Source: Gammaproteobacteria bacterium
GTDB taxonomy: Bacteria > Pseudomonadota > Gammaproteobacteria > GRL18
Direction: 5' to 3'
DNA length: 63,357 bases
Assembly: GCA_027012135.1 (NCBI GenBank)
Contig: JALUZF010000167.1
Span: forward strand, 1 to 63,357
Shown in pieces: positions 1 to 63,357 of this stretch. Position numbers and translations under genes: made by a program. Positions within the stretch are counted from its first letter, which is position 1. Each line of letters begins with the position of its first letter. Below the pieces are notes generated by a model. It was not told the origin of the DNA and made no database searches. It saw nothing but the letters and a program-made list of their open reading frames with translations.

Positions 1-57
1 TTTTACGGTTCGGATCTGCAGTATTTAATTATGCAGGATATCCTGGTAACCAAGTAA
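1..57 (+). CDS. C-terminal end of an upstream gene (partial, unidentified)
   Basis: The first 19 codons are open in frame 1 and end with TAA at 55-57, immediately before the ATG of the glycosyltransferase at 58. The 18 residues visible (ending ILVTK) are too few to identify. The zero-base junction indicates that the gene belongs to the same operon as the LPS-type genes that follow. A core-sugar kinase or another transferase would fit the context, but that is only a guess. Confidence 0.6.
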   Translation, partial: FYGSDLQYLIMQDILVTK

Positions 58-1188
58 ATGGCCCAATATGTCCTGCAGCTCTGCCATGGTTATGATGCTC
101 CTTTTGCGGATGTCGCCAGACAGTATGCCAGTCTGTTTAAAGGGCGTAATTTCCGGGTCATCACGGTATTTTTAACGGGGAAGAGTAATCCGGAGGTTAT
201 TGCTGAGGTAGATTCGGACGAAGTACTTTTTCTTGAGAATACCTCAAAGGAATTACGGGGGCTGAAACGCAAGCAGGTTCACCAGGTAAAACAATTACAT
301 GCCCGCTATGGGTTTAAATTGATCCTGGCGCATCGATATAAGGCTGTTTTTATATCCTGCCATATTAAGCAGGTTCCCGTGGTGGGTATTCATCACGCTT
401 TTGGAGATTATCAGCGTTTTATGAGGCGCTGGTTTGTATACCAGCATAAAAACAGACTGGCTCTGCTTGGGGTTTCCAATGCAATCAGGGATGATTTAAG
501 GCGCTCACTGGTATACTTTCCAGAGGACAGAATTCAGACTCTTTACAATCGTATTAATGTAGAACAGCTGGAAGCATCACATCTGGCTAAAAATACAGCC
601 AGAGCAAAACTTGGTATTGCACAGGACAGGTATGTTTTTGCTAATGTCGGGCGTTTGCATCCGGATAAAGACCAGAAGACTTTGATAGATGCATTTGCCA
701 GGATTGCAGAACAAATGCCCAATGCCTGTCTGGTAATAATAGGAAAAGGGCGGCTGGAACGGGTATTAAAAGAGCAGGTTAAGCAGTTAGGTCTGCAAAG
801 CAGGGTGCTTCTTCCAGGAACGGTAAAAAATGCCAGACGTTTTTTTACTGCCTTTGACTGTTTTGTGCTGAGCTCTGATTACGAGCCGTTTGGAATGGTC
901 TTACTGGAAGCTATTGCCGCCAATGTACCTGTACTAGCGACCAGTGTGGGGGGGGCCAGTGAGATCATTACAGACCCTCAATACTTATTTGATGTAGGTG
1001 ATGCAAAGCGTTTATCGGAACTTATGCGGGATTTTTATCAAATGGATGCAGATTCTATTAATAAATTAAAGGAAAACAATTATCGCTGGATGATGCAGAA
1101 TTTTACAGATGATGCCGTATATAAGACATTCTGGTCATATACTTTTATTCAGCAATTTTTAAACACTGGTAATAACAAAGCAGTTTAA
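58..1188 (+). CDS. Family 4 glycosyltransferase, LPS/cell-surface polysaccharide
   Basis: This 376-residue protein has the two-domain GT-B layout of group 1 (GT4) glycosyltransferases, which transfer a sugar from a nucleotide donor at the cytoplasmic face of the inner membrane. The donor-binding half starts near residue 190 with NVGRLHPDKDQ. It continues with IIGKGRLE near 226 and the acidic nucleotide-sugar motif SSDYEPFGMVLLEAIAANVPV near 272-292, whose EPFG...E pattern is characteristic of the family. No signal peptide or membrane segment is present. The ATG abuts the stop of the preceding gene and the next gene starts 4 bases after this one ends, so it lies in an operon. The neighbours mig-14 and dnpA-like suggest a role in LPS core assembly (compare WapH of Pseudomonas). 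The acceptor and the sugar cannot be told. Confidence 0.88.
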   Translation: MAQYVLQLCHGYDAPFADVARQYASLFKGRNFRVITVFLTGKSNPEVIAEVDSDEVLFLENTSKELRGLKRKQVHQVKQLHARYGFKLILAHRYKAVFISCHIKQVPVVGIHHAFGDYQRFMRRWFVYQHKNRLALLGVSNAIRDDLRRSLVYFPEDRIQTLYNRINVEQLEASHLAKNTARAKLGIAQDRYVFANVGRLHPDKDQKTLIDAFARIAEQMPNACLVIIGKGRLERVLKEQVKQLGLQSRVLLPGTVKNARRFFTAFDCFVLSSDYEPFGMVLLEAIAANVPVLATSVGGASEIITDPQYLFDVGDAKRLSELMRDFYQMDADSINKLKENNYRWMMQNFTDDAVYKTFWSYTFIQQFLNTGNNKAV

Positions 1189-1192
1189 GATT

Positions 1193-2104
1193 ATGGTTTT
1201 TCAGTTTATAAAAAATCTCTGGTCAGATAATAAACTCTGGCAGGAAACAGATAAGGATACCTATATTCAGGCCTGTAAACAATATGGGAACAGTTTTTTA
1301 ACTCATCCCGTAGTTATATCTGCCATGTGTTCCATGCTTAATATTTCTGAGGTTTATTCGGCCTGCTATATTGAAGATAAACTGGCAGGTTCTATTGCAA
1401 ACTGGGGGCCTTATCTTGCAGGAGATAAACGCTATTTAAAAAAATCAAATCTACGTAGAGAAATCGATACCGGTAATTCTGAAGTAATTTTACCGGTATC
1501 GAATCAAACTCATATACCTCTGCCGGTTAAAGGACAGTTTATATCTGAGCTTAACCGTAAAAGCATTACTAATCTAAAACCTCAGAAAGAAACTCTGAGC
1601 CTGGCTCGTTCCATCCAGTCCGGTGGCTTTTCCAGAAAATTTCGATATAACAGAAGAAGAGAAGTTAAGTTATTTAAGGAAGCCGGAGGTGAAATCAGGC
1701 AACTGGAAAAACTGGATGAGGATCAAATAGCAAAAATATATATTGATCTATTTCAGAAACGTTGGGGAAAAAAACCTAAGGGTGAGCAACGATTAGCGGA
1801 ATTTCTGGCATATGTCCGACCACTGATAAAAGGTCATTATCTGACAATAGATGAACAGGCTATAGCAGTTCAATTGATTTATATTTCTGAAGGTGAAAAG
1901 GTTATTTCAGCAGAATATATTAATGGTGGAGTCGATCTGGCATATGGTCAGTATAGTCCCGGGAGTATTTTATCTTTTTTAAATATTCAGATGGCAGAAT
2001 CCATGGCACAGGAAAAACAGCTGCCCCTGCGTTTTTCATTTGGGATTACAGATAAAGAATATAAAAACAACTGGTGTGATCCGCATCCTGTGTTCAGGTG
2101 TTAA
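1193..2104 (+). CDS. mig-14: Mig-14 family protein (antimicrobial peptide tolerance)
   Basis: The 303-residue protein resembles the Mig-14 family, which has a GNAT-like fold. In Salmonella and Pseudomonas the family contributes to resistance to cationic antimicrobial peptides, probably through the envelope. Recognisable pieces are the central KFRYNRRREVKLFKEAGGEI, the segment LFQKRWGKKPKGEQRL, and the end FSFGITDKEYKNNWCDP. Length fits the family (about 300). It starts 4 bases after the glycosyltransferase and its stop is one base before the ATG of the deacetylase gene. The same pair, mig-14 next to the deacetylase gene dnpA, is found in the LPS-core locus of Pseudomonas aeruginosa, which supports both calls. 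The biochemical activity is not known from the sequence. Confidence 0.8.
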   Translation: MVFQFIKNLWSDNKLWQETDKDTYIQACKQYGNSFLTHPVVISAMCSMLNISEVYSACYIEDKLAGSIANWGPYLAGDKRYLKKSNLRREIDTGNSEVILPVSNQTHIPLPVKGQFISELNRKSITNLKPQKETLSLARSIQSGGFSRKFRYNRRREVKLFKEAGGEIRQLEKLDEDQIAKIYIDLFQKRWGKKPKGEQRLAEFLAYVRPLIKGHYLTIDEQAIAVQLIYISEGEKVISAEYINGGVDLAYGQYSPGSILSFLNIQMAESMAQEKQLPLRFSFGITDKEYKNNWCDPHPVFRC

Positions 2105-2105
2105 T

Positions 2106-3557
2106 ATGATCCATCATAAACCGCTTAGCTCTGCCAATCGTAAGTCACGTCTTTTAAATCAACTTAAAATTATTTTTCTTTTTCTGGTCATTCTGTTTCT
2201 AAGTATCAAGGGTTTTTATGGGATGGCTATTGCCCTTGTACTGTTAGGTTATATTATTAATGAAGTGTTTTTTTCAGATCATATTTTTTATGACGTAAAA
2301 CAGGACTATCAATATAATTTACAGGCAGAATATTCAGAAAATATTTTACTGGAAAATAATCAGATTATCTGGAAAAAGGAATATGCCAATAAAACTCTGC
2401 TTGTGGAAGTAGAACTATGTAGTACCTTTTCAGGCTATATTTTTGATCCTTATATTGAATTAAAAACACCATCTGATAGCCAGCTGCAATATTTTGAGCG
2501 GGGCTTAAAAGGGGGGCGGTATATCAATATTAGCCATATTAATGAAGGCTCAGAACATGAGAGTATTGAAGTCATCTTTCATGGTTGTCGACCCGTAAAT
2601 TCAAAAGCAATATTGCATGGTTTTAATAAACCAGATCTGTCAGAAAAAAACATACTGGTTATCGCTCCCCATGCGGATGATGCAGAAATAGCAGCCTTTG
2701 GCGTATACAGTCAGAATAACAGTTTTATAGCAACCATTACTGCCGGTGAACTAGAGGCAGAGTATTATGAATCTATAACGGCTTCAAAAGAACAGGCTTC
2801 TCAGTTAAAAGGCAAATTAAGAGCCTGGGACAGTATTTCTATTCCCCTCTGGGGGGGAATTAAAGCAGACAGGGTCATTCAACTGGGCTATTTTTGCCTG
2901 ACTTTAAAAACCATGCAGCAGAAGCCGGATCAGGACGTACAGTCAATTACTGCCGGGCTGGATAGGCCTTCTTACTTCCGCCTGTATAATCAGTGGGAAC
3001 TTGCGACAGATGAAACTGGTACTGCCAGCTGGAATAACCTGCTGGCAGATCTGCAGGAAATTATAAAGCAGATTCAACCCGATGTAATTATTACCGCTCA
3101 TCCGGAAATGGACCCTCATCAGGATCATTATTATGCAAGCCTGGCGATCCAGGAAGCCTGTCGGAAGTGCCAGCTTAGTCCTGATTTTTTTCTGTATGCC
3201 AACCATTATAATCATACTGATATATTCCCTTTCGGTCGTACAGGCAGTCTGCATTCTCTGGCTCCAGAATTTAAACCCGGTTATCTTTCTGTGTCTCCAG
3301 TTTCCTGTGCTCTGGATAAACAGATGCAGAATAATAAATTAATGGCTTTAACCATGATGCACGATTTACAAATACCGGTTCCCTTTAAAAAACAACTAAG
3401 AAAAAAACTACAGTACTGGTTTCTGGGACGCCATAAATACCAGATGGGTTATGATGAATACTTTAGAAAGGCGGTTATGCGCAATGAACTGTTCTACCGG
3501 GTGTCCACAAAGCAATTAAATGAGCTATTTATAGCACATCAACAAACAGGTGAATAA
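2106..3557 (+). CDS. dnpA: PIG-L/LmbE family de-N-acetylase, DnpA-like
   Basis: The 483-residue protein has a C-terminal PIG-L domain that would remove acetyl groups from N-acetylated sugars using a metal ion. The metal and catalytic motif APHADDAEIAAFG is near residue 190 (PHxDD), and the second motif HPEMDPHQDHYY lies near 335. The N-terminus has two hydrophobic stretches (about residues 18-50), so the protein is probably held at the inner membrane. An in-frame ATG at 2040 would overlap mig-14 by 65 bases; I prefer ATG 2106, one base after the mig-14 stop. In P. aeruginosa the homologue DnpA lies beside mig-14 and has been linked to antibiotic persistence. Here it probably trims an acetylated sugar of the LPS core. 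The exact substrate is inference. Confidence 0.8.
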   Translation: MIHHKPLSSANRKSRLLNQLKIIFLFLVILFLSIKGFYGMAIALVLLGYIINEVFFSDHIFYDVKQDYQYNLQAEYSENILLENNQIIWKKEYANKTLLVEVELCSTFSGYIFDPYIELKTPSDSQLQYFERGLKGGRYINISHINEGSEHESIEVIFHGCRPVNSKAILHGFNKPDLSEKNILVIAPHADDAEIAAFGVYSQNNSFIATITAGELEAEYYESITASKEQASQLKGKLRAWDSISIPLWGGIKADRVIQLGYFCLTLKTMQQKPDQDVQSITAGLDRPSYFRLYNQWELATDETGTASWNNLLADLQEIIKQIQPDVIITAHPEMDPHQDHYYASLAIQEACRKCQLSPDFFLYANHYNHTDIFPFGRTGSLHSLAPEFKPGYLSVSPVSCALDKQMQNNKLMALTMMHDLQIPVPFKKQLRKKLQYWFLGRHKYQMGYDEYFRKAVMRNELFYRVSTKQLNELFIAHQQTGE

Positions 3558-4288
3558 TGAGTTTAAGAAAAATTATTAATCGTTTTCTACAGGGAACACA
3601 GTATCAGGTTCAAAAAATCAATCCTGCATTAAATTCACCTGAAAAAAAATTCCTTAAGATTACTATAGAGTGTTTTCTGGCTAAAGCGGTACTGGAAAAC
3701 AGTAATTTTTATTTTGTTCAGATTGGCGCTAATGACGGCAGGAGAGCCGATGATTCTTATGATTTTATTATCCGGCATCATCTCAATGGTATAGTGGTTG
3801 AACCTTTAAAAGATATGTTTGAGCGTCTTTGTGAAAACTATGCTTCAGAGCCGCAAATTACTAAAATAAACAGGGCAATTCATAGTACAGCCAGGTCTAT
3901 GCCTCTTTACCGAATAAAAAATGATGCCAATGTTCCTGACTGGTGTCATGGTATTGCATCTTTTGATAAAAATCATTTAATGGACGGTGCTAAAAAGGTA
4001 CCGGATATTGAAAAATATATTGTAGAAGAAACAGTAGAATGTATTTCTCTTAATGAATTATTTTCACAGACCGGTGTTGAGCAAATAACCTTTCTGCAAA
4101 TTGACACGGAAGGTTATGATTTTGAAATTATTAAAATGATTGATTTTAACAAAATGAAACCTGCCATTATTCGCTATGAATGCAGTGTCCTGTCAGAACA
4201 GGACAATCAGGCCTGTATAGACTTACTTACTCAGCAGGGTTATCGCTTCTTTGATGAAGGTAATGATATCATTGCTGTACTGAACTAG
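3557..4288 (+). CDS. FkbM family SAM-dependent methyltransferase
   Basis: The 243-residue protein belongs to the FkbM family of methyltransferases, which put methyl groups on sugar or polyketide hydroxyls. The SAM-binding start is FYFVQIGANDGRRADD near residues 52-67, followed by the acidic strand GIVVEPL near 80-86. The family-typical segment FLQIDTEGYDFEIIKMID lies near 178-195. The ATG overlaps the last base of the deacetylase stop (TAATG), so translation is probably coupled. The 3' end overlaps the convergent SGNH hydrolase gene by 20 bases. A sugar of the LPS core or another surface glycan is the likely substrate by context. Confidence 0.85.
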   Translation: MSLRKIINRFLQGTQYQVQKINPALNSPEKKFLKITIECFLAKAVLENSNFYFVQIGANDGRRADDSYDFIIRHHLNGIVVEPLKDMFERLCENYASEPQITKINRAIHSTARSMPLYRIKNDANVPDWCHGIASFDKNHLMDGAKKVPDIEKYIVEETVECISLNELFSQTGVEQITFLQIDTEGYDFEIIKMIDFNKMKPAIIRYECSVLSEQDNQACIDLLTQQGYRFFDEGNDIIAVLN

Positions 4289-5501
4289 TTTGGTTTTTAT
4301 TTTCAGGCAGAATGTTATTTTTTTCTAATCCGGCATATATTGACTCAGCAAGGACGGTATAGCCCGCTTTATTAAAATGTTTCCAGTCAATCGGGCCATG
4401 AATAATCTGCTTTTTAGATGCTTCTCTGATATCAGGACGGGTATCTATAAAAGGAATATCCAGCGACTCGGACATTTGTTTTACCCTGCCTGCAATTTCA
4501 TCACTGCGCTGCATCAGTTCTTCAGAGGTATGGATTTCTATACTTTTAGTGGGATCTTCAGCAATAATATTGGAAGTACTGACTTTATCTGAAACCTTAG
4601 CATAGGATTCAATAACAGAAGGAAGGTAAACAACAACAATTTTGCTGTTTTTAAAGAATTTTTGTAAATAGGCTAATGAGCGTTTTGCAGCCATAAATCC
4701 AAGATCGGTTTCTTTTTCAGACAGTTCAAGCGCCGGTGATTGCAGGGCATCTGGAATTTTAACTTCCTTCCCGTTAACCCGGACAGCATTTACTTTACCT
4801 GTTACTCTAATATGAATGTCTCCTAGTTCTTCACCCACTTTCTTTTCTTTAAGCTCATGTTTTATAATTTTAAATACAGCTCTTGGAAACCAGCCAGTAT
4901 TACTGTCGATACCAGAAAAGGGGCCGGTTTTTCTTTTTTTAATGATTTCAAGAAAAAAATCATTCCATGCCTGGTCATTATTTATATTGTCCTGACCAAA
5001 TTCTGAAATAAAATCTTCCTTGATTTGTAAAACATTTTCGAGCAGGTCATTGCCGGCATAAAAATAGGCAAGAATAATATCGGGTTCCTGCAGGTCTGGT
5101 TCGATATTCCTTTTTATAAACTGATAGCGGGCTATAGGCTCACGTACCCAGCCTTTGATATTACTGGCACCACTTTTTCCAAAGCTAATAACATCTTTAC
5201 CAGTTAAATCATGTAAAACATGACCTGAGTTAAAAGCAGCGTTGGTATTGGGATCTATTTGTAAAATCCAGTCACCTTTGCCCTGAGCATAGGAGTCTCC
5301 GGCAATAGCTATATAATCTTCTGGCAGTCGTTCCGACTTGGAACTCTGTGCCAGAACGGCCAGACCAGCAGGTAATGCGAAATGAAATTTAACCGGGGTT
5401 TGAGTAATAAATTTATCTTCAATAACCGATTCGAGAATTAAAAAAGTACCGGCGATAACAATTAAGGACAACAGGATATTTATAAATGTAGTTTTTTTCA
5501 T
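4269..5501 (-). CDS. Membrane-anchored SGNH/GDSL-type hydrolase
   Basis: This 410-residue protein has one N-terminal membrane segment (about residues 7-25) and then an exported domain of the SGNH hydrolase type. Block I is AIAGDSYAQG (nucleophile Ser70), block III is FYAGNDLLEN (Asn151), and a C-terminal DWKHFNKAGY carries the Asp/His pair. Members remove or transfer acyl groups, often on polysaccharides. It stands on the opposite strand from the mig-14/dnpA/FkbM run and its end overlaps fkbM by 20 bases. The context suggests acetylation or de-acetylation of a surface polymer, but this is inference. The next gene upstream on the same strand, a glycosyltransferase, ends 73 bases before its ATG. 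Confidence 0.75.
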   Translation of the reverse strand: MKKTTFINILLSLIVIAGTFLILESVIEDKFITQTPVKFHFALPAGLAVLAQSSKSERLPEDYIAIAGDSYAQGKGDWILQIDPNTNAAFNSGHVLHDLTGKDVISFGKSGASNIKGWVREPIARYQFIKRNIEPDLQEPDIILAYFYAGNDLLENVLQIKEDFISEFGQDNINNDQAWNDFFLEIIKKRKTGPFSGIDSNTGWFPRAVFKIIKHELKEKKVGEELGDIHIRVTGKVNAVRVNGKEVKIPDALQSPALELSEKETDLGFMAAKRSLAYLQKFFKNSKIVVVYLPSVIESYAKVSDKVSTSNIIAEDPTKSIEIHTSEELMQRSDEIAGRVKQMSESLDIPFIDTRPDIREASKKQIIHGPIDWKHFNKAGYTVLAESIYAGLEKNNILPENKNQTSSVQQ

Positions 5502-5574
5502 TTTTTGCTTTTAAAAGTAATGTAACCCTTGCAAAGGTTATAGGATTATTAAGTTATTGTTTATTTTTTGAATA

Positions 5575-6621
5575 TTAAAGTTTTCCTAGCAGCTCTTTTA
5601 TACGATGATTCCAGGTGTAATTTTTCATAAAGTACTGGTGTCCCTGAAGAGCAATTTTTTCTCTTTCCCTGTCGTGCTTCAGATAATAGTTAACTTTATC
5701 ATTTAGTTCTTCTGAATCTCTATAGGTTTCTATATGCTTGCCGATTTCAAATAATTCATTTAATTCAGAACAGTATTCTGTCAGCAAAAAGCCCTGAGCA
5801 GCCAGGGTTTCAAAAATGCGCAAATTAACACCGGTTTCTACCCCGTAAAAAGTAGATCGGGTAATATTTAGAATGATTTTACTCTGGTGCAGCAAGCTAT
5901 GCAATTGATTGCCCCAGACCGGCTGGTAATTAATTTTGTCCTGTAACTGTGCCGATATCAGGGCATTATTTCGCTGCCATTTACTGCCGTATATATAGAT
6001 CTGGTGATCGACAAGGTGTTCGAGCAGGAAGATTCTGCGCATATCTGCGCTTCCGACAAACAGTACATCCAGAGATTTTTCTATTGTAGCAGGCACTTCA
6101 ATAGGGTTTGCTCCAAAGGGGAAATAAGAAGCGTTCAGTTGATCGTTCTTATTAATAAACTCTGTTGTGGTTTTAGAAAAAGAAAATATATGGTCATATA
6201 AAGGGAGTTCTTCAGTATAATAATAAACCAGCTCTCTTTTATTATTAAACAGGTTGCAGCTGTCTGTATCATAGAGATAAAGCTTAAAACCATATTGTTG
6301 TTTAATAGTTTGCATGAGCTGCAAATCAAAAAAACGGTATAAAAATCCTATCACAAGAATAATATCAGGTTGCTGTTCCTGCATAAGCTTTTGCAGGGCA
6401 TGACTGGTTATTTTAGGATTGCGGTAATAATCTTTTTTTAAAAACTGTCTGTTAAAGGCTTTCTTAACGGCAGAACTCAGTTTATAGAAGGATTTTTTTT
6501 CTAGTTTTTCAGAAGCAATATAATAAGTATCTTTAATATAGTTCTGTAGGGCAGAGGTAATTTCCTGACCAAGAGAAATTCCGCTGATACCATCGAGCAC
6601 TAGAATTTTTTTATTTTGCAT
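5575..6621 (-). CDS. CgeB-like glycosyltransferase (GT-B)
   Basis: The 348-residue protein resembles CgeB/spore-maturation-type glycosyltransferases of group 1. The first half has the Rossmann-like start KILVLDGISG and PDIILVIGFLYRF. The second half has DVLFVGSADMRR near residue 185 and then ILNITRSTFYGVETGVNLRIFETLAAQGF near 252-280, whose R-F/E-x-x-A core is the usual donor-sugar signature. The end TWNHRIKELL matches the common close of this family. There is no signal peptide, so it acts in the cytoplasm. With the SGNH gene downstream it forms a second, minus-strand surface-glycan unit. The donor and acceptor sugars are unknown. Confidence 0.78.
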   Translation of the reverse strand: MQNKKILVLDGISGISLGQEITSALQNYIKDTYYIASEKLEKKSFYKLSSAVKKAFNRQFLKKDYYRNPKITSHALQKLMQEQQPDIILVIGFLYRFFDLQLMQTIKQQYGFKLYLYDTDSCNLFNNKRELVYYYTEELPLYDHIFSFSKTTTEFINKNDQLNASYFPFGANPIEVPATIEKSLDVLFVGSADMRRIFLLEHLVDHQIYIYGSKWQRNNALISAQLQDKINYQPVWGNQLHSLLHQSKIILNITRSTFYGVETGVNLRIFETLAAQGFLLTEYCSELNELFEIGKHIETYRDSEELNDKVNYYLKHDREREKIALQGHQYFMKNYTWNHRIKELLGKL

Positions 6622-6792
6622 TATGATGTTAAATTTTTATTTGCTGAGTCAATTGTCTGGAAGTAAATTATAACATGAAAAGTTTTAGCGGTGTTCGGGG
6701 AACTGTAGAACTGAAAAAGTGGAAGAGACAGGCCGGCAGGCCAGTTGTTCTGCTGACAATGTAGTTGTTGTCAGAGGGATAATAATTTTGTG

Positions 6793-6823
6793 CCGGGTGC
6801 GGGAAAGATGACCGCACTCCCGG
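6793..6823 (-). terminator. GC-rich hairpin, possible terminator
   Basis: CCGGGTGCGG at 6793-6802 pairs with CCGCACTCCCGG at 6812-6823 with a two-base bulge. It lies just downstream of the minus-strand gene at 6835-7248. No clear T-run follows, so rho-independent termination is possible but not certain. I see nothing else in 6622-6834. Confidence 0.4.
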
Positions 6824-6834
6824 GATGGGGTGGC

Positions 6835-7248
6835 TTAGTTTGAGTCACCAAACCAGTCGTAACTGCAGTCCAGATGCTTGCGGATCTGGATAATGCCTTC
6901 CAGATCATCTTCTACCATGACCTGAATCGGTGACCGGTTTTTAAACTTTTTGCTGGCACGGGTCATCCAGAACAGGGACATTTTGGGATTGGTCGGATAA
7001 CTGGTGGACAGTGCATCAATAATACCCAGAATATGACGCAGACGTTCCTGTACTTCAGGCGTGTCCGGAAATGCGGTGTCGTGCCTGAACTTGCTCAGGT
7101 GACGGACTTTTACATTTTTGGGTAATGCCATAATGGAGAGAATATGTTCACCGTCCAGTTGCCACTGATCCATAATGTGCATCACGGCATTGGTGACTTT
7201 TATGTTATAATCCTCTTCGGACAATTCGTTTTGTGGTTGTGCTGTCAT
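6835..7248 (-). CDS. Orphan protein with antitoxin-like C-terminal domain (MbcA/ParS/Xre type)
   Basis: This is a 137-residue cytoplasmic protein. Its second half (about 85-137) reads ILGIIDALSTSYPTNP, then FWMTRASKKFKNRSPIQVMV, then a helix around DLEGIIQIRKHLD. That is the pattern of the MbcA/ParS/Xre antitoxin C-terminal domain (formerly DUF2384), where a short helix is followed by 'nrsPiqvl' and a closing helix. I see no RES-type toxin gene next to it, so if the domain call is right it is an orphan regulator rather than half of a toxin-antitoxin pair. It is divergent from the unknown genes that begin at 7443. The function is not established. Confidence 0.55.
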   Translation of the reverse strand: MTAQPQNELSEEDYNIKVTNAVMHIMDQWQLDGEHILSIMALPKNVKVRHLSKFRHDTAFPDTPEVQERLRHILGIIDALSTSYPTNPKMSLFWMTRASKKFKNRSPIQVMVEDDLEGIIQIRKHLDCSYDWFGDSN

Positions 7249-7442
7249 ATTGTGTTGCCTGTTTTACCTGATTAAAGGCTTAAAGTCCTAGTATTTTAGT
7301 CGGGTTTTATTGTATCATCTATTTTCTGTTATTTCTAACTAATTTTATCATCTTCTAAAGTTTGTCTATATGTCAGTCTGAAAAACTGTCAAAAGCACCT
7401 TTTAAACTGAATAAAGAGTTAACTGAATTAAAGAGGAAAGCC

Positions 7443-7859
7443 ATGTCTGAAGCAAGCGGATCTGAAAAAGTCTCATTTTTACTGGAGGGGCAGGAAGTTT
7501 TAACTTATGACCGTGCTATTGCCCTGACGGATCAGCAAAAGAACTACCTGGAGGATATGGACAGAACCCTGGAAGAAGGCTTTATTCTGGCTGGACAGAA
7601 GGTGGAGCAACCTGATCTGGAACAGAAAACTCAGTTTGTGGCCCTGAATCTGGTGCAGGCACTGCAAAAAGAAGACGATAAAACGGCCATTATACTGTTT
7701 TCTTACCTGGTGGATCGGATGCCGGATCTGAAACAGGCTAAGGCAAAGGTAAAAGAGAGCGAATCAGGTGATAAAATCGGAGTGGAATTTGTTTTTGATG
7801 AAATCAAACCGGAAGGGCAGAAACTGGAGTTTCATCCTAAACCGCCGGTGATGCATTAA
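7443..7859 (+). CDS. Unknown 138-residue cytoplasmic protein
   Basis: I do not recognise this protein. It is acidic and helical, with no signal peptide, membrane segment or cysteine pair. The reading frame is open from 7362, but ATG 7443 has a strong ribosome-binding site (AAGAGG seven bases upstream) and is the better start. It heads a run of three co-directional genes of unknown function (7443-9404), separated by 70 and 89 bases. Confidence 0.7.
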   Translation: MSEASGSEKVSFLLEGQEVLTYDRAIALTDQQKNYLEDMDRTLEEGFILAGQKVEQPDLEQKTQFVALNLVQALQKEDDKTAIILFSYLVDRMPDLKQAKAKVKESESGDKIGVEFVFDEIKPEGQKLEFHPKPPVMH

Positions 7860-7929
7860 GTTATTATCATGGGCAAAATTATATGGTTTATAACAGTTTG
7901 AGAAATAACTTTGTAAAAAAGGTAGTTGC

Positions 7930-8613
7930 ATGACTCTGGAATTTTTACCCCGTCCCGGTATGCGGGAGCGCCACCTGAAGCGGCAGTATCAGAATCCGCT
8001 GTTTGATAAAAACGTGCGGGAATTTGATGAGCAGCGTTTAAGCGGTGCCCGTTTTATGGATGAAAAAGAGCAGGAAGAATTCGGCCAGTCTTTTGTAAAG
8101 CTGGTGGAAGAAGTGGCTGAACTTAAACCCAATGAAGACAGTGAAGTATTACTGGAACTGAAAGCCCGCCTGGATCATGCTTATGAAGTCTGCAGCGGCC
8201 TGACAGGGGAGCATGAGGCAGAAAAGCAGGCCATTACCCGCCTTGTAGAAGTGATTATGGCCTCCATCTGGCAGGGAGCACAGGGTGACGCTGAAGCGGA
8301 GCAGAATCTGCACGAGGAAGCCCTGGCACGGAAAACCCATTTTCATCTACTGCGTTTTCCTGTTATTGCTGATTTACTCCGTGCCCGTTCACCCATTGCC
8401 GGGGATCAACTGGTACCGACTTTACTGAGTGAGTCAGAAGAGTCGCTGGAAGCGGCACTGACATTATTTGATAAGGAACAGTTAGAAGAAATTCTGCAGC
8501 AGAGTGAGACTTTGCTAGGTTCTTTGTCTGTTGCGGATAATTCAGGAATTTATCAGGCCCGTCTGGAGCAGATCCGCAGTAAATTATTAAGTCTGGTGCT
8601 TGAAACCCTATAG
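7930..8613 (+). CDS. Unknown 227-residue helical protein
   Basis: I do not recognise the family. The N-terminus is basic and proline-containing (FLPRPGMRERHLKRQYQNPL); the rest is strongly acidic and predicted to be all helix, with many Glu/Leu heptad-like stretches between residues 60 and 225. It has no signal peptide or membrane segment. AAAGG seven bases before ATG 7930 supports the start. It is the middle gene of the three-gene run at 7443-9404. Confidence 0.72.
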   Translation: MTLEFLPRPGMRERHLKRQYQNPLFDKNVREFDEQRLSGARFMDEKEQEEFGQSFVKLVEEVAELKPNEDSEVLLELKARLDHAYEVCSGLTGEHEAEKQAITRLVEVIMASIWQGAQGDAEAEQNLHEEALARKTHFHLLRFPVIADLLRARSPIAGDQLVPTLLSESEESLEAALTLFDKEQLEEILQQSETLLGSLSVADNSGIYQARLEQIRSKLLSLVLETL

Positions 8614-8702
8614 TTTATCCCCAATTAAGTCAGTTACATTCCCCCTTAATCCCTGGCCTAAAGAGCCATAGTTTTGGAGTCATATTAGCTCTGGAGTAAT
8701 AA

Positions 8703-9404
8703 ATGAATCAGGAAAAACAGGAAATAGACAGCCCGATTGAAACCTCTGATGCCAAAGAAACCCGTGAGTTTCTGGCACAGAAGGTACAGGAATTTTCAGA
8801 TAAGCTGGCGGCTTTACCCAGGGTGGTCGCCCCGATGGAAAAAGCCAGAGTATTACTGGATTTGGCCAATGCTGAACTGGGTATGACTCAGATGAGTGAT
8901 GTCTGGAATCATGCCAAGGAAGCCTTTGATATCTGTATTGCCAATGAAGAATGGCAGATGGCAATTGAAGCCTGCGACTTACTGTATCAGACAGAACTGC
9001 CTTCCTCCATTATTGCCCTGGGGCATGGTGTCTGGCTGTCAGTGACTTATCCCGTTGAGCCGGAATACACCATTAATATGCTTAACTACGTGATTAATGA
9101 AACCCCGGATGATGCCGACGGCGCCGCCCTGGCGGCCGTAACGGCCCATTTTATAGTGGATCACCGCACCGAGGGTCGTAAGAAAGAAGATCTGAAAGTG
9201 ATCACGGGTAATATGATTGCCAAAGTGGCTGAGCGGCACAGCAAGGTTGAAACCCAGATGGGACTGGATGTCTGGATGGACAAGCTGGAATTAAGAGATC
9301 CCGATGTGTTCCTGCCCCGTATGGGGCTGGTGGTCGGTGCCATTGTCGGTGACGGTAACTGGTGGTTTGATCGGGATGAGTTGAGGGCTAAAATTCCGGA
9401 TTAA
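8703..9404 (+). CDS. Unknown 233-residue protein, TPR-like helices
   Basis: I do not recognise the family. Residues about 45-115 look like antiparallel helices of the TPR type (KARVLLDLANAELGM, then DVWNHAKEAFDICIANEEW, then MAIEACDLLYQ). The C-terminal third is different and ends with the aromatic segment GDGNWWFDRDELRAKIPD. It is cytoplasmic, acidic and without cysteine pairs. GGAG seven bases before ATG 8703 supports the start. It is the last gene of the unknown run; a bidirectional terminator follows at 9431. Confidence 0.72.
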   Translation: MNQEKQEIDSPIETSDAKETREFLAQKVQEFSDKLAALPRVVAPMEKARVLLDLANAELGMTQMSDVWNHAKEAFDICIANEEWQMAIEACDLLYQTELPSSIIALGHGVWLSVTYPVEPEYTINMLNYVINETPDDADGAALAAVTAHFIVDHRTEGRKKEDLKVITGNMIAKVAERHSKVETQMGLDVWMDKLELRDPDVFLPRMGLVVGAIVGDGNWWFDRDELRAKIPD

Positions 9405-9430
9405 TTGCTGGTTGTTGAAAGTAAAAGATT

Positions 9431-9457
9431 AAATCCCCCTTTGTAAAAGGGGGATTT
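9431..9457. terminator. Bidirectional palindrome/terminator between convergent genes
   Basis: AAATCCCCCTTT (9431-9442) and AAAGGGGGATTT (9446-9457) form a perfect 12-bp stem with a GTA loop. The hairpin sits between the ends of two convergent genes (9404 and 9470), the expected place for a two-way terminator. A related CCCCCTTT/AAAGGGGG palindrome occurs at 62089-62109. Confidence 0.7.
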
Positions 9458-9469
9458 AAGAGCTGGGAG

Positions 9470-10987
9470 TTAATCGTTGATTTCATCGCCGTGAAAGGTG
9501 CTTTCAAAGTGCATATTTTCGGGTTTTACGCCATTGGCCAGCAGTAAGGGCTTTAACAGGTGGTTAAGATGTCCGGGTGCGGAAATGTATAAATCAAAAT
9601 TATGCAGATGCCTGTGCTCATTGTGCAGGTGTTTGATTAAGGATTTCGCTACCACATCGGTTTTGGGTTCCAGAACAATCGGGGTATAGGTAAAATTATC
9701 CAGAGCATCGTTCCAGGAACGGCACAGATTTTCCAGGTAGTGTTCTTCAACCTTGCGTGTCATCCAGTATAAATGAATGGTATCAGCATTATCCAGCGAC
9801 ATGGCGTGTTCTATAAGCCCTTTGATGGGTGCAAATCCCGTATCCCAGGCGACAAAAATCAGTGAATTGGGTGAATCTTCGTCCAGAACAAAACTGCCGT
9901 AAGGCCCTTTTAATTTCAGAGTGTCGTTGCTTTTAACGTGCTTGATAATGGCCTGGCCAAAATTACTCTGATCATTGACGGGAATGTGAAATTCCAGGGT
10001 GCTGGGTTCACAGGGACAGCTGGCAATGGAATATTCAGCCTGCAGTTCTGTGTCACTGCCGCCGGTACCTTCGGGAATGATCAGCTCAATATGCTGACCG
10101 GCCAGAAAACGCAGACGCTGACTGCGTGGGGGACGCAGGGTCATAATAATGGCATGATCATTAATAGTCTGCAGTTGTTTTACTTTAGCCGTAATGCTCT
10201 GTAATGGGATATCATCGGCACTGACGGCTTCTTCTGTCTCCAGGGTAATATCGGTAATGGCCCGGTTGGAGCAGGTCAGAATATATCCCTGAGCTTTTTC
10301 ACTTTCTGAAAAAACATAATCCTGGTGGGCGGTTTTTTCGACCTTGCCGGACAGCAGTCTGGCCTTGCACTTGCCGCATTTACCATTATTACAGCCGTAA
10401 TTTACAGCCAGACCACTGCGCAGTGCGGATTCCAGTAAAGTTTCAGATTTATCCGAGGTAAAGTCATGGCGGCTGGGCAGCAGGCGTACATGGGGCAGCA
10501 TAAAATGTCTGATCTGCTGCTCCATATGATCGATGGGGGTGATCATTTTTTCTATTTCCAGGTTTCTGACTTCAGTATGAAACCAGTCTTTACATTCATT
10601 CAGTGCATGTTCCGGATTATCCCCAAGATTTATGGCCATTAAACGGTGTTTCAGGGCATCAATGAGTTCTTCCATTTTTTCTGCACGCCTGCGCTCATCG
10701 GCCAGTTCCTGGTTCATTTTTACCAGGCGGCGGCTTAAGGCATCTACCTGGGCACCTTCCCGTTCACTCTGGGCCATTTTGTGCACGGCATCACGCATGA
10801 ACTTTTCCACTTTCTCAAGCATGGTATTGTCTTCATACTGGGCTTCAGGAAAAGCCTTTTTTAAATCCGAAAGGGTTACGGTACCTTCCATAACTTTCAG
10901 TTTGTTTTCCTGAATTTTCTTTTGAATATCCCCCCGTTTAACACCGATAAGACGGGCTGCCTGAGATAATGATAAATGTCTGTCCAT
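9470..10987 (-). CDS. HTH - coiled coil - [2Fe-2S] ferredoxin - flavin reductase-like fusion
   Basis: The 505-residue protein has an unusual domain order. Residues 1-45 form a MerR/excisionase-like helix-turn-helix (SLSQAARLIGVKRGDIQKKI). Residues about 55-115 are a coiled coil. Residues 165-250 are a plant-type ferredoxin with cysteines at 199, 204, 207 and 239 (GCNNGKCGKC ... LTC). Residues 255-500 resemble a ferredoxin-NADP reductase module. In that last part the usual FAD motif RxYS is AEYS (Arg lost), and the NAD(P) glycine motif reads AWDTGFAPIKG, so cofactor binding may be altered. The frame extends to a TTG at 10999, but ATG 10987 has GGAG six bases upstream and is preferred. It may be a redox-sensing regulator or a reductase with a DNA- or protein-binding head. 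Function is inferred. Confidence 0.75.
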   Translation of the reverse strand: MDRHLSLSQAARLIGVKRGDIQKKIQENKLKVMEGTVTLSDLKKAFPEAQYEDNTMLEKVEKFMRDAVHKMAQSEREGAQVDALSRRLVKMNQELADERRRAEKMEELIDALKHRLMAINLGDNPEHALNECKDWFHTEVRNLEIEKMITPIDHMEQQIRHFMLPHVRLLPSRHDFTSDKSETLLESALRSGLAVNYGCNNGKCGKCKARLLSGKVEKTAHQDYVFSESEKAQGYILTCSNRAITDITLETEEAVSADDIPLQSITAKVKQLQTINDHAIIMTLRPPRSQRLRFLAGQHIELIIPEGTGGSDTELQAEYSIASCPCEPSTLEFHIPVNDQSNFGQAIIKHVKSNDTLKLKGPYGSFVLDEDSPNSLIFVAWDTGFAPIKGLIEHAMSLDNADTIHLYWMTRKVEEHYLENLCRSWNDALDNFTYTPIVLEPKTDVVAKSLIKHLHNEHRHLHNFDLYISAPGHLNHLLKPLLLANGVKPENMHFESTFHGDEIND

Positions 10988-11022
10988 ATTATTCTCCAAA
11001 AGTCATAAGCGGTATAATCAGT

Positions 11023-13251
11023 TTAAGAAGGTAATTTAGCCGGTAGTTTCACAGGCTGTTGACTGGGTTTACCGTACAGGTAACCCTGGGCATAGTGGAA
11101 TTTCATATTTTTAATGGTTTTTTCAGTCTGTTCTGTCTCAATGCCTTCAGCCACCAGTTGATGACCGGTTTCATGAATCATGTCGGCCAGATGATGAATA
11201 ATGCTGTATTGTTTTTTATCACCCAGCTGCTGAATCAGGGATATGTCAAACTTAACAATATCAACCGGCATGGAAGATAAATAACTGATGGATGAATAAC
11301 CACTGCCGAAATCATCCAGTGCAATAATAAAGCCCTGTTTTTTCAGGGTATTAATATGTTTGCTGGCCTGAATCATATTGGTTATCAGGGAGGTTTCAGT
11401 TATTTCCAGAACAATTTTATACCACTTTAAATAAGGAACAAACAGGGATAGTTGCTCTACTATATTGTCATGAATAATAGATGGGCCGGATACATTAATG
11501 GATACGCCGGTCTGTTCTGGAATTTTCCCGTTTTTAAGATCCGCTTCAATGGTTTTAAAGATAGCCAGATCGAATTCGTATTCAAGTTTACGGGCTTCAA
11601 CCAGTTCAAAAATATTCTGAGGCGGGATAATTTCATTGTCTTTCTGTATTCTCAGCAAGGCTTCATAATAATCCACCTTATGATCAGACAGGGTAATTAT
11701 GGGTTGGTAAAACATGACAATATCTTTGCCTGAGGCTACGGCATCATAAACAATATTGTTGATTTTACTGGAAAAAATACTGTTGGAGCTTTTGTCGATG
11801 CCTTTTGAATAAAAAATGATATGATATTTTCCAGGCTTTTTTGCTTCATAGACAGCAACATCTGCCTGCCACAGGAGATCATTAATACTGCCGGATTGCT
11901 GTTCAATATTATGTGCAATACCAATACTGGCAACAACGGGTTCTTTAATTTTTAAATCCCTGGGGATAATATTTTTTATGGCTTTTTTACATCGTTCAGC
12001 AACATAAAGGGCATCCTCTGGTTTGGCTACCTGGATAATGGTTGCAAACTCATCTCCTCCGATGCGATAGAGTTTTTCTCCTTTTCTTAATGAGTGTTGA
12101 ATAGTTTCTGAAAAGGCCTGAAGTACCCTGTCACCCACTGGATGTCCATAAGTATCATTAATACTTTTAAAATGGTTTATGTCAAACAGCAGCAGGGCGA
12201 TTCTCTGACGGCTGTCCGAGAAAATATCCTGAACGTGCTGCCAGTGCTCTTCAAAAGCCCTGCGGTTAAAAACTCCGGTGAGTGCATCACGATGAGCCAT
12301 ATTCCAGAGTTCTTTGTTTTTATTGTCCAGGTTAAGATAAACCTTTTTTAACTTGTTCTGATATTGGATAAGTGAATGGCGTACTTTTTCCAGTTCATCA
12401 ATATGAAACTGATGCCCTGTATCTAAAACCCTTTTAAGCTCCGAATCCTGGTCCAGCTCGTCAATATAACGGGAGATTTCAAGTAAGGGACGTGAAAGAA
12501 AAAAACTGATTAGAAAATAAAATAAAATGGCAAAACCAATTAAAATAATCGAATTTCGGGTAATGGCCTGTTTTAGAAACTGGGTAATTGTCTGAATGTC
12601 ATTATTACTTTTAACCTGATAACTTAGATACTGTATGAAGTCATTTACCGGGATAGAGTCTTTTTTCCTGACAGTGGTTTTCAATGAGTCTGAATCAATA
12701 AAATTGAACTGTTTAAATTTTAATAATGAACTGAATACTTTACTTTTGGTTGTTACATAGCCGCGTATCTTTTTTGTGTTATCACGATCAAGAATTGGGG
12801 TGGTCAGTATAAGATAAGCAATATTATTTTCAATTATAAAGTATGGGGTTAACTGATTAGTGGCAATGGTTTCAGGCAGGGTAGTGGTTCTGAGCTTAAC
12901 CAGAATATGTCCCTGATTATCGTATAAAGCGGCTTCCTGGTAATAATCAGGTAATAATCTTGAATTGTATAAAAGATGGGTATACCAGAAAGAATAAAAA
13001 CTGGAATTATCCAGCTGCTGATGGACCTCATCCCAGTTGCTAAACTTATTATTAATTTCCTGGTGCTGCATAATAAGATGTTTATATGCATCGATTAGCT
13101 CATGGCGTCCTTTTTCCTGGTAGGCATGGATAAGCTTCTGGTTAATATGGTTAATGTCATTATAAGCATAAAAACTGCTGCCAATAAAAACAATAATATA
13201 CAAAAGGATAAAGCCCAGTGCATAATGTTTTATTGATAATTGCTTTGTCAT
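11023..13251 (-). CDS. Membrane-bound GGDEF-EAL c-di-GMP enzyme
   Basis: The 742-residue protein makes and/or breaks cyclic di-GMP. It has membrane segments at about 11-30 and 233-252, flanking a periplasmic sensor of about 200 residues (CHASE4-like by layout). A linker helix follows, then a GGDEF domain with an intact GGDEF at 398-402 and an EAL domain starting with EALLR at 530. The EAL residues Asn (SINVSG), Glu (LEITET), the DD pair (ALDDFGSGYS), Lys (VKFD) and Glu (VAEGIE) are all present, so both domains look catalytically competent. The inhibitory site five residues before GGDEF reads RKGE instead of RxxD, so product inhibition may be lost. The ATG overlaps the TGA of a relic gene (13248-13409). 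The HD-GYP gene upstream makes this a c-di-GMP neighbourhood. Confidence 0.9.
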   Translation of the reverse strand: MTKQLSIKHYALGFILLYIIVFIGSSFYAYNDINHINQKLIHAYQEKGRHELIDAYKHLIMQHQEINNKFSNWDEVHQQLDNSSFYSFWYTHLLYNSRLLPDYYQEAALYDNQGHILVKLRTTTLPETIATNQLTPYFIIENNIAYLILTTPILDRDNTKKIRGYVTTKSKVFSSLLKFKQFNFIDSDSLKTTVRKKDSIPVNDFIQYLSYQVKSNNDIQTITQFLKQAITRNSIILIGFAILFYFLISFFLSRPLLEISRYIDELDQDSELKRVLDTGHQFHIDELEKVRHSLIQYQNKLKKVYLNLDNKNKELWNMAHRDALTGVFNRRAFEEHWQHVQDIFSDSRQRIALLLFDINHFKSINDTYGHPVGDRVLQAFSETIQHSLRKGEKLYRIGGDEFATIIQVAKPEDALYVAERCKKAIKNIIPRDLKIKEPVVASIGIAHNIEQQSGSINDLLWQADVAVYEAKKPGKYHIIFYSKGIDKSSNSIFSSKINNIVYDAVASGKDIVMFYQPIITLSDHKVDYYEALLRIQKDNEIIPPQNIFELVEARKLEYEFDLAIFKTIEADLKNGKIPEQTGVSINVSGPSIIHDNIVEQLSLFVPYLKWYKIVLEITETSLITNMIQASKHINTLKKQGFIIALDDFGSGYSSISYLSSMPVDIVKFDISLIQQLGDKKQYSIIHHLADMIHETGHQLVAEGIETEQTEKTIKNMKFHYAQGYLYGKPSQQPVKLPAKLPS

Positions 13252-13409
13252 AGTGGTTTATTATTAGTGATCGGTAGAATGCTTTCTACGGTATCAAGCA
13301 AATCAAGCTCATTTTCAGCATCAAAAAAATGATTGGCACCCTTAATAATAATGGTGGTATTGGTCGATGCCAGGCTCATATTCCAGTTTTTTAAACGATA
13401 CCGTTCTTT
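13248..13409 (-). pseudogene. C-terminal relic of an alpha/beta hydrolase
   Basis: This is a short open stretch of 53 codons between an in-frame TAA (13410-13412) and a TGA that overlaps the ATG of the GGDEF-EAL gene. It reads KERYRLKNWNMSLASTNT, then TIIIKGANHFFDAENELDLL. The 'IIKGANHFF' histidine segment and its surroundings are typical of the last 50 residues of an alpha/beta hydrolase. The nucleophile-bearing N-terminal part is missing and I find no matching frame upstream, so it is a truncated remnant. An internal ATG at 13379 could still express 43 residues. The rest of the gap (13410-13567) holds no gene that I can recognise. Confidence 0.6.
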
Positions 13410-13567
13410 TTAATAAATACTCAACATAGAAGACGTCCATTATTGTCACGGGAATTGAGTCTGAAATTAGAATTATAAATTGAGTATAGTGTATAAATCT
13501 AAATAGTGTATTGTTTGGCTGAATTAGTTTGCCGGGGCTGGCAGTTTTTAAAACTGAATAAAATCTG

Positions 13568-14785
13568 TTAAACCAGATCCAGGTATTTTTGCGGATCAAC
13601 ATTCCACTGCTGGTCAGATTCAGAACTGGTGATTTTATATTTATCCTGTCCGGCTAAATCAATCAGCTTAGGTTCAATGGTTTCACGGGTGCGGGTGTTA
13701 AGAAAAATAATAATCTTTGGCATCAGCAGATTTTTGCCGGTTTCATACACCACAGCCAGGTATTTTTTATTCAGCATAACCAGGGTTGCAGGAGGGTAGA
13801 TGCCGACACACTGGATAAATTCCTGTAATAACTGTGGGTTAAAATGTGAGCCGGCCCAGGATAACATGCGTTTAAGGACTACGGATGGATCCTGGCCTTT
13901 ATGGTAACAACGGTCTGCGGTCAGGGCATCATAAACATCAACAATGGCTGACATTTGACCGATTTCACTGATTTGATCACCTTTCCAGCCGTTAGGATAG
14001 CCACTGCCATCATACTTTTCATGGTGTAAGGCGGCAACATCCAGGGCATTCTGGTTAATCCCCGGTGTTTTTTCCAGAATAATACGGCTGTCAACCACAT
14101 GACGGCGCATAATTACAAATTCATCGTCCGTCAGTTTGTCCGGCTTATTTAGTATCTCATCCGGAGTCAGCGTTTTGCCGATATCATGTAAAAAACCGCC
14201 CACCCCGACATCATGAATGACCGTTTCAGGCATGCTGCGGCTTTTAGCAAAGGACATCATCAAAACACCGATATTGACAGAATGCTCAAAGGTGTAGGCA
14301 TCCCAGTGACGTATACGGGACAGTCCCAGTAAGGCATTATGGTTATCCAGAACGGACTCTGACATATTATTAACAATAGAGGTCACTTCCTTCATTTTAA
14401 CCTGTTGACCCAGCTTGACATCAGACATGATAGTACTGATAAGCCCTTCTGCCTGTTTCTTTATATCTTTGGCTTTAGTCCGAACGGCTTTCAGGTTCTG
14501 TGGTTTCTTCCGGTTATGCGGGGCTGTGCCTGGAGGGGTATTACTAACAGAAGAGGCATTTTGTTCAGCAGGCTGTTTTGTCTGCTCAGAATTGGCTTCA
14601 ATATCCAGACCTTTATCAGTATCGATTTTTAGAGTTTTAATACCAGATTTAAGCAGTTTCTTTATATCGGCAGAATCGGTGATTTTAAACTGGTTTCTGG
14701 CAAAAGGATGTTCCAGCCAGGAGCAGTTTAAATCGTGGATATACATGCCGTTACGAATTTGTTTGACAGAAATGGTTTTTATCAT
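13568..14785 (-). CDS. HD-GYP domain c-di-GMP phosphodiesterase
   Basis: The 405-residue cytoplasmic protein has an N-terminal DUF3391 domain (about 1-65, starting IKTISVKQIRNGMYI), a variable Pro/Gln linker, and an HD-GYP domain (about 140-330). The metal motif is FLHDIGKT and the signature is HHEKYDGSGYP, both intact, so it should hydrolyse c-di-GMP. A C-terminal tail of about 70 residues follows. It is transcribed on the minus strand ahead of the hydrolase relic and the GGDEF-EAL gene. Together they form a local c-di-GMP set of one bifunctional-type and one degrading enzyme. Confidence 0.9.
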   Translation of the reverse strand: MIKTISVKQIRNGMYIHDLNCSWLEHPFARNQFKITDSADIKKLLKSGIKTLKIDTDKGLDIEANSEQTKQPAEQNASSVSNTPPGTAPHNRKKPQNLKAVRTKAKDIKKQAEGLISTIMSDVKLGQQVKMKEVTSIVNNMSESVLDNHNALLGLSRIRHWDAYTFEHSVNIGVLMMSFAKSRSMPETVIHDVGVGGFLHDIGKTLTPDEILNKPDKLTDDEFVIMRRHVVDSRIILEKTPGINQNALDVAALHHEKYDGSGYPNGWKGDQISEIGQMSAIVDVYDALTADRCYHKGQDPSVVLKRMLSWAGSHFNPQLLQEFIQCVGIYPPATLVMLNKKYLAVVYETGKNLLMPKIIIFLNTRTRETIEPKLIDLAGQDKYKITSSESDQQWNVDPQKYLDLV

Positions 14786-15003
14786 AAATTGCCGGTTTGT
14801 ATCAGCCAGGGAAGAATAAAAAAACTACAAAAGGACTTAAGCCTGACTTTGAGTATAGAAAATATTATTTAAAAAGAAAGAATGAATATAAAAAAATGAA
14901 TGTTTTTATAAATAAATGCAGGAAGGATGAAGGGTAAAGTAATGAGTAAACCCGGTTAATTACCAGGTGATTGTGCTTAAACAGATAGGAAGTTGAATAG
15001 AAG

Positions 15004-15079
15004 TGGCGTCCCCTAGGGGACTCGAACCCCTGTTACCGCCGTGAAAGGGCGGTGTCCTAGGCCACTAGACGAAGGGGAC
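15004..15079 (-). tRNA. tRNA-Glu (UUC), copy 1
   Basis: The 76-base gene on the minus strand begins GTCCCCTTCGTCTAG and ends with an encoded CCA. The acceptor stem GTCCCCT/AGGGGAC, the T-arm GGGGTTCGAGTCCCC and the anticodon loop CTTTCAC (anticodon TTC) are all clear. The sequence is identical to the copy at 22448-22523. A consensus promoter lies 95-123 bases upstream (15174-15202). Confidence 0.98.
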
Positions 15080-15173
15080 AATACCTGATATGTTCAGATA
15101 ATCAACGGACAAAAGTCTGCCTGAAGTCGATTATGTTATGTCGCTTCGTAGCGATTAGCTAGAAAGTGCGCAC

Positions 15174-15202
15174 ATTATATGGCCGGTTCTGGTATTAGTC
15201 AA
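15174..15202 (-). promoter_or_regulatory. Sigma-70 promoter for tRNA-Glu copy 1
   Basis: On the minus strand TTGACT (-35) is followed by 17 bases and a perfect TATAAT (-10), then GTGCGCAC as a GC-rich discriminator of the kind seen at stable-RNA promoters. The start point would leave a leader of about 90 bases before the mature tRNA. The leader contains a small hairpin, TCGCTACGAAGCGA. Confidence 0.8.
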
Positions 15203-15289
15203 ATAAAAATTTATTATAAGTGTGCAGAAGACCAGGGCCGGATTATACTTTGGTTAAAATATGTTCAATTTGAAATTTATAACCTCTGA

Positions 15290-15460
15290 GTATCCATTGA
15301 CCGTGCTTCTTGATGAAGTTTCGGCAGCAGGGACAATAAATTGCTCCTGCATTTATTGCATTCCCGCCTTCCGGCGGTCATGCTGCCGAAAAGCCTCCAT
15401 GGATGCGCTCTTTATTATAAGAGAAAGGCTTCTTCAGCAAGGAGTACGGTCAATGGATAC
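15290..15460. repeat. 171-bp multi-hairpin palindromic element
   Basis: The ends are a perfect 15-bp inverted repeat (GTATCCATTGACCGT at 15290-15304 and its complement at 15446-15460). A second inverted pair lies inside (TTTCGGCAGCA at 15319 and TGCTGCCGAAA at 15381). Between these are a CAATAAAT/ATTTATTG stem (15334-15358) and a CCGCC/GGCGG stem (15364-15377). On the right arm a small CTCTT/AAGAG stem (15408-15423) sits in an insertion relative to the left arm. I see no clear target duplication. It could be a miniature mobile element or a structured RNA. It fills most of the 550-base gap between tRNA-Glu and pgi; the open frame across it (15261-15479) does not look like a protein. Confidence 0.7.
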
Positions 15461-15630
15461 GGTATTTGCGTCTAAATGAGAATTATTAAAAGTATGCTCC
15501 CGCCCTGAGTTTTGCTATAAATCAAAATAGCTTCTTAAATATTAATTGTACATGGATAATCCGGTCCGGTTTTTATATGATAGAGTTGCCCTCTTACGCC
15601 ACTCTCGGCATTGATAATTATGGAAACAAA

Positions 15631-17313
15631 ATGAAACAGCCTACAAAAGATTTAGTCAAATCGCCCGCCTGGCAGGCATTGAAAGATCATTATGAAGCTA
15701 TTAAAGATGTTCATATGCGGGATATGTTTGCAGAGGATCCACTAAGATTTGAAAACTTTTCTACCTCTGTCAATGATATTGTGCTGGATTATTCCAAAAA
15801 CAGGATTAATGAAGAAACCATGCGTCTGCTTATGGGGCTGGCGCGTCAGGCCAATGTAGAGGAATGGCGGGATCTGATGTTTTCCGGAGAGCCGATCAAT
15901 TCCACTGAACATCGTTCTGTTTTACATACTGCACTGAGAAACCGTTCCAGTAAACCCGTTCGTGTCAATGGGCGTAATGTTATGCCCGGAATTAAAGCCG
16001 TGCTGGCCCATATGCGGGACTTTTCTGAACAGGTGCGTAGCGGAGAATGGCGTGGTTATAACGGTGCCCGGATAAAAAGTATTATCAATATCGGTATCGG
16101 CGGCTCCGATCTGGGGCCACATGTAGTGTGTGAATCCATGAAACCCTATTCACAGCGGGGACTGGATGTATACTTTGTTTCCAATGCTGACGCTACTCAT
16201 CTGGTGGAAACTTTAAAAAATGTCGAACCGGAAACCTCTCTGTTTGTTATTGCCTCTAAAACTTTTACTACCCAGGAAACCATGCTCAATGCTTTCAGTG
16301 CCCGTAAGTGGTTTATGGATCTGGTGGGTAATGAAAAAGCCATAGAAAAGCACTTTGTGGCGGTGACTACTAATGTTGAACTGGCCACCGAGTTTGGTAT
16401 TAATGAGGCCAATACCTTTGAATTTTGGGACTGGGTGGGCGGTCGCTATTCACTCTGGTCTGCTATTGGTCTGTCTATTGCATTGTATCTGGGGATGGAC
16501 CATTTTGAGTCTTTACTTGATGGTGCCTACGAAATGGATCAGCATTTTCTAAAGACGCCCCTGGAGGAAAATATTCCGGTTATTATGGCCTTACTGGGGA
16601 TCTGGTATAACAACTTTTTTGATGCCCAGAGTCATGCCATTATGCCTTACAGCCAGTACCTTGAACGCCTGCCCGATTACCTGCAGCAGCTGGATATGGA
16701 AAGTAATGGTAAAACAATTGACCGTACCGGCCACCGGGTGAATTATCTGACTGGGCCTATTATCTGGGGGCAGTCTGGTACCAACGGCCAGCATGCTTTT
16801 TTCCAGTTATTGCACCAGGGCACCAAGCCGGTACCGGCTGATTTTTTAATACCGGCTCTGAGTCAGAATCCTTTAGGTCTGCATCACCGGGTATTATTTT
16901 CCAACTGTCTGGCACAGACCAAGGCCTTAATGCTGGGTAAAAAATACGCAGAAGCCGTGGAAGAAATGCGCCATCAGGGCTATTCCCAGGATGAGATTGA
17001 AGAAGTCATTCAGCACAAGGTATTTGACGGCAATAAACCGACCAATACCATTATCTTTGAACGTCTGACACCCAAAACACTGGGATCCATTCTGGCCATG
17101 TATGAACACAAGGTGTTTGTCCAGGGAATTATCTGGAATATTAACTCCTTTGATCAATGGGGTGTGGAATACGGTAAGGTTCTGGCCGGTCAGATACAGA
17201 AAGACCTTTCAACTCCCGGGGATGTTGAAAACCATGATTCCTCCACCAATGGTCTGATAAATTATCGCAAGCGGGTTTACTTCGACGAAATCGATAAAAA
17301 TAAACTGGACTAA
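15631..17313 (+). CDS. pgi: Glucose-6-phosphate isomerase
   Basis: Pgi interconverts glucose-6-phosphate and fructose-6-phosphate in glycolysis and gluconeogenesis. The protein follows the E. coli enzyme through its whole length: NIGIGGSDLGPH (phosphate binding), SKTFTTQETM, the family signature DWVGGRYSLWSAIGLS, SNGKTIDR, GTNGQHAFFQLLHQGTK, and the end FDQWGVEYGKVLA ... HDSSTNGLI. An in-frame ATG at 15577 would add 18 residues, but alignment with E. coli and a GGAAAC just upstream favour ATG 15631, giving 560 residues (E. coli 549). It stands alone after the palindromic element. Confidence 0.96.
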   Translation: MKQPTKDLVKSPAWQALKDHYEAIKDVHMRDMFAEDPLRFENFSTSVNDIVLDYSKNRINEETMRLLMGLARQANVEEWRDLMFSGEPINSTEHRSVLHTALRNRSSKPVRVNGRNVMPGIKAVLAHMRDFSEQVRSGEWRGYNGARIKSIINIGIGGSDLGPHVVCESMKPYSQRGLDVYFVSNADATHLVETLKNVEPETSLFVIASKTFTTQETMLNAFSARKWFMDLVGNEKAIEKHFVAVTTNVELATEFGINEANTFEFWDWVGGRYSLWSAIGLSIALYLGMDHFESLLDGAYEMDQHFLKTPLEENIPVIMALLGIWYNNFFDAQSHAIMPYSQYLERLPDYLQQLDMESNGKTIDRTGHRVNYLTGPIIWGQSGTNGQHAFFQLLHQGTKPVPADFLIPALSQNPLGLHHRVLFSNCLAQTKALMLGKKYAEAVEEMRHQGYSQDEIEEVIQHKVFDGNKPTNTIIFERLTPKTLGSILAMYEHKVFVQGIIWNINSFDQWGVEYGKVLAGQIQKDLSTPGDVENHDSSTNGLINYRKRVYFDEIDKNKLD

Positions 17314-17346
17314 GTCTGTGTCCATTCCTTTATCCCTTATCCCACC

Positions 17347-17367
17347 GGGAGAGGGTTAGGATGAGGG
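17347..17367 (+). repeat. Copy of a 21-base intergenic repeat
   Basis: GGGAGAGGGTTAGGATGAGG plus one G is identical to 41610-41630. At 41593 it is the right arm of a full hairpin; here only the right arm with a short TCCC partner is present. It looks like a dispersed small repeat used near gene ends. Confidence 0.55.
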
Positions 17368-17400
17368 AAAATCTGGATTGATTAGAATACTTTTCTGTAG

Positions 17401-17428
17401 GTTCTTACTTACTTTGGTAGGTAAGAAC
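17401..17428. promoter_or_regulatory. Inverted repeat between pgi and the binding-protein gene
   Basis: GTTCTTACTTAC (17401-17412) and GTAGGTAAGAAC (17417-17428) form a 12-bp stem with one mismatch and a four-base loop. It lies about 90 bases before the next gene. No T-run follows. It could be an operator or a weak pgi terminator; the sequence does not decide. Confidence 0.4.
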
Positions 17429-17519
17429 TAGTATATTTACTGTATATCTTTGCTATTCTTATAGAGCTTGTCTAAACTTTGAACCAGTTTCTTGATTTGT
17501 GCAACAGGTTTTCAGTTTT

Positions 17520-18326
17520 ATGCGTTCTGTTATTATTATATGCTTGTCCCTGATATTTTTATTCAATAATGCCTGTGCTCAAACTATAACTCAGAAAGAG
17601 TCATCAACTCAGAAAGAGTCATCTGTTGATAAAGCCAAACCTATCCGTGTCATTTTCAGTTCCTATACTCCACCCTATGTTTTTGAAAAAGGTAACGGTA
17701 TTGTTATCGATATTGTTACTGAAGCTCTGAAGCCGGCGGGTTATAAAGTTATACCTGTATTTTTGCCGTTGGGGCGGGGATTTAAAATGTTTGCCGACAG
17801 AAAAATTGAGGCAACCTCCGTTATTAAAAAAAATTCCGGTTTGAAAAATGCTTTTTATTCCGACTATTTTATGCAGTATCACAATTATGCTATTACGCTT
17901 AAATCCGGTCCCAGAGTTGATTCTATCAATGACCTGGCTAATCTGGATGTTATCGCGTTTCAAAATGCTTACCTTTATCTGGGCAAGGCCTATGGTCAGC
18001 TGGTAACGTCCAACCCCCATTATAAAGAACTGCCTAATCAGAAAATACAGGTATTAATGCTTTTAAGCGGCCGCACTGATGTGGCGGTAATGGATAAATC
18101 CATATTCCGGTTTTATAAAAACAAGTTGATCAGTGAAGGAAAAGTTTCTGCAAAGGTAGCAGTGGTACTCAATAATCTGTTTGAACCAACCCGGTATCGA
18201 ACGGCTTTTATTGATCATCATATCAGGGATGCCTTTAATCAGGGATTCAAAAAGCTTCATGAAAGTGGCCGGTACGATGAAATATATGAAAATTATATCA
18301 ACAAATATTTTGACATACCCCGTTAA
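17520..18326 (+). CDS. Periplasmic family 3 solute-binding protein, partner of diguanylate cyclase
   Basis: The 268-residue protein has a signal peptide (MRSVIIICLSLIFLF, probable cut after ACA) and a family 3 solute-binding fold (PIRVIFSSYTPPYVFEKGNG through about residue 265), the type that binds amino acids or similar small polar molecules. A frame start with GTG at 17499 is possible, but ATG 17520 gives a clean signal peptide. After the signal sequence the segment TQKESS is repeated. It starts no ABC transporter: the next gene, 6 bases downstream, is a membrane diguanylate cyclase. It is therefore probably a sensor subunit that feeds the cyclase rather than a transport protein. Confidence 0.75.
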   Translation: MRSVIIICLSLIFLFNNACAQTITQKESSTQKESSVDKAKPIRVIFSSYTPPYVFEKGNGIVIDIVTEALKPAGYKVIPVFLPLGRGFKMFADRKIEATSVIKKNSGLKNAFYSDYFMQYHNYAITLKSGPRVDSINDLANLDVIAFQNAYLYLGKAYGQLVTSNPHYKELPNQKIQVLMLLSGRTDVAVMDKSIFRFYKNKLISEGKVSAKVAVVLNNLFEPTRYRTAFIDHHIRDAFNQGFKKLHESGRYDEIYENYINKYFDIPR

Positions 18327-18332
18327 AAAAAC

Positions 18333-19628
18333 ATGCATTATAAATTTAATAAAAAGCATTCTATTTCCAGAAAACTGCTTAAAGTTGTCTTTACCATCTA
18401 CTTTGGCCTGACGATTCTAATCACAGGTATCCATGTTATGGTGGAGTACGAATATACTAAAAATATTATTAACGATGAACTTAAGCGTCTGGAAAAAACA
18501 TTTAAACCAGCTATTACTACGGCAATGTGGGAGTTAAATTCAGAACAGCTTAAGGCCCTGACTGATGGAATTTATAATCTGGCCATTGTTACCGGTGTTG
18601 AGATCACTGATAACGAAGGGTTTATTAAGGAAAAACGAGGTCGTGCTGTTGGTATTGATAAGGTTGTTAATTCTGATCTGTTTTATTATCAAATGAAAAT
18701 ATACAGGGAATTTGATAATAAACTGATTTACCTGGGTAATGTGCGCTTTTTTTCTGACTCATCAGTTGTCATAAACCGGGTTAAAATGGGCTTTATGTTG
18801 ATTCTGCTTAATGCAGTGATAAAAAGCAGTATTCTGATAATTCTGTTTCTCTGGGCCTTCCAGAAATATCTGTTTAATCCCATATCCAGACTGACTCAAC
18901 AGATTGAAAAAATCGACCTGCAAAACATTGGAGATATTCGTATTGACCTGAATATCAATGAAGAAAATGAATTGAAACGTCTGGAGAAGAGTTTTAACCA
19001 GATGCTGACTCAGCTGCAGATTGACAGAGATTATTTTAATGATATTCAGATGCAGCATCAGGACAGACTGGAACGTCAGGTTATCAAGCGGACTCGTGAG
19101 CTGGAAGATGCCATTGAAGAGCTTAATAAAATTGCCTTTAAAGATCCTTTAACCCATCTTAAAAACCGCCGCAGCTTTTTTGAAGAAGGTAAAAACTATA
19201 TGTCCATTGCCCGGCGTGTTAAGCAGCCTATGTCTCTTTTAATGGTGGACCTGGATTTTTTTAAATCTATTAATGACACCTACGGGCATATTATTGGCGA
19301 TAAGGTGTTAATTGATTTTGCTGAAAAAATTTCAGACCTGTTACGCGAAAGTGATTTGTTTGCCCGTATCGGCGGTGAAGAATTTACTATTATTTTAAAT
19401 AATACCGATTGTCATGGTGCAAAAGTGGTTGCAGAAAAAATGTGCCGCCTGATTGAAAACTCGGTCTTTAAAGAAGAGGATGTTGAGTTTTCTTATAATA
19501 TCAGTATTGGCGTTACCGAGCTGGATGAGGACGATAAGCAGATAGATGATCTGATCCGCCGGGCGGATATTGCACTTTATCGTGCCAAGGAAGCGGGCAG
19601 GAACCAGGTTCAGCTTTATTGCGACTGA
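18333..19628 (+). CDS. Membrane diguanylate cyclase with HAMP domain
   Basis: The 431-residue protein makes c-di-GMP. It has membrane segments at about 17-37 and 148-172 around a periplasmic domain of about 110 residues. A HAMP linker (about 172-225), a coiled coil, and a GGDEF domain with RIGGEEF near 345 follow. The inhibition site RESD is intact five residues before GGEEF, so feedback by product is likely. It begins 6 bases after the gene for a periplasmic binding protein. Related proteins carry that binding domain fused in one chain; here the two parts are separate. The ligand is unknown. Confidence 0.9.
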   Translation: MHYKFNKKHSISRKLLKVVFTIYFGLTILITGIHVMVEYEYTKNIINDELKRLEKTFKPAITTAMWELNSEQLKALTDGIYNLAIVTGVEITDNEGFIKEKRGRAVGIDKVVNSDLFYYQMKIYREFDNKLIYLGNVRFFSDSSVVINRVKMGFMLILLNAVIKSSILIILFLWAFQKYLFNPISRLTQQIEKIDLQNIGDIRIDLNINEENELKRLEKSFNQMLTQLQIDRDYFNDIQMQHQDRLERQVIKRTRELEDAIEELNKIAFKDPLTHLKNRRSFFEEGKNYMSIARRVKQPMSLLMVDLDFFKSINDTYGHIIGDKVLIDFAEKISDLLRESDLFARIGGEEFTIILNNTDCHGAKVVAEKMCRLIENSVFKEEDVEFSYNISIGVTELDEDDKQIDDLIRRADIALYRAKEAGRNQVQLYCD

Positions 19629-19661
19629 GGTTCTTTCCCTCCCCGTTGATGCACTGCTTCC

Positions 19662-21959
<2,298 letters not shown>

Positions 21960-22041
21960 TTATTGTTCTGCCTGGGGCGCGGCAGTGATAAGCGGGGGAC
22001 AGAAATGGAAAGAGCTGATAATAAGCCTGCAATAGCAGATG

Positions 22042-22434
22042 TTACTGTTTGTTTTTAAGAAGTATTTTGCCTTTGTTTTCGGGATTGCCAAAGTAGTTGT
22101 GTTGTAACTTCAGTAGATAATTAGCGATTTTATAGGCTTCTTTATCAGGCATGCTTTTAAATACAGGCATTTGTCTTGAATGGTTTTTCTGATTGCCGTT
22201 TTTTATATAATGTACGATGCCTGAAATATCTTTTGAGGTAGCAATATTGGCCGGTATTCCCTTAAGAAATAGTCCGGTTCCATTTTTATTATGACAACCT
22301 GCACAGTGTTTATTAAAATAATACTGTCCGCTGTGATTTGAGTTTTTTTCATGTTGCTCCTGTTCTTTATTGCAGGCATTTAAACCCAGTAAAAGAATAA
22401 GCAAGCTAAGAATTTTTAAAAGAGGATAATTCAT
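22042..22434 (-). CDS. Cytochrome c lipoprotein (class I, single heme)
   Basis: The 130-residue protein has a lipoprotein signal (hydrophobic run ending LLGLNAC, Cys21), a heme site CAGCH near residues 44-48, and a likely distal Met in SRQMPVF near 88. It is therefore a small mono-heme electron carrier tethered to a membrane on the periplasmic side. It follows the tRNA-Ala/tRNA-Glu pair on the same strand, and its ATG is 14 bases from the tRNA-Glu 3' end. It may therefore be read from the tRNA promoter or have its own. Redox partners are unknown. Confidence 0.85.
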   Translation of the reverse strand: MNYPLLKILSLLILLLGLNACNKEQEQHEKNSNHSGQYYFNKHCAGCHNKNGTGLFLKGIPANIATSKDISGIVHYIKNGNQKNHSRQMPVFKSMPDKEAYKIANYLLKLQHNYFGNPENKGKILLKNKQ

Positions 22435-22447
22435 AAGTATGTTAAAG

Positions 22448-22523
22448 TGGCGTCCCCTAGGGGACTCGAACCCCTGTTACCGCCGTGAAAGGGCGGTGTC
22501 CTAGGCCACTAGACGAAGGGGAC
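22448..22523 (-). tRNA. tRNA-Glu (UUC), copy 2
   Basis: The 76-base gene is identical to 15004-15079, including the encoded CCA, with anticodon TTC. It lies 112 bases downstream of tRNA-Ala on the same strand and is probably co-transcribed with it. Between them only a small GCTGT/ACAGC hairpin is seen. Confidence 0.98.
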
Positions 22524-22635
22524 ACAGATAAACAGCCTATGGCTGCAAGTCTCTCTTCGCTGTGAAAACAGCTTTGGATGTTGTTTCTTGTCCAAACTCC
22601 TTTATTTATTCCGGAGAGATTCCAGAAAAGGAAAT

Positions 22636-22711
22636 TGGTGGAGCTAAGGAGGATCGAACTCCTGACCTCTTCGCTGCCAGCGAAGCGCTCTCCCAGCTGA
22701 GCTATAGCCCC
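22636..22711 (-). tRNA. tRNA-Ala (GGC)
   Basis: The 76-base gene starts GGGGCTATAGCTCAGC and ends TAGCTCCACCA with an encoded CCA. The anticodon stem CTTCG/CGAAG encloses the loop CTGGCAG, so the anticodon is GGC. The T-arm AGGAGTTCGATCCTCC is intact. It is the first gene of a tRNA-Ala/tRNA-Glu unit divergent from gltX. Confidence 0.97.
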
Positions 22712-22726
22712 AAACAACAGGCGTGT

Positions 22727-22755
22727 ATGATACTGGTAATAAAATAAATTGTCCA
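22727..22755 (-). promoter_or_regulatory. Sigma-70 promoter for the tRNA-Ala/tRNA-Glu unit
   Basis: On the minus strand TGGACA (-35) is separated by 17 bases from TATCAT (-10), each five of six matches to consensus. ACACGCC follows as a GC-rich discriminator. The expected start is about 9 bases before the mature tRNA-Ala. Confidence 0.7.
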
Positions 22756-22863
22756 GCAAAAAAAATATTTTTTTGCTTTTTCCCCGGCATTTTTCTTTGT
22801 ATTTGTAGAGTGCAGTCTAAGTTTGTAAAATACACCTCTTTTACTAAATTTCCGAGAGAAATA

Positions 22864-24288
22864 ATGACAGTCAAAACCCGCTTTGCGCCCAGTCCTACTG
22901 GCTTTTTACATATTGGTGGTGCCCGTACCGCCCTGTTTTCCTGGCTCTATGCCAGAAAACATAAGGGGTCTTTTGTGTTACGTATAGAAGATACGGACAG
23001 GGAACGCTCTACCCAGGAAGCCGTGGATGTGATTCTTGAGGGTATGCAGTGGCTGGGACTGACGCATGATGAAGGGCCTTATTATCAGACGCAGAGAATG
23101 GACCGTTATAAGGAAGTGATTCAGCAATTAATGGATAATGGTCATGCTTATAAGTGCTATTGCTCCAAAGAAGAACTGGAAGCCATGCGCGAACAGCAGA
23201 TGGCGAATAAGGAAAAGGCCCGTTATGACCGTCGCTGCCGGGATTTGACTGCACCGCCGGCCGGTCGGGAAGATATTAAGCCGGTTATCCGTTTTAAAAC
23301 GCCCCTGGAGGGTGAGGTGGTGATAAATGATCATGTTAAAGGTCAGATTGTTATTAGGAATCAGGAACTGGATGATCTGATCATTGCCCGGGGTGACGGC
23401 ACACCGACCTATAATCTGGTTGTGGTGATTGATGATCTGGACATGGGTATGACCCATATTATTCGCGGTGATGATCATCTGAACAATACCCCCCGGCAGA
23501 TCAATATTCTCAGGGCCATGGGTGCAGGCATCCCTGAATACGCTCATCTGCCCATGATACTGGATGAAAAGGGAGCCAAGCTGTCCAAGCGTCATGGCGC
23601 AGCCAACCTGCTCAATTACCGGGAGGAAGGTTATCTGCCCGAAGCACTGCTCAACTATCTGGTACGTCTGGGCTGGTCTCATGGAGATCAGGAAATATTT
23701 TCTATAGAGGAAATGACAGAATTGTTTGAGCTGGATGATATAAACAAATCCGCATCGTCTATTAACCCGGATAAACTGCTCTGGTTAAACCAGCATTATA
23801 TTAAGGAAGGCGATCCTGAGCATGTTGCCCGGCACCTGGCCTGGCATATGCAGCGACTGGGCATAGATACTGCTAACGGTCCGGCTTTAAGTGCTGTAGT
23901 AACGGCTCAGGCAGAACGCTCTAAAACTTTACTGGAAATGGCTCAAAGCAGCCGGTATTTTTATGAGGACTTTGATGAATTTGATGAAAAAGCCGCTAAA
24001 AAGAATTTAAAAGCTGCGGCCCTGGAGCCATTGCAGCTGATGCTGGAACGCTTTAGTGAAACTGCTGACTGGAACGGCGAAGCTTTGCATCAGATTGTTC
24101 TCGATGTTGCAGAGGAACTGGAACTGAAACTGGGCAAGGTGGCTCAACCCTTAAGAGTGGCGGTGACCGGTGCCGGCATGTCGCCTTCCATTGATGTCAC
24201 CCTGGAGCTGATTGGCCGCGAGCGTTGTCTGGCACGTATGGCTAAGGCGATAGCTTTTATTGAACAGAGGATTGCAGCAGCAGGTTAG
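22864..24288 (+). CDS. gltX: Glutamyl-tRNA synthetase
   Basis: GltX charges tRNA-Glu with glutamate. The 474-residue protein has the class I signatures: [17 protein letters not shown] (HIGH) at 7-23 and KLSKRHG (KMSKS) near 238. It also has [11 protein letters not shown] and the anticodon-binding helical half to residue 474. The zinc-type cysteines CYCSKEE and the following region are partly present. The frame is open upstream to 22723, but ATG 22864 is preceded by GAGAG and matches the family start. It is divergent from tRNA-Ala/tRNA-Glu, so the enzyme sits next to a gene for its own substrate. Length agrees with the family. Confidence 0.97.
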
Positions 24289-24299
24289 GGTACAGGTGG

Positions 24300-26276
24300 C
24301 TAATGTCCTGTCAGTAATTCTACCCGCATATATTCCAGATCTTCCGGTTTGGCGTACATCACCAGTACGTCATTTTCCTTTAAGACGACATCCGGTGTGG
24401 GTTCCTTGCCCCGGATACCGCCCCGTCTCAGAGCCGTAAATACAATATTACGACCATCGAGATTCAGCTCTCCGATTTTCATGCCAATGGCTCGCGCACC
24501 GGGATACAGTACAATGGTGTGCATGTGTTCACTGAGGTGTCCGGACTGTACATGGGTGGCTTCCTCGCCGGGATAGAAACCGCGCAGAAACTGGTAGCGG
24601 TCCTTGCGGGCATGGGCTATGTCACGGGTAATGGCATTAAGCGGTACATCCAGATGAATAAGCAAATGTGAAGCCATAATAATGGAGGATTCCAGTGATT
24701 CAGGGATCACATCGGTGGCGCCGGACTCATACAAGTCATCCATTTCAGTTTCATCAAGGGTACGTACCAGTACCGGAATGTCGTTGCGGAAGGTACGGGC
24801 CTTTTCAATGATCTTTTTGGCGGTAGCTGTATCCTTTATCGTAATCACCAGTACTTTAGCTTTTAAAATACCGGCGGCCCTGAGTATTTCCCCATGAGTC
24901 GGATCACCATAAACAACCAGTTCCCCGGCATCCTGGGCCTCCTGTATGCGTTTGGAATCCAGGTCCAGGGCAATGGACTGCTGGGTTTCTTCCTCGATAA
25001 AACGGCTGATGTTCTGTCCTATGCGGCCATAACCGCAGATAATAATATGTTCGGACAGACCCTGAGCGCTTTGGGCTATTTGCCGGGCAATATTTACTCT
25101 ATTGGACAGGTAAGAAGTATGAAACAGACTTTTGGCCCAGCGGCCATTGTTGTTGATCAGCCAGGGTGTAACCATCATGCTGAGAATAATGGCTGAGAGT
25201 ACAATCTGCATGGTTTGAGGTGGAATCACCTGGTAGGTAGCTGCCAGGGTCAGGATGGCAAAACCGAATTCACCACCCTGGCTTAGTACCAGGCCGGTAC
25301 GAAAGGAGACTCCGGCCGGTGCCCCGAACAGGTAACATAATAAACTGGTAATAATGGTTTTAAGAGTCAGTAATAAGATAGTGACCAGGATAATCCAGTG
25401 CAGTTGGGAAAGCAGGCTGTTGATATTAAGCAGCATGCCGACAGTAATAAAAAACAGCCCCAGCAGAATATCCTGAAACGGGCGGATATCCACTTCAATC
25501 TGATGCCGGTACTCGGTTTCACTGAGCATCATGCCGGCAATAAAGGAACCCAGTGCCAGTGACAGACCAGCTTCATGAGTAGCCCAGGCGGCTGACAGGG
25601 CAATCAGCAGTACCGACAGGGTAAATAATTCAGCAGAACGACTATGGGCAATAACCCGCAGTAAAGGTCTGAGGATCCAGTGACCAATGGCTAACATAAT
25701 AAGCAAAATAATGCCGCTTTTAATAAACGGCCAGAGATCCGGAGTCAGATGCACTGATTCCTGGGCGGCAAAGGTTGGAATAATAATCAGCAGGGGGATA
25801 ACCGCCAGATCCTGAAAAATTAAAATACTGACGGCCAGGTGGCCATGTCGGGAATTGAGTTCCAGCTGTTCGGAAAGCTGTTTTATAACAATGGCGGTAG
25901 AAGAGAGAGCAATAATACCGCCGACGACAATGGCTTCCTGAATATTACGGCTGAAGTACCAGTCAATCGTGCCGGCCAGCAGGGCTGTAAGCATAACCTG
26001 GGCGCCGCCCAGTCCCAGAACCTCCTTGCGCAAGGTGATCAGGCGGTCAAGGGAAAATTCCAGGCCCACAGTAAACATCAGGAAAACCACGCCGAACTCG
26101 GCAATAAAACGGACATCCTGATTATCGCTTATTAATCCCAGGGCGTTAGGGCTGACGAGAATACCCACCAGCAGATAAGCCAGGATCGGGGCGATCCGGA
26201 AACGTTTCAGCAGTGCAATGGCTATCACTGCCAGGGTTAGCAGTAATATAATTTCTTCAAAAATAACGTTGTTCAT
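24300..26276 (-). CDS. CPA2 family cation/proton antiporter with RCK domains (KefB-like)
   Basis: The 658-residue protein has an antiporter membrane domain of about 12 segments (residues 5-380). A cytoplasmic RCK/TrkA-N domain begins HIIICGYGRIGQNISRF near 408, and an RCK-C domain lies near 570-655 (ARAIGMKIGELNLDGRN). It would exchange K+ or Na+ for H+, gated by nucleotide or ion binding to the RCK part. It is the last of five co-directional genes, 36 bases after the CBS gene. The CBS and PII-like proteins could be soluble regulators of it or of the DUF1538 proteins. No glutathione-gating partner (KefF/G) is nearby, so Kef function itself is not supported. Confidence 0.85.
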   Translation of the reverse strand: MNNVIFEEIILLLTLAVIAIALLKRFRIAPILAYLLVGILVSPNALGLISDNQDVRFIAEFGVVFLMFTVGLEFSLDRLITLRKEVLGLGGAQVMLTALLAGTIDWYFSRNIQEAIVVGGIIALSSTAIVIKQLSEQLELNSRHGHLAVSILIFQDLAVIPLLIIIPTFAAQESVHLTPDLWPFIKSGIILLIMLAIGHWILRPLLRVIAHSRSAELFTLSVLLIALSAAWATHEAGLSLALGSFIAGMMLSETEYRHQIEVDIRPFQDILLGLFFITVGMLLNINSLLSQLHWIILVTILLLTLKTIITSLLCYLFGAPAGVSFRTGLVLSQGGEFGFAILTLAATYQVIPPQTMQIVLSAIILSMMVTPWLINNNGRWAKSLFHTSYLSNRVNIARQIAQSAQGLSEHIIICGYGRIGQNISRFIEEETQQSIALDLDSKRIQEAQDAGELVVYGDPTHGEILRAAGILKAKVLVITIKDTATAKKIIEKARTFRNDIPVLVRTLDETEMDDLYESGATDVIPESLESSIIMASHLLIHLDVPLNAITRDIAHARKDRYQFLRGFYPGEEATHVQSGHLSEHMHTIVLYPGARAIGMKIGELNLDGRNIVFTALRRGGIRGKEPTPDVVLKENDVLVMYAKPEDLEYMRVELLTGH

Positions 26277-26312
26277 TTCAATAGTATAGTTGAGATAAAC
26301 AGAGCTTACATC

Positions 26313-26714
26313 CTAAATAATTTTACACAGTCCCTTAAGCACCATATCCGTATAACTTACAATGCCGATAATCTCCTTGTCCTGCACCACCGGTGCACGG
26401 GACAGACCCAGATGTTCAAACAGGCGGGCACAATAGCGAATATCCATATCCGGCGGTACGGTAACAGCCGGCTTGGTCATGACTTCGTAAACATTGGTTC
26501 GATCCGGGGATTTGTCCAGAGCCAGTACCTGGCGGGCAATATCGGAAACGACCACCACACCCCATTCATCGTGATCATGACGTTTATTGACAATCAGTGT
26601 TTTGGTTTCAATATGCTTCATTTCCTGCAGTGCTTCCTGAACGGTTTTCATGCCGTCAACAAAATCCACCTGGGTTTTCATGACATCTTTAACCTGTTTG
26701 AGCATTGGCTTCAT
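26313..26714 (-). CDS. CBS-domain pair protein
   Basis: The 133-residue protein is essentially one Bateman module: two CBS repeats (about 8-65 and 75-133, the second with VTVPPDMDIRYCARLFEHLGLSRAPVV). Such modules bind adenine nucleotides and gate transporters or enzymes. Its ATG overlaps the stop of the PII-like gene by four bases (ATGA), indicating translational coupling. The antiporter gene follows 36 bases on. It is probably a nucleotide sensor for the transport proteins encoded around it; the target is unknown. Confidence 0.85.
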   Translation of the reverse strand: MKPMLKQVKDVMKTQVDFVDGMKTVQEALQEMKHIETKTLIVNKRHDHDEWGVVVVSDIARQVLALDKSPDRTNVYEVMTKPAVTVPPDMDIRYCARLFEHLGLSRAPVVQDKEIIGIVSYTDMVLKGLCKII

Positions 26715-27061
26715 ATTCTTTCCTCAATCTTCTCGCTTAATTCTTCAATCTGGTGGGATACACCGACCGCATCTTCTACATCAATCTGGAAGGCTATGCC
26801 GGTGCCCGGGGTATTATCAAACTTGCCCACCTCATTGATGGTTTCCAGAACTTCCCGGCTCAGATGTTCTTCCACCAGTAACAGAAGCACATCACGCTGG
26901 GTTTCCAGAGTCAGGCCAAAAAAGGTTTTGGTTTTTTTTATACCTTCACCGCGGGCATTATTGATGACCGTGGCGCCGGTTGCACCGGCATTGCGGCTGG
27001 CATCGAGAACCGCATCGGTAACATGGTCGTCCACCAGGGCAATAATCAGTTTAAAGCGCAT
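26711..27061 (-). CDS. PII-like signal protein (non-canonical)
   Basis: The 116-residue protein has the PII fold pattern: MRFKLIIALVDDHVTDAVLDASRNAGATGATVINNARGEG at the start and a C-terminal strand GTGIAFQIDVEDAVGV. PII trimers bind ATP/ADP at subunit borders and press a T-loop onto a target. Here the T-loop region (GIKKTKTFFGLTLETQ) is short and lacks the Tyr51 uridylylation site and the usual B-loop, so it is not GlnB or GlnK. It is coupled to the CBS gene by a four-base overlap and follows the two DUF1538 membrane proteins, which are its most likely targets. Confidence 0.78.
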   Translation of the reverse strand: MRFKLIIALVDDHVTDAVLDASRNAGATGATVINNARGEGIKKTKTFFGLTLETQRDVLLLLVEEHLSREVLETINEVGKFDNTPGTGIAFQIDVEDAVGVSHQIEELSEKIEERI

Positions 27062-27211
27062 AATACTTTGTCCTCTGGTTATACATTTGTAAATTATTAG
27101 TCACTATTCAGTGTACCTGCAGCCATTCACTCTACCTTACTTTAATTTATACTGAGCAGTTACAATTATTAATGGGTAAAATATCAATCATCATGGCATT
27201 ATAAAGTTCTG

Positions 27212-28009
27212 TCAGTCCACGTTCCGGTTTCGCCTGCTGTACCAATGTGACAGCTGGGCATAGGCCAGAACCGAAATTATGGGAAATAAACTGGCAAAAG
27301 CAATCAGTCCGAAACCGTCAATGAGTTCACTGCGTCCCGGTACCCTGGATGCCAGGCCTATACCCAGAGCCGTGACAATGGGGACGGTAACGGTTGATGT
27401 GGTTACACCGCCGGAATCATAAGCCAGCGGAATAATCATTTTGGGTGAATAAATGGTCTGAATAACCACGATAATATAACCTGTAATAATAAAATAATGT
27501 AGGGGCAGACCGGTAACAATGCGCCAGGAACCCAGGGCAATACCGACAGCGACACCCAGTGCAACCGCAATTCTAAGCCCCCAGATCCCGATAGAGCCAC
27601 CGGATACTTCATTGGCCTTAATGGCTACCGCCAGTAGTGAAGGTTCAGCAATGGTGGTGCTGAAACCAATGGTAAAAGCAAAAATATACACCCAGTAGTA
27701 CTGGGTCCAGTGTATGGCCACACCCTGTTGCAGTGACTCGGCACTGTGTTTGATAAAATCCAGATCGGTTAACTGGGCCGCCATCATACGGCCGATGGGA
27801 AACAGGGCATCTTCTAGCCCCTGTAAAAACAGAGCCAGTCCCAGAACCACATAGAAAAAGCCAATTAATACCCGTTTCAGATTAGGAATGTTTTTGCGGA
27901 TCACAAATATCTGAAAACCGAAAATAATCACGGCAATAGGAAGCACATCCTTAATGGTATGCATAAAGGTAATGGCAAAGCGTACTAATTCATCAATAAT
28001 GCCTTCCAT
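27212..28009 (-). CDS. DUF1538 integral membrane protein, second copy
   Basis: The 265-residue polytopic protein has about seven hydrophobic segments. It carries the DUF1538 hallmarks IGFSTTIAEPSLLAVA near 114-129 and [20 protein letters not shown] near 196-215, both rich in small and polar residues inside membrane segments, as in ion-conducting proteins. It is a paralogue of the gene before it and overlaps it by one base (TGATG). Its function is not characterised to my knowledge. The neighbours (PII-like, CBS, antiporter) suggest a regulated transporter or channel, probably working as a heteromer with its paralogue. Confidence 0.8.
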   Translation of the reverse strand: MEGIIDELVRFAITFMHTIKDVLPIAVIIFGFQIFVIRKNIPNLKRVLIGFFYVVLGLALFLQGLEDALFPIGRMMAAQLTDLDFIKHSAESLQQGVAIHWTQYYWVYIFAFTIGFSTTIAEPSLLAVAIKANEVSGGSIGIWGLRIAVALGVAVGIALGSWRIVTGLPLHYFIITGYIIVVIQTIYSPKMIIPLAYDSGGVTTSTVTVPIVTALGIGLASRVPGRSELIDGFGLIAFASLFPIISVLAYAQLSHWYSRRNRNVD

Positions 28010-28743
28010 CAGTAGGTCATCCCATAGGCCATTACAAAAATCATGGGGGTCAGTGAGGCCAGAGCAATCAGGCCAAAGCCGTCAATCATAGGATTTCGGC
28101 CTTTGATACTGGAGGCCAGACCAATACCCAGGGCGGTCATCAGCGGCACGGTAATGGTTGAAGTGGTTACCCCGCCGGAATCATAGGCAATACCAATAAT
28201 TTCTTCAGGGGCAAAAGCCGTCATGGAGACGACGATGACGTAACCGCCGATAATTATCCACTGAATTGGCCAGCCTTTAATAATACGTAAAACCCCGATA
28301 ACGGCAGCCAGGCCGACAGAAAAGGCAACCGTAAATTTAAGCCCGTTGGCATATTGTTTAATAGCCAGATTGGTGGCTTCAATGACACCACCTTCTGCAG
28401 CAATCCGGGCGGCTTTTTTTGATACGGCAATGAGGGCGGGTTCCGCTACTGTCGTACCAAAACCCAGGGCAAAGGCAAAGATCAATAACCACATAACATT
28501 ACCCTTGCGGGCAAAGGCAAAAGCCATGGATTCACCAATGGGAAACAGCCCCATTTCCAGGCCGTAAATAAAAAAAGTCAGGCCGACCACAACAAAAACC
28601 GAACCGACAATGATTTCTGCTACATCCGGGATAGGCTGCTGTAGAACAAAAATCTGAAACAGGGCAATCACAATAGCAATCGGCGCCAGATCGCGGGCAC
28701 TATTAGCGGTGGTACGGACAAACTGTAACAGAGAGCGTCTCAT
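28009..28743 (-). CDS. DUF1538 integral membrane protein, first copy
   Basis: The 244-residue polytopic protein heads the five-gene minus-strand set. It has [19 protein letters not shown] near 98-116 and [20 protein letters not shown] near 186-205, matching its paralogue at 27212-28009. It has about seven membrane segments and no signal peptide. The pair probably forms one complex. It faces the chemotaxis operon across a 318-base gap. Confidence 0.8.
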
Positions 28744-29061
28744 TTATATGATAACCCGGAAAAGTAAAGCAGCTGGCACAAACAAAAATCCTCAACTATA
28801 TTTTTAGCTAATTGATATCTACCTGTTTATTAAGCTTCTAACTTCACCCTTCTTTAGAAGGGGAAAGCAGTTTCTGAATGGACACATATTAATATCCTGA
28901 AGGCTATTAATATAACAATAAAGCCGTATTTACCAGAATTTTTTTAAAAAAGCTAAAGCTTTAATGATTTTATCCGATAGAGCTAATTAAGAAGTAATAG
29001 AATATGAATCTCTGGTACACAGCGACTATGACAAAATCTGCAAAACTGACCCGGAATAATT
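28744..29061. other. Divergent intergenic region with a sigma-28 promoter
   Basis: The 318 bases separate the DUF1538 set (-) from the chemotaxis cluster (+). I see a CCCTTC/GAAGGG hairpin with a TTTA loop at 28847-28862 and the sigma-28 promoter described separately at 28954-28980. No gene is apparent. A CCTTCTCTAGAAG variant of the hairpin occurs near 62031. Confidence 0.6.
28954..28980 (+). promoter_or_regulatory. Sigma-28 (FliA) promoter of the chemotaxis operon
   Basis: TAAAGCTT at 28954-28961, 11 bases, then TCCGATAG at 28973-28980. The FliA consensus is TAAAGTTT, 11 bases, GCCGATAA, so 13 of 16 positions match with exact spacing. It lies 81 bases before the first ATG (29062). This would place the whole cluster under flagellar late-gene control. 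Confidence 0.75.
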
Positions 29062-29367
29062 ATGAGTGAATCTGAAAGCCGTTCTGAACAGAATGATGCA
29101 GGAACCGTTATTTTTGATGACTCCCTGGATATAACTCTGGTGGCTGGGTATTTTGAACAGTTCAGTCAGCTATTAAATGAACAGAAAAGCATTATATTAA
29201 ATGGTGCAGATATTGAGCGGGTTGATGGTGCGGGTCTGCAGCTGCTGGCGGCTTTTTTCAAGTCGGCAGAACTTCTGCAAATCAGCGTTCAGTGGCAGGG
29301 AGTATCAGATAGTCTAAAGCACGGTGCGGAAAACTCCGGTTTAACTGGCGTACTGGCACTGGATTGA
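29062..29367 (+). CDS. STAS-domain protein, first gene of chemotaxis operon
   Basis: The 101-residue protein is a single STAS domain (anti-anti-sigma or lipid-asymmetry type): TVIFDDSLDITLV, KSIILNGADIERVDGAGLQLL near 42-62, then a C-terminal helix. The position usually occupied by a phosphorylated Ser or Thr reads VDGAGLQL, so no phospho-acceptor is present there. It therefore may not be switched by a kinase. It lies 60 bases before cheY. Small STAS proteins at the head of che operons are known in other Proteobacteria but their role is unclear. Confidence 0.78.
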   Translation: MSESESRSEQNDAGTVIFDDSLDITLVAGYFEQFSQLLNEQKSIILNGADIERVDGAGLQLLAAFFKSAELLQISVQWQGVSDSLKHGAENSGLTGVLALD

Positions 29368-29427
29368 CTATCTTTAAACCTAAAGGAACCGTACAGATTT
29401 AACACTATCGCTAATGGAGAATAATTA

Positions 29428-29793
29428 ATGCCCAGGTCAATTCTAGCCGTTGATGATTCAACATCCATGAGACAGATGCTTGCATTTAGCCTCAAGGGGG
29501 CCGGTTATGAGGTAGAAGAAGCGGCTGATGGACAGCAGGCGCTTAATATAGCCAAAACCAGAAGTTTTGATTTAGTACTCTCTGACGTCAATATGCCGGT
29601 TATGGATGGTATTGAACTGATCCGTCAGTTGCGGGCTTTACCAACCTATAAATATACTCCGATTCTGATGCTTACCACGGAAGCTGGGACAGAGAAAAAA
29701 ATGGAAGGTAAAAATGCCGGTGCTACCGGCTGGATTGTTAAACCCTTTAATCCGGATCAATTACTAAATACGGTTAAGCGGGTGCTGGGTTAA
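29428..29793 (+). CDS. cheY: Chemotaxis response regulator CheY
   Basis: The 121-residue protein is a stand-alone receiver domain. The acid pair is VDD at 8-10, the phosphorylated residue is Asp53 (SDVNMPVMDG), the switch Thr is in LMLTTE near 83, and the conserved Lys is in IVKPFN near 106. CheY~P carries the signal from CheA to its output, normally the flagellar switch. GGAG seven bases upstream supports the start. It lies between the STAS gene and cheA. Confidence 0.93.
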   Translation: MPRSILAVDDSTSMRQMLAFSLKGAGYEVEEAADGQQALNIAKTRSFDLVLSDVNMPVMDGIELIRQLRALPTYKYTPILMLTTEAGTEKKMEGKNAGATGWIVKPFNPDQLLNTVKRVLG

Positions 29794-29861
29794 AAAACAG
29801 CAGCCATATTATATAAACAGAGTGGGCCTGGATTAATTTTTACCAGAGAGAGAATCAGATA

Positions 29862-32024
29862 ATGAGTATTGATTTATCGCAATTTAAGCAGTCTTTCCTG
29901 GAAGAGAGTGATGAAGGGCTGGATGTACTGGAGTCAGGACTGCTGGCACTGGACTCTGGAACTGCCGATGATGAAGTGATTCATGCTGTGTTCCGGGCTG
30001 CTCATTCAATTAAGGGGGGAGCCGGTACTTTTTCTCTTACAGAAATTGCCAGCTTTACCCATGTTATGGAAACCCTGCTGGATGAAATGCGTGATGGGCG
30101 CAGGGCAATCAGTAAGGAAGCCATTAATGTTCTGCTTAATTCAGTTGATGTACTTCGTGAATTACTGGATGCTGCCCGTGACGATGTGCCGCCTGAAATG
30201 AGCAGGGTGAATGAGATTCAGGCAAAACTGGAAGCGGTATTAAACGCCGGTAATAATCAGGCAACAGAAGATAAGCAGGAAGCAGAAACTGAATCAGAGC
30301 AGCAAGAGCCAGAAGCAGATGGCTGGGTTATTAAATTTCATCCCCATGAACATATGCTCCGAACCGGCAATGATACCGTGCGTATGTTTAAGGAACTGGC
30401 GGCTCTTGGCGATCTCGAAAACCGGGTGAATTTAAGCGGTCTGCCGGAATTTGAACATATGGATCCGGAACTGAGTTATCTGAGCTGGATCCTCCATTTA
30501 AAAAAAAATGAACAGCAGGGAGCTATAGATAAGGCCGTCATAGAAGAAATATTTGAATGGGTGGAAGATGACTGTGATTTAAGTATTGAACCCTTAACTT
30601 CTGAACCAGATGATACTAGTACATCAGAACAGAACGATTCCCCACAACCTGCTGAAATCCCTGTCAGTGAAACTATAACAGCAGCGGATAATGTTATTCC
30701 CATTACTGGAGAAAGTGATGCTCAGACAGTGCCTTCTAAAGTGCCTGCAGCCGGGGTGCAACAGCCTGCCGAAGCCCAGCAAAAATCATCCACCAGGAAG
30801 AAAAAAGCCACTGAAACCGGTTCTATCCGTGTGGGTACAGACAAAATTGATACCCTCATTAATATGGTTGGAGAACTGGTTATTACTCAGTCTATGCTCA
30901 GTCAGATGGGTGAAGATTTTTCCATGGATAAAATCGAAGATCTGAGAGAAGGACTGGCTCAGTTAGAACGCAATACCCGGGAACTACAGGAAAGCGTTAT
31001 GCGTATTCGTATGCTGCCCATCAGTTCTTCCTTCCAGCGTTTTCCCAGACTGGTTCATGATCTGGGCCAGAAAATGAACAAGAAAATTGAGCTTAAAATG
31101 TTCGGTGAACAGACTGAGCTTGATAAAACCGTTATGGAAAAAATTGGTGATCCTCTGGTGCATTTAGTGCGCAATTCACTGGATCATGGTATTGAAGATC
31201 CCCAGACCCGTCTGGCAGCAGGTAAGAGTGAAACCGGCACCATTACCCTTAATGCCTATCATCAGGGCGGTTTTATTATTATTGAAATTTCTGATGACGG
31301 TGCAGGCCTGCCCAGAGACAAATTATTAAACAAAGCCATAGAAAAAGGCCTGGTGACTGAACAGGATAACCTGCCCGATGAAAAAATTTATGATCTGATT
31401 TTTCATCCCGGCTTTTCTACTGTAGACCAGATCAGTGATATTTCCGGTCGGGGCGTAGGCATGGATGTGGTGCGAAAAAACATTAAGGAGCTCGGCGGTA
31501 ATGTTGATGTCCGCACCGAAGAAGGCCGGGGCACTACCTTTACCATCCGCCTGCCTTTAACCCTGGCTATTCTTGACGGACAGCTGGTTAAGGTCGGTAA
31601 CGAAACTTATATTATTCCATTAGTGTCAATTATTGAATCGCTGGAAATTGAGACAGACAATATTAATACCATTGCCGGTACCACTGAAGTGTACAAGATG
31701 CGCGATAAATATATTCCATTAGTCCGGCTGTATGAAGTCTTTGATGTGCAGCCGGGCACACATCGTTTACAGGATTGCCTGCTGGTTGTAGTAGAAGGTG
31801 ATGGTGGCAAGGCGGGTATCCTGGTGGATGATTTATTAAGTCAGCAGCAGGTGGTCATCAAGAGTCTGGAAACCAATTATAAACGAATACAGGGTGTTTC
31901 CGGAGCCACGATACTGGGTGATGGTACGGTCGCCCTGATCCTTGATATGAGCGGTCTGCTGACCCTGGCAAAAGAAATTGAACCGGTACAGAATTACCAA
32001 AATCAGACTTATGCTAATGGATAA
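29862..32024 (+). CDS. cheA: Chemotaxis histidine kinase CheA
   Basis: The 720-residue protein has an HPt domain (1-105) with the phosphorylated His48 in FRAAHSIKGGAGTF. A P2-type linker region (about 150-250) and an acidic low-complexity spacer follow. Next come a dimerisation helix pair (SIRVGTDKIDTLINMVGEL, near 322), an ATPase domain with HLVRNSLDHGIED (N box) and DDGAGLPRDK/GRGVGMDVV (G boxes), and a C-terminal CheW-like domain. It phosphorylates CheY and CheB under receptor control. Its stop overlaps an ATG of the cheW frame, though I prefer a later cheW start. Confidence 0.96.
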   Translation: MSIDLSQFKQSFLEESDEGLDVLESGLLALDSGTADDEVIHAVFRAAHSIKGGAGTFSLTEIASFTHVMETLLDEMRDGRRAISKEAINVLLNSVDVLRELLDAARDDVPPEMSRVNEIQAKLEAVLNAGNNQATEDKQEAETESEQQEPEADGWVIKFHPHEHMLRTGNDTVRMFKELAALGDLENRVNLSGLPEFEHMDPELSYLSWILHLKKNEQQGAIDKAVIEEIFEWVEDDCDLSIEPLTSEPDDTSTSEQNDSPQPAEIPVSETITAADNVIPITGESDAQTVPSKVPAAGVQQPAEAQQKSSTRKKKATETGSIRVGTDKIDTLINMVGELVITQSMLSQMGEDFSMDKIEDLREGLAQLERNTRELQESVMRIRMLPISSSFQRFPRLVHDLGQKMNKKIELKMFGEQTELDKTVMEKIGDPLVHLVRNSLDHGIEDPQTRLAAGKSETGTITLNAYHQGGFIIIEISDDGAGLPRDKLLNKAIEKGLVTEQDNLPDEKIYDLIFHPGFSTVDQISDISGRGVGMDVVRKNIKELGGNVDVRTEEGRGTTFTIRLPLTLAILDGQLVKVGNETYIIPLVSIIESLEIETDNINTIAGTTEVYKMRDKYIPLVRLYEVFDVQPGTHRLQDCLLVVVEGDGGKAGILVDDLLSQQQVVIKSLETNYKRIQGVSGATILGDGTVALILDMSGLLTLAKEIEPVQNYQNQTYANG

Positions 32025-32056
32025 TGGAAAGAGATATGCCCGATCCGGAGAAAATA

Positions 32057-32572
32057 ATGAGTGATATTCAGGATATTGTTGGTGAACTTGATGCTTTGAC
32101 CGATGAGAATGCAGAACAGTATTTAACTTTTGTTCTGGCCGGTGAGGAATATGCGATAGATGTTCTGAGAGTCCGGGAAATAAAAGGCTGGGATAAAGTC
32201 ACTACTTTACCCAGAACCCCTGATTATCTGCAGGGTGTTATTAATCTTCGCGGTACCATTGTACCTATTGTGGATTTAAGAAAGCGTTTTAACCTGCCGG
32301 AAATAGCCTATGGCCCAACCACGGTTGTGATTGTACTTAAAGTTTTTGGTGAAGAACATGACCGCATTATGGGGATTATTGTTGATGCAGTTTCTGATGT
32401 GCATAATCTGAAATACGATTCCATTCGCCCGGCACCGGAAATGAAAGGTTATGTGGATAATCGTTTTGTTAATGGCCTGGCAACCATCAATAATAAAATG
32501 GTGGTGCTTATGGATATTGATGCCCTGATGAGTTCAGCAGAGATGGATGAAGTTGAACAGCCTGCTGCATAA
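32057..32572 (+). CDS. cheW: Chemotaxis coupling protein CheW
   Basis: The 171-residue protein is one CheW domain that links receptors to CheA. Typical segments are QYLTFVLAGEEYAIDVLRVREI, LPRTPDYLQGVINLRGTIVPIVDLRKRF, and MGIIVDAVSDV. The frame is also open from ATG 32024, overlapping the cheA stop, but ATG 32057 has GGAG with six-base spacing. The prefix MERDMPDPEKI is probably untranslated. It is followed 15 bases later by the ParA-like gene. Confidence 0.93.
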   Translation: MSDIQDIVGELDALTDENAEQYLTFVLAGEEYAIDVLRVREIKGWDKVTTLPRTPDYLQGVINLRGTIVPIVDLRKRFNLPEIAYGPTTVVIVLKVFGEEHDRIMGIIVDAVSDVHNLKYDSIRPAPEMKGYVDNRFVNGLATINNKMVVLMDIDALMSSAEMDEVEQPAA

Positions 32573-32587
32573 ACTGATTGAGATCAC

Positions 32588-33364
32588 ATGAGAGTGATTG
32601 CTGTAATGAACCTGAAAGGTGGGGTAGGCAAAACCACCACCACGTTAAATCTTTCTCATGCCCTGGCTTTAGAAGGACAGAAAGTGTTAATGCTGGATAT
32701 GGATCCACAGGGTCACCTGGGCAGCTGTTTTAGTGTTAATACCGATAACAGCAGCGGCATGGATGAAGTATTACTGGATGGAAAAGAGATAGCTGAAGTT
32801 ATACAGAAAGTACGTGATAATCTGTTTCTTATTCCTGCCGGAGTCCGTCTGGGTGAAATAGAAACCCCTCCGCAAAACACTGATGCTGCTTCACAAAGCA
32901 GAATCGGCTATCAGCTTTATGATGCATTGTCAGCTTTGCCGGAAAATGAATATGACTTCATTCTGGTGGACTGTCCGCCGGCATCCGGTTTACTGGCCAT
33001 GAATGCCATTTTAGCCTGTGAAGAATTTGTAGTACCGGTAACCGGTGATTACCTGGCTTTACAGGGCTTGTCCCGGCTGATAAAAGTGGTTACCCATATA
33101 GAACAGGTTCTGGAAAAAAACACCCGTAAATGGTTTGTTGTTACCCGCTACCAGAAACAGAGAAAACTGGCTCAGCAGATCCGGAGCAAACTGGTCAGTT
33201 ATTTTCCTGATCAGGTTTTTGAAACAGCCATTCGGGAAAATGTATCGCTGGCTGAATCGCCTGGTTTTGCAAAAACCATTTTCGAATACAGGCCCAGAAG
33301 TAATGGGGCCGAAGATTACCGGCAACTGGCCATTGATCTGCTTGAAAACAGAACACTATCCTAA
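32588..33364 (+). CDS. ParA/MinD family ATPase in chemotaxis operon
   Basis: The 258-residue protein is a ParA-type ATPase with the deviant Walker A motif LKGGVGKTTTTLNL (9-22), MLDMDPQGHLGS near 37-48 and Walker B FILVDCPPASGLLAM near 120-134. ParA proteins bind the nucleoid as ATP dimers and move or space cargo when a partner stimulates hydrolysis. The gene lies between cheW and a soluble receptor. Homologues in that place (PpfA of Rhodobacter sphaeroides, ParC of Vibrio and Pseudomonas) position chemotaxis arrays. No ParP gene is seen here. The last codons and the stop lie inside a palindromic element, so the C-terminus may have been altered. Confidence 0.88.
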   Translation: MRVIAVMNLKGGVGKTTTTLNLSHALALEGQKVLMLDMDPQGHLGSCFSVNTDNSSGMDEVLLDGKEIAEVIQKVRDNLFLIPAGVRLGEIETPPQNTDAASQSRIGYQLYDALSALPENEYDFILVDCPPASGLLAMNAILACEEFVVPVTGDYLALQGLSRLIKVVTHIEQVLEKNTRKWFVVTRYQKQRKLAQQIRSKLVSYFPDQVFETAIRENVSLAESPGFAKTIFEYRPRSNGAEDYRQLAIDLLENRTLS

Positions 33365-33440
33365 ATAAGTCAGTTGAATCGTAGCGAGAATGTTCAGTGC
33401 TATGAACATTCGCAGTAGGTTCAACTGATTTATTTAGGAT
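33358..33440. repeat. 83-bp palindromic element overlapping the parA stop
   Basis: ATCCTAAATAAGTCAGTTGAA (33358-33378) pairs with TTCAACTGATTTATTTAGGAT (33420-33440), 20 of 21 positions, the exception being a G-T pair. An inner GAATGTTC/GAACATTC stem (33388-33411) continues the fold. The parA stop TAA (33362-33364) is inside the left arm. It resembles a miniature inverted-repeat element, or an intra-operon RNA hairpin between parA and mcp. There is no T-run. Confidence 0.7.
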
Positions 33441-33468
33441 TATATTAATGAATTAATCAGGTAATAAT

Positions 33469-35376
33469 ATGACGGCAAATAAAGAACGTCTGGGTTTTGA
33501 TCCCCTTGCCTGGATGGGTGAAGATAATAAACCGGACAGTGACAAAAATGACACTAAAAAAAATACAGCCGAGGCTAAGGTTTTAGCCGGCGATGCCGAT
33601 ACAGAAAATAAAGCGGCTTCCGGTAATGCTGTAAAACGTACCAGAGCTGTAAAAGCTGCCAGAGCCGTAAAAACTGCCAGAGCCGTAAAAAAAGTGGTAA
33701 GGAAAAAAGCCGTAAGAAAATCGAACACGTCTGTTAATACCACAGTTAAAACAACGATAATAACGAATAAAACCGCGCAACCGCAAACCGAGGTTAAGAC
33801 CATGGCAACCAAAGCAAATGATGCCGAAATGAAAATTAAAAATTCCGTTCTCAATGCCATGACGTCGGCAGTAATGACAATTGATCAGGATCTGGTTATT
33901 ACCTTTATTAATCCGGCCGCCCAGAAATTAATGAAACGAGTCGAGCATCGTTTGCAGCAGAATTTTCCGGACTTTAATGCAGATAAGCTAATCGGCAAAT
34001 GTATTGACGATTTCCATAAAAACCCGGCTCATCAACGGCGCCTGTTAAGTGATCCTTCCAATTTGCCGTATCAGGGGGTTATCGATCTGGGTGATATACA
34101 GTTTGATCTGAATGTGACCCCTTTATATGATGATGACGGTAACTTTATCGGTGCCTGTCAGGAATGGAAAGATATTACCGAGCTGAAAAAAAACCAGCTT
34201 CAGATAGAAGGTTTGATTGATGTTGCAGCAAAAGGTGAACTGAATAAACGCCTTAATGCGGATGACTTTGACGGTACCATGAAAAACATTGTTTCCGGAA
34301 TGAATCGGATGCTGGATCAGTTTGTAAAACCCATTCATGCCATTCTGGATGTGGTTAAAGCACTGGAAGAAGGTAATCTGGTTAAACGCATGGAAGGTGA
34401 ATTTGAAGGTGAGTTTGCCAGCTTACAGCAAGCCATGAATCAGTCCATGGATAATCTGTTAAAAATGGTCTCGGAAATCCGGGTATCTGCCAGCCATATT
34501 TCATCTGCTGCCAATGAGATATCCCAGGGTAATACTGATCTGAGTCAGCGTACGGAAGAGCAGGCCTCATCTCTTCAGGAAACAGCTTCGAGTATGGAAG
34601 AATTAACGTCCACTGTAAAACAGAATGCTGATAATTCCCGTCAGGCCAATCAGCTGGCCGCCGGTGCCCGTGATCAGGCTCAGGAAGGCGGGGAAGTGAT
34701 TAATTCCACCATTTCTGCTATGGAAGATATTAATTCTGCAAGCAAGAAAATTGAAGATATTATCGGTGTTATTGATGAAATTGCTTTTCAGACCAATCTG
34801 CTGGCATTAAATGCTGCGGTAGAAGCGGCCAGAGCAGGGGAGCAGGGACGCGGTTTTGCCGTAGTAGCTTCCGAAGTGCGCAGTCTGGCACAACGCAGTG
34901 CAGCCGCCGCAAAAGAGATTAAGGCATTAATTAAGGACAGTGTGGAAAAAGTTGAAGAGGGTACCCGACTGGTGGATGATTCCGGTCAGACCCTGGGAGA
35001 AATTGTTAATTCAGTACGAAAAGTTAGTAATATTATTGCTGAAATTGCTGCGGCCAGCAGTGAGCAGTCTGCGGGTATTGAACAGGTTAATAAAGCCATT
35101 ACCCAGCTGGATGAAGTTACTCAGCAAAATGCCGCACTTGTGGAAGAAACAGCGGCTGCCAGTGAATCCATGGATGATCAGGCACGCAGCTTAAATGAAA
35201 TGATGAACTTCTTTGAAACCGGTGAAACCGATCACGCAATATCTGCTTCACCGGCAGTAGAGCGAGTTTCTGCTCCTGCTGCAAAGGCACCAAAAGTGAC
35301 CCCTGAATTACAGCCTGTGGCTACAGCTTCGGCTCCTGCCACTGCCAGTGATGATTCGGAATGGGAAGAATTTTAA
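33469..35376 (+). CDS. Soluble methyl-accepting chemoreceptor with basic N-terminus and PAS domain
   Basis: The 635-residue receptor has no membrane segment. Order: a short motif FDPLAWM at 10-16, an acidic stretch, a very basic Lys/Arg/Ala region (55-85) built from tandem copies of an 18-base unit, a PAS domain (about 125-240), a HAMP-like region (250-335), and the signalling hairpin (about 345-590). The hairpin contains the conserved tip [35 protein letters not shown]. The protein ends SEWEEF, a CheR/CheB tether like NWETF. It is presumably the input of this array. The basic tail next to the ParA gene suggests nucleoid or ParA contact (inference). Confidence 0.92.
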
Positions 35377-35480
35377 ATTCTAATTTAAGCACTGTTTTAA
35401 GTACTTTAGTACAGCTGTTTCAACTCCAGTCTGGATACTATTCCGGAGCTCATTAATTTTTATTACCCTGGTTGTTATAC

Positions 35481-36320
35481 ATGGCCTCAGTAGACAAAAA
35501 GTTTACTTTTACTGATAAAAACTTTAATCACATTCGTGATATTGTTACTGAGCATTCCGGTATTGTATTATCTGATGCCAAGCGGGACATGGTCTACTCA
35601 CGTCTGGTGCGGCGTCTAAGAGCTCTGGGTATTTGTAATTTTGACGATTACTGTACACTTCTGGAAGATCGTAACCATGAAGAATTCACTCATTTTATCA
35701 ATGCCATTACCACCAATTTGACCTCATTTTTTCGTGAAAATCACCACTTTGAAATGCTGGCTAATGAAATCCTGCCGGATATTATGCAGCGCAATCGTAA
35801 TAGTAAAAAGATACGGGTCTGGTCAGCGGGCTGTTCCACGGGTATGGAAAGCTATTCCATTGCTATGGTGTTAAAGGAAGTGATTCCGGAACACCTGGGC
35901 TGGGATGTCAAAATACTGGCTACAGACCTGGATACCAATGTAGTAGCGACCGGAGCCAGGGGGGTTTATCAGGCTGACCGGGTAACCGGTGTCTCTGATG
36001 AACGTATGGCCCGCTGGTTTATGCAGGGCCGGAGTGCCAATGCAGACAAGTTAAAAGTCTCCAGGGAACTGCGTCAGATGATTACCTTCAAGCCTATGAA
36101 CCTGCTGCAGCCATTTCCTTTTAAAGGCCCGATGGATATTATTTTTTGCCGTAATGTAGTTATCTATTTTGACAAGGATACCCAACGGCAGTTGTTTGAC
36201 CGCTTTGCTAATGTTCATGCCCAGGGCAGCTACCTTTTTATTGGTCATTCCGAAACTCTGTATAATGTCACTGATCGTTATCAACTCATCCGTAACACAG
36301 TCTACAGGAAGATTGCCTGA
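35481..36320 (+). CDS. cheR: Chemotaxis protein methyltransferase CheR
   Basis: The 279-residue protein methylates receptor glutamates using SAM. It has the N-terminal helical domain (FTDKNFNHIRDIVTEHSGIVL), the SAM site RVWSAGCSTGMESYSIAM near 115-132, and the later motifs KILATDLDTNVV and DIIFCRNVVIYFD. The frame extends to TTG 35472, but ATG 35481 is the natural start. It follows the receptor gene by 104 bases and precedes cheD. Confidence 0.94.
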   Translation: MASVDKKFTFTDKNFNHIRDIVTEHSGIVLSDAKRDMVYSRLVRRLRALGICNFDDYCTLLEDRNHEEFTHFINAITTNLTSFFRENHHFEMLANEILPDIMQRNRNSKKIRVWSAGCSTGMESYSIAMVLKEVIPEHLGWDVKILATDLDTNVVATGARGVYQADRVTGVSDERMARWFMQGRSANADKLKVSRELRQMITFKPMNLLQPFPFKGPMDIIFCRNVVIYFDKDTQRQLFDRFANVHAQGSYLFIGHSETLYNVTDRYQLIRNTVYRKIA

Positions 36321-36474
36321 TCCTTTACTGAAAACTCCTTCTTTTTTTAAAAAGTGCAGGCAAAAAAGTTTTTTTCAACTAGAATTAGGGTTGATTACTG
36401 ACTATTTGATGATTTACCTGCTGTTTTTTGTTTAAGCTGAATTAATCATCATTGATTTAATACAAAGAGCTTTA

Positions 36475-37131
36475 ATGGAAGAGAAATCCGCATTCAGTTA
36501 CCGAAACAGAACGCCTCAGGTGGCGTTGCCCGGGTTTAACGGTATTAACCGTTACTGGGATAAACTGCATCAATCTTTTGCCGCCAAAATATTACCCGGT
36601 GAATACTATGTAACATACCATGATGAAGTTATTGTGACGGTACTGGGATCCTGTGTTTCAGCCTGTATCCGGGATCGAATTTTCGGTATCGGAGGTATGA
36701 ACCATTTTATGTTGCCTAATACCCAGGATGATTTATCTCACCATATTAATTCCGGGCCTTCTACCTCAGCATCCCGTTATGGTTCTTATGCCATGGAAAT
36801 GCTGATCAATGATATTCTCAAGCATGGTGGTCGTCGGGAGAACCTGGAAGTCAAAATATTCGGCGGCGGTAAAATTCTGCGTCATATGACAGATGTAGGT
36901 AATCGAAATATCGAGTTTGTTGAAGAATACATTGCCCTGGAAGGTATTCCACTGATTTCAGAAGACACCGGTGATATTTACCCCAGGAAAGTGGTCTTCC
37001 ATCCCAACAGTGGTAAAGTTAAAGTTAAAAAATTACGTTCATTGCATAACGATACATTGATTAAACGTGAAGAAGAATACCAGCATACCATTGAGGAAAA
37101 GCCGGCTGCAGTCGATATAGAGCTGTTTTAA
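36475..37131 (+). CDS. cheD: Receptor glutamine deamidase CheD
   Basis: The 218-residue protein matches CheD, which deamidates receptor glutamines. The catalytic Cys is in VTVLGSCVSACIRD and the His in GIGGMNHFMLP; a later NIEFVEEYIALEGIPLISEDTGD is typical. An N-terminal stretch of about 40 residues precedes the domain. ATG 36475 follows AAAGAG. It lies between cheR and cheB, completing an adaptation set. Confidence 0.92.
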   Translation: MEEKSAFSYRNRTPQVALPGFNGINRYWDKLHQSFAAKILPGEYYVTYHDEVIVTVLGSCVSACIRDRIFGIGGMNHFMLPNTQDDLSHHINSGPSTSASRYGSYAMEMLINDILKHGGRRENLEVKIFGGGKILRHMTDVGNRNIEFVEEYIALEGIPLISEDTGDIYPRKVVFHPNSGKVKVKKLRSLHNDTLIKREEEYQHTIEEKPAAVDIELF

Positions 37132-37223
37132 TATAATACCCTTACCCCAGATTTCTTACGAAGGGAGAGGTGATAAATGGACGAACGCAGGTTAAAGTCA
37201 GCGACATTTAGGGATATAAAATT

Positions 37224-38291
37224 ATGGCAAAAAAAATAAAAGTTTTAATTATTGATGATTCGGCACTTATCAGGCAATTACTGCAGGAGATCCTGAGTCA
37301 GGATCAGGCTATTGAAGTAGTAGGTACCGCATCGGATCCGTTAATTGCAAGAGATAAAATTAAACAGTTACTGCCGGATGTACTGACACTGGATATTGAA
37401 ATGCCTCGCATGGACGGCATTACCTTTTTAAAGAATCTGATGCGGCTGCGTCCTATGCCGGTGATTATGATCTCGACATTTACCGAAGCTGGTGCAGATG
37501 TCACCCTGGAAGCACTGGAGATCGGTGCGGTAGATTTTGTACCGAAGCCCAGGGTGGATGTCGCCAGTAAACTGCAGGAATATGCAGATGATATTATCAA
37601 CAAGGTTAAAGTGGCTTCGGTTGCACGGGTACGTTCAGGTACAGCGGGTATTCCCAATGTAGATGAAAAACTTTCAGCCGATGCGGTGCTGCAAAAAGCG
37701 CCACAGAAATTTCTCAGGACGACTGAAAAAATTATCACCATTGGTGCTTCTACTGGCGGTACAGAAGCCATCAAGGAAGTGCTGACACGTATGCCTTCGG
37801 ATGCTCCGGCTATTGTGATCAGCCAGCATATTCCTGCGGCATTCAGTGAACCCTTTGCTAAACGTATGGACGGTTGCAGTGCTATGACTGTGTTTGAAGC
37901 ACAGGATGGCCAGCGAATTTTACCGGGTCATGTCTATATTGCACCGGGCAGTCATCACCTTCTTGTAGAGTGTAATGATGCTAATTATATTTGCCGTTTA
38001 AATGGCGGTCCCCCGGTTAACCGCCATAAACCTTCGGTTGATGTAATGTTTCGTTCCGTGTGCCAGAACGTCGGACCTAATGCGGTTGGAGCCATACTGA
38101 CGGGTATGGGTGATGATGGAGCCAGGGGATTAAAAGAACTGCAGGAAGTTGGTGCTTCCACCATTGCCCAGGATGAGAAGTCTTCCGTGGTGTGGGGGAT
38201 GCCCGGTGAAGCGGTAAAACTGGGAGGGGCCGATTTTATTCTGCCCCTGGAAAAAATTACTGATAAATTACTCGAACTGAGTGCGGGATAA
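37224..38291 (+). CDS. cheB: Chemotaxis methylesterase/glutaminase CheB
   Basis: The 355-residue protein has a receiver domain with Asp57 (TLDIEMPRMDG) and a C-terminal methylesterase. The catalytic Ser is in IGASTGGTEAI near 175, His in ISQHIPAAFSEPFA, and Asp in LTGMGDDGARG near 295. It removes methyl groups from receptors when phosphorylated by CheA. It is the last of the core che genes; the STAS gene follows after 72 bases. Confidence 0.95.
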   Translation: MAKKIKVLIIDDSALIRQLLQEILSQDQAIEVVGTASDPLIARDKIKQLLPDVLTLDIEMPRMDGITFLKNLMRLRPMPVIMISTFTEAGADVTLEALEIGAVDFVPKPRVDVASKLQEYADDIINKVKVASVARVRSGTAGIPNVDEKLSADAVLQKAPQKFLRTTEKIITIGASTGGTEAIKEVLTRMPSDAPAIVISQHIPAAFSEPFAKRMDGCSAMTVFEAQDGQRILPGHVYIAPGSHHLLVECNDANYICRLNGGPPVNRHKPSVDVMFRSVCQNVGPNAVGAILTGMGDDGARGLKELQEVGASTIAQDEKSSVVWGMPGEAVKLGGADFILPLEKITDKLLELSAG

Positions 38292-38363
38292 AGCTTTAGC
38301 TAAACCCAATAATAAAGAGACATAAACAATCGTTGTCTAAAATAACAATAATGGAGAAATATT

Positions 38364-38666
38364 ATGCCTATTACCAGCCAGGTTCATGACGATACTGTAA
38401 ATATAACCATTGCAGGTCGTTTTGATTTTAGTTGTCATAAAGAGTTTCGAGATGCCTATCGCAATACCCCGACAGGCAGCAGCAAGAAATTTATTATTGA
38501 TATGTCCCAGACAGAATATATTGACAGTTCTGCATTAGGTATGCTGCTTCTGTTAAGAGAATATGCCGGAAGTGAACAGGGTAGTGTGCACTTAAAAGGC
38601 TGTCGTAATGATGTAAAAGATATTTTAATGGTTTCAAATTTTGACAAACTGTTTGAAATTTCCTGA
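38364..38666 (+). CDS. hsbA: STAS anti-anti-sigma factor, HsbA-like
   Basis: The 100-residue protein is a SpoIIAA-type STAS domain: VNITIAGRFDFSCHKEFR, then IIDMSQTEYIDSSALGMLLLLRE near 45-66. The phosphorylatable Ser sits in DSSALGM, as in classical anti-anti-sigma factors. GGAG seven bases upstream supports the start. It is followed by a phosphatase/kinase response regulator and an HPt gene. This order matches hsbA-hsbR-hptB in Pseudomonas aeruginosa, where HsbA switches between an anti-sigma factor and a diguanylate cyclase. I use the symbol by analogy. Confidence 0.78.
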   Translation: MPITSQVHDDTVNITIAGRFDFSCHKEFRDAYRNTPTGSSKKFIIDMSQTEYIDSSALGMLLLLREYAGSEQGSVHLKGCRNDVKDILMVSNFDKLFEIS

Positions 38667-38698
38667 GCCAGAATAGTTTAAGTAATAAAAGTAATTGA

Positions 38699-40411
38699 AT
38701 GAAAATCCTGATAGTTGATGATGAATTAAGCAATAGAATGATCCTCTCTGCCATTCTTAAAAAAGAAAGCTATACCGTTGTCTCTGCTGTAAATGGTCAG
38801 GAGGCCATAGATGTTTTTCAGCAGGAGGAACCGGATCTGGTATTAATGGACATTATGATGCCGGTTATGGACGGTTATGAAGCTACCCGGAAAATAAAGG
38901 CAATATCACAGGAAAAATTCACTCCGATTATTTTCCTGACGGCCATGACCGATGAGCAGGCATTAAGACGCTGCGTGGAAGTGGGTGGTGATGACTTTCT
39001 GTCCAAACCCTATAACCAGGTGATCATTAAAGCCAAGATAGATGCACTGGAAAGAATGAGCCAGCTTTACAATACCGTTAATAAACAGAAACATGAATTA
39101 CTGGCTCACCAGGAGCATGAAAGCAAGGAGCAGGAAGTTGCCCGAAAAGTTTTTGACAGTATTTTAAATCCGGGCTGTTTGTCTGCAGAAAACATTAAGC
39201 TGCATTTATCGCCCATGTCCCTGTTTAATGGTGATGTCGTACTGGCTGTGGTAAAACCGACGGGTGGTCTGCATGTTCTGTTTGGTGACTTTACCGGCCA
39301 TGGACTGGCAGCTTCACTGGGTGCTTTACCGTTATCGGATGTGTTTTACAGCATGACAGCCAAGGGTTATTCTATACATGATGTGGTGCGTGAAATAAAT
39401 CGTAAGTTGAAACATCAGTTACCCACGGGGATGTTTCTGGCAGCCTGCCTGGTGGAAATTGATACTATTAATAATATTTTAAAATACTGGAACGGTGCTA
39501 TTCCCGCGGCCTGGCTGCATAAGGGGGATTCTGTTGTGGAATTAAAATCTCGTCATCTTCCTCTGGGCATACTGGATGACAGCAGCTTCAGTGACAAGGT
39601 GGATATTATTAAAATTAATGATAATGACAAAGTTATACTCAGTACTGATGGTATTCTTGAAGCAGAAAACAGTTCAGGTGAAATGTTCGGAGTTGAACGC
39701 TTTACAAACTGTCTTCAGGTTAATATGAATAATACAGACAGTGCAGATAATGATAGAGAAATTGATCTGTTTGAGCATATCCTGGATACCCTGGATAATT
39801 TTATTCAGGAGCAGGAGCAGAGTGATGATGTAACATTGGGAGTTATTAGCTGTGACATGGCGTATATTAACCAGCTGGCCAGCCAGAGAGGCTCCTATAA
39901 AAAATTTGTACCTACGCATTGGGAATTTGAATTACTGTTTTATTATGACTGCATTAAAACCGTAGATCCTGTGCCTCTAATTAATCAAATCATGGGTGAA
40001 ATTCAGGGTCATCAGATACAGCAGGATAAACTCAGTACAGTATTAACAGAGTTGTTCTGTAATGCTCTGGATCATGGATTGCTCGGACTTGATTCCAGTA
40101 TCAAATCTTCACCGGAAGGTTTTATGCAGTTTTATACCGATAAGGAAGAACGCCTGAATAAATTAGACAGTGGTTCAATTAAAATTTCTGTAAAAAATAT
40201 CCCTAATAATACGGGTGGAGACCTGTTTATTATATTTGAAGACAGCGGCCAGGGTTTTGATGTCAGTTCACTGGAAAAAACAGAAACAGATAAGGAATTC
40301 CCCATATTCTCAGGACGAGGTTTGTCACTGATAAAAAATTATTGTCAGTCCGTCAGTTTTAACGATGTCGGTAACCGTGTGGAATGTATTTATTCATGGT
40401 CAAATAGTTAA
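38699..40411 (+). CDS. hsbR: Response regulator with PP2C phosphatase and kinase domains, HsbR-like
   Basis: The 570-residue protein has three parts. The receiver (1-120) has Asp51 in LMDIMMPVMDG and the Lys in LSKPYN. A SpoIIE/RsbU-type PP2C domain (about 165-385) carries the metal motif FGDFTGHGLAAS and STDGILEAEN. A C-terminal HATPase of the RsbW type (about 430-570) has ELFCNALDHG (N box), FEDSGQGF and GRGLSLIKNY (G boxes). It should both phosphorylate and dephosphorylate the STAS protein encoded before it, depending on phosphorylation of its own receiver. The HPt protein encoded next is the likely phosphate source. This matches HsbR of Pseudomonas, where the module links surface growth, biofilm and motility. 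Confidence 0.85.
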   Translation: MKILIVDDELSNRMILSAILKKESYTVVSAVNGQEAIDVFQQEEPDLVLMDIMMPVMDGYEATRKIKAISQEKFTPIIFLTAMTDEQALRRCVEVGGDDFLSKPYNQVIIKAKIDALERMSQLYNTVNKQKHELLAHQEHESKEQEVARKVFDSILNPGCLSAENIKLHLSPMSLFNGDVVLAVVKPTGGLHVLFGDFTGHGLAASLGALPLSDVFYSMTAKGYSIHDVVREINRKLKHQLPTGMFLAACLVEIDTINNILKYWNGAIPAAWLHKGDSVVELKSRHLPLGILDDSSFSDKVDIIKINDNDKVILSTDGILEAENSSGEMFGVERFTNCLQVNMNNTDSADNDREIDLFEHILDTLDNFIQEQEQSDDVTLGVISCDMAYINQLASQRGSYKKFVPTHWEFELLFYYDCIKTVDPVPLINQIMGEIQGHQIQQDKLSTVLTELFCNALDHGLLGLDSSIKSSPEGFMQFYTDKEERLNKLDSGSIKISVKNIPNNTGGDLFIIFEDSGQGFDVSSLEKTETDKEFPIFSGRGLSLIKNYCQSVSFNDVGNRVECIYSWSNS

Positions 40412-40479
40412 TCTGCCTGAACCTGTTTTACAGATATATAATAAATTTTTACCTAAAACCTAAACTATATGGAATTATT

Positions 40480-40818
40480 ATGACTGATAACTCAATTGAT
40501 TTAACTACCCTTAATGAACTAAAAGAAATAATGGGAGATGATTTTTCTGAACTGGTTACGGTATTTATTTCTGATACTCAAACACAGCTCGATGATCTAT
40601 TTGCCGCTATAGAAACTTCTGATGCACCGGCTATAAAACGTATTTCTCATACAATAAAAGGCAGCAGTGCTAATCTGGGCATAGAAAATTTGTCGGCTAT
40701 TAGTAAAGAACTTGAATTAAAAGCAGCAGATAATAATATCGATAGTTCTGATGAACTGTTAAATTCTATTGTTAATGAATATAACGATGTTAAAATTGAA
40801 CTGGAAAAATTATTATAA
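40480..40818 (+). CDS. hptB: Histidine phosphotransfer protein, HptB-like
   Basis: The 112-residue protein is a free HPt domain with the phosphorylated His57 in IKRISHTIKGSSANLGI. HPt proteins relay phosphate from hybrid kinases to receivers. Lying directly after the HsbR-like gene, it probably phosphorylates that receiver, as HptB does in P. aeruginosa. The donor kinases are not in this window unless CheA serves. Confidence 0.85.
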   Translation: MTDNSIDLTTLNELKEIMGDDFSELVTVFISDTQTQLDDLFAAIETSDAPAIKRISHTIKGSSANLGIENLSAISKELELKAADNNIDSSDELLNSIVNEYNDVKIELEKLL

Positions 40819-40944
40819 ACCTGTTTTTTCTGTTTAATAAATAAGTTTAATGTATAAAAAGTCTAATAATTTTTAATGGAAATTTGTAACATGCTGATTT
40901 GCAGTATATAATTAAAAAAATCCATAATCGTTGAGGTGAATAAC

Positions 40945-41571
40945 ATGGCAACTGTCAAAAAGGCTGCATTAAAAAAAGCAGCAAAAAAAACTGTTAAGAA
41001 AAAATCAGCAATGAAAAAAGCCGTTAGCAAGAAAAAAGCCGTTAGCAAGAAAAAAGTAGTTAGCAGAAAAAAAGTTATTAAGAAAAAAGCTGCTGTAAAA
41101 AAAATACCTGTTAATAATACCGAAGTAACTAAAGAACATGCGGCTGCTATTCGTGTTATGGAACGCGCTTCCAATGCACTGGACAAAGCCATAAATGCTG
41201 TTAGTGCTGCAGTAGATAAAGCAAAAGCGGCTGCAGATAAAGCCAGGGAAACCAAACGCCCTGCACATAAAAATGCTGCAGCAAAAGCCAGAGAACGAGT
41301 AGCAGCTTTAAAAGTTAAACAGAAGGAAGCTGCTGACAAGCTTAAAGAGCAAATGGCTGTAGTGAAGGAACATGAACAGCAGGCTGTAGAAATGGCTAAA
41401 ATGGCTGCAGCAAAAGCTACTGCACTGGCCGCTTATGCTATTAAGTGGGAAAAGGAATACCTGAAAAAACTGACTCAAAAACAAAAAGCCCAGGCTAAAC
41501 GTAAAGCCGCTGCTGCCAAAGCCAGAAAAAAAGCGGCCGCTGCTAAAAAACGTGCTGCAAAAAACAGCTAA
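40945..41571 (+). CDS. Histone H1-like Lys/Ala-rich DNA-binding protein
   Basis: The 208-residue protein is extremely rich in Lys and Ala. The first 55 residues are basic repeats (KKAVSKKKAVSKKKVVSRKK) encoded by tandem near-identical units at about 41015-41070. Residues 65-175 form a long charged helix with heptad-like Ala and Lys/Glu. The last 35 are again Lys/Ala/Arg (AKARKKAAAAKKRAAKNS). This is the pattern of bacterial histone H1-like proteins such as AlgP and Hc1/Hc2, which bind the nucleoid. The frame starts with GTG 40936, but ATG 40945 has GAGGTG six bases upstream. It is 126 bases after hptB, with a terminator after it. A role in the chemotaxis array is speculation. Confidence 0.75.
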   Translation: MATVKKAALKKAAKKTVKKKSAMKKAVSKKKAVSKKKVVSRKKVIKKKAAVKKIPVNNTEVTKEHAAAIRVMERASNALDKAINAVSAAVDKAKAAADKARETKRPAHKNAAAKARERVAALKVKQKEAADKLKEQMAVVKEHEQQAVEMAKMAAAKATALAAYAIKWEKEYLKKLTQKQKAQAKRKAAAAKARKKAAAAKKRAAKNS

Positions 41572-41592
41572 AAAATATCAGCTCAATACTAC

Positions 41593-41623
41593 CCTAACCC
41601 TCTCCCCCTGGGAGAGGGTTAGG
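41593..41623. terminator. Bidirectional hairpin and dispersed repeat
   Basis: CCTAACCCTCTCCC (41593-41606) and GGGAGAGGGTTAGG (41610-41623) form a perfect 14-bp stem with a three-base loop between two convergent genes. The right arm and the following bases (41610-41630) are identical to 17347-17367, so it also belongs to a repeat family. Confidence 0.65.
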
Positions 41624-41651
41624 ATGAGGGCATTAAAAAATAATTACTTTT

Positions 41652-43211
41652 CTACCCAATCTCCAGCTCAAACTTAATCGCTTTTAAATACTCCCGTTCC
41701 TGTTCCAGATCCACCAGCGTTAATGGATGCTGATCAAAAAAGTCTTCCGGGAATATTAACCTGAGTTTCTTTTCACCGGCTTCTGCTTTTATTTCAGGCT
41801 GGTTATCTTCACCACGGCCTCTGTGCAGTAAAACACTCAGACGTAATAATATGGCCAGGTACATTAAAGACTGGTAACAGTTTTCAGGCAGGGTTTTAAA
41901 ATCCCGTTTGGGAAATTTGCGGCGTTGTGCACGGATCAGTAAGGCCAGACGATGTTGTTCTCTGCGGGAGAAACCGGGCAGATCAGAATTTTCTATAATA
42001 TAGGCACCGTGCTTATGATACTGGTTATGGGCAATAGACAAACCTGCTTCATGTAACTGGGCCGCCCATTGCAGGGTCTGTTCACTGTTAAAATGTTCTA
42101 TCGGCCAGTCATGCTGCACCTGCTGATACAGGTTCAGCATAGTCTTTTCAACTTCTTTGGCCTGACGGGTATCAATATGATACTGTTTGATAAGATGGTT
42201 AATGGTTCTCAGACGGACATCTTCATGATGAAAACGTCCCTGCAGATCATAAATAACCCCTTCACGCAAAGCACTGTCTGAGGCATTCATAGACTCAATT
42301 TTAAGTACCTTAAAGGCCGCATATAAAATTGCAACACCACCGGCAAAAACAGCCTGACGTTCCTCTGCCAGACCATCAATCTGTAATTTGTTAATGCTTT
42401 TCTGTTTGATCATTTCCTTAATCAGCCATTTCAGACCGTCGGTAGTGATGCCGGGAAAGGGTGTGGGTTCTTCCTGGGCATCATTATAGGCACGCAATAC
42501 TTTACCAATGGCCTTAATAGTACCGGATGCACCAGTGGCATAAGTCCAGCCGACTTTACGATAGGTGTTTTTAATGGTTTCCAGTTCCAGACGGGCATAG
42601 AGTTCTGCAATTTTAAAATTGGTCTCATTAAGTTTGCCGTCTGCAAAGGCTTTTAAGGTCATGCTGACACACCCCATATGCAGACTTTCCGTGTGATCAG
42701 GGGTAAAGCCTTTACCAATGATAAACTCGGTACTGCCGCCGCCGATGTCTATGACCAGACGGTTCTGATCGTTTTCTGACTGGCTGTGGGCCACGCCCAG
42801 GTAAATCAGTCGGGCTTCTTCCCGGCCGGCAATCACCTCAATGGAATGGTTCAGAGAAGCTTCTGCTTTTTGAATAAAACGGGCGCCGTTTTTTGCCTTG
42901 CGTAAAGTATTAGTTCCAACAATGCGGATGTTTTCTTCCGGTATGTTTTTTAGACGCTGACCAAAACGAGCCAGACAATCCAGTCCGCGTTGTTGGGCCT
43001 CTTTGCTGAGTTTGCCTTTTTCATCAAGACCGGAAGCCAGACGAACCATTTCTTTCATGCGGTCGATGATCAGGAGTTGATCGTTTTTAACTTCCGCGAC
43101 AATCAGATGAAAACTATTAGAGCCTAAATCAATGGCGGCAAAAACATTTTTACGATTGTCTGTGGTATTAATATTTTCTGTAGTAACAGAAGGGGTATTT
43201 TCATTAGTCAT
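41652..43211 (-). CDS. ppx: Exopolyphosphatase (Ppx/GppA family)
   Basis: The 519-residue protein cleaves phosphate from polyphosphate, or the 5'-phosphate of pppGpp. It has the actin-like ATPase starts FAAIDLGSNSFHLIVAEV near 24-41 and LVIDIGGGSTEFIIGKG near 150-166. Also present are VGTNTLRKAKNGARFI and the C-terminal HD-like helical domain (about 320-519). Length is that of E. coli Ppx (513) rather than short homologues. Whether Ppx or GppA specificity applies cannot be told from sequence alone. No polyphosphate kinase gene lies beside it. Confidence 0.88.
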   Translation of the reverse strand: MTNENTPSVTTENINTTDNRKNVFAAIDLGSNSFHLIVAEVKNDQLLIIDRMKEMVRLASGLDEKGKLSKEAQQRGLDCLARFGQRLKNIPEENIRIVGTNTLRKAKNGARFIQKAEASLNHSIEVIAGREEARLIYLGVAHSQSENDQNRLVIDIGGGSTEFIIGKGFTPDHTESLHMGCVSMTLKAFADGKLNETNFKIAELYARLELETIKNTYRKVGWTYATGASGTIKAIGKVLRAYNDAQEEPTPFPGITTDGLKWLIKEMIKQKSINKLQIDGLAEERQAVFAGGVAILYAAFKVLKIESMNASDSALREGVIYDLQGRFHHEDVRLRTINHLIKQYHIDTRQAKEVEKTMLNLYQQVQHDWPIEHFNSEQTLQWAAQLHEAGLSIAHNQYHKHGAYIIENSDLPGFSRREQHRLALLIRAQRRKFPKRDFKTLPENCYQSLMYLAILLRLSVLLHRGRGEDNQPEIKAEAGEKKLRLIFPEDFFDQHPLTLVDLEQEREYLKAIKFELEIG

Positions 43212-43247
43212 AAGTTTTTCTGATTATATAGCCTGGTTATTTTTAGT

Positions 43248-44144
43248 TTAGTCAATTTTGTTAACCCGGATCCGATAGGAGGTATCCAGCTCGGTAAAAC
43301 GTTTAGTGGAATGGGTATAGCCGTTGTTCTGAGTATTGATCTGATTCATTGCGCCGCCCAGGTAAATCCATTCACCCAGTTTACCCGTGACTACGGTTTC
43401 CAGAGAACGCTGATTGATTCTGTCCGGCCAGGCCCGGTTCATTGAACTGTGATAAGGGCGGACTTTTAAGGTAACGGTATCACCATTAAGCGTTGGAAAT
43501 ACCTCAAAGCCTGAGGTGACATCCTGAAACTCCACCGAAGAACCACGCAATAAAGGGTATCGGTTATCAGCATAAGGATAATCAGCAGAATAATACGGGA
43601 CTTTCTGCCCGGTCTGAATCTGAGCCCAGTGACCGGTTGTCGCACGGATCTTGAACGTATCAGGCTGGGAGGTAAAACCCTGGCGGCGGGTATGAGTGGT
43701 TTTAATGACAGTACCATCTTTTTTATAAAGAACACTGGCTGTTGGCCTGTTCTGGGGAGGGGCGGTACTGATAATTCGGGCATCTCCGGCCTTAATTTTT
43801 CCCTCAATACTATGGGCTTCAATATTGCCGCTGCCGTCCAGAGTACTGCTGACTTCCAGCAATAGATTTTGTACAGGCGCATCAATTTCTTTTAATAGCT
43901 GCTCAATTTCTTTCAGTACGGATGGAGGGGCCTTAACAATCAGACTATTGTCTTTTGCTGTGAATGTGGCCTGCGAGTCATACAGAGGTACCAGAACAGG
44001 AATTAGCTCCTGGGCAAACTGGTTGGTTTTAAAGACTTTAAAATCGTTGGCAGAAACGGCTGAGAAAATCAGTAGAGAGCAAGCAAAGAGAATTCTTAAT
44101 AGAATGCTTGGTATCTCATTAGAAGAAGATTTCCTGCACAGCAT
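43248..44144 (-). CDS. Secretin-domain protein (short, periplasmic)
   Basis: The 298-residue protein has a signal peptide (ILLRILFACSLLIFSAVSA) and resembles parts of type II/IV secretins. The first part looks like the N1-type ring-building domain (SVLKEIEQLLKEIDAPVQNLLLEV near 70-93). The second resembles the start of a secretin channel domain (ATTGHWAQIQTGQKVPYY, VTSGFEVFPTLNGDTVTLKVRP). A full secretin is about twice as long, so this may be a truncated or specialised form. I chose ATG 44144 because AAGGA lies eight bases upstream and the signal peptide is then clean. It precedes ppx on the same strand by 36 bases. Confidence 0.65.
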   Translation of the reverse strand: MLCRKSSSNEIPSILLRILFACSLLIFSAVSANDFKVFKTNQFAQELIPVLVPLYDSQATFTAKDNSLIVKAPPSVLKEIEQLLKEIDAPVQNLLLEVSSTLDGSGNIEAHSIEGKIKAGDARIISTAPPQNRPTASVLYKKDGTVIKTTHTRRQGFTSQPDTFKIRATTGHWAQIQTGQKVPYYSADYPYADNRYPLLRGSSVEFQDVTSGFEVFPTLNGDTVTLKVRPYHSSMNRAWPDRINQRSLETVVTGKLGEWIYLGGAMNQINTQNNGYTHSTKRFTELDTSYRIRVNKID

Positions 44145-44216
44145 AAAAACCATCCTTTTCGGATAATAGATGAACAAGGCTATTTTAACCTTAAATATAA
44201 TGCAGATACAGTTTAT

Positions 44217-44729
44217 TTATAAACTTAAACGTCTGATCCGATTATCAGTAACGCCCACTTCCCATATTTCAGAAAATTGTTCTGCCAGTTTCCTGGTTTC
44301 CAGGGGGTTGTAAAAATCAGCGCGGGCATTAAAGCGCAGGGGATCTTCATGAATAATATAACCGCGGTCATCAAAAATAATATAGGTCTGGTATATGTCC
44401 TGATGTTCTCTGGCGGTTAATTTAACCTGCATATGGCTGGAGATCCGTTGCGCCAGACGTAGTAGTCGGTGATCATTTTTAACCATGTGTTCACTATCCT
44501 GCACCAGTATATTGATATGGGTGCGGGGACTGCGAATAGCGAGATTTTTAATGGCTTCATAAAGCTCATTATTATCATAAATACGAATATCCAGATTATG
44601 ACTGAATATCCATATCCGGTGCTGTGCCTGTTGGCTCATGGTAATCAGCAGTTGCCTGAAATCATCCTGGTTATCAACAGTGATAAGTTCCTGCGTTTCA
44701 CCCAGTTTATAATTGTTTAAATCAATCAT
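44217..44729 (-). CDS. DUF7931-type protein, phospholipase-D-like fold
   Basis: The 170-residue cytoplasmic protein resembles the DUF7931 family, often found beside a GNAT acetyltransferase in Pseudomonas relatives. It reads RIWIFSHNLDIRIYDNNELYEAI and HINILVQDSEHMVKNDHRLLRLAQR, a pattern like the phospholipase-D fold. The HxK catalytic motif of true phospholipases is absent. A TTG at 44735 is in frame, but ATG 44729 is preferred. It starts 19 bases after the GNAT gene ends, so they are likely co-transcribed. Function unknown. Confidence 0.6.
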   Translation of the reverse strand: MIDLNNYKLGETQELITVDNQDDFRQLLITMSQQAQHRIWIFSHNLDIRIYDNNELYEAIKNLAIRSPRTHINILVQDSEHMVKNDHRLLRLAQRISSHMQVKLTAREHQDIYQTYIIFDDRGYIIHEDPLRFNARADFYNPLETRKLAEQFSEIWEVGVTDNRIRRLSL

Positions 44730-44748
44730 AGTCAACCTGAATAATTGT

Positions 44749-45246
44749 TTATAAAAGCAGTGTCATTTCCTTATGTAAAATACCGGCATCTATAAATTCA
44801 TCACTGCTGATCTTAAAACCGGCTTTTTGATAAAAGTTTAGCACATAGGTCTGAGCATTGAGTATTATTTTTTTTACTGAGTGTTGTTGACATTCTAAGA
44901 TGGCTTTTTGCAGTATCTTAAAACCAATGCCTTTGCCTCGCCAGTTTGGTAAAACGGCCATACGTCCAATATGCGCAATATCATTAGTAATGATTATCCG
45001 GGCTGTTCCAACGGCTTCAGTTGGGCAGGCAATATGGCTGGCCTGATGTTCTTCAGTTGTTTTCGGAGCCTGTATTTGAGCCAGAAGGTGCAGGGCAGTT
45101 TTATCCAGGCCGTCCCATTCCAGTTCTTCAGGGACATGCTGTTCTTCAATAAAAACCCTTGTGCGGATTTGACGTAAAGTCTGAGAGGTTTGTGCCCAGT
45201 CCACTACACTGATTTCCAGTGAACCGGACAGTGTTTGAGTGCTCAT
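44749..45246 (-). CDS. GNAT family N-acetyltransferase
   Basis: The 165-residue protein is a GNAT acetyltransferase that uses acetyl-CoA. The start RQIRTRVFIEEQHVPEELEWDGLDKTA matches the ElaA/YjcF-type group. The acetyl-CoA loop is IGRMAVLPNWRGKGIGFKIL (R/Q-x-x-G-x-G), and YVLNFYQKAGFKISSDEFIDAGILHKEM closes the domain. It lies 16 bases after purB and before the DUF7931 gene on the same strand. The acceptor is unknown. Confidence 0.85.
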   Translation of the reverse strand: MSTQTLSGSLEISVVDWAQTSQTLRQIRTRVFIEEQHVPEELEWDGLDKTALHLLAQIQAPKTTEEHQASHIACPTEAVGTARIIITNDIAHIGRMAVLPNWRGKGIGFKILQKAILECQQHSVKKIILNAQTYVLNFYQKAGFKISSDEFIDAGILHKEMTLLL

Positions 45247-45262
45247 CAGCTAATTATCAGGC

Positions 45263-49359
<4,097 letters not shown>

Positions 49360-49390
49360 TACACTTACATTTTATAAAGCTGTAAGTATA

Positions 49391-49418
49391 AAAAAGCCGG
49401 ATAATTATCCGGCTTTTT
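49391..49418. terminator. Bidirectional rho-independent terminator
   Basis: AAAAAGCCGGAT (49391-49402) and ATCCGGCTTTTT (49407-49418) form a perfect 12-bp stem around AATT, with a T-run on each strand. It serves acnB (+) and mnmD (-). Confidence 0.92.
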
Positions 49419-49441
49419 TATTTGTGTGTTTTTCTTTTGTA

Positions 49442-50185
49442 TCAGACTGTTATTTCTCCTCTGATAATCTCTCTTTTTTTCCCCAGCCCGGGAATCTTGT
49501 TAATTGTAAATCCGGCATCTATCAAACCTCTTCGCACAAAACCTGCCGCAGTAAACGTGCTTAATGTCGTACCTGGTTTACTGAGCTGATACAGGCTGTT
49601 AAATAAAGCCTGCTGCCACATATCAGGATTTCTGGCCGGAGCAAAACCGTCCAGATACCAGGCATCAATAGACTGTTTATGCTGTGGAAGCAGGGCAGAT
49701 AATTCCTGCTGAGCATCACCGTTTAACAGCATCAGTTTAAAGCGCTGCTTAAAAAACGAGCATTTAAAAACAGACTGCGGGTTTAATGAGTCAGACCAGG
49801 CATCAAGTAATACTCTGCATGGTTCATCCAGTTGCGGCCACTGTTCTGAAAACAGAGTGTATATTCTGCTTAACAGAACTTTACTGAATGGATATTTTTC
49901 CACAGCAATATAATGTACCGGCTTTTTGGGTTCGGGTGTCTGCAGCCAGTGATACAGAGTGACCAGAAAATTAAGCCCGGTTCCAAAACCGGTTTCAGCG
50001 ATTTTTATTGCTGCTGTTTCCTGATGGTCAGTAGACTGGATAAAGCGTTGTGGAAAACCGTTTTGTTTTAAAAAAACATACTCTGTTTCCTCCAGTCCGC
50101 CGTCAGTCGAAAAATAATAATCCTGAAACTGTTCAGAATAGGGTTCTCCGCTGGCAAGCCATTTAATGTCTGGTATATTGGACAT
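49442..50185 (-). CDS. mnmD: tRNA U34 mnm5s2U methyltransferase, stand-alone MnmD
   Basis: The 247-residue protein matches the N-terminal methyltransferase half of MnmC. This makes the last methylation of 5-methylaminomethyl-2-thiouridine at the wobble base of certain tRNAs. Signatures are DYYFSTDGGLEETEYVFL, AETGFGTGLNFLVTLY (SAM site), DAWYLDGFAPARNPDMW and STFTAAGFVRRGLIDAGF. In E. coli MnmC this half is fused to an FAD oxidase domain of about 400 residues. Here the frame ends with TGA at the natural domain border and no oxidase follows. The gene for MnmA, the enzyme of the 2-thio step, is also in this window (60211-61341). Confidence 0.88.
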   Translation of the reverse strand: MSNIPDIKWLASGEPYSEQFQDYYFSTDGGLEETEYVFLKQNGFPQRFIQSTDHQETAAIKIAETGFGTGLNFLVTLYHWLQTPEPKKPVHYIAVEKYPFSKVLLSRIYTLFSEQWPQLDEPCRVLLDAWSDSLNPQSVFKCSFFKQRFKLMLLNGDAQQELSALLPQHKQSIDAWYLDGFAPARNPDMWQQALFNSLYQLSKPGTTLSTFTAAGFVRRGLIDAGFTINKIPGLGKKREIIRGEITV

Positions 50186-50273
50186 GGTTTCTGCCTGTTG
50201 CTGGTTTAATAAATCATGCAGATGTTATAATCAGATGTTGCATAATGAAATAATAGTATTGCAATATAATGCA

Positions 50274-50303
50274 TTGATTAACAAAAAAAAATAAATATAT
50301 AAT
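50274..50303 (+). promoter_or_regulatory. Sigma-70 promoter of the carbonic anhydrase gene
   Basis: TTGATT (50274-50279), 18 bases of A-rich DNA, then a perfect TATAAT (50298-50303). It lies 66 bases before the ATG in a very AT-rich stretch. Confidence 0.6.
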
Positions 50304-50369
50304 GTTTGTTTTAGCCTTATGGTATTTATCTATTTTATTTTTAATTTTAGTTAAAGGACAAGTTAAAAC

Positions 50370-51098
50370 ATGAAAAAACTGATATTAGGTGCAGCTATGC
50401 TGTTAAGCGCTCCGGTTCTGGCATCCGGCGGACATCACTGGGGCTATGAAGGGGAAAGCGGTCCGGCTCACTGGGCACAACTGACCCCGGAATACAGTGC
50501 CTGTGCGGGTAAAAACCAGTCTCCCATAGATTTGCAGGGTTTTATTGAAGCGGAACTCCAGCCTATTGATTTTGCCTATAAAAGCGCTGGACATGAGATA
50601 CTGAATAATGGTCATACTGTTCAGATTAATTATAAAAAGGGCAGCAGTATCACTATTGATAATGATAGGTTTAATTTACTGCAGTTTCATTTCCATGCGC
50701 CCAGTGAGAATATGATCAAGGGTATTTCCTATCCTATGGAAGCCCATCTGGTCCATGCAGACAATGATGGTAATCTGGCTGTGGTTGCCGTTATGATTGA
50801 AGAAGGGGCTTCTAATCCGGTACTGGAACGTGCCTGGAAACAACTGCCTGCCCATGCTGGAGATAAAACGGCTTTAAACGCAGAAGTGGATGTTAATAAA
50901 ACCCTTCCTGAAAACAGAGATTACTACCGTTTTAATGGTTCCTTAACCACACCTCCCTGCAGTGAAGGGGTTCGCTGGTTTGTGATGAAAGATACCGTTA
51001 CGGCATCCAAAGCACAGATTGATGCTTTTAAGAAAGTCATGCATCATCCTAATAACCGTCCTGTTCAGCCGGTTAATGCCCGTCCGGTTCTACAGTAA
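50370..51098 (+). CDS. cah: Periplasmic alpha-type carbonic anhydrase
   Basis: The 242-residue exported enzyme interconverts CO2 and bicarbonate. The signal peptide is MKKLILGAAMLLSAPVLA. The domain begins HHWGYEGESGPAHWAQL and has KNQSPIDLQ. The zinc histidines lie in LLQFHFHAPSEN (two His) and EAHLVHAD (third His), and FNGSLTTPPCSEGVRWFV is typical. The two cysteines (Ser-Ala-Cys near 47 and PPCSEG near 195) probably form the usual disulphide. It stands alone with its own promoter and a strong terminator at 51117. A role in CO2 supply or pH control is likely; no carboxysome or Rubisco genes are nearby. Confidence 0.93.
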   Translation: MKKLILGAAMLLSAPVLASGGHHWGYEGESGPAHWAQLTPEYSACAGKNQSPIDLQGFIEAELQPIDFAYKSAGHEILNNGHTVQINYKKGSSITIDNDRFNLLQFHFHAPSENMIKGISYPMEAHLVHADNDGNLAVVAVMIEEGASNPVLERAWKQLPAHAGDKTALNAEVDVNKTLPENRDYYRFNGSLTTPPCSEGVRWFVMKDTVTASKAQIDAFKKVMHHPNNRPVQPVNARPVLQ

Positions 51099-51116
51099 CA
51101 AAGTTGCTCTGCCTGA

Positions 51117-51141
51117 AGCGGGAGTTATCTCCCGCTCTTTT
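51117..51141 (+). terminator. Rho-independent terminator after carbonic anhydrase
   Basis: AGCGGGAG (51117-51124), TTAT loop, CTCCCGCT (51129-51136), followed by CTTTT. It lies 18 bases after the stop. Confidence 0.9.
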
Positions 51142-51143
51142 AA

Positions 51144-51172
51144 TTGAATTTTTCCTGTCACCCGTCTATGAT
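51144..51172 (+). promoter_or_regulatory. Sigma-70 promoter of the ferritin gene
   Basis: TTGAAT (51144-51149), 17 bases, TATGAT (51167-51172). Both boxes are near consensus. The start point would be about 51179, giving a leader of about 29 bases before ATG 51208. I see no obvious Fur box. Confidence 0.6.
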
Positions 51173-51207
51173 TGTGTTTTAAATCTTAAATGCTTACAGG
51201 AAAAATT

Positions 51208-51717
51208 ATGATAAGTAAGAAAATCAGAAAAGAACTCATTAAACAGCTGAATCGTGAATTCTATTCCGCTTATCTGTACCTTTCCATGTCTGCTTATTGC
51301 AGCTCAAAAGATTTTAACGGGGCTGCCCACTGGTTTAAACTGCAGTATGAAGAAGAACACCAGCATGCTACCCGTATCTATAATTACCTGATAGAGCAGG
51401 GCTGTTCCATTAATCTCGAAGCCATTGAAAAGCCGCCCAAAGAATTCGGTACTCTGCTGGATGTTTTTCAGGCCAGTCTGGAGCACGAACAGTTTATGAC
51501 CCGTAATCTGAATGAATTAAGCAATAAGGCTTTAAAGAAAAAAGACCATGCCAGTTATAATCTTCTGCAGTGGTTTGTCAATGAGCAGGTGGAAGAAGAG
51601 TCCACAGTCATGGAAATTATTGCCAAGTTAAAACTGGTGGATGGGGATGGCTATGGTACGCTGATGATTGATAATGAATTATCTACCCGTACCCTTGGGA
51701 CACCTTCTGATCTTTAA
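51208..51717 (+). CDS. ftnA: Bacterial ferritin (FtnA type)
   Basis: The 169-residue protein is a heme-free bacterial ferritin that stores iron as a mineral inside a 24-mer. The ferroxidase residues are in NREFYSAYLYLSMSAYC (Glu17), YEEEHQHA (Glu50 and His53 region), LEHEQFMTR (Glu94 region) and NEQVEEESTVMEII. The frame is also open from ATG 51190, but ATG 51208 has AGGA at the correct distance and matches the family start. It has its own promoter. Confidence 0.94.
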   Translation: MISKKIRKELIKQLNREFYSAYLYLSMSAYCSSKDFNGAAHWFKLQYEEEHQHATRIYNYLIEQGCSINLEAIEKPPKEFGTLLDVFQASLEHEQFMTRNLNELSNKALKKKDHASYNLLQWFVNEQVEEESTVMEIIAKLKLVDGDGYGTLMIDNELSTRTLGTPSDL

Positions 51718-51778
51718 GTGATGATGTTTACCCGTCCATGACGTAAGTATGGAAAGGTAATTCAGATATTGCTGTTCT

Positions 51779-53551
51779 TTACGGATTTAGCTCTACCAAT
51801 ACCTGCCCGTCACCATCGTTATTACGCTTATTCTGTTGTGCAATAAAATCCTGCAGGGCTTTTTCCAGTTCCTTACCCTCCCAGTTCTGTTTATGGCTGG
51901 AATACCTGGATGCTTCCAGGCCGGTAATGGTCCTGATTAAAGCCTGATCATCCGTCTGTTCAATAATATCCGATAAGCCCGTCAGCAAAGGCTGGTTAAA
52001 GTAAACTTTTGCCCACTGCACCAGAGCCTCCTGAGCAGCAGAGGGATTGTTTGTCCGGCAGGCGGCATAGACACGCTGTAAATAAGGCTCGTGTGACTCT
52101 TTCTGTTCAGGAACTGTTGTTACGGTAGCAGAACTCTGTTTTTTCCGGGCTGAAAGCCATAATATCAGTGTTATCAGCCATAACACCAGTAAGCCCATAC
52201 TGACCCAGAACCAGCGGTTTTTAGTAAAGTGCGGCGCTGCTGTAATATTTTTTTCAATGACCTTTTCAGTGGTTTCAGGTATTGAATTATTACTATTTGT
52301 GCTATTGGCAACCGACTGAACCGGTTGTGGTTTGGTTATCAGTGCAGGTGGTTTGGGAGCCGGCTGAGTCTGCATATCAGGATTGGGCAGGGCGTTAAGT
52401 GTTCTGGCCGGCAGAACAGCGGTTTCCTGCTTATTGGTTATGGTATTCCACCAGCTGACTTTAATTTCAGGCAGGGTGAACTGGCCGGGATGTAAGGGGA
52501 TAATGGCAATAGTGTCTTTGCGGCTGCCGATAACCTTACCGTTTACCAGCTGGTTATTGAGTTTTTCCTTATCAGGATAGGTTTTATAATCACTATTTGA
52601 AGCCATGCTGATGGCTGGAAGCTGAGAACCCAGAAGATTGGTGGCACGGATAATAATATGCCGGGTAATGGCCTCTCCGGCTTTAATGGTACTGGTGTCT
52701 TCCAGAATTTCCGATTCCAGTACCACCGACTCGGCAGGCAGCCAGTATTGACCGGTATAGCTGGACGGAATGGGTTTAACCTTAATAGTAACCGGTTCTG
52801 TACGGCTGATCAGTTGACGTCCGGGACGTGAAAACAGGGAAAAACTCTGGCCGATCTCCTTATTACCGGAAAACGTTAGTGACGGAATAATTAATGTGCC
52901 GCTTTGCTGAGGATAAATGGCATATTGACGTTCTGTTACATTGTAGCGATTTTTGCCGATCACTTTAGTATAGTTACTGTCATTACCCAGTTTTTCAATA
53001 ACAGCATTGTTCAGTTCCAGATCGGTTAAGGTGGCATTGGCCAGTCGGATACGATGATACAGTTGCACGGTTAGCAGGATCTGCTGCTGCACATAGACAC
53101 TGTTTTCAGTGGATAAGTGCAGCTTTAAAAAGACTTCCTTGCCGTCCAGTGCGGGTGTTGTGGACTGTTTCTGTATAACCAGAGGTATTGGTTTAGTCTG
53201 TTCATTGCCGACCTTGATGGCAGGAATAGTCAGTTCCCCGGTTGCTTTGGGTAATAGTGTTATTGTCCAGGTCTGGGTACTGGAGGTATGGCCGTTAATA
53301 AAGCTGTAATTCTGGCTCTGACTTTGTCCCAGGATCTGAAAATCTTTTTTCAACACATCCAGATCCGGCGATCCGGAACCGTTTCTGGACTGAATATTTA
53401 GTGTGATGGTTTCATCAATAGCCACTACGGTTCGGTCAGTTGTTGCCCTGACATCGGCCCATAAGGGGACAGAGAAACTGAGCATCAGCAAAATGAGTAT
53501 AATATACTGCAATTTAAGACCCATTAATATATTGAGCGTATTTCTTACCAT
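51779..53551 (-). CDS. batD: BatD (oxygen tolerance/aerotolerance operon protein)
   Basis: The 590-residue membrane protein has a signal or anchor segment (about 14-32), a long periplasmic region of repeated beta domains (ADVRATTDRTVVAIDETITLNIQ at the start, typical of BatD), and a second membrane segment near 445-465. A cytoplasmic tail follows. The ATG overlaps the stop of the vWA-TPR gene by seven bases, with GAGGG upstream. It is the last gene of the MoxR/Bat operon, whose products are thought to help build or protect envelope proteins; the exact function of BatD is unknown. Confidence 0.88.
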   Translation of the reverse strand: MVRNTLNILMGLKLQYIILILLMLSFSVPLWADVRATTDRTVVAIDETITLNIQSRNGSGSPDLDVLKKDFQILGQSQSQNYSFINGHTSSTQTWTITLLPKATGELTIPAIKVGNEQTKPIPLVIQKQSTTPALDGKEVFLKLHLSTENSVYVQQQILLTVQLYHRIRLANATLTDLELNNAVIEKLGNDSNYTKVIGKNRYNVTERQYAIYPQQSGTLIIPSLTFSGNKEIGQSFSLFSRPGRQLISRTEPVTIKVKPIPSSYTGQYWLPAESVVLESEILEDTSTIKAGEAITRHIIIRATNLLGSQLPAISMASNSDYKTYPDKEKLNNQLVNGKVIGSRKDTIAIIPLHPGQFTLPEIKVSWWNTITNKQETAVLPARTLNALPNPDMQTQPAPKPPALITKPQPVQSVANSTNSNNSIPETTEKVIEKNITAAPHFTKNRWFWVSMGLLVLWLITLILWLSARKKQSSATVTTVPEQKESHEPYLQRVYAACRTNNPSAAQEALVQWAKVYFNQPLLTGLSDIIEQTDDQALIRTITGLEASRYSSHKQNWEGKELEKALQDFIAQQNKRNNDGDGQVLVELNP

Positions 53552-55584
53552 GGGTTACCCTCGTATTGTTGCGGACTTTGCTGTTGTCTTTGTTTAATCA
53601 ATGTATTATTCCTGAATTTAATTCTCAGCAGTTCACCGGGGTTGTCCGGGATCCGCTGTAACCACTGTTTCATGGATTGCTGTTCTTCCTGGCTGAGCTG
53701 AGACATTACATCGGCTGGAGCCTGTGCCTGCTCATTATGTTGATCCTTTTCCTGATCTTTCTGTTCAGACTGATCCTCTCTGGCCTGTGCCGCCTGCTCT
53801 CTGGCTTTTTCAATCTCCTCCTTGCTGTCAGGCTGTTGCGCCTGACTGGATTGCCGACCCCTGTTATCCTGTTCAGAAGACTCCTGTTCTGAGTCAGATT
53901 TTGACTCGGATTCAGAATTTTCAGACTTCTCCTGGTTCTTCCCGGCATCGTTCTGTTGTTCCTGATCCTGCTGTTGACTGTCACCGCCGGACTCTTTGCT
54001 GGATTGAGAATCCTGTTTATTACCGGACTGATCCTGTTGCTGGTTCTGCTGTGAATCGTTCTGTTGAGACTGATCTTTTTGATCCTGCTGGTCCTGAGAG
54101 TTCTGTCCGGACTGCTGTTTTTGCTGTTCCAGGAGCTTTTTCAGGTACTCAAGATTCTTTTTAGCATCCTTTAGTTCCGGGTTTTGTTTTAAGGCCTGCT
54201 CATAAGCCTTGATGGCTTCCGGAAACTTCTGCAGATTGGCCAGAGCATTACCCTTATTGTATAAGGCATCGGCGCTGTCAAACTGGCTGTATTGCTGTAA
54301 GGCCTGCTCATATTGACCGGCGCGATAATAAGCAGAGGCTTTCCACAGCGGATCTTTAAAGGTTTCTGCCGCCTGTTGATAGTTCTGTGCCTTAAAACTT
54401 TTATCGGCCTGCTGATCCGCAGTCAGCCAGAGATCATTCCAGTTAAAACCGGACTTGCCGGGTTGCTGAGCTGCAGTTGTTTCAGCCGCAGATTCAGGTA
54501 ATGGTTCAGCCATAAGGGGAGCACTGTAAAAGGCCGGCAACAGCAAGGATGAGAGCAGTAATGAAGCCACTAACAGACTGAGTACCCCCATGCGGAACAT
54601 AAATAATGCCAACGGTATGATCAGTAAAGTGACATAAGCCCCGGCATCGATCCATTGTTCCAGTTCTTCATCCTGCTGTTTGACTTTATCCTTATCAATA
54701 AATTTCTGTTGCAGAATTTCCTTAAAATCACTGTCATCCAGTGACAGACGATGATAAAAACCACCGCCGGCCTGCGCAATGGCCTTTAAAGGCTGTTCTT
54801 CCAGTTTACTTAAAATAACCTGGCCGGAGCGATCCTTGATAAAGCCCCCCTGTCCGGGAATGGGAATGGGGGAGCCGGCCTGAGTGCCGATACCGATAAT
54901 TGAGGTATGATAGCCCTGTTGTTCAAGTTGTTTAACCAGTTGTTTCATTTTCTGCTGTTCAGAAGTATCAATACCATCGGTAAACAATAAAATATCCCCC
55001 CGGCTATAACCGGCATTCACTAATAGCTCTTTAGCTGTTTTTATAGCATCTGCTGCATGTGAGCCGGACAGGGGCATAATGGAAGAATCCAGAGCCGGCA
55101 GCAGGGAAATAATGGTTTTGTTGTCAATGGTCAAGGGACTGACGGTATGAGCGTCACCGGCATAGGCCACCAGTGCAGTCTGTCCTTCTATTTTCTGTTT
55201 TAAAATATCAATAATTTTAAGCTTGGCTCTTTCCAGACGAGAGGGTTTAACATCCCTGGCATTCATGGACAGGGACAGGTCAAGTACAATAACCAGTGCG
55301 GAATCTTTCTGGAAAATCGGCTGCTCCTTTTTCTGCCAGCTGGGGCCGGCCAGCGCAAGAATGGTTATTAAAAACATTAAGGGTACCAGCCATATTAACA
55401 GGTGTGAAGCAGAACCAACGGCTTCTCTGGTACGAGTCAGCTGAAAGTTCAGCAGGGCCGGATCACAGACTTTTTCCCAGCCGATACTCTGCCTGGAACG
55501 ACGATAAAAGACAAACAGTATAATGGCCACCACAGGGATAGCCAGCAGCCACTCAGGTCGTAAAAAATGAAAATCGGCTAACAT
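53545..55584 (-). CDS. batB: BatB-BatC fusion: vWA domain plus TPR and low-complexity tail
   Basis: The 679-residue protein joins two Bat parts. Residues 1-330 are BatB-like: two N-terminal membrane segments, a von Willebrand A domain with the metal motif VLDLSLSMNARD near 95 and LFTDGIDTSE near 200, then a third segment near 315-340. Residues 400-480 contain TPR repeats (ALYNKGNALANLQKFPEAIK), as in BatC. Residues 480-640 are a Gln/Asp/Ser/Glu-rich, low-complexity region. The end returns to ordered sequence (MKQWLQRIPDNPGELLRIKF). It overlaps batA by one base and batD by seven. Confidence 0.9.
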   Translation of the reverse strand: MLADFHFLRPEWLLAIPVVAIILFVFYRRSRQSIGWEKVCDPALLNFQLTRTREAVGSASHLLIWLVPLMFLITILALAGPSWQKKEQPIFQKDSALVIVLDLSLSMNARDVKPSRLERAKLKIIDILKQKIEGQTALVAYAGDAHTVSPLTIDNKTIISLLPALDSSIMPLSGSHAADAIKTAKELLVNAGYSRGDILLFTDGIDTSEQQKMKQLVKQLEQQGYHTSIIGIGTQAGSPIPIPGQGGFIKDRSGQVILSKLEEQPLKAIAQAGGGFYHRLSLDDSDFKEILQQKFIDKDKVKQQDEELEQWIDAGAYVTLLIIPLALFMFRMGVLSLLVASLLLSSLLLPAFYSAPLMAEPLPESAAETTAAQQPGKSGFNWNDLWLTADQQADKSFKAQNYQQAAETFKDPLWKASAYYRAGQYEQALQQYSQFDSADALYNKGNALANLQKFPEAIKAYEQALKQNPELKDAKKNLEYLKKLLEQQKQQSGQNSQDQQDQKDQSQQNDSQQNQQQDQSGNKQDSQSSKESGGDSQQQDQEQQNDAGKNQEKSENSESESKSDSEQESSEQDNRGRQSSQAQQPDSKEEIEKAREQAAQAREDQSEQKDQEKDQHNEQAQAPADVMSQLSQEEQQSMKQWLQRIPDNPGELLRIKFRNNTLIKQRQQQSPQQYEGNPW

Positions 55585-56609
55585 TATTGACCTCCCTTCT
55601 GGCTATAAAAGGGCTGATAAAACTGGCGCAGTAAATACACAATAATAGCCAGCACAAAGGCCAGGCTCAGCGGTAGATGAAACAGGGATTTAGTTGGACG
55701 ATAAGTCAGATTATCGGATTCAACCGGTTCAAGTTGATCCAGGGTCTGGTAAATTTTCTGCAGTTCCCGGGTGTCTCTGGCGCGAAAATACTGGCCGCCG
55801 GTAATGCGGGCAATTTCTTTTAAGGTTTTTTCATCCAGATCTCTGGATGGATTAACCCGCTGCCGGCCGAAAAAGGAGCGCACTATCATTTCATCGGCAC
55901 CAAAACCAATGGTGTAAATTTTAATACCAATCTGTCTGGCCAGTTTTGCAGCAGTTAAAGGGGCAATCCCGGCGTTATTTGAACCGTCAGTGAGCAGGAT
56001 CAATACCCTGGATTCGCTTTGTGTCACGGGTAAATCCTTCAGACGTTTAACGGCCAGACCAATGGCATCACCAATCGCCGTGGCTCGTTGTCCGGCCATG
56101 CCGATAAAAGATTCGAGCAGCATACGTTCAATGGTTTTACGGTCAAAGGTTAAAGGGGTCTGCAGATAAGCGTGATCACCAAATAGAATCAGTCCGATCC
56201 GATCGCCTTTGCGCTGTCTGATAAAAGGCAGCAGAACGGCTTTTACTGCAGTCAGCCTGTCCACCGGATCCTGGGCAAAAAACATATCGGTCTGTTCCAT
56301 ACTGCCGGAAATATCCACCGCCAGCATTAAATCCCGGCCGCTGACAGGAATGGATATGGCTTCTCCGGACCATTTGGGCTGGGCACTGGCGGTGATCAAG
56401 AAGATCCAGGCCAGCAAAGCCAGTATCAGTGTCGGGGAGAAACGGGCTTTACCGGTCGATTGTGTCTGGCGGCTGAGCTGATTTATTTTATCGTAAAACG
56501 GAACCTTTAATGCTTTTGACTGAGTACTGGCTAAGGGTTTGCTGAACCAGTAAACCAGCAGAGGTAAGGGCAGAAGCAGGAACATCCAGGGCCAGTCAAA
56601 ACTATACAT
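55584..56609 (-). CDS. batA: BatA, vWA-domain membrane protein
   Basis: The 341-residue protein has N-terminal membrane segments (about 6-24 and 60-77), a von Willebrand A domain with the complete metal site MLAVDISGSMEQTD near 91-104 and LILLTDGSNNAG near 205, and a C-terminal segment near 310-330. The vWA domain faces the periplasm. It overlaps the DUF4381 gene by eight bases and the next gene by one. Confidence 0.92.
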   Translation of the reverse strand: MYSFDWPWMFLLLPLPLLVYWFSKPLASTQSKALKVPFYDKINQLSRQTQSTGKARFSPTLILALLAWIFLITASAQPKWSGEAISIPVSGRDLMLAVDISGSMEQTDMFFAQDPVDRLTAVKAVLLPFIRQRKGDRIGLILFGDHAYLQTPLTFDRKTIERMLLESFIGMAGQRATAIGDAIGLAVKRLKDLPVTQSESRVLILLTDGSNNAGIAPLTAAKLARQIGIKIYTIGFGADEMIVRSFFGRQRVNPSRDLDEKTLKEIARITGGQYFRARDTRELQKIYQTLDQLEPVESDNLTYRPTKSLFHLPLSLAFVLAIIVYLLRQFYQPFYSQKGGQ

Positions 56610-57201
56610 GCTGACCTCCAGAAGCTTTTTGTGAGCTCAGCTTTTGTTGTAAGGTCCTGTCCAGCAGAGATTTTGTGGCAGCAAATAACTGTTCCAGTAG
56701 TTGGCTATCAATGCTTTTATCCGCTGCCTGATAGGGTGCTTCAAGCAATAATTCTTTAAACTGGCTGGAAAAGTCCTCTGTCCCGGATAGCTGATCCAGC
56801 AGTTTCAGCCACTGCTCATCCGTTAGCGAAGCGACCTGTTCGCGCTGGTAAACGGACAGGGCAAAACGCCGCAGAAAAACCGACAGGGCTTCTATACTCT
56901 GATGGGCATTGTTGTGTTCTCTGAATTGCTGTTCAAGGCTTTCCAGTTCTTTCTGTGCTTCAGTTTTCAGTCGTTTTAAACGACGGTTTTCCAGCACGGC
57001 CGGATCCTGGTCATGCTGTTTTTTCCATAACCAGATGGCGATAACCAGAATGACAAGTACCCCGAGGCTGAACCACCAGCCCGGTGCAATAGGCCAGAAA
57101 CTGACGGCTTCCGGTAAATGAATATCGGCCAGTTTTGCCGGATCAAAGCTGTTTCCCGGTGCTGCAGGTGTCATAACAGGATGGTCAGGTGTAACAGACA
57201 T
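56602..57201 (-). CDS. DUF4381 membrane protein of the Bat operon
   Basis: The 199-residue protein has the DUF4381 layout: a proline-rich start (LADIHLPEAVSFWPIAPGWWFSLG), one membrane segment at about 45-63, then a basic/acidic coiled helix (ENRRLKRLKTEAQKELESLE) and a helical cytoplasmic domain. It is always found with MoxR and DUF58 proteins; its own activity is unknown. It overlaps the DUF58 gene by one base. Confidence 0.88.
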   Translation of the reverse strand: MSVTPDHPVMTPAAPGNSFDPAKLADIHLPEAVSFWPIAPGWWFSLGVLVILVIAIWLWKKQHDQDPAVLENRRLKRLKTEAQKELESLEQQFREHNNAHQSIEALSVFLRRFALSVYQREQVASLTDEQWLKLLDQLSGTEDFSSQFKELLLEAPYQAADKSIDSQLLEQLFAATKSLLDRTLQQKLSSQKASGGQHV

Positions 57202-58286
57202 TAATGACGGCTCCTGGCAATTCTGCGGGTAGTATTGTCTCTGCCCAGGGTGGCAATAAAGCGTTCCGGCACCTTGTCATAAGTGGCCAGTTTAATCAGA
57301 TTACTCTGGTTGTGTATACAGAACTGTTCTATTTCCTGCTCCTTATGGCTAAAAGACTGATGAAAGGCCTGGCGCAGGGACGGATCGCCGGTATTAATCT
57401 GCTGGTAATGTTCACCGTCACTGATGGCATAGCGGCCAGCCGGGGGCAGCTCGGCTTCAATGGGATCATAAATATGCGCCATTAATAAATCATTGTGACG
57501 GGCGATATGTCGAATGTGTTTTAAAGCAGTTTCTGTGGTATTCATAAAGTCACTGGCAAATAATACAATACTGCCGGGATGAATCAGTTTCTGTAACCGG
57601 GCAAATAAAAATTCACTGCTAAAATTACTATTGCGGTTGTTGTTCCCGCTGCGGTGAGCACTGGCGAAATCATCTGCACCGGACAGGGTGTTTTCCAGTG
57701 ATGCATTATGAAAATCGGTCAGCATTTTCAGATAACGTAACACCCCCTGATGGCCGCCCCTGGGACGCATTTCCCGATGATCAGAGTCATTAAATACCAC
57801 ACCGCCAATACGATTATGATTATCGGCTCCGGCCCAGGCAAACAGAGCTGCGGCCTTGGCTGCAGTCACTGATTTAAGGCAATGGCGGGTACCAAAATAC
57901 ATGCTGTGGCTGAGATCAACCACAATAAAGACCGGGCGTTCCCGCTCCTCCTTAAAAACCTTGGTATGTACCCGATCAGTCCGGGCGGTGACATTCCAGT
58001 CGATATTGCGTATATCATCGCCAGGCTGATAAGGACGTACCTCATCAAAATTCAGACCGCGTCCCTTAAAGGGGGACATGTATTGACCAGCCAGGGCAGA
58101 AAAGGCCTTGCGCTGTGATCCCAGGGCAATCTGGGACGAATGAAAACGCAGGTGAATCAAACCCTGCAGATCCACATGGGTTGCCCGGTTTTCTGATCCT
58201 TCCTGAGCAATACCGGAGGCACGAGTCATGCCCTCGGTACTGGCGGAATGATCCTGTGTATTAAAGAGTGTTTGCCAGAAACTCAT
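57201..58286 (-). CDS. DUF58 (vWA-like) protein of the Bat operon
   Basis: The 361-residue cytoplasmic protein carries the DUF58 motif LNFDEVRPYQPGDDIRNIDW near 80-99 and a vWA-type fold with VVDLSHSMYFGTR near 125. DUF58 proteins usually pair with a MoxR ATPase. It starts 12 bases after the moxR stop and overlaps the DUF4381 gene by one base. Confidence 0.9.
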   Translation of the reverse strand: MSFWQTLFNTQDHSASTEGMTRASGIAQEGSENRATHVDLQGLIHLRFHSSQIALGSQRKAFSALAGQYMSPFKGRGLNFDEVRPYQPGDDIRNIDWNVTARTDRVHTKVFKEERERPVFIVVDLSHSMYFGTRHCLKSVTAAKAAALFAWAGADNHNRIGGVVFNDSDHREMRPRGGHQGVLRYLKMLTDFHNASLENTLSGADDFASAHRSGNNNRNSNFSSEFLFARLQKLIHPGSIVLFASDFMNTTETALKHIRHIARHNDLLMAHIYDPIEAELPPAGRYAISDGEHYQQINTGDPSLRQAFHQSFSHKEQEIEQFCIHNQSNLIKLATYDKVPERFIATLGRDNTTRRIARSRH

Positions 58287-58298
58287 ATTGACCCGCCT

Positions 58299-59285
58299 TT
58301 AGGGAACTGCAATATAGCCCAGTAATTTACTGATAAAATAATCCGGGTCAATGCCGTTAGCTTCGGCTTCAAAGGATAACAAAATCCGGTGTCGGAAAAT
58401 ATCGGCTACCACGGCCTGTATGTCAGACGGTGCAACATAGTCCTTACCGGATAACCAGGCATGAGCCCGGGAACATCGGTCCAGTGCAATAGTTGCTCGA
58501 GGACTAACGCCGTAGTTTACCCAGTTGGCAAGTGTCTCATCATAAGGTTGCGGATTTCTGGTCGCCAGGATAATTTTAAGCAGATAGTCTTCTACTTCCG
58601 GACTCATATGAATATTTAATATTTCATGACGGGCGGCAAACAATACCTGCTGGGAAATAACAAATTTATCCCCATCAGTACTTTTACTGCCTGAGGTGTT
58701 AACGAGATCCTGCTGAGCTTCCTGACGGTTCAGTGCCAGAATAGATTTTTCAGCGCTTTGTTCCGGATAGTCAATACGGATATGCATTAAAAATCGATCC
58801 AGCTGAGCTTCCGGCAGGGGATAGGTACCTTCCTGCTCAATCGGGTTCTGGGTAGCCATGACCATAAACAGTTTGGGCAGGGGGTAGGTCTTTCGGCCAA
58901 TGGTGATCTGTTTTTCTGCCATGGCTTCCAGTAGTGCCGATTGAACTTTAGCTGGTGCGCGGTTAATTTCATCGGCCAGTAACAGATTATGGAATAAAGG
59001 CCCCTGCTGAAAGTGAAAGCTGCCGTCCTGGGGGCGGTAAATTTCGGTACCGGTTAAATCCGCAGGCAATAGATCCGGGGTAAACTGTACCCGGTGGAAA
59101 TCAGCCTCAATTAAATCGCCGAGTTCTTTAATGGCTCGGGTTTTGGCCAGTCCAGGTGCACCTTCGACCAGTAAATGTCCGTCGGCAAGCAGGGCAATAA
59201 ACAGTTTATTGACCAGGGCATCCTGGCCAATAATTTTTTTTCTTAAGCAATCTTTAGCTTGTGTGATCTGCTGAAATAGGCTCAT
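58299..59285 (-). CDS. moxR: MoxR-family AAA+ ATPase
   Basis: The 328-residue protein is a MoxR-type AAA+ chaperone ATPase. Walker A is LVEGAPGLAKTRAI near 35-48, Walker B LLADEINRAPAKVQSALLEAM near 105-125, sensor 1 ATQNPIEQEGTYPLPEAQLDRF near 145-166, and the C-terminal lid includes GVSPRATIALDRCSRAHA. It is the first gene of the six-gene operon and would drive assembly or activation of the vWA proteins encoded after it. The 239 bases before it hold no gene that I can see; a C-rich/G-rich stretch near 59411-59461 is repeat-like. Confidence 0.94.
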   Translation of the reverse strand: MSLFQQITQAKDCLRKKIIGQDALVNKLFIALLADGHLLVEGAPGLAKTRAIKELGDLIEADFHRVQFTPDLLPADLTGTEIYRPQDGSFHFQQGPLFHNLLLADEINRAPAKVQSALLEAMAEKQITIGRKTYPLPKLFMVMATQNPIEQEGTYPLPEAQLDRFLMHIRIDYPEQSAEKSILALNRQEAQQDLVNTSGSKSTDGDKFVISQQVLFAARHEILNIHMSPEVEDYLLKIILATRNPQPYDETLANWVNYGVSPRATIALDRCSRAHAWLSGKDYVAPSDIQAVVADIFRHRILLSFEAEANGIDPDYFISKLLGYIAVP

Positions 59286-59524
59286 AGTGTTTTATTATTC
59301 ATCTCTAAAATATTGAATTGATATCCTTATATTTCCATTTCAACGGAACAGGATATGTCTGTTAATTTTGGTATAAAAAGGTAAAAAACAAGTATAAGGA
59401 TAATATTAACCCCTATCTCCACCTTTCTGCCGGAGCGAAGCAGGTAGAGGAAGAAAGGGGGTAATTTGCTGTTATAGACAGAATTGAATTTTAAAAGTTC
59501 AGCACTGTACTTATGAATGCTTTT

Positions 59525-60151
59525 TTATGCCAGATTTCGGGCAGTATTAACAATTTTTTTACGTTGAAACAGCAGCTGCCAGCGGCTGCCGCCCAGTTGA
59601 TGCCAGAGTACCGCAGAACGAATGGCAGATAATAACAGTGTACGGATCTTATTGGCATTGTCAGTGTTATTAAGAACCGTCGGCTCACCGGAGACCATAA
59701 TACGGGGGCTTAACTTGCTGATAGTATCGGTGTACAGGCCGCCCAGGCTGGCATAAATATTAGCGTGGTCAATGCCGAAATGATCTATCTGTGCCCGGGT
59801 TTTTTCAATGCCCTGGCTAAGCTCATTGAGCATGGCCTGATTGTTAAGCAGTTTGCCGGCCAGGAACAGAACAGAAATACTATAGCGGGTCAGGTCGGCA
59901 CTGCGGTTTTTACTGTCACTGCCTAACTGCTGAACAATAAGCTGCAGTCCTTCGCGTATTCCCGGCAGTCCATCAAATACCTCCAGGGTATTATCCGGTT
60001 CGGTATTTATAATAGCTTTAACTGCAATATTAAGATAAAAACGATCAATCAGACCGCTATTGGCCAGTTGCTGTACCTGATGGCAGTTCTGAAAAATACC
60101 GGCCAGAGCAAGGGTGCGTTGTTCCAGATTGCTGAGTTGTTCGTTTGTCAA
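59525..60151 (-). CDS. hflD: HflD, lysogenisation regulator homologue
   Basis: The 208-residue protein matches HflD (EQRTLALAGIFQNCHQVQQLANSG, RYSISVLFLAGKLL, GGLYTDTISKLSPRIMVSG, ALWHQLGGSRWQLL-type end). In E. coli HflD binds phage lambda CII; its cellular role is linked to the neighbouring tRNA-modifying enzyme MnmA by conserved order. The start codon is TTG (60149-60151), preceded by AACAGG at eight bases; no ATG is available until past residue 100, so TTG is well supported. It lies 59 bases after mnmA. Confidence 0.92.
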   Translation of the reverse strand: MTNEQLSNLEQRTLALAGIFQNCHQVQQLANSGLIDRFYLNIAVKAIINTEPDNTLEVFDGLPGIREGLQLIVQQLGSDSKNRSADLTRYSISVLFLAGKLLNNQAMLNELSQGIEKTRAQIDHFGIDHANIYASLGGLYTDTISKLSPRIMVSGEPTVLNNTDNANKIRTLLLSAIRSAVLWHQLGGSRWQLLFQRKKIVNTARNLA

Positions 60152-60210
60152 TTTTAAAACCTGTTATGGATGACTGTCAGTTGATTGTAAATTGTATCTG
60201 TAAATTTTAG

Positions 60211-61341
60211 TTAATTTATAACTCCGCCGCCCAGGCAGATTTCACCATCGTAAAAAACCACTGACTGACCGGGGGTTACTGCAAATTGCGGTGAGTCGAA
60301 TTCTACCATACATTGACTGTTCTGAGCGGAAGTTTCAATGGCGGTAATAACACAATCCTGATCGGGCTGACGATAACGGGTCTTGGCTTTGCAGCGAAAC
60401 GGGGTTTGTGGCGGTTGACCGCTGACCCAGTATAAATCCGATGCGGTCAGACTCTGACTGTAGAGCAGGGGGTGATCTTTGCCCTGTACTACAATTAACC
60501 GGTTATTCTGTAAATCCTTCTGTGCGGCAAACCAGGGGGCGCCGCTATGACTGTCCGTTTTTCCGGAAGTACGCCGACCGCCGATACCCAGACCTTTACG
60601 CTGCCCCAGAGTATGATACATCAGTCCTTTATGCCGGCCCACGACTTCACCTTCGGGCGTAACCATATCACCGGGCTGAGCCGGCAGGTAACGGCTGAGA
60701 AACTGGTTAAAGTCCTGTTCACCAATAAAACAGATCCCGGTAGAGTCCTTTTTATCCCAGGTGGCCAGTTGATGGGTTTCTGCCAGATGGCGAACCTGAG
60801 GCTTTTCCAGTTCGCCGACGGGAAACAGGGTTTTAGAGAGGGGATACTGGCCCAGAGTATAGAGAAAATAGCTTTGATCTTTGTTATTATCCTTGCCTTT
60901 AAGTAAATAGAACTGACCATGCTCTTCTTTGACCCGGGCATAATGACCGGTGGCTATTTTTTCTGCGCCCTGAGCCAGGGCATAGTCCAGAAATACCTTA
61001 AATTTAATTTCTTTATTGCATAATATATCGGGGTTGGGTGTGCGTCCGGCTTTATATTCAGCCAGAAAGTAAGCAAATACATTATCCCAGTATTCCGGTG
61101 CAAAATTCACCCCGTGAAAAGGAATATCCAGCTCGACTGCAATACTTTGGGCATCGGCAAAATCTTCTTCAGCCGGGCAAAAGCCCTCATTGTCATCCTC
61201 ATTCCAGTTTTTCATAAATACAGCGGATATGTCATAACCCTGCTGTTGGAGCAATAAGGCTGCAACGGATGAATCCACGCCGCCGGACAGGCCGACAATA
61301 ACCGGTGTATCTGTCTTTGTTGGTTTCTGGTTCTGATTCAT
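60211..61341 (-). CDS. mnmA: tRNA-specific 2-thiouridylase MnmA
   Basis: MnmA puts sulphur on U34 of tRNA-Lys, -Glu and -Gln. The 376-residue protein has the ATP pyrophosphatase loop [16 protein letters not shown] near 17-32, and the two catalytic cysteines in [14 protein letters not shown] and [12 protein letters not shown]. The end [18 protein letters not shown] is standard. It is followed by hflD, the usual order, and starts 3 bases after the secreted protein gene. It works on the same base as MnmD encoded at 49442-50185, and tRNA-Glu, a substrate, is encoded twice in this window. Confidence 0.97.
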
Positions 61342-61344
61342 ATC

Positions 61345-61956
61345 TCAGCTTTTGTCCAGTGGTTCCCAGCCTTCACGCCAGTGCTCCAGGGGAATAATAT
61401 ATGGCGGTTTTCCATTATCTTTAAACCAGGAATCCACAGCATATTCACGTTCAGGATGTCTGATTTCCCGCATGGCCGCAGAGCTGTGCGGCCAGCCGAA
61501 AATAAAAAAACCACGGGTAACATGATCCATGGGTTCATGCCAGCGTAATAAACCGTGTTTTTTTAAAATCATTAAATAAACGGTGCTGTTGGTGGACTCA
61601 TCAATACAGTCAAGCTGGCCTGGAGAACCCATATGTTCAAACAGTCGGGCTTTATCCCGATCGGTACCGGTTTTTTTGCCAATAATTATTTCAAATTCAG
61701 CTATGGCCAGGGCAATTTGCTGACGTTCCTGGCGGGCAGACTGGGCCGGGGGCTGAAAATGGGCAGAGATTTTCTGCCATTCCTGATCACTGAGAGATAA
61801 TTGTTCCACTTCCCTGCAGCCCTGACCATGGCACATGGAAAACCTCTGCCGGTCAGGACTGGTGTTTACCATATCAGAAACAAAGGTATCTGCCGGCAGG
61901 ACAGGAGACAGAGTCAGGCAGAAGGAAATAAGTACAGTGCTGGGATAAAAAGTCAT
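61345..61956 (-). CDS. Secreted protein of unknown function next to mnmA
   Basis: The 203-residue protein has a signal peptide (TVLISFCLTLSPVLPA) and a mature part with a paired-cysteine motif FSMCHGQGCREVE near 40-52. A further Cys (QLDCIDESTNSTVYLMIL) and a conserved-looking tail HVTRGFFIFGWPHSSAAM and AVDSWFKDNGKPPYI follow. I recall similar proteins beside mnmA in other gammaproteobacteria but no function. CHGQGC is not a heme c site (CxxCH). It ends 3 bases before the mnmA ATG, so the two are co-transcribed. Confidence 0.75.
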   Translation of the reverse strand: MTFYPSTVLISFCLTLSPVLPADTFVSDMVNTSPDRQRFSMCHGQGCREVEQLSLSDQEWQKISAHFQPPAQSARQERQQIALAIAEFEIIIGKKTGTDRDKARLFEHMGSPGQLDCIDESTNSTVYLMILKKHGLLRWHEPMDHVTRGFFIFGWPHSSAAMREIRHPEREYAVDSWFKDNGKPPYIIPLEHWREGWEPLDKS

Positions 61957-62088
61957 GATTGGATTATATCATAGTCATATTACAGACTGTCTATTCTGCT
62001 GTTTAACAGATTTATTGAGGTTTTAACTTTCCCTTCTCTAGAAGTGGGATTGAGGGGGTTGCAAATCAAGAACCTGATCCCCCTGTGT

Positions 62089-62109
62089 TCCCCCTTTGAA
62101 AAAGGGGGA
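62089..62109. repeat. Small GC palindrome related to 9431-9457
   Basis: TCCCCCTTT (62089-62097) pairs with AAAGGGGGA (62101-62109). The core is almost the same as in the terminator at 9431-9457. It lies 31 bases past the end of the minus-strand chemoreceptor gene and could end its transcript, although the T-run is on the wrong side of the stem for that. Confidence 0.5.
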
Positions 62110-62139
62110 CTAAAAAAATCATTTTCCGATGGACACTAA

Positions 62140-63357
62140 TTATGAATCTGGTTCCTGTTTAAGGATGAGCACTTCATTTCTCATGGCGTTAAGTAATTCA
62201 AATAATTCTTTACTGGCCACTTCCATGGTCTGGTAGTTTTCGATAATAGTATCTTCAAATTCAAGCCGTTTGTCAGCAGTACGAATATATTCCATATTTT
62301 TCTGTACCATTAAATGGACCTTGCTATGGGGCATATCAAGTTTGGGGTAGCTCTGTGTTCTGGAGAAAACCGATTTGCCATTAGTCTGATACCATTTACC
62401 AAGGCGACAGTTTTTATGATCGGCAAATTCTGCCGTACCTTCATTATTTATCATGGCTGTGTAAGCATTGGACTTGAAGATAATGTGATCAATCTTTGCC
62501 AGTACAATAAATGCCTGGCATTCCATACCACCGACCAGGCTGGACATGTCTCTGGCATCATTGTTGAGTTTGGTCATGGTGCCTTTGAAGTTTTCAACAT
62601 GTTCGGAAACATCATTGGCCAGCTGTGTCATGTTTTCGGATTTTTCTACGATGGAGGTGGTTTCCTGCCTCATGGACTGAATTGACTCGGCAATTTCACT
62701 GGTCGCCCTCTGGGTATGTTCAGCCAGATTGCGTACTTCATCGGCCACCACTGAAAAACCACGGCCGTGTTCACCGGCTCTTGCTGCTTCAATAGCGGCA
62801 TTTAAAGCCAGCAGATTGGTCTGTTCTGCGATGGTTTGAATCAGGTCCACAACCGAGGTGATCTGGTTGCTTTTTTCTTCCAGCCCCTCAATAGTAGCAT
62901 TGGAATTGTAAATATTTTCCACCAGGGTATTGAGCTTGGTTAAAATTTCTTCAACTACCAGCAGGCTATCTGAAGCCTGGTTGCTGGTTTCACGGGTAGT
63001 ACTTAAAATACCCGAGAGGTTATCAACAATGGTAGCAATTTCACTCTGGATCAGGGTAATACTGCCACCCACATTATTGAGGGTCTGCAGTTTCAAATTA
63101 AAATAAATCAGTTCCTGCTTGTCATGTGCTTCCTGCATGGCATTAATACCTTTGATAACACTATTAATAGCAACCAGAAAATCACCTTTTAGACCGTCAC
63201 CGGTTAACTTACAGGAAGTAAAGTCACCTTTTGCTGCGTAATGTACTGAAGTACTGATTCGGGTGGTGAGATCCTGCATAATGGTGATCAATGATTGAAA
63301 CATTGCCGCCATCTGATCCATTTCATTCTGACTATCCCTACTGTAGTTCAGCAGAAT
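62140..63357 (-). CDS. Chemoreceptor with C-terminal CZB zinc-binding domain (partial)
   Basis: The frame is open to the window edge, so the N-terminus lies beyond 63357; at least 405 residues are present. The signalling tip is [39 protein letters not shown]. After it comes a CZB domain: [16 protein letters not shown] (His), [16 protein letters not shown] (Cys) and [17 protein letters not shown] (two His). CZB domains bind zinc and sense hypochlorous acid or zinc in other bacteria. Part of a coiled/HAMP-type region is seen before it. It is distant from the che operon and probably feeds the same or another array. Confidence 0.9.

Follow-up and report, generated by a model that had tools for sequence, protein, structure and literature searches.

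In Rhodobacter sphaeroides, the cytoplasmic chemosensory cluster is positioned by the ParA-like ATPase PpfA via the N-terminus of the soluble receptor TlpT (PMC3964821), and of 206 species examined, 77 have a ppfA homologue within a che operon (PMC2829493). ATPases of the ParA/MinD type are activated by short, positively charged N-terminal peptides carried on otherwise unrelated proteins, and TlpT has been suggested to be one of these activators (PMC7993993). FrzCD of Myxococcus xanthus is a soluble receptor in which a histone-tail-like basic peptide near the N-terminus, comprising residues 7–27, is needed for efficient DNA binding (PMC5716589). In the polar, Vibrio-type F6 arrays, the ParA-family ATPase ParC is encoded beside ParP, which has a CheW domain. 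The F7 array is ancestral, functionally unexplained and the inferred source of the E. coli chemotaxis machinery; by cryotomography, F7 systems form tall arrays that run parallel to the inner membrane, and ParA goes unmentioned in the paper that describes these arrays and their gene order (PMC7184735).

The window, by which we mean the whole 63,357-nucleotide stretch of gammaproteobacterial DNA analyzed here, contains one che operon on the forward strand, with the order STAS-cheY-cheA-cheW-parA-receptor-cheR-cheD-cheB-STAS-phosphatase-Hpt-like. The first gene (29062–29367), recognized by sequence, Pfam and operon comparison, encodes a STAS-domain protein that lacks the peptide motif described below. 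It is followed by cheY (29428–29793), assigned from its sequence and its conserved position in orthologous operons, and by cheA (29862–32024) and cheW (32024–32572), which, like cheR (35472–36320) beyond the receptor gene, were assigned by Pfam. The cheD (36475–37131) and cheB (37224–38291) genes were read from their translations and served as BLAST references. A second STAS gene (38364–38666) and an Hpt-like gene (40480–40818), both read from the sequence, flank a gene for a response regulator receiver with a SpoIIE-type phosphatase (38699–40411), the latter identified by Pfam. Rfam gave no match within 29000–42000 of the window.

When compared with the published gene orders (PMC7184735), the operon follows the stage 1 F7 arrangement. 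The stage 1 Aer2 systems of Vibrio cholerae and Methylomicrobium alcaliphilum have in common with the window the order STAS-cheY-cheA-cheW-...-aer2-like receptor-cheR-cheD-cheB-STAS-phosphatase. They differ in that a second cheW-like gene is described at the slot occupied by parA in the window, and in the presence of an McpA-like receptor gene, of which none was seen in the window operon. Gene content and order place the window operon among F7/Aer2-type chemosensory operons, here one that encodes a ParA as well.

The parA gene (32588–33364) encodes a 258-residue ATPase of the ParA/MinD type, belonging to a che-linked ParA family. It was identified as an ORF with a Pfam match to AAA_31 (E 5e-43) and carries the deviant Walker A sequence KGGVGKTT; the solved chains nearest to it are those of ParA/Soj. 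Residue 9 (32612–32614) is Leu, giving MNLKGGVGKTT, at a position where the six closest relatives have MNQKGGVGKTT; Leu is also found in locus L085. A plasmid search for named ParA relatives returned, among the matches listed, only ordinary ParAs, with identities of at most 38%.

The stop region of parA is supplied by a long palindromic hairpin (33361–33445), a dispersed, MITE-like element recognized by its fold (−46 kcal/mol as RNA, z −9.7) and by 89 partial matches in its own genome, where the other copies mostly consist of two end pieces ≈90–120 bp apart. Comparison of the intergenic regions showed that the hairpin is missing at the same site in the nearest relative (L037, whose ParA is 97% identical), and as a dispersed element absent from that relative it was rejected as a conserved regulator of parA and the receptor. 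Since 85 of the 104 bases between the two genes come from this element, parA and the receptor gene are not tightly coupled in the window genome. The inserted palindrome could affect their co-transcription.

As the first-pass annotation had stated, parA lies directly before a receptor without a membrane segment: the second gene (33469–35376) encodes a protein of 635 residues in which a hydropathy scan detected no such segment, and Pfam, NCBIfam and hydropathy together identify it as a soluble Aer2-type chemoreceptor. Pfam placed a PAS domain at residues 126–236 (33844–34176), HAMP_2 at residues 267–329 and an MCPsignal domain at residues 395–551 (34651–35121). The top NCBIfam model was Aer2 (E 1e-190), with a score of 636 bits, which is below the equivalog cut-off of 1200. 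The protein ends in EWEEF (35359–35373), fitting the C-terminal x-[HFYW]-x2-[HFYW] pattern of the CheR-tether pentapeptide described for Aer2-like receptors (PMC7184735).

Near the N-terminus of the receptor is the peptide GFDPLAWM (residues 9–16; 33493–33516), of which the part FDPLAWM (residues 10–16) had already been picked out in the first-pass annotation; it is the sole match to the DNA pattern for FDPLxWM in the window genome. Further along lies a histone-like segment rich in Lys, Arg and Ala (residues ≈55–85; 33631–33723), with a net charge of +14 over the 30 residues starting at residue 55. This segment had been described as made from tandem 18-base units, which holds for about half of it: the 18-bp array (33641–33691; 2.8 copies, 93% matches) covers residues ≈58–75 and is directly followed by a 15-bp repeat (33687–33720). 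The tail is shorter in L037, where the whole receptor has 622 residues, indicating that the basic segment changes quickly. A reverse ORF over the basic segment (33453–33860) was taken to be an artefact of composition.

The gene pair resembles PpfA–TlpT in that a ParA-like ATPase adjoins a soluble, candidate 36H-type receptor in a che operon (PMC3964821, PMC6829392, PMC7993993), and the operon has no parB. In that system, the N-terminus of TlpT is the proposed contact and activator; the likeness considered here is one of gene arrangement and receptor type. The receptor also resembles FrzCD by composition, being a soluble receptor with a basic N-terminal peptide, with DNA binding shown for FrzCD only (PMC5716589); unlike FrzCD, it has a partner gene for a ParA and carries GFDPLAWM ahead of the basic segment. 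In PomX/PomZ and McdB/McdA, too, the established or proposed activator of the ParA is a short N-terminal peptide of basic character, borne by a scaffold of unrelated type (PMC7993993), but here the cargo is chemosensory and the conserved core, GxDPLAWM, is hydrophobic and Trp-containing, not only basic.

At E ≤ 1e-45, 39 of the 369 genomes sampled from the class have an orthologue of parA. In a phylum-wide search of 398 genomes at E ≤ 1e-60, parA matches were restricted to the window genome and three genomes of one further family, the only one outside Gammaproteobacteria to yield a match. The parA family was compared at 48 loci, which were fetched with their flanks and annotated by BLAST against the window operon; six close loci (L037–L042) are from MAG contigs. 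At most loci, parA is found within a che operon. At 43 of the 48, the motif is present near the N-terminus of the ORF immediately 3′ of parA, 23–317 nt after that gene, and the protein that carries it is not always the same: 26 loci have it on a receptor, and the other 17 on a protein that has a STAS domain or was placed in the STAS class. The 26 window-type loci have the motif on the receptor and not on the STAS protein; conversely, in operons with the order receptor>parA>STAS, the receptors are without it. Three non-gammaproteobacterial loci have parA>STAS with the motif retained. The STAS carriers include globin–STAS fusions, and Pfam was used to check L057, L067 (E 0.003 only) and L082 (a globin–STAS fusion). 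The motif is absent from five parA loci (L083, L085, L080, L070 and L086), the last of which is cut by a contig end. In some operons with STAS carriers (L065, L069, L075), membrane segments are predicted for the receptors, and a cytoplasmic array may therefore not be the cargo in every case. At two loci (L067, 6234–7432; L074, 5775–7045), parA is paired with a STAS gene whose product bears the motif, and the flanks that were fetched contain no che genes.

Alignment of the 43 motif-bearing N-termini gave the consensus [MLI]-G-x-D-P-L-A-W-[MLI], usually preceded by Lys or Arg and with acidic residues after it, or roughly KKxx-[ML]-G-F-D-P-L-A-W-M. The search expression imposed D-P-[LF] and W/A, leaving the flanking positions free. 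At these, Gly was found at −2 in 40 of 43 rows, M/L/I/V at −3 in 42 and M/L/I at +5 in all 43. The Trp was present in 41 rows, with Ala or Ser before it, and Lys or Arg occurred at −8, −7, −6 and −4 in about half. Two of the 17 STAS rows (L065 and L069) have DPLAAL instead of DPLAW, and the carriers in L078, L087 and L149 have no Lys or Arg ahead of the motif.

The association of the motif with parA was then examined against two backgrounds. The DNA pattern for G.DPL.W[ML] produced 34 hits in the 369 genomes, 24 of them just 3′ of parA and 10 elsewhere; a reversed control of the pattern produced 15 hits in the same genomes, so there was no excess of the motif away from parA. Eight of the 10 off-target hits were read, and these look like chance occurrences in short frames, repeats or unrelated enzymes. 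For the second comparison, orthologous CheA was located in 69 of 274 genomes, and 40 CheA loci without a linked parA orthologue were fetched, of which 30 were complete enough to judge. None of these 30 parA-less operons had the motif, compared with 20 of 21 parA-bearing ones from the same sample in a hand tally that counts the looser DPFDW of L081 as the motif (Fisher p about 3e-13, with the true significance weaker, since the genomes are phylogenetically dependent and not independent samples). In one parA-less F7 operon (L158, 4470–7172), the receptor has MATKKKMNFDPLVSM (FDPLVSM), in which the Trp is lost and behind which there is a basic stretch; this looks like a decayed form of the motif. 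In a genome from the same family as the window genome (L152), the orthologous operon, with a CheA 70–72% identical, has neither parA nor motif, and both of its receptors are of other types.

The basic tail was distributed differently. It had initially been proposed that the histone-like segment contacts DNA or stimulates ParA, and a search for homologues with parA beside a soluble, N-terminally basic receptor had been suggested. Such homologues do exist: a strongly basic stretch follows the motif in 21 of the 26 motif-bearing receptors. This frequency, together with the basic N-termini often seen in activators of ParA ATPases (PMC7993993), is what one would expect if the histone-like segment contacted or stimulated ParA, or joined the array to ParA through DNA. 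However, parA and the motif persist without a strong tail in L055, L062, L059 and L066, which are below the threshold for a basic stretch, as is L084; loss of the basic segment from a locus that keeps parA is the very observation that had been named beforehand as incompatible with the proposal. The STAS carriers are a further instance, since their linkers are mostly acidic (median net charge −14; two of 17 with a basic stretch; p 2e-5 by Mann–Whitney against receptor carriers), and basic tails are kept by soluble receptors from parA-less loci (L158, L160, L175, L177). Across parA-bearing and parA-less loci, then, the motif goes with ParA, and the basic tail with the soluble receptor. The comparison does not support the histone-like segment as the ParA contact, a role that we now consider very unlikely.

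The parA-less receptors with basic tails raise a different scenario, in which the clusters form through binding of nucleoid DNA by the tail alone, with ParA and the motif serving another purpose. The peptide needed for DNA binding by FrzCD provides a precedent (PMC5716589), but such tethering leaves the linkage between motif and parA across two unrelated carrier proteins unexplained, and we consider it unlikely. By analogy with FrzCD, the tail may nevertheless bind DNA directly. In the mechanism that we prefer, the Lys/Arg-rich tail of the window receptor would make a weak direct contact with DNA and would not be the ParA-specific element.

That element would be the motif itself. We consider it reasonably likely that the motif is a ParA-docking and ATPase-stimulating element in the nucleoid-based positioning or partitioning of the array. 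ATP-bound ParA would coat the nucleoid, and the many copies of the motif displayed by a receptor array would bind ParA and then release it, and the array would thereby be positioned on the nucleoid or partitioned with it. The peptide would thus probably serve ParA as a handle for holding the sensory array and setting its position. The original suggestion of a PpfA/TlpT-like pair with the receptor N-terminus as the contact fits the comparative evidence in its core idea, with the contact being assigned to the motif; binding to ParA, stimulation of its ATPase and positioning on the nucleoid are what we infer from the pattern of linkage. AlphaFold2 was run on ParA and the receptor N-terminus from L039, in which the parA and receptor frames are continuous across one TAG that was read through for this purpose; the motif had a pLDDT of about 30–35, in a calculation with a ParA monomer and a thin alignment.

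In related operons, a STAS protein bears the peptide instead of the receptor, and this occurrence on a second protein suggests that the motif is a portable ParA handle, placed on whichever partner neighbors parA. When the carriers are mapped onto a 57-row tree of ParA, three changes are needed for the receptor label and five for the STAS label; those forced by well-supported branches number one and two, respectively, as the backbone is poorly resolved. Carrier switching has likely occurred, the number of events not being settled by this tree. Twenty positions set the window parA family apart from other ParAs, as judged against an outgroup of five rows, which is few. D154, R187 and E217 are among these and are invariant in 43 of 43 sequences.

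The frequency of STAS carriers (17 loci) might also indicate that ParA acts on the STAS/SpoIIE-phosphatase branch and not on the array, and the parA–STAS pairs of L067 and L074, which have no che operon around them as far as the loci were fetched, would agree with this. Such a role is difficult to reconcile with the 26 loci, including the window, in which the receptor and not the STAS protein bears the motif, and it appears improbable to us. Under the portable-handle reading, a more far-reaching possibility is that G-x-DPL-x-W-M constitutes a self-sufficient ParA-recruitment tag of 15–25 residues that has moved among chemoreceptor, STAS and globin–STAS proteins, bringing each carrier under the same nucleoid-bound ParA, also outside che operons. 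We put this forward tentatively, as a proposal with slightly less than an even chance of being correct.

The first-pass annotation had further stated that no ParP is present. This is correct for the window, where the operon has no ParP-like CheW-domain protein beside parA, but not for the genome: in a flagellar F6-type che cluster on another contig (C303; L205, 8863–11799), genes for a ParC-like ParA, a 504-residue ParP-like CheW-domain protein and a CheW lie in a row. Because this cluster has its own ParC-like ParA, the cell probably has two separate ATPases for array positioning, the product of the F7 parA being the second. Both would be ParA-family ATPases for positioning of a chemosensory array, but ParC has ParP encoded beside it and the F7 parA is without such a neighbor. 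Polar use of a ParA thus probably does occur in this cell, and F7 tall arrays run parallel to the inner membrane (PMC7184735), as might be expected if the F7 ParA placed its array at the cell pole through an unknown landmark, in the manner of ParC/ParP. Neither the carriers, which are a soluble receptor or a STAS protein, nor the 48 loci as annotated, where no ParP-like gene was noticed beside parA, point in this direction, and we think that a polar function is quite unlikely.

A ParA with a soluble receptor is already known. In the literature searched, no ParA-linked motif that switches carriers was found, and "DPLAWM" appeared only in two unrelated oncology papers; the PpfA–TlpT literature consulted describes no switching of the carrier to STAS. 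If many F7 operons do include a ParA partner, part of the F7 lineage would use ParA-based array positioning, through a component unmentioned in the published cryotomography and gene-order work. As a small and mutable element, the motif opens the link between ParA and its cargo to direct testing, and its presence on carriers unrelated to each other would offer a natural case of modular evolution of ParA partners.

Just past the che operon, at 40936–41571, there is a gene with a GTG start and no Pfam match to its product, a Lys/Ala-rich protein of 211 residues that resembles histone H1 and AlgP.
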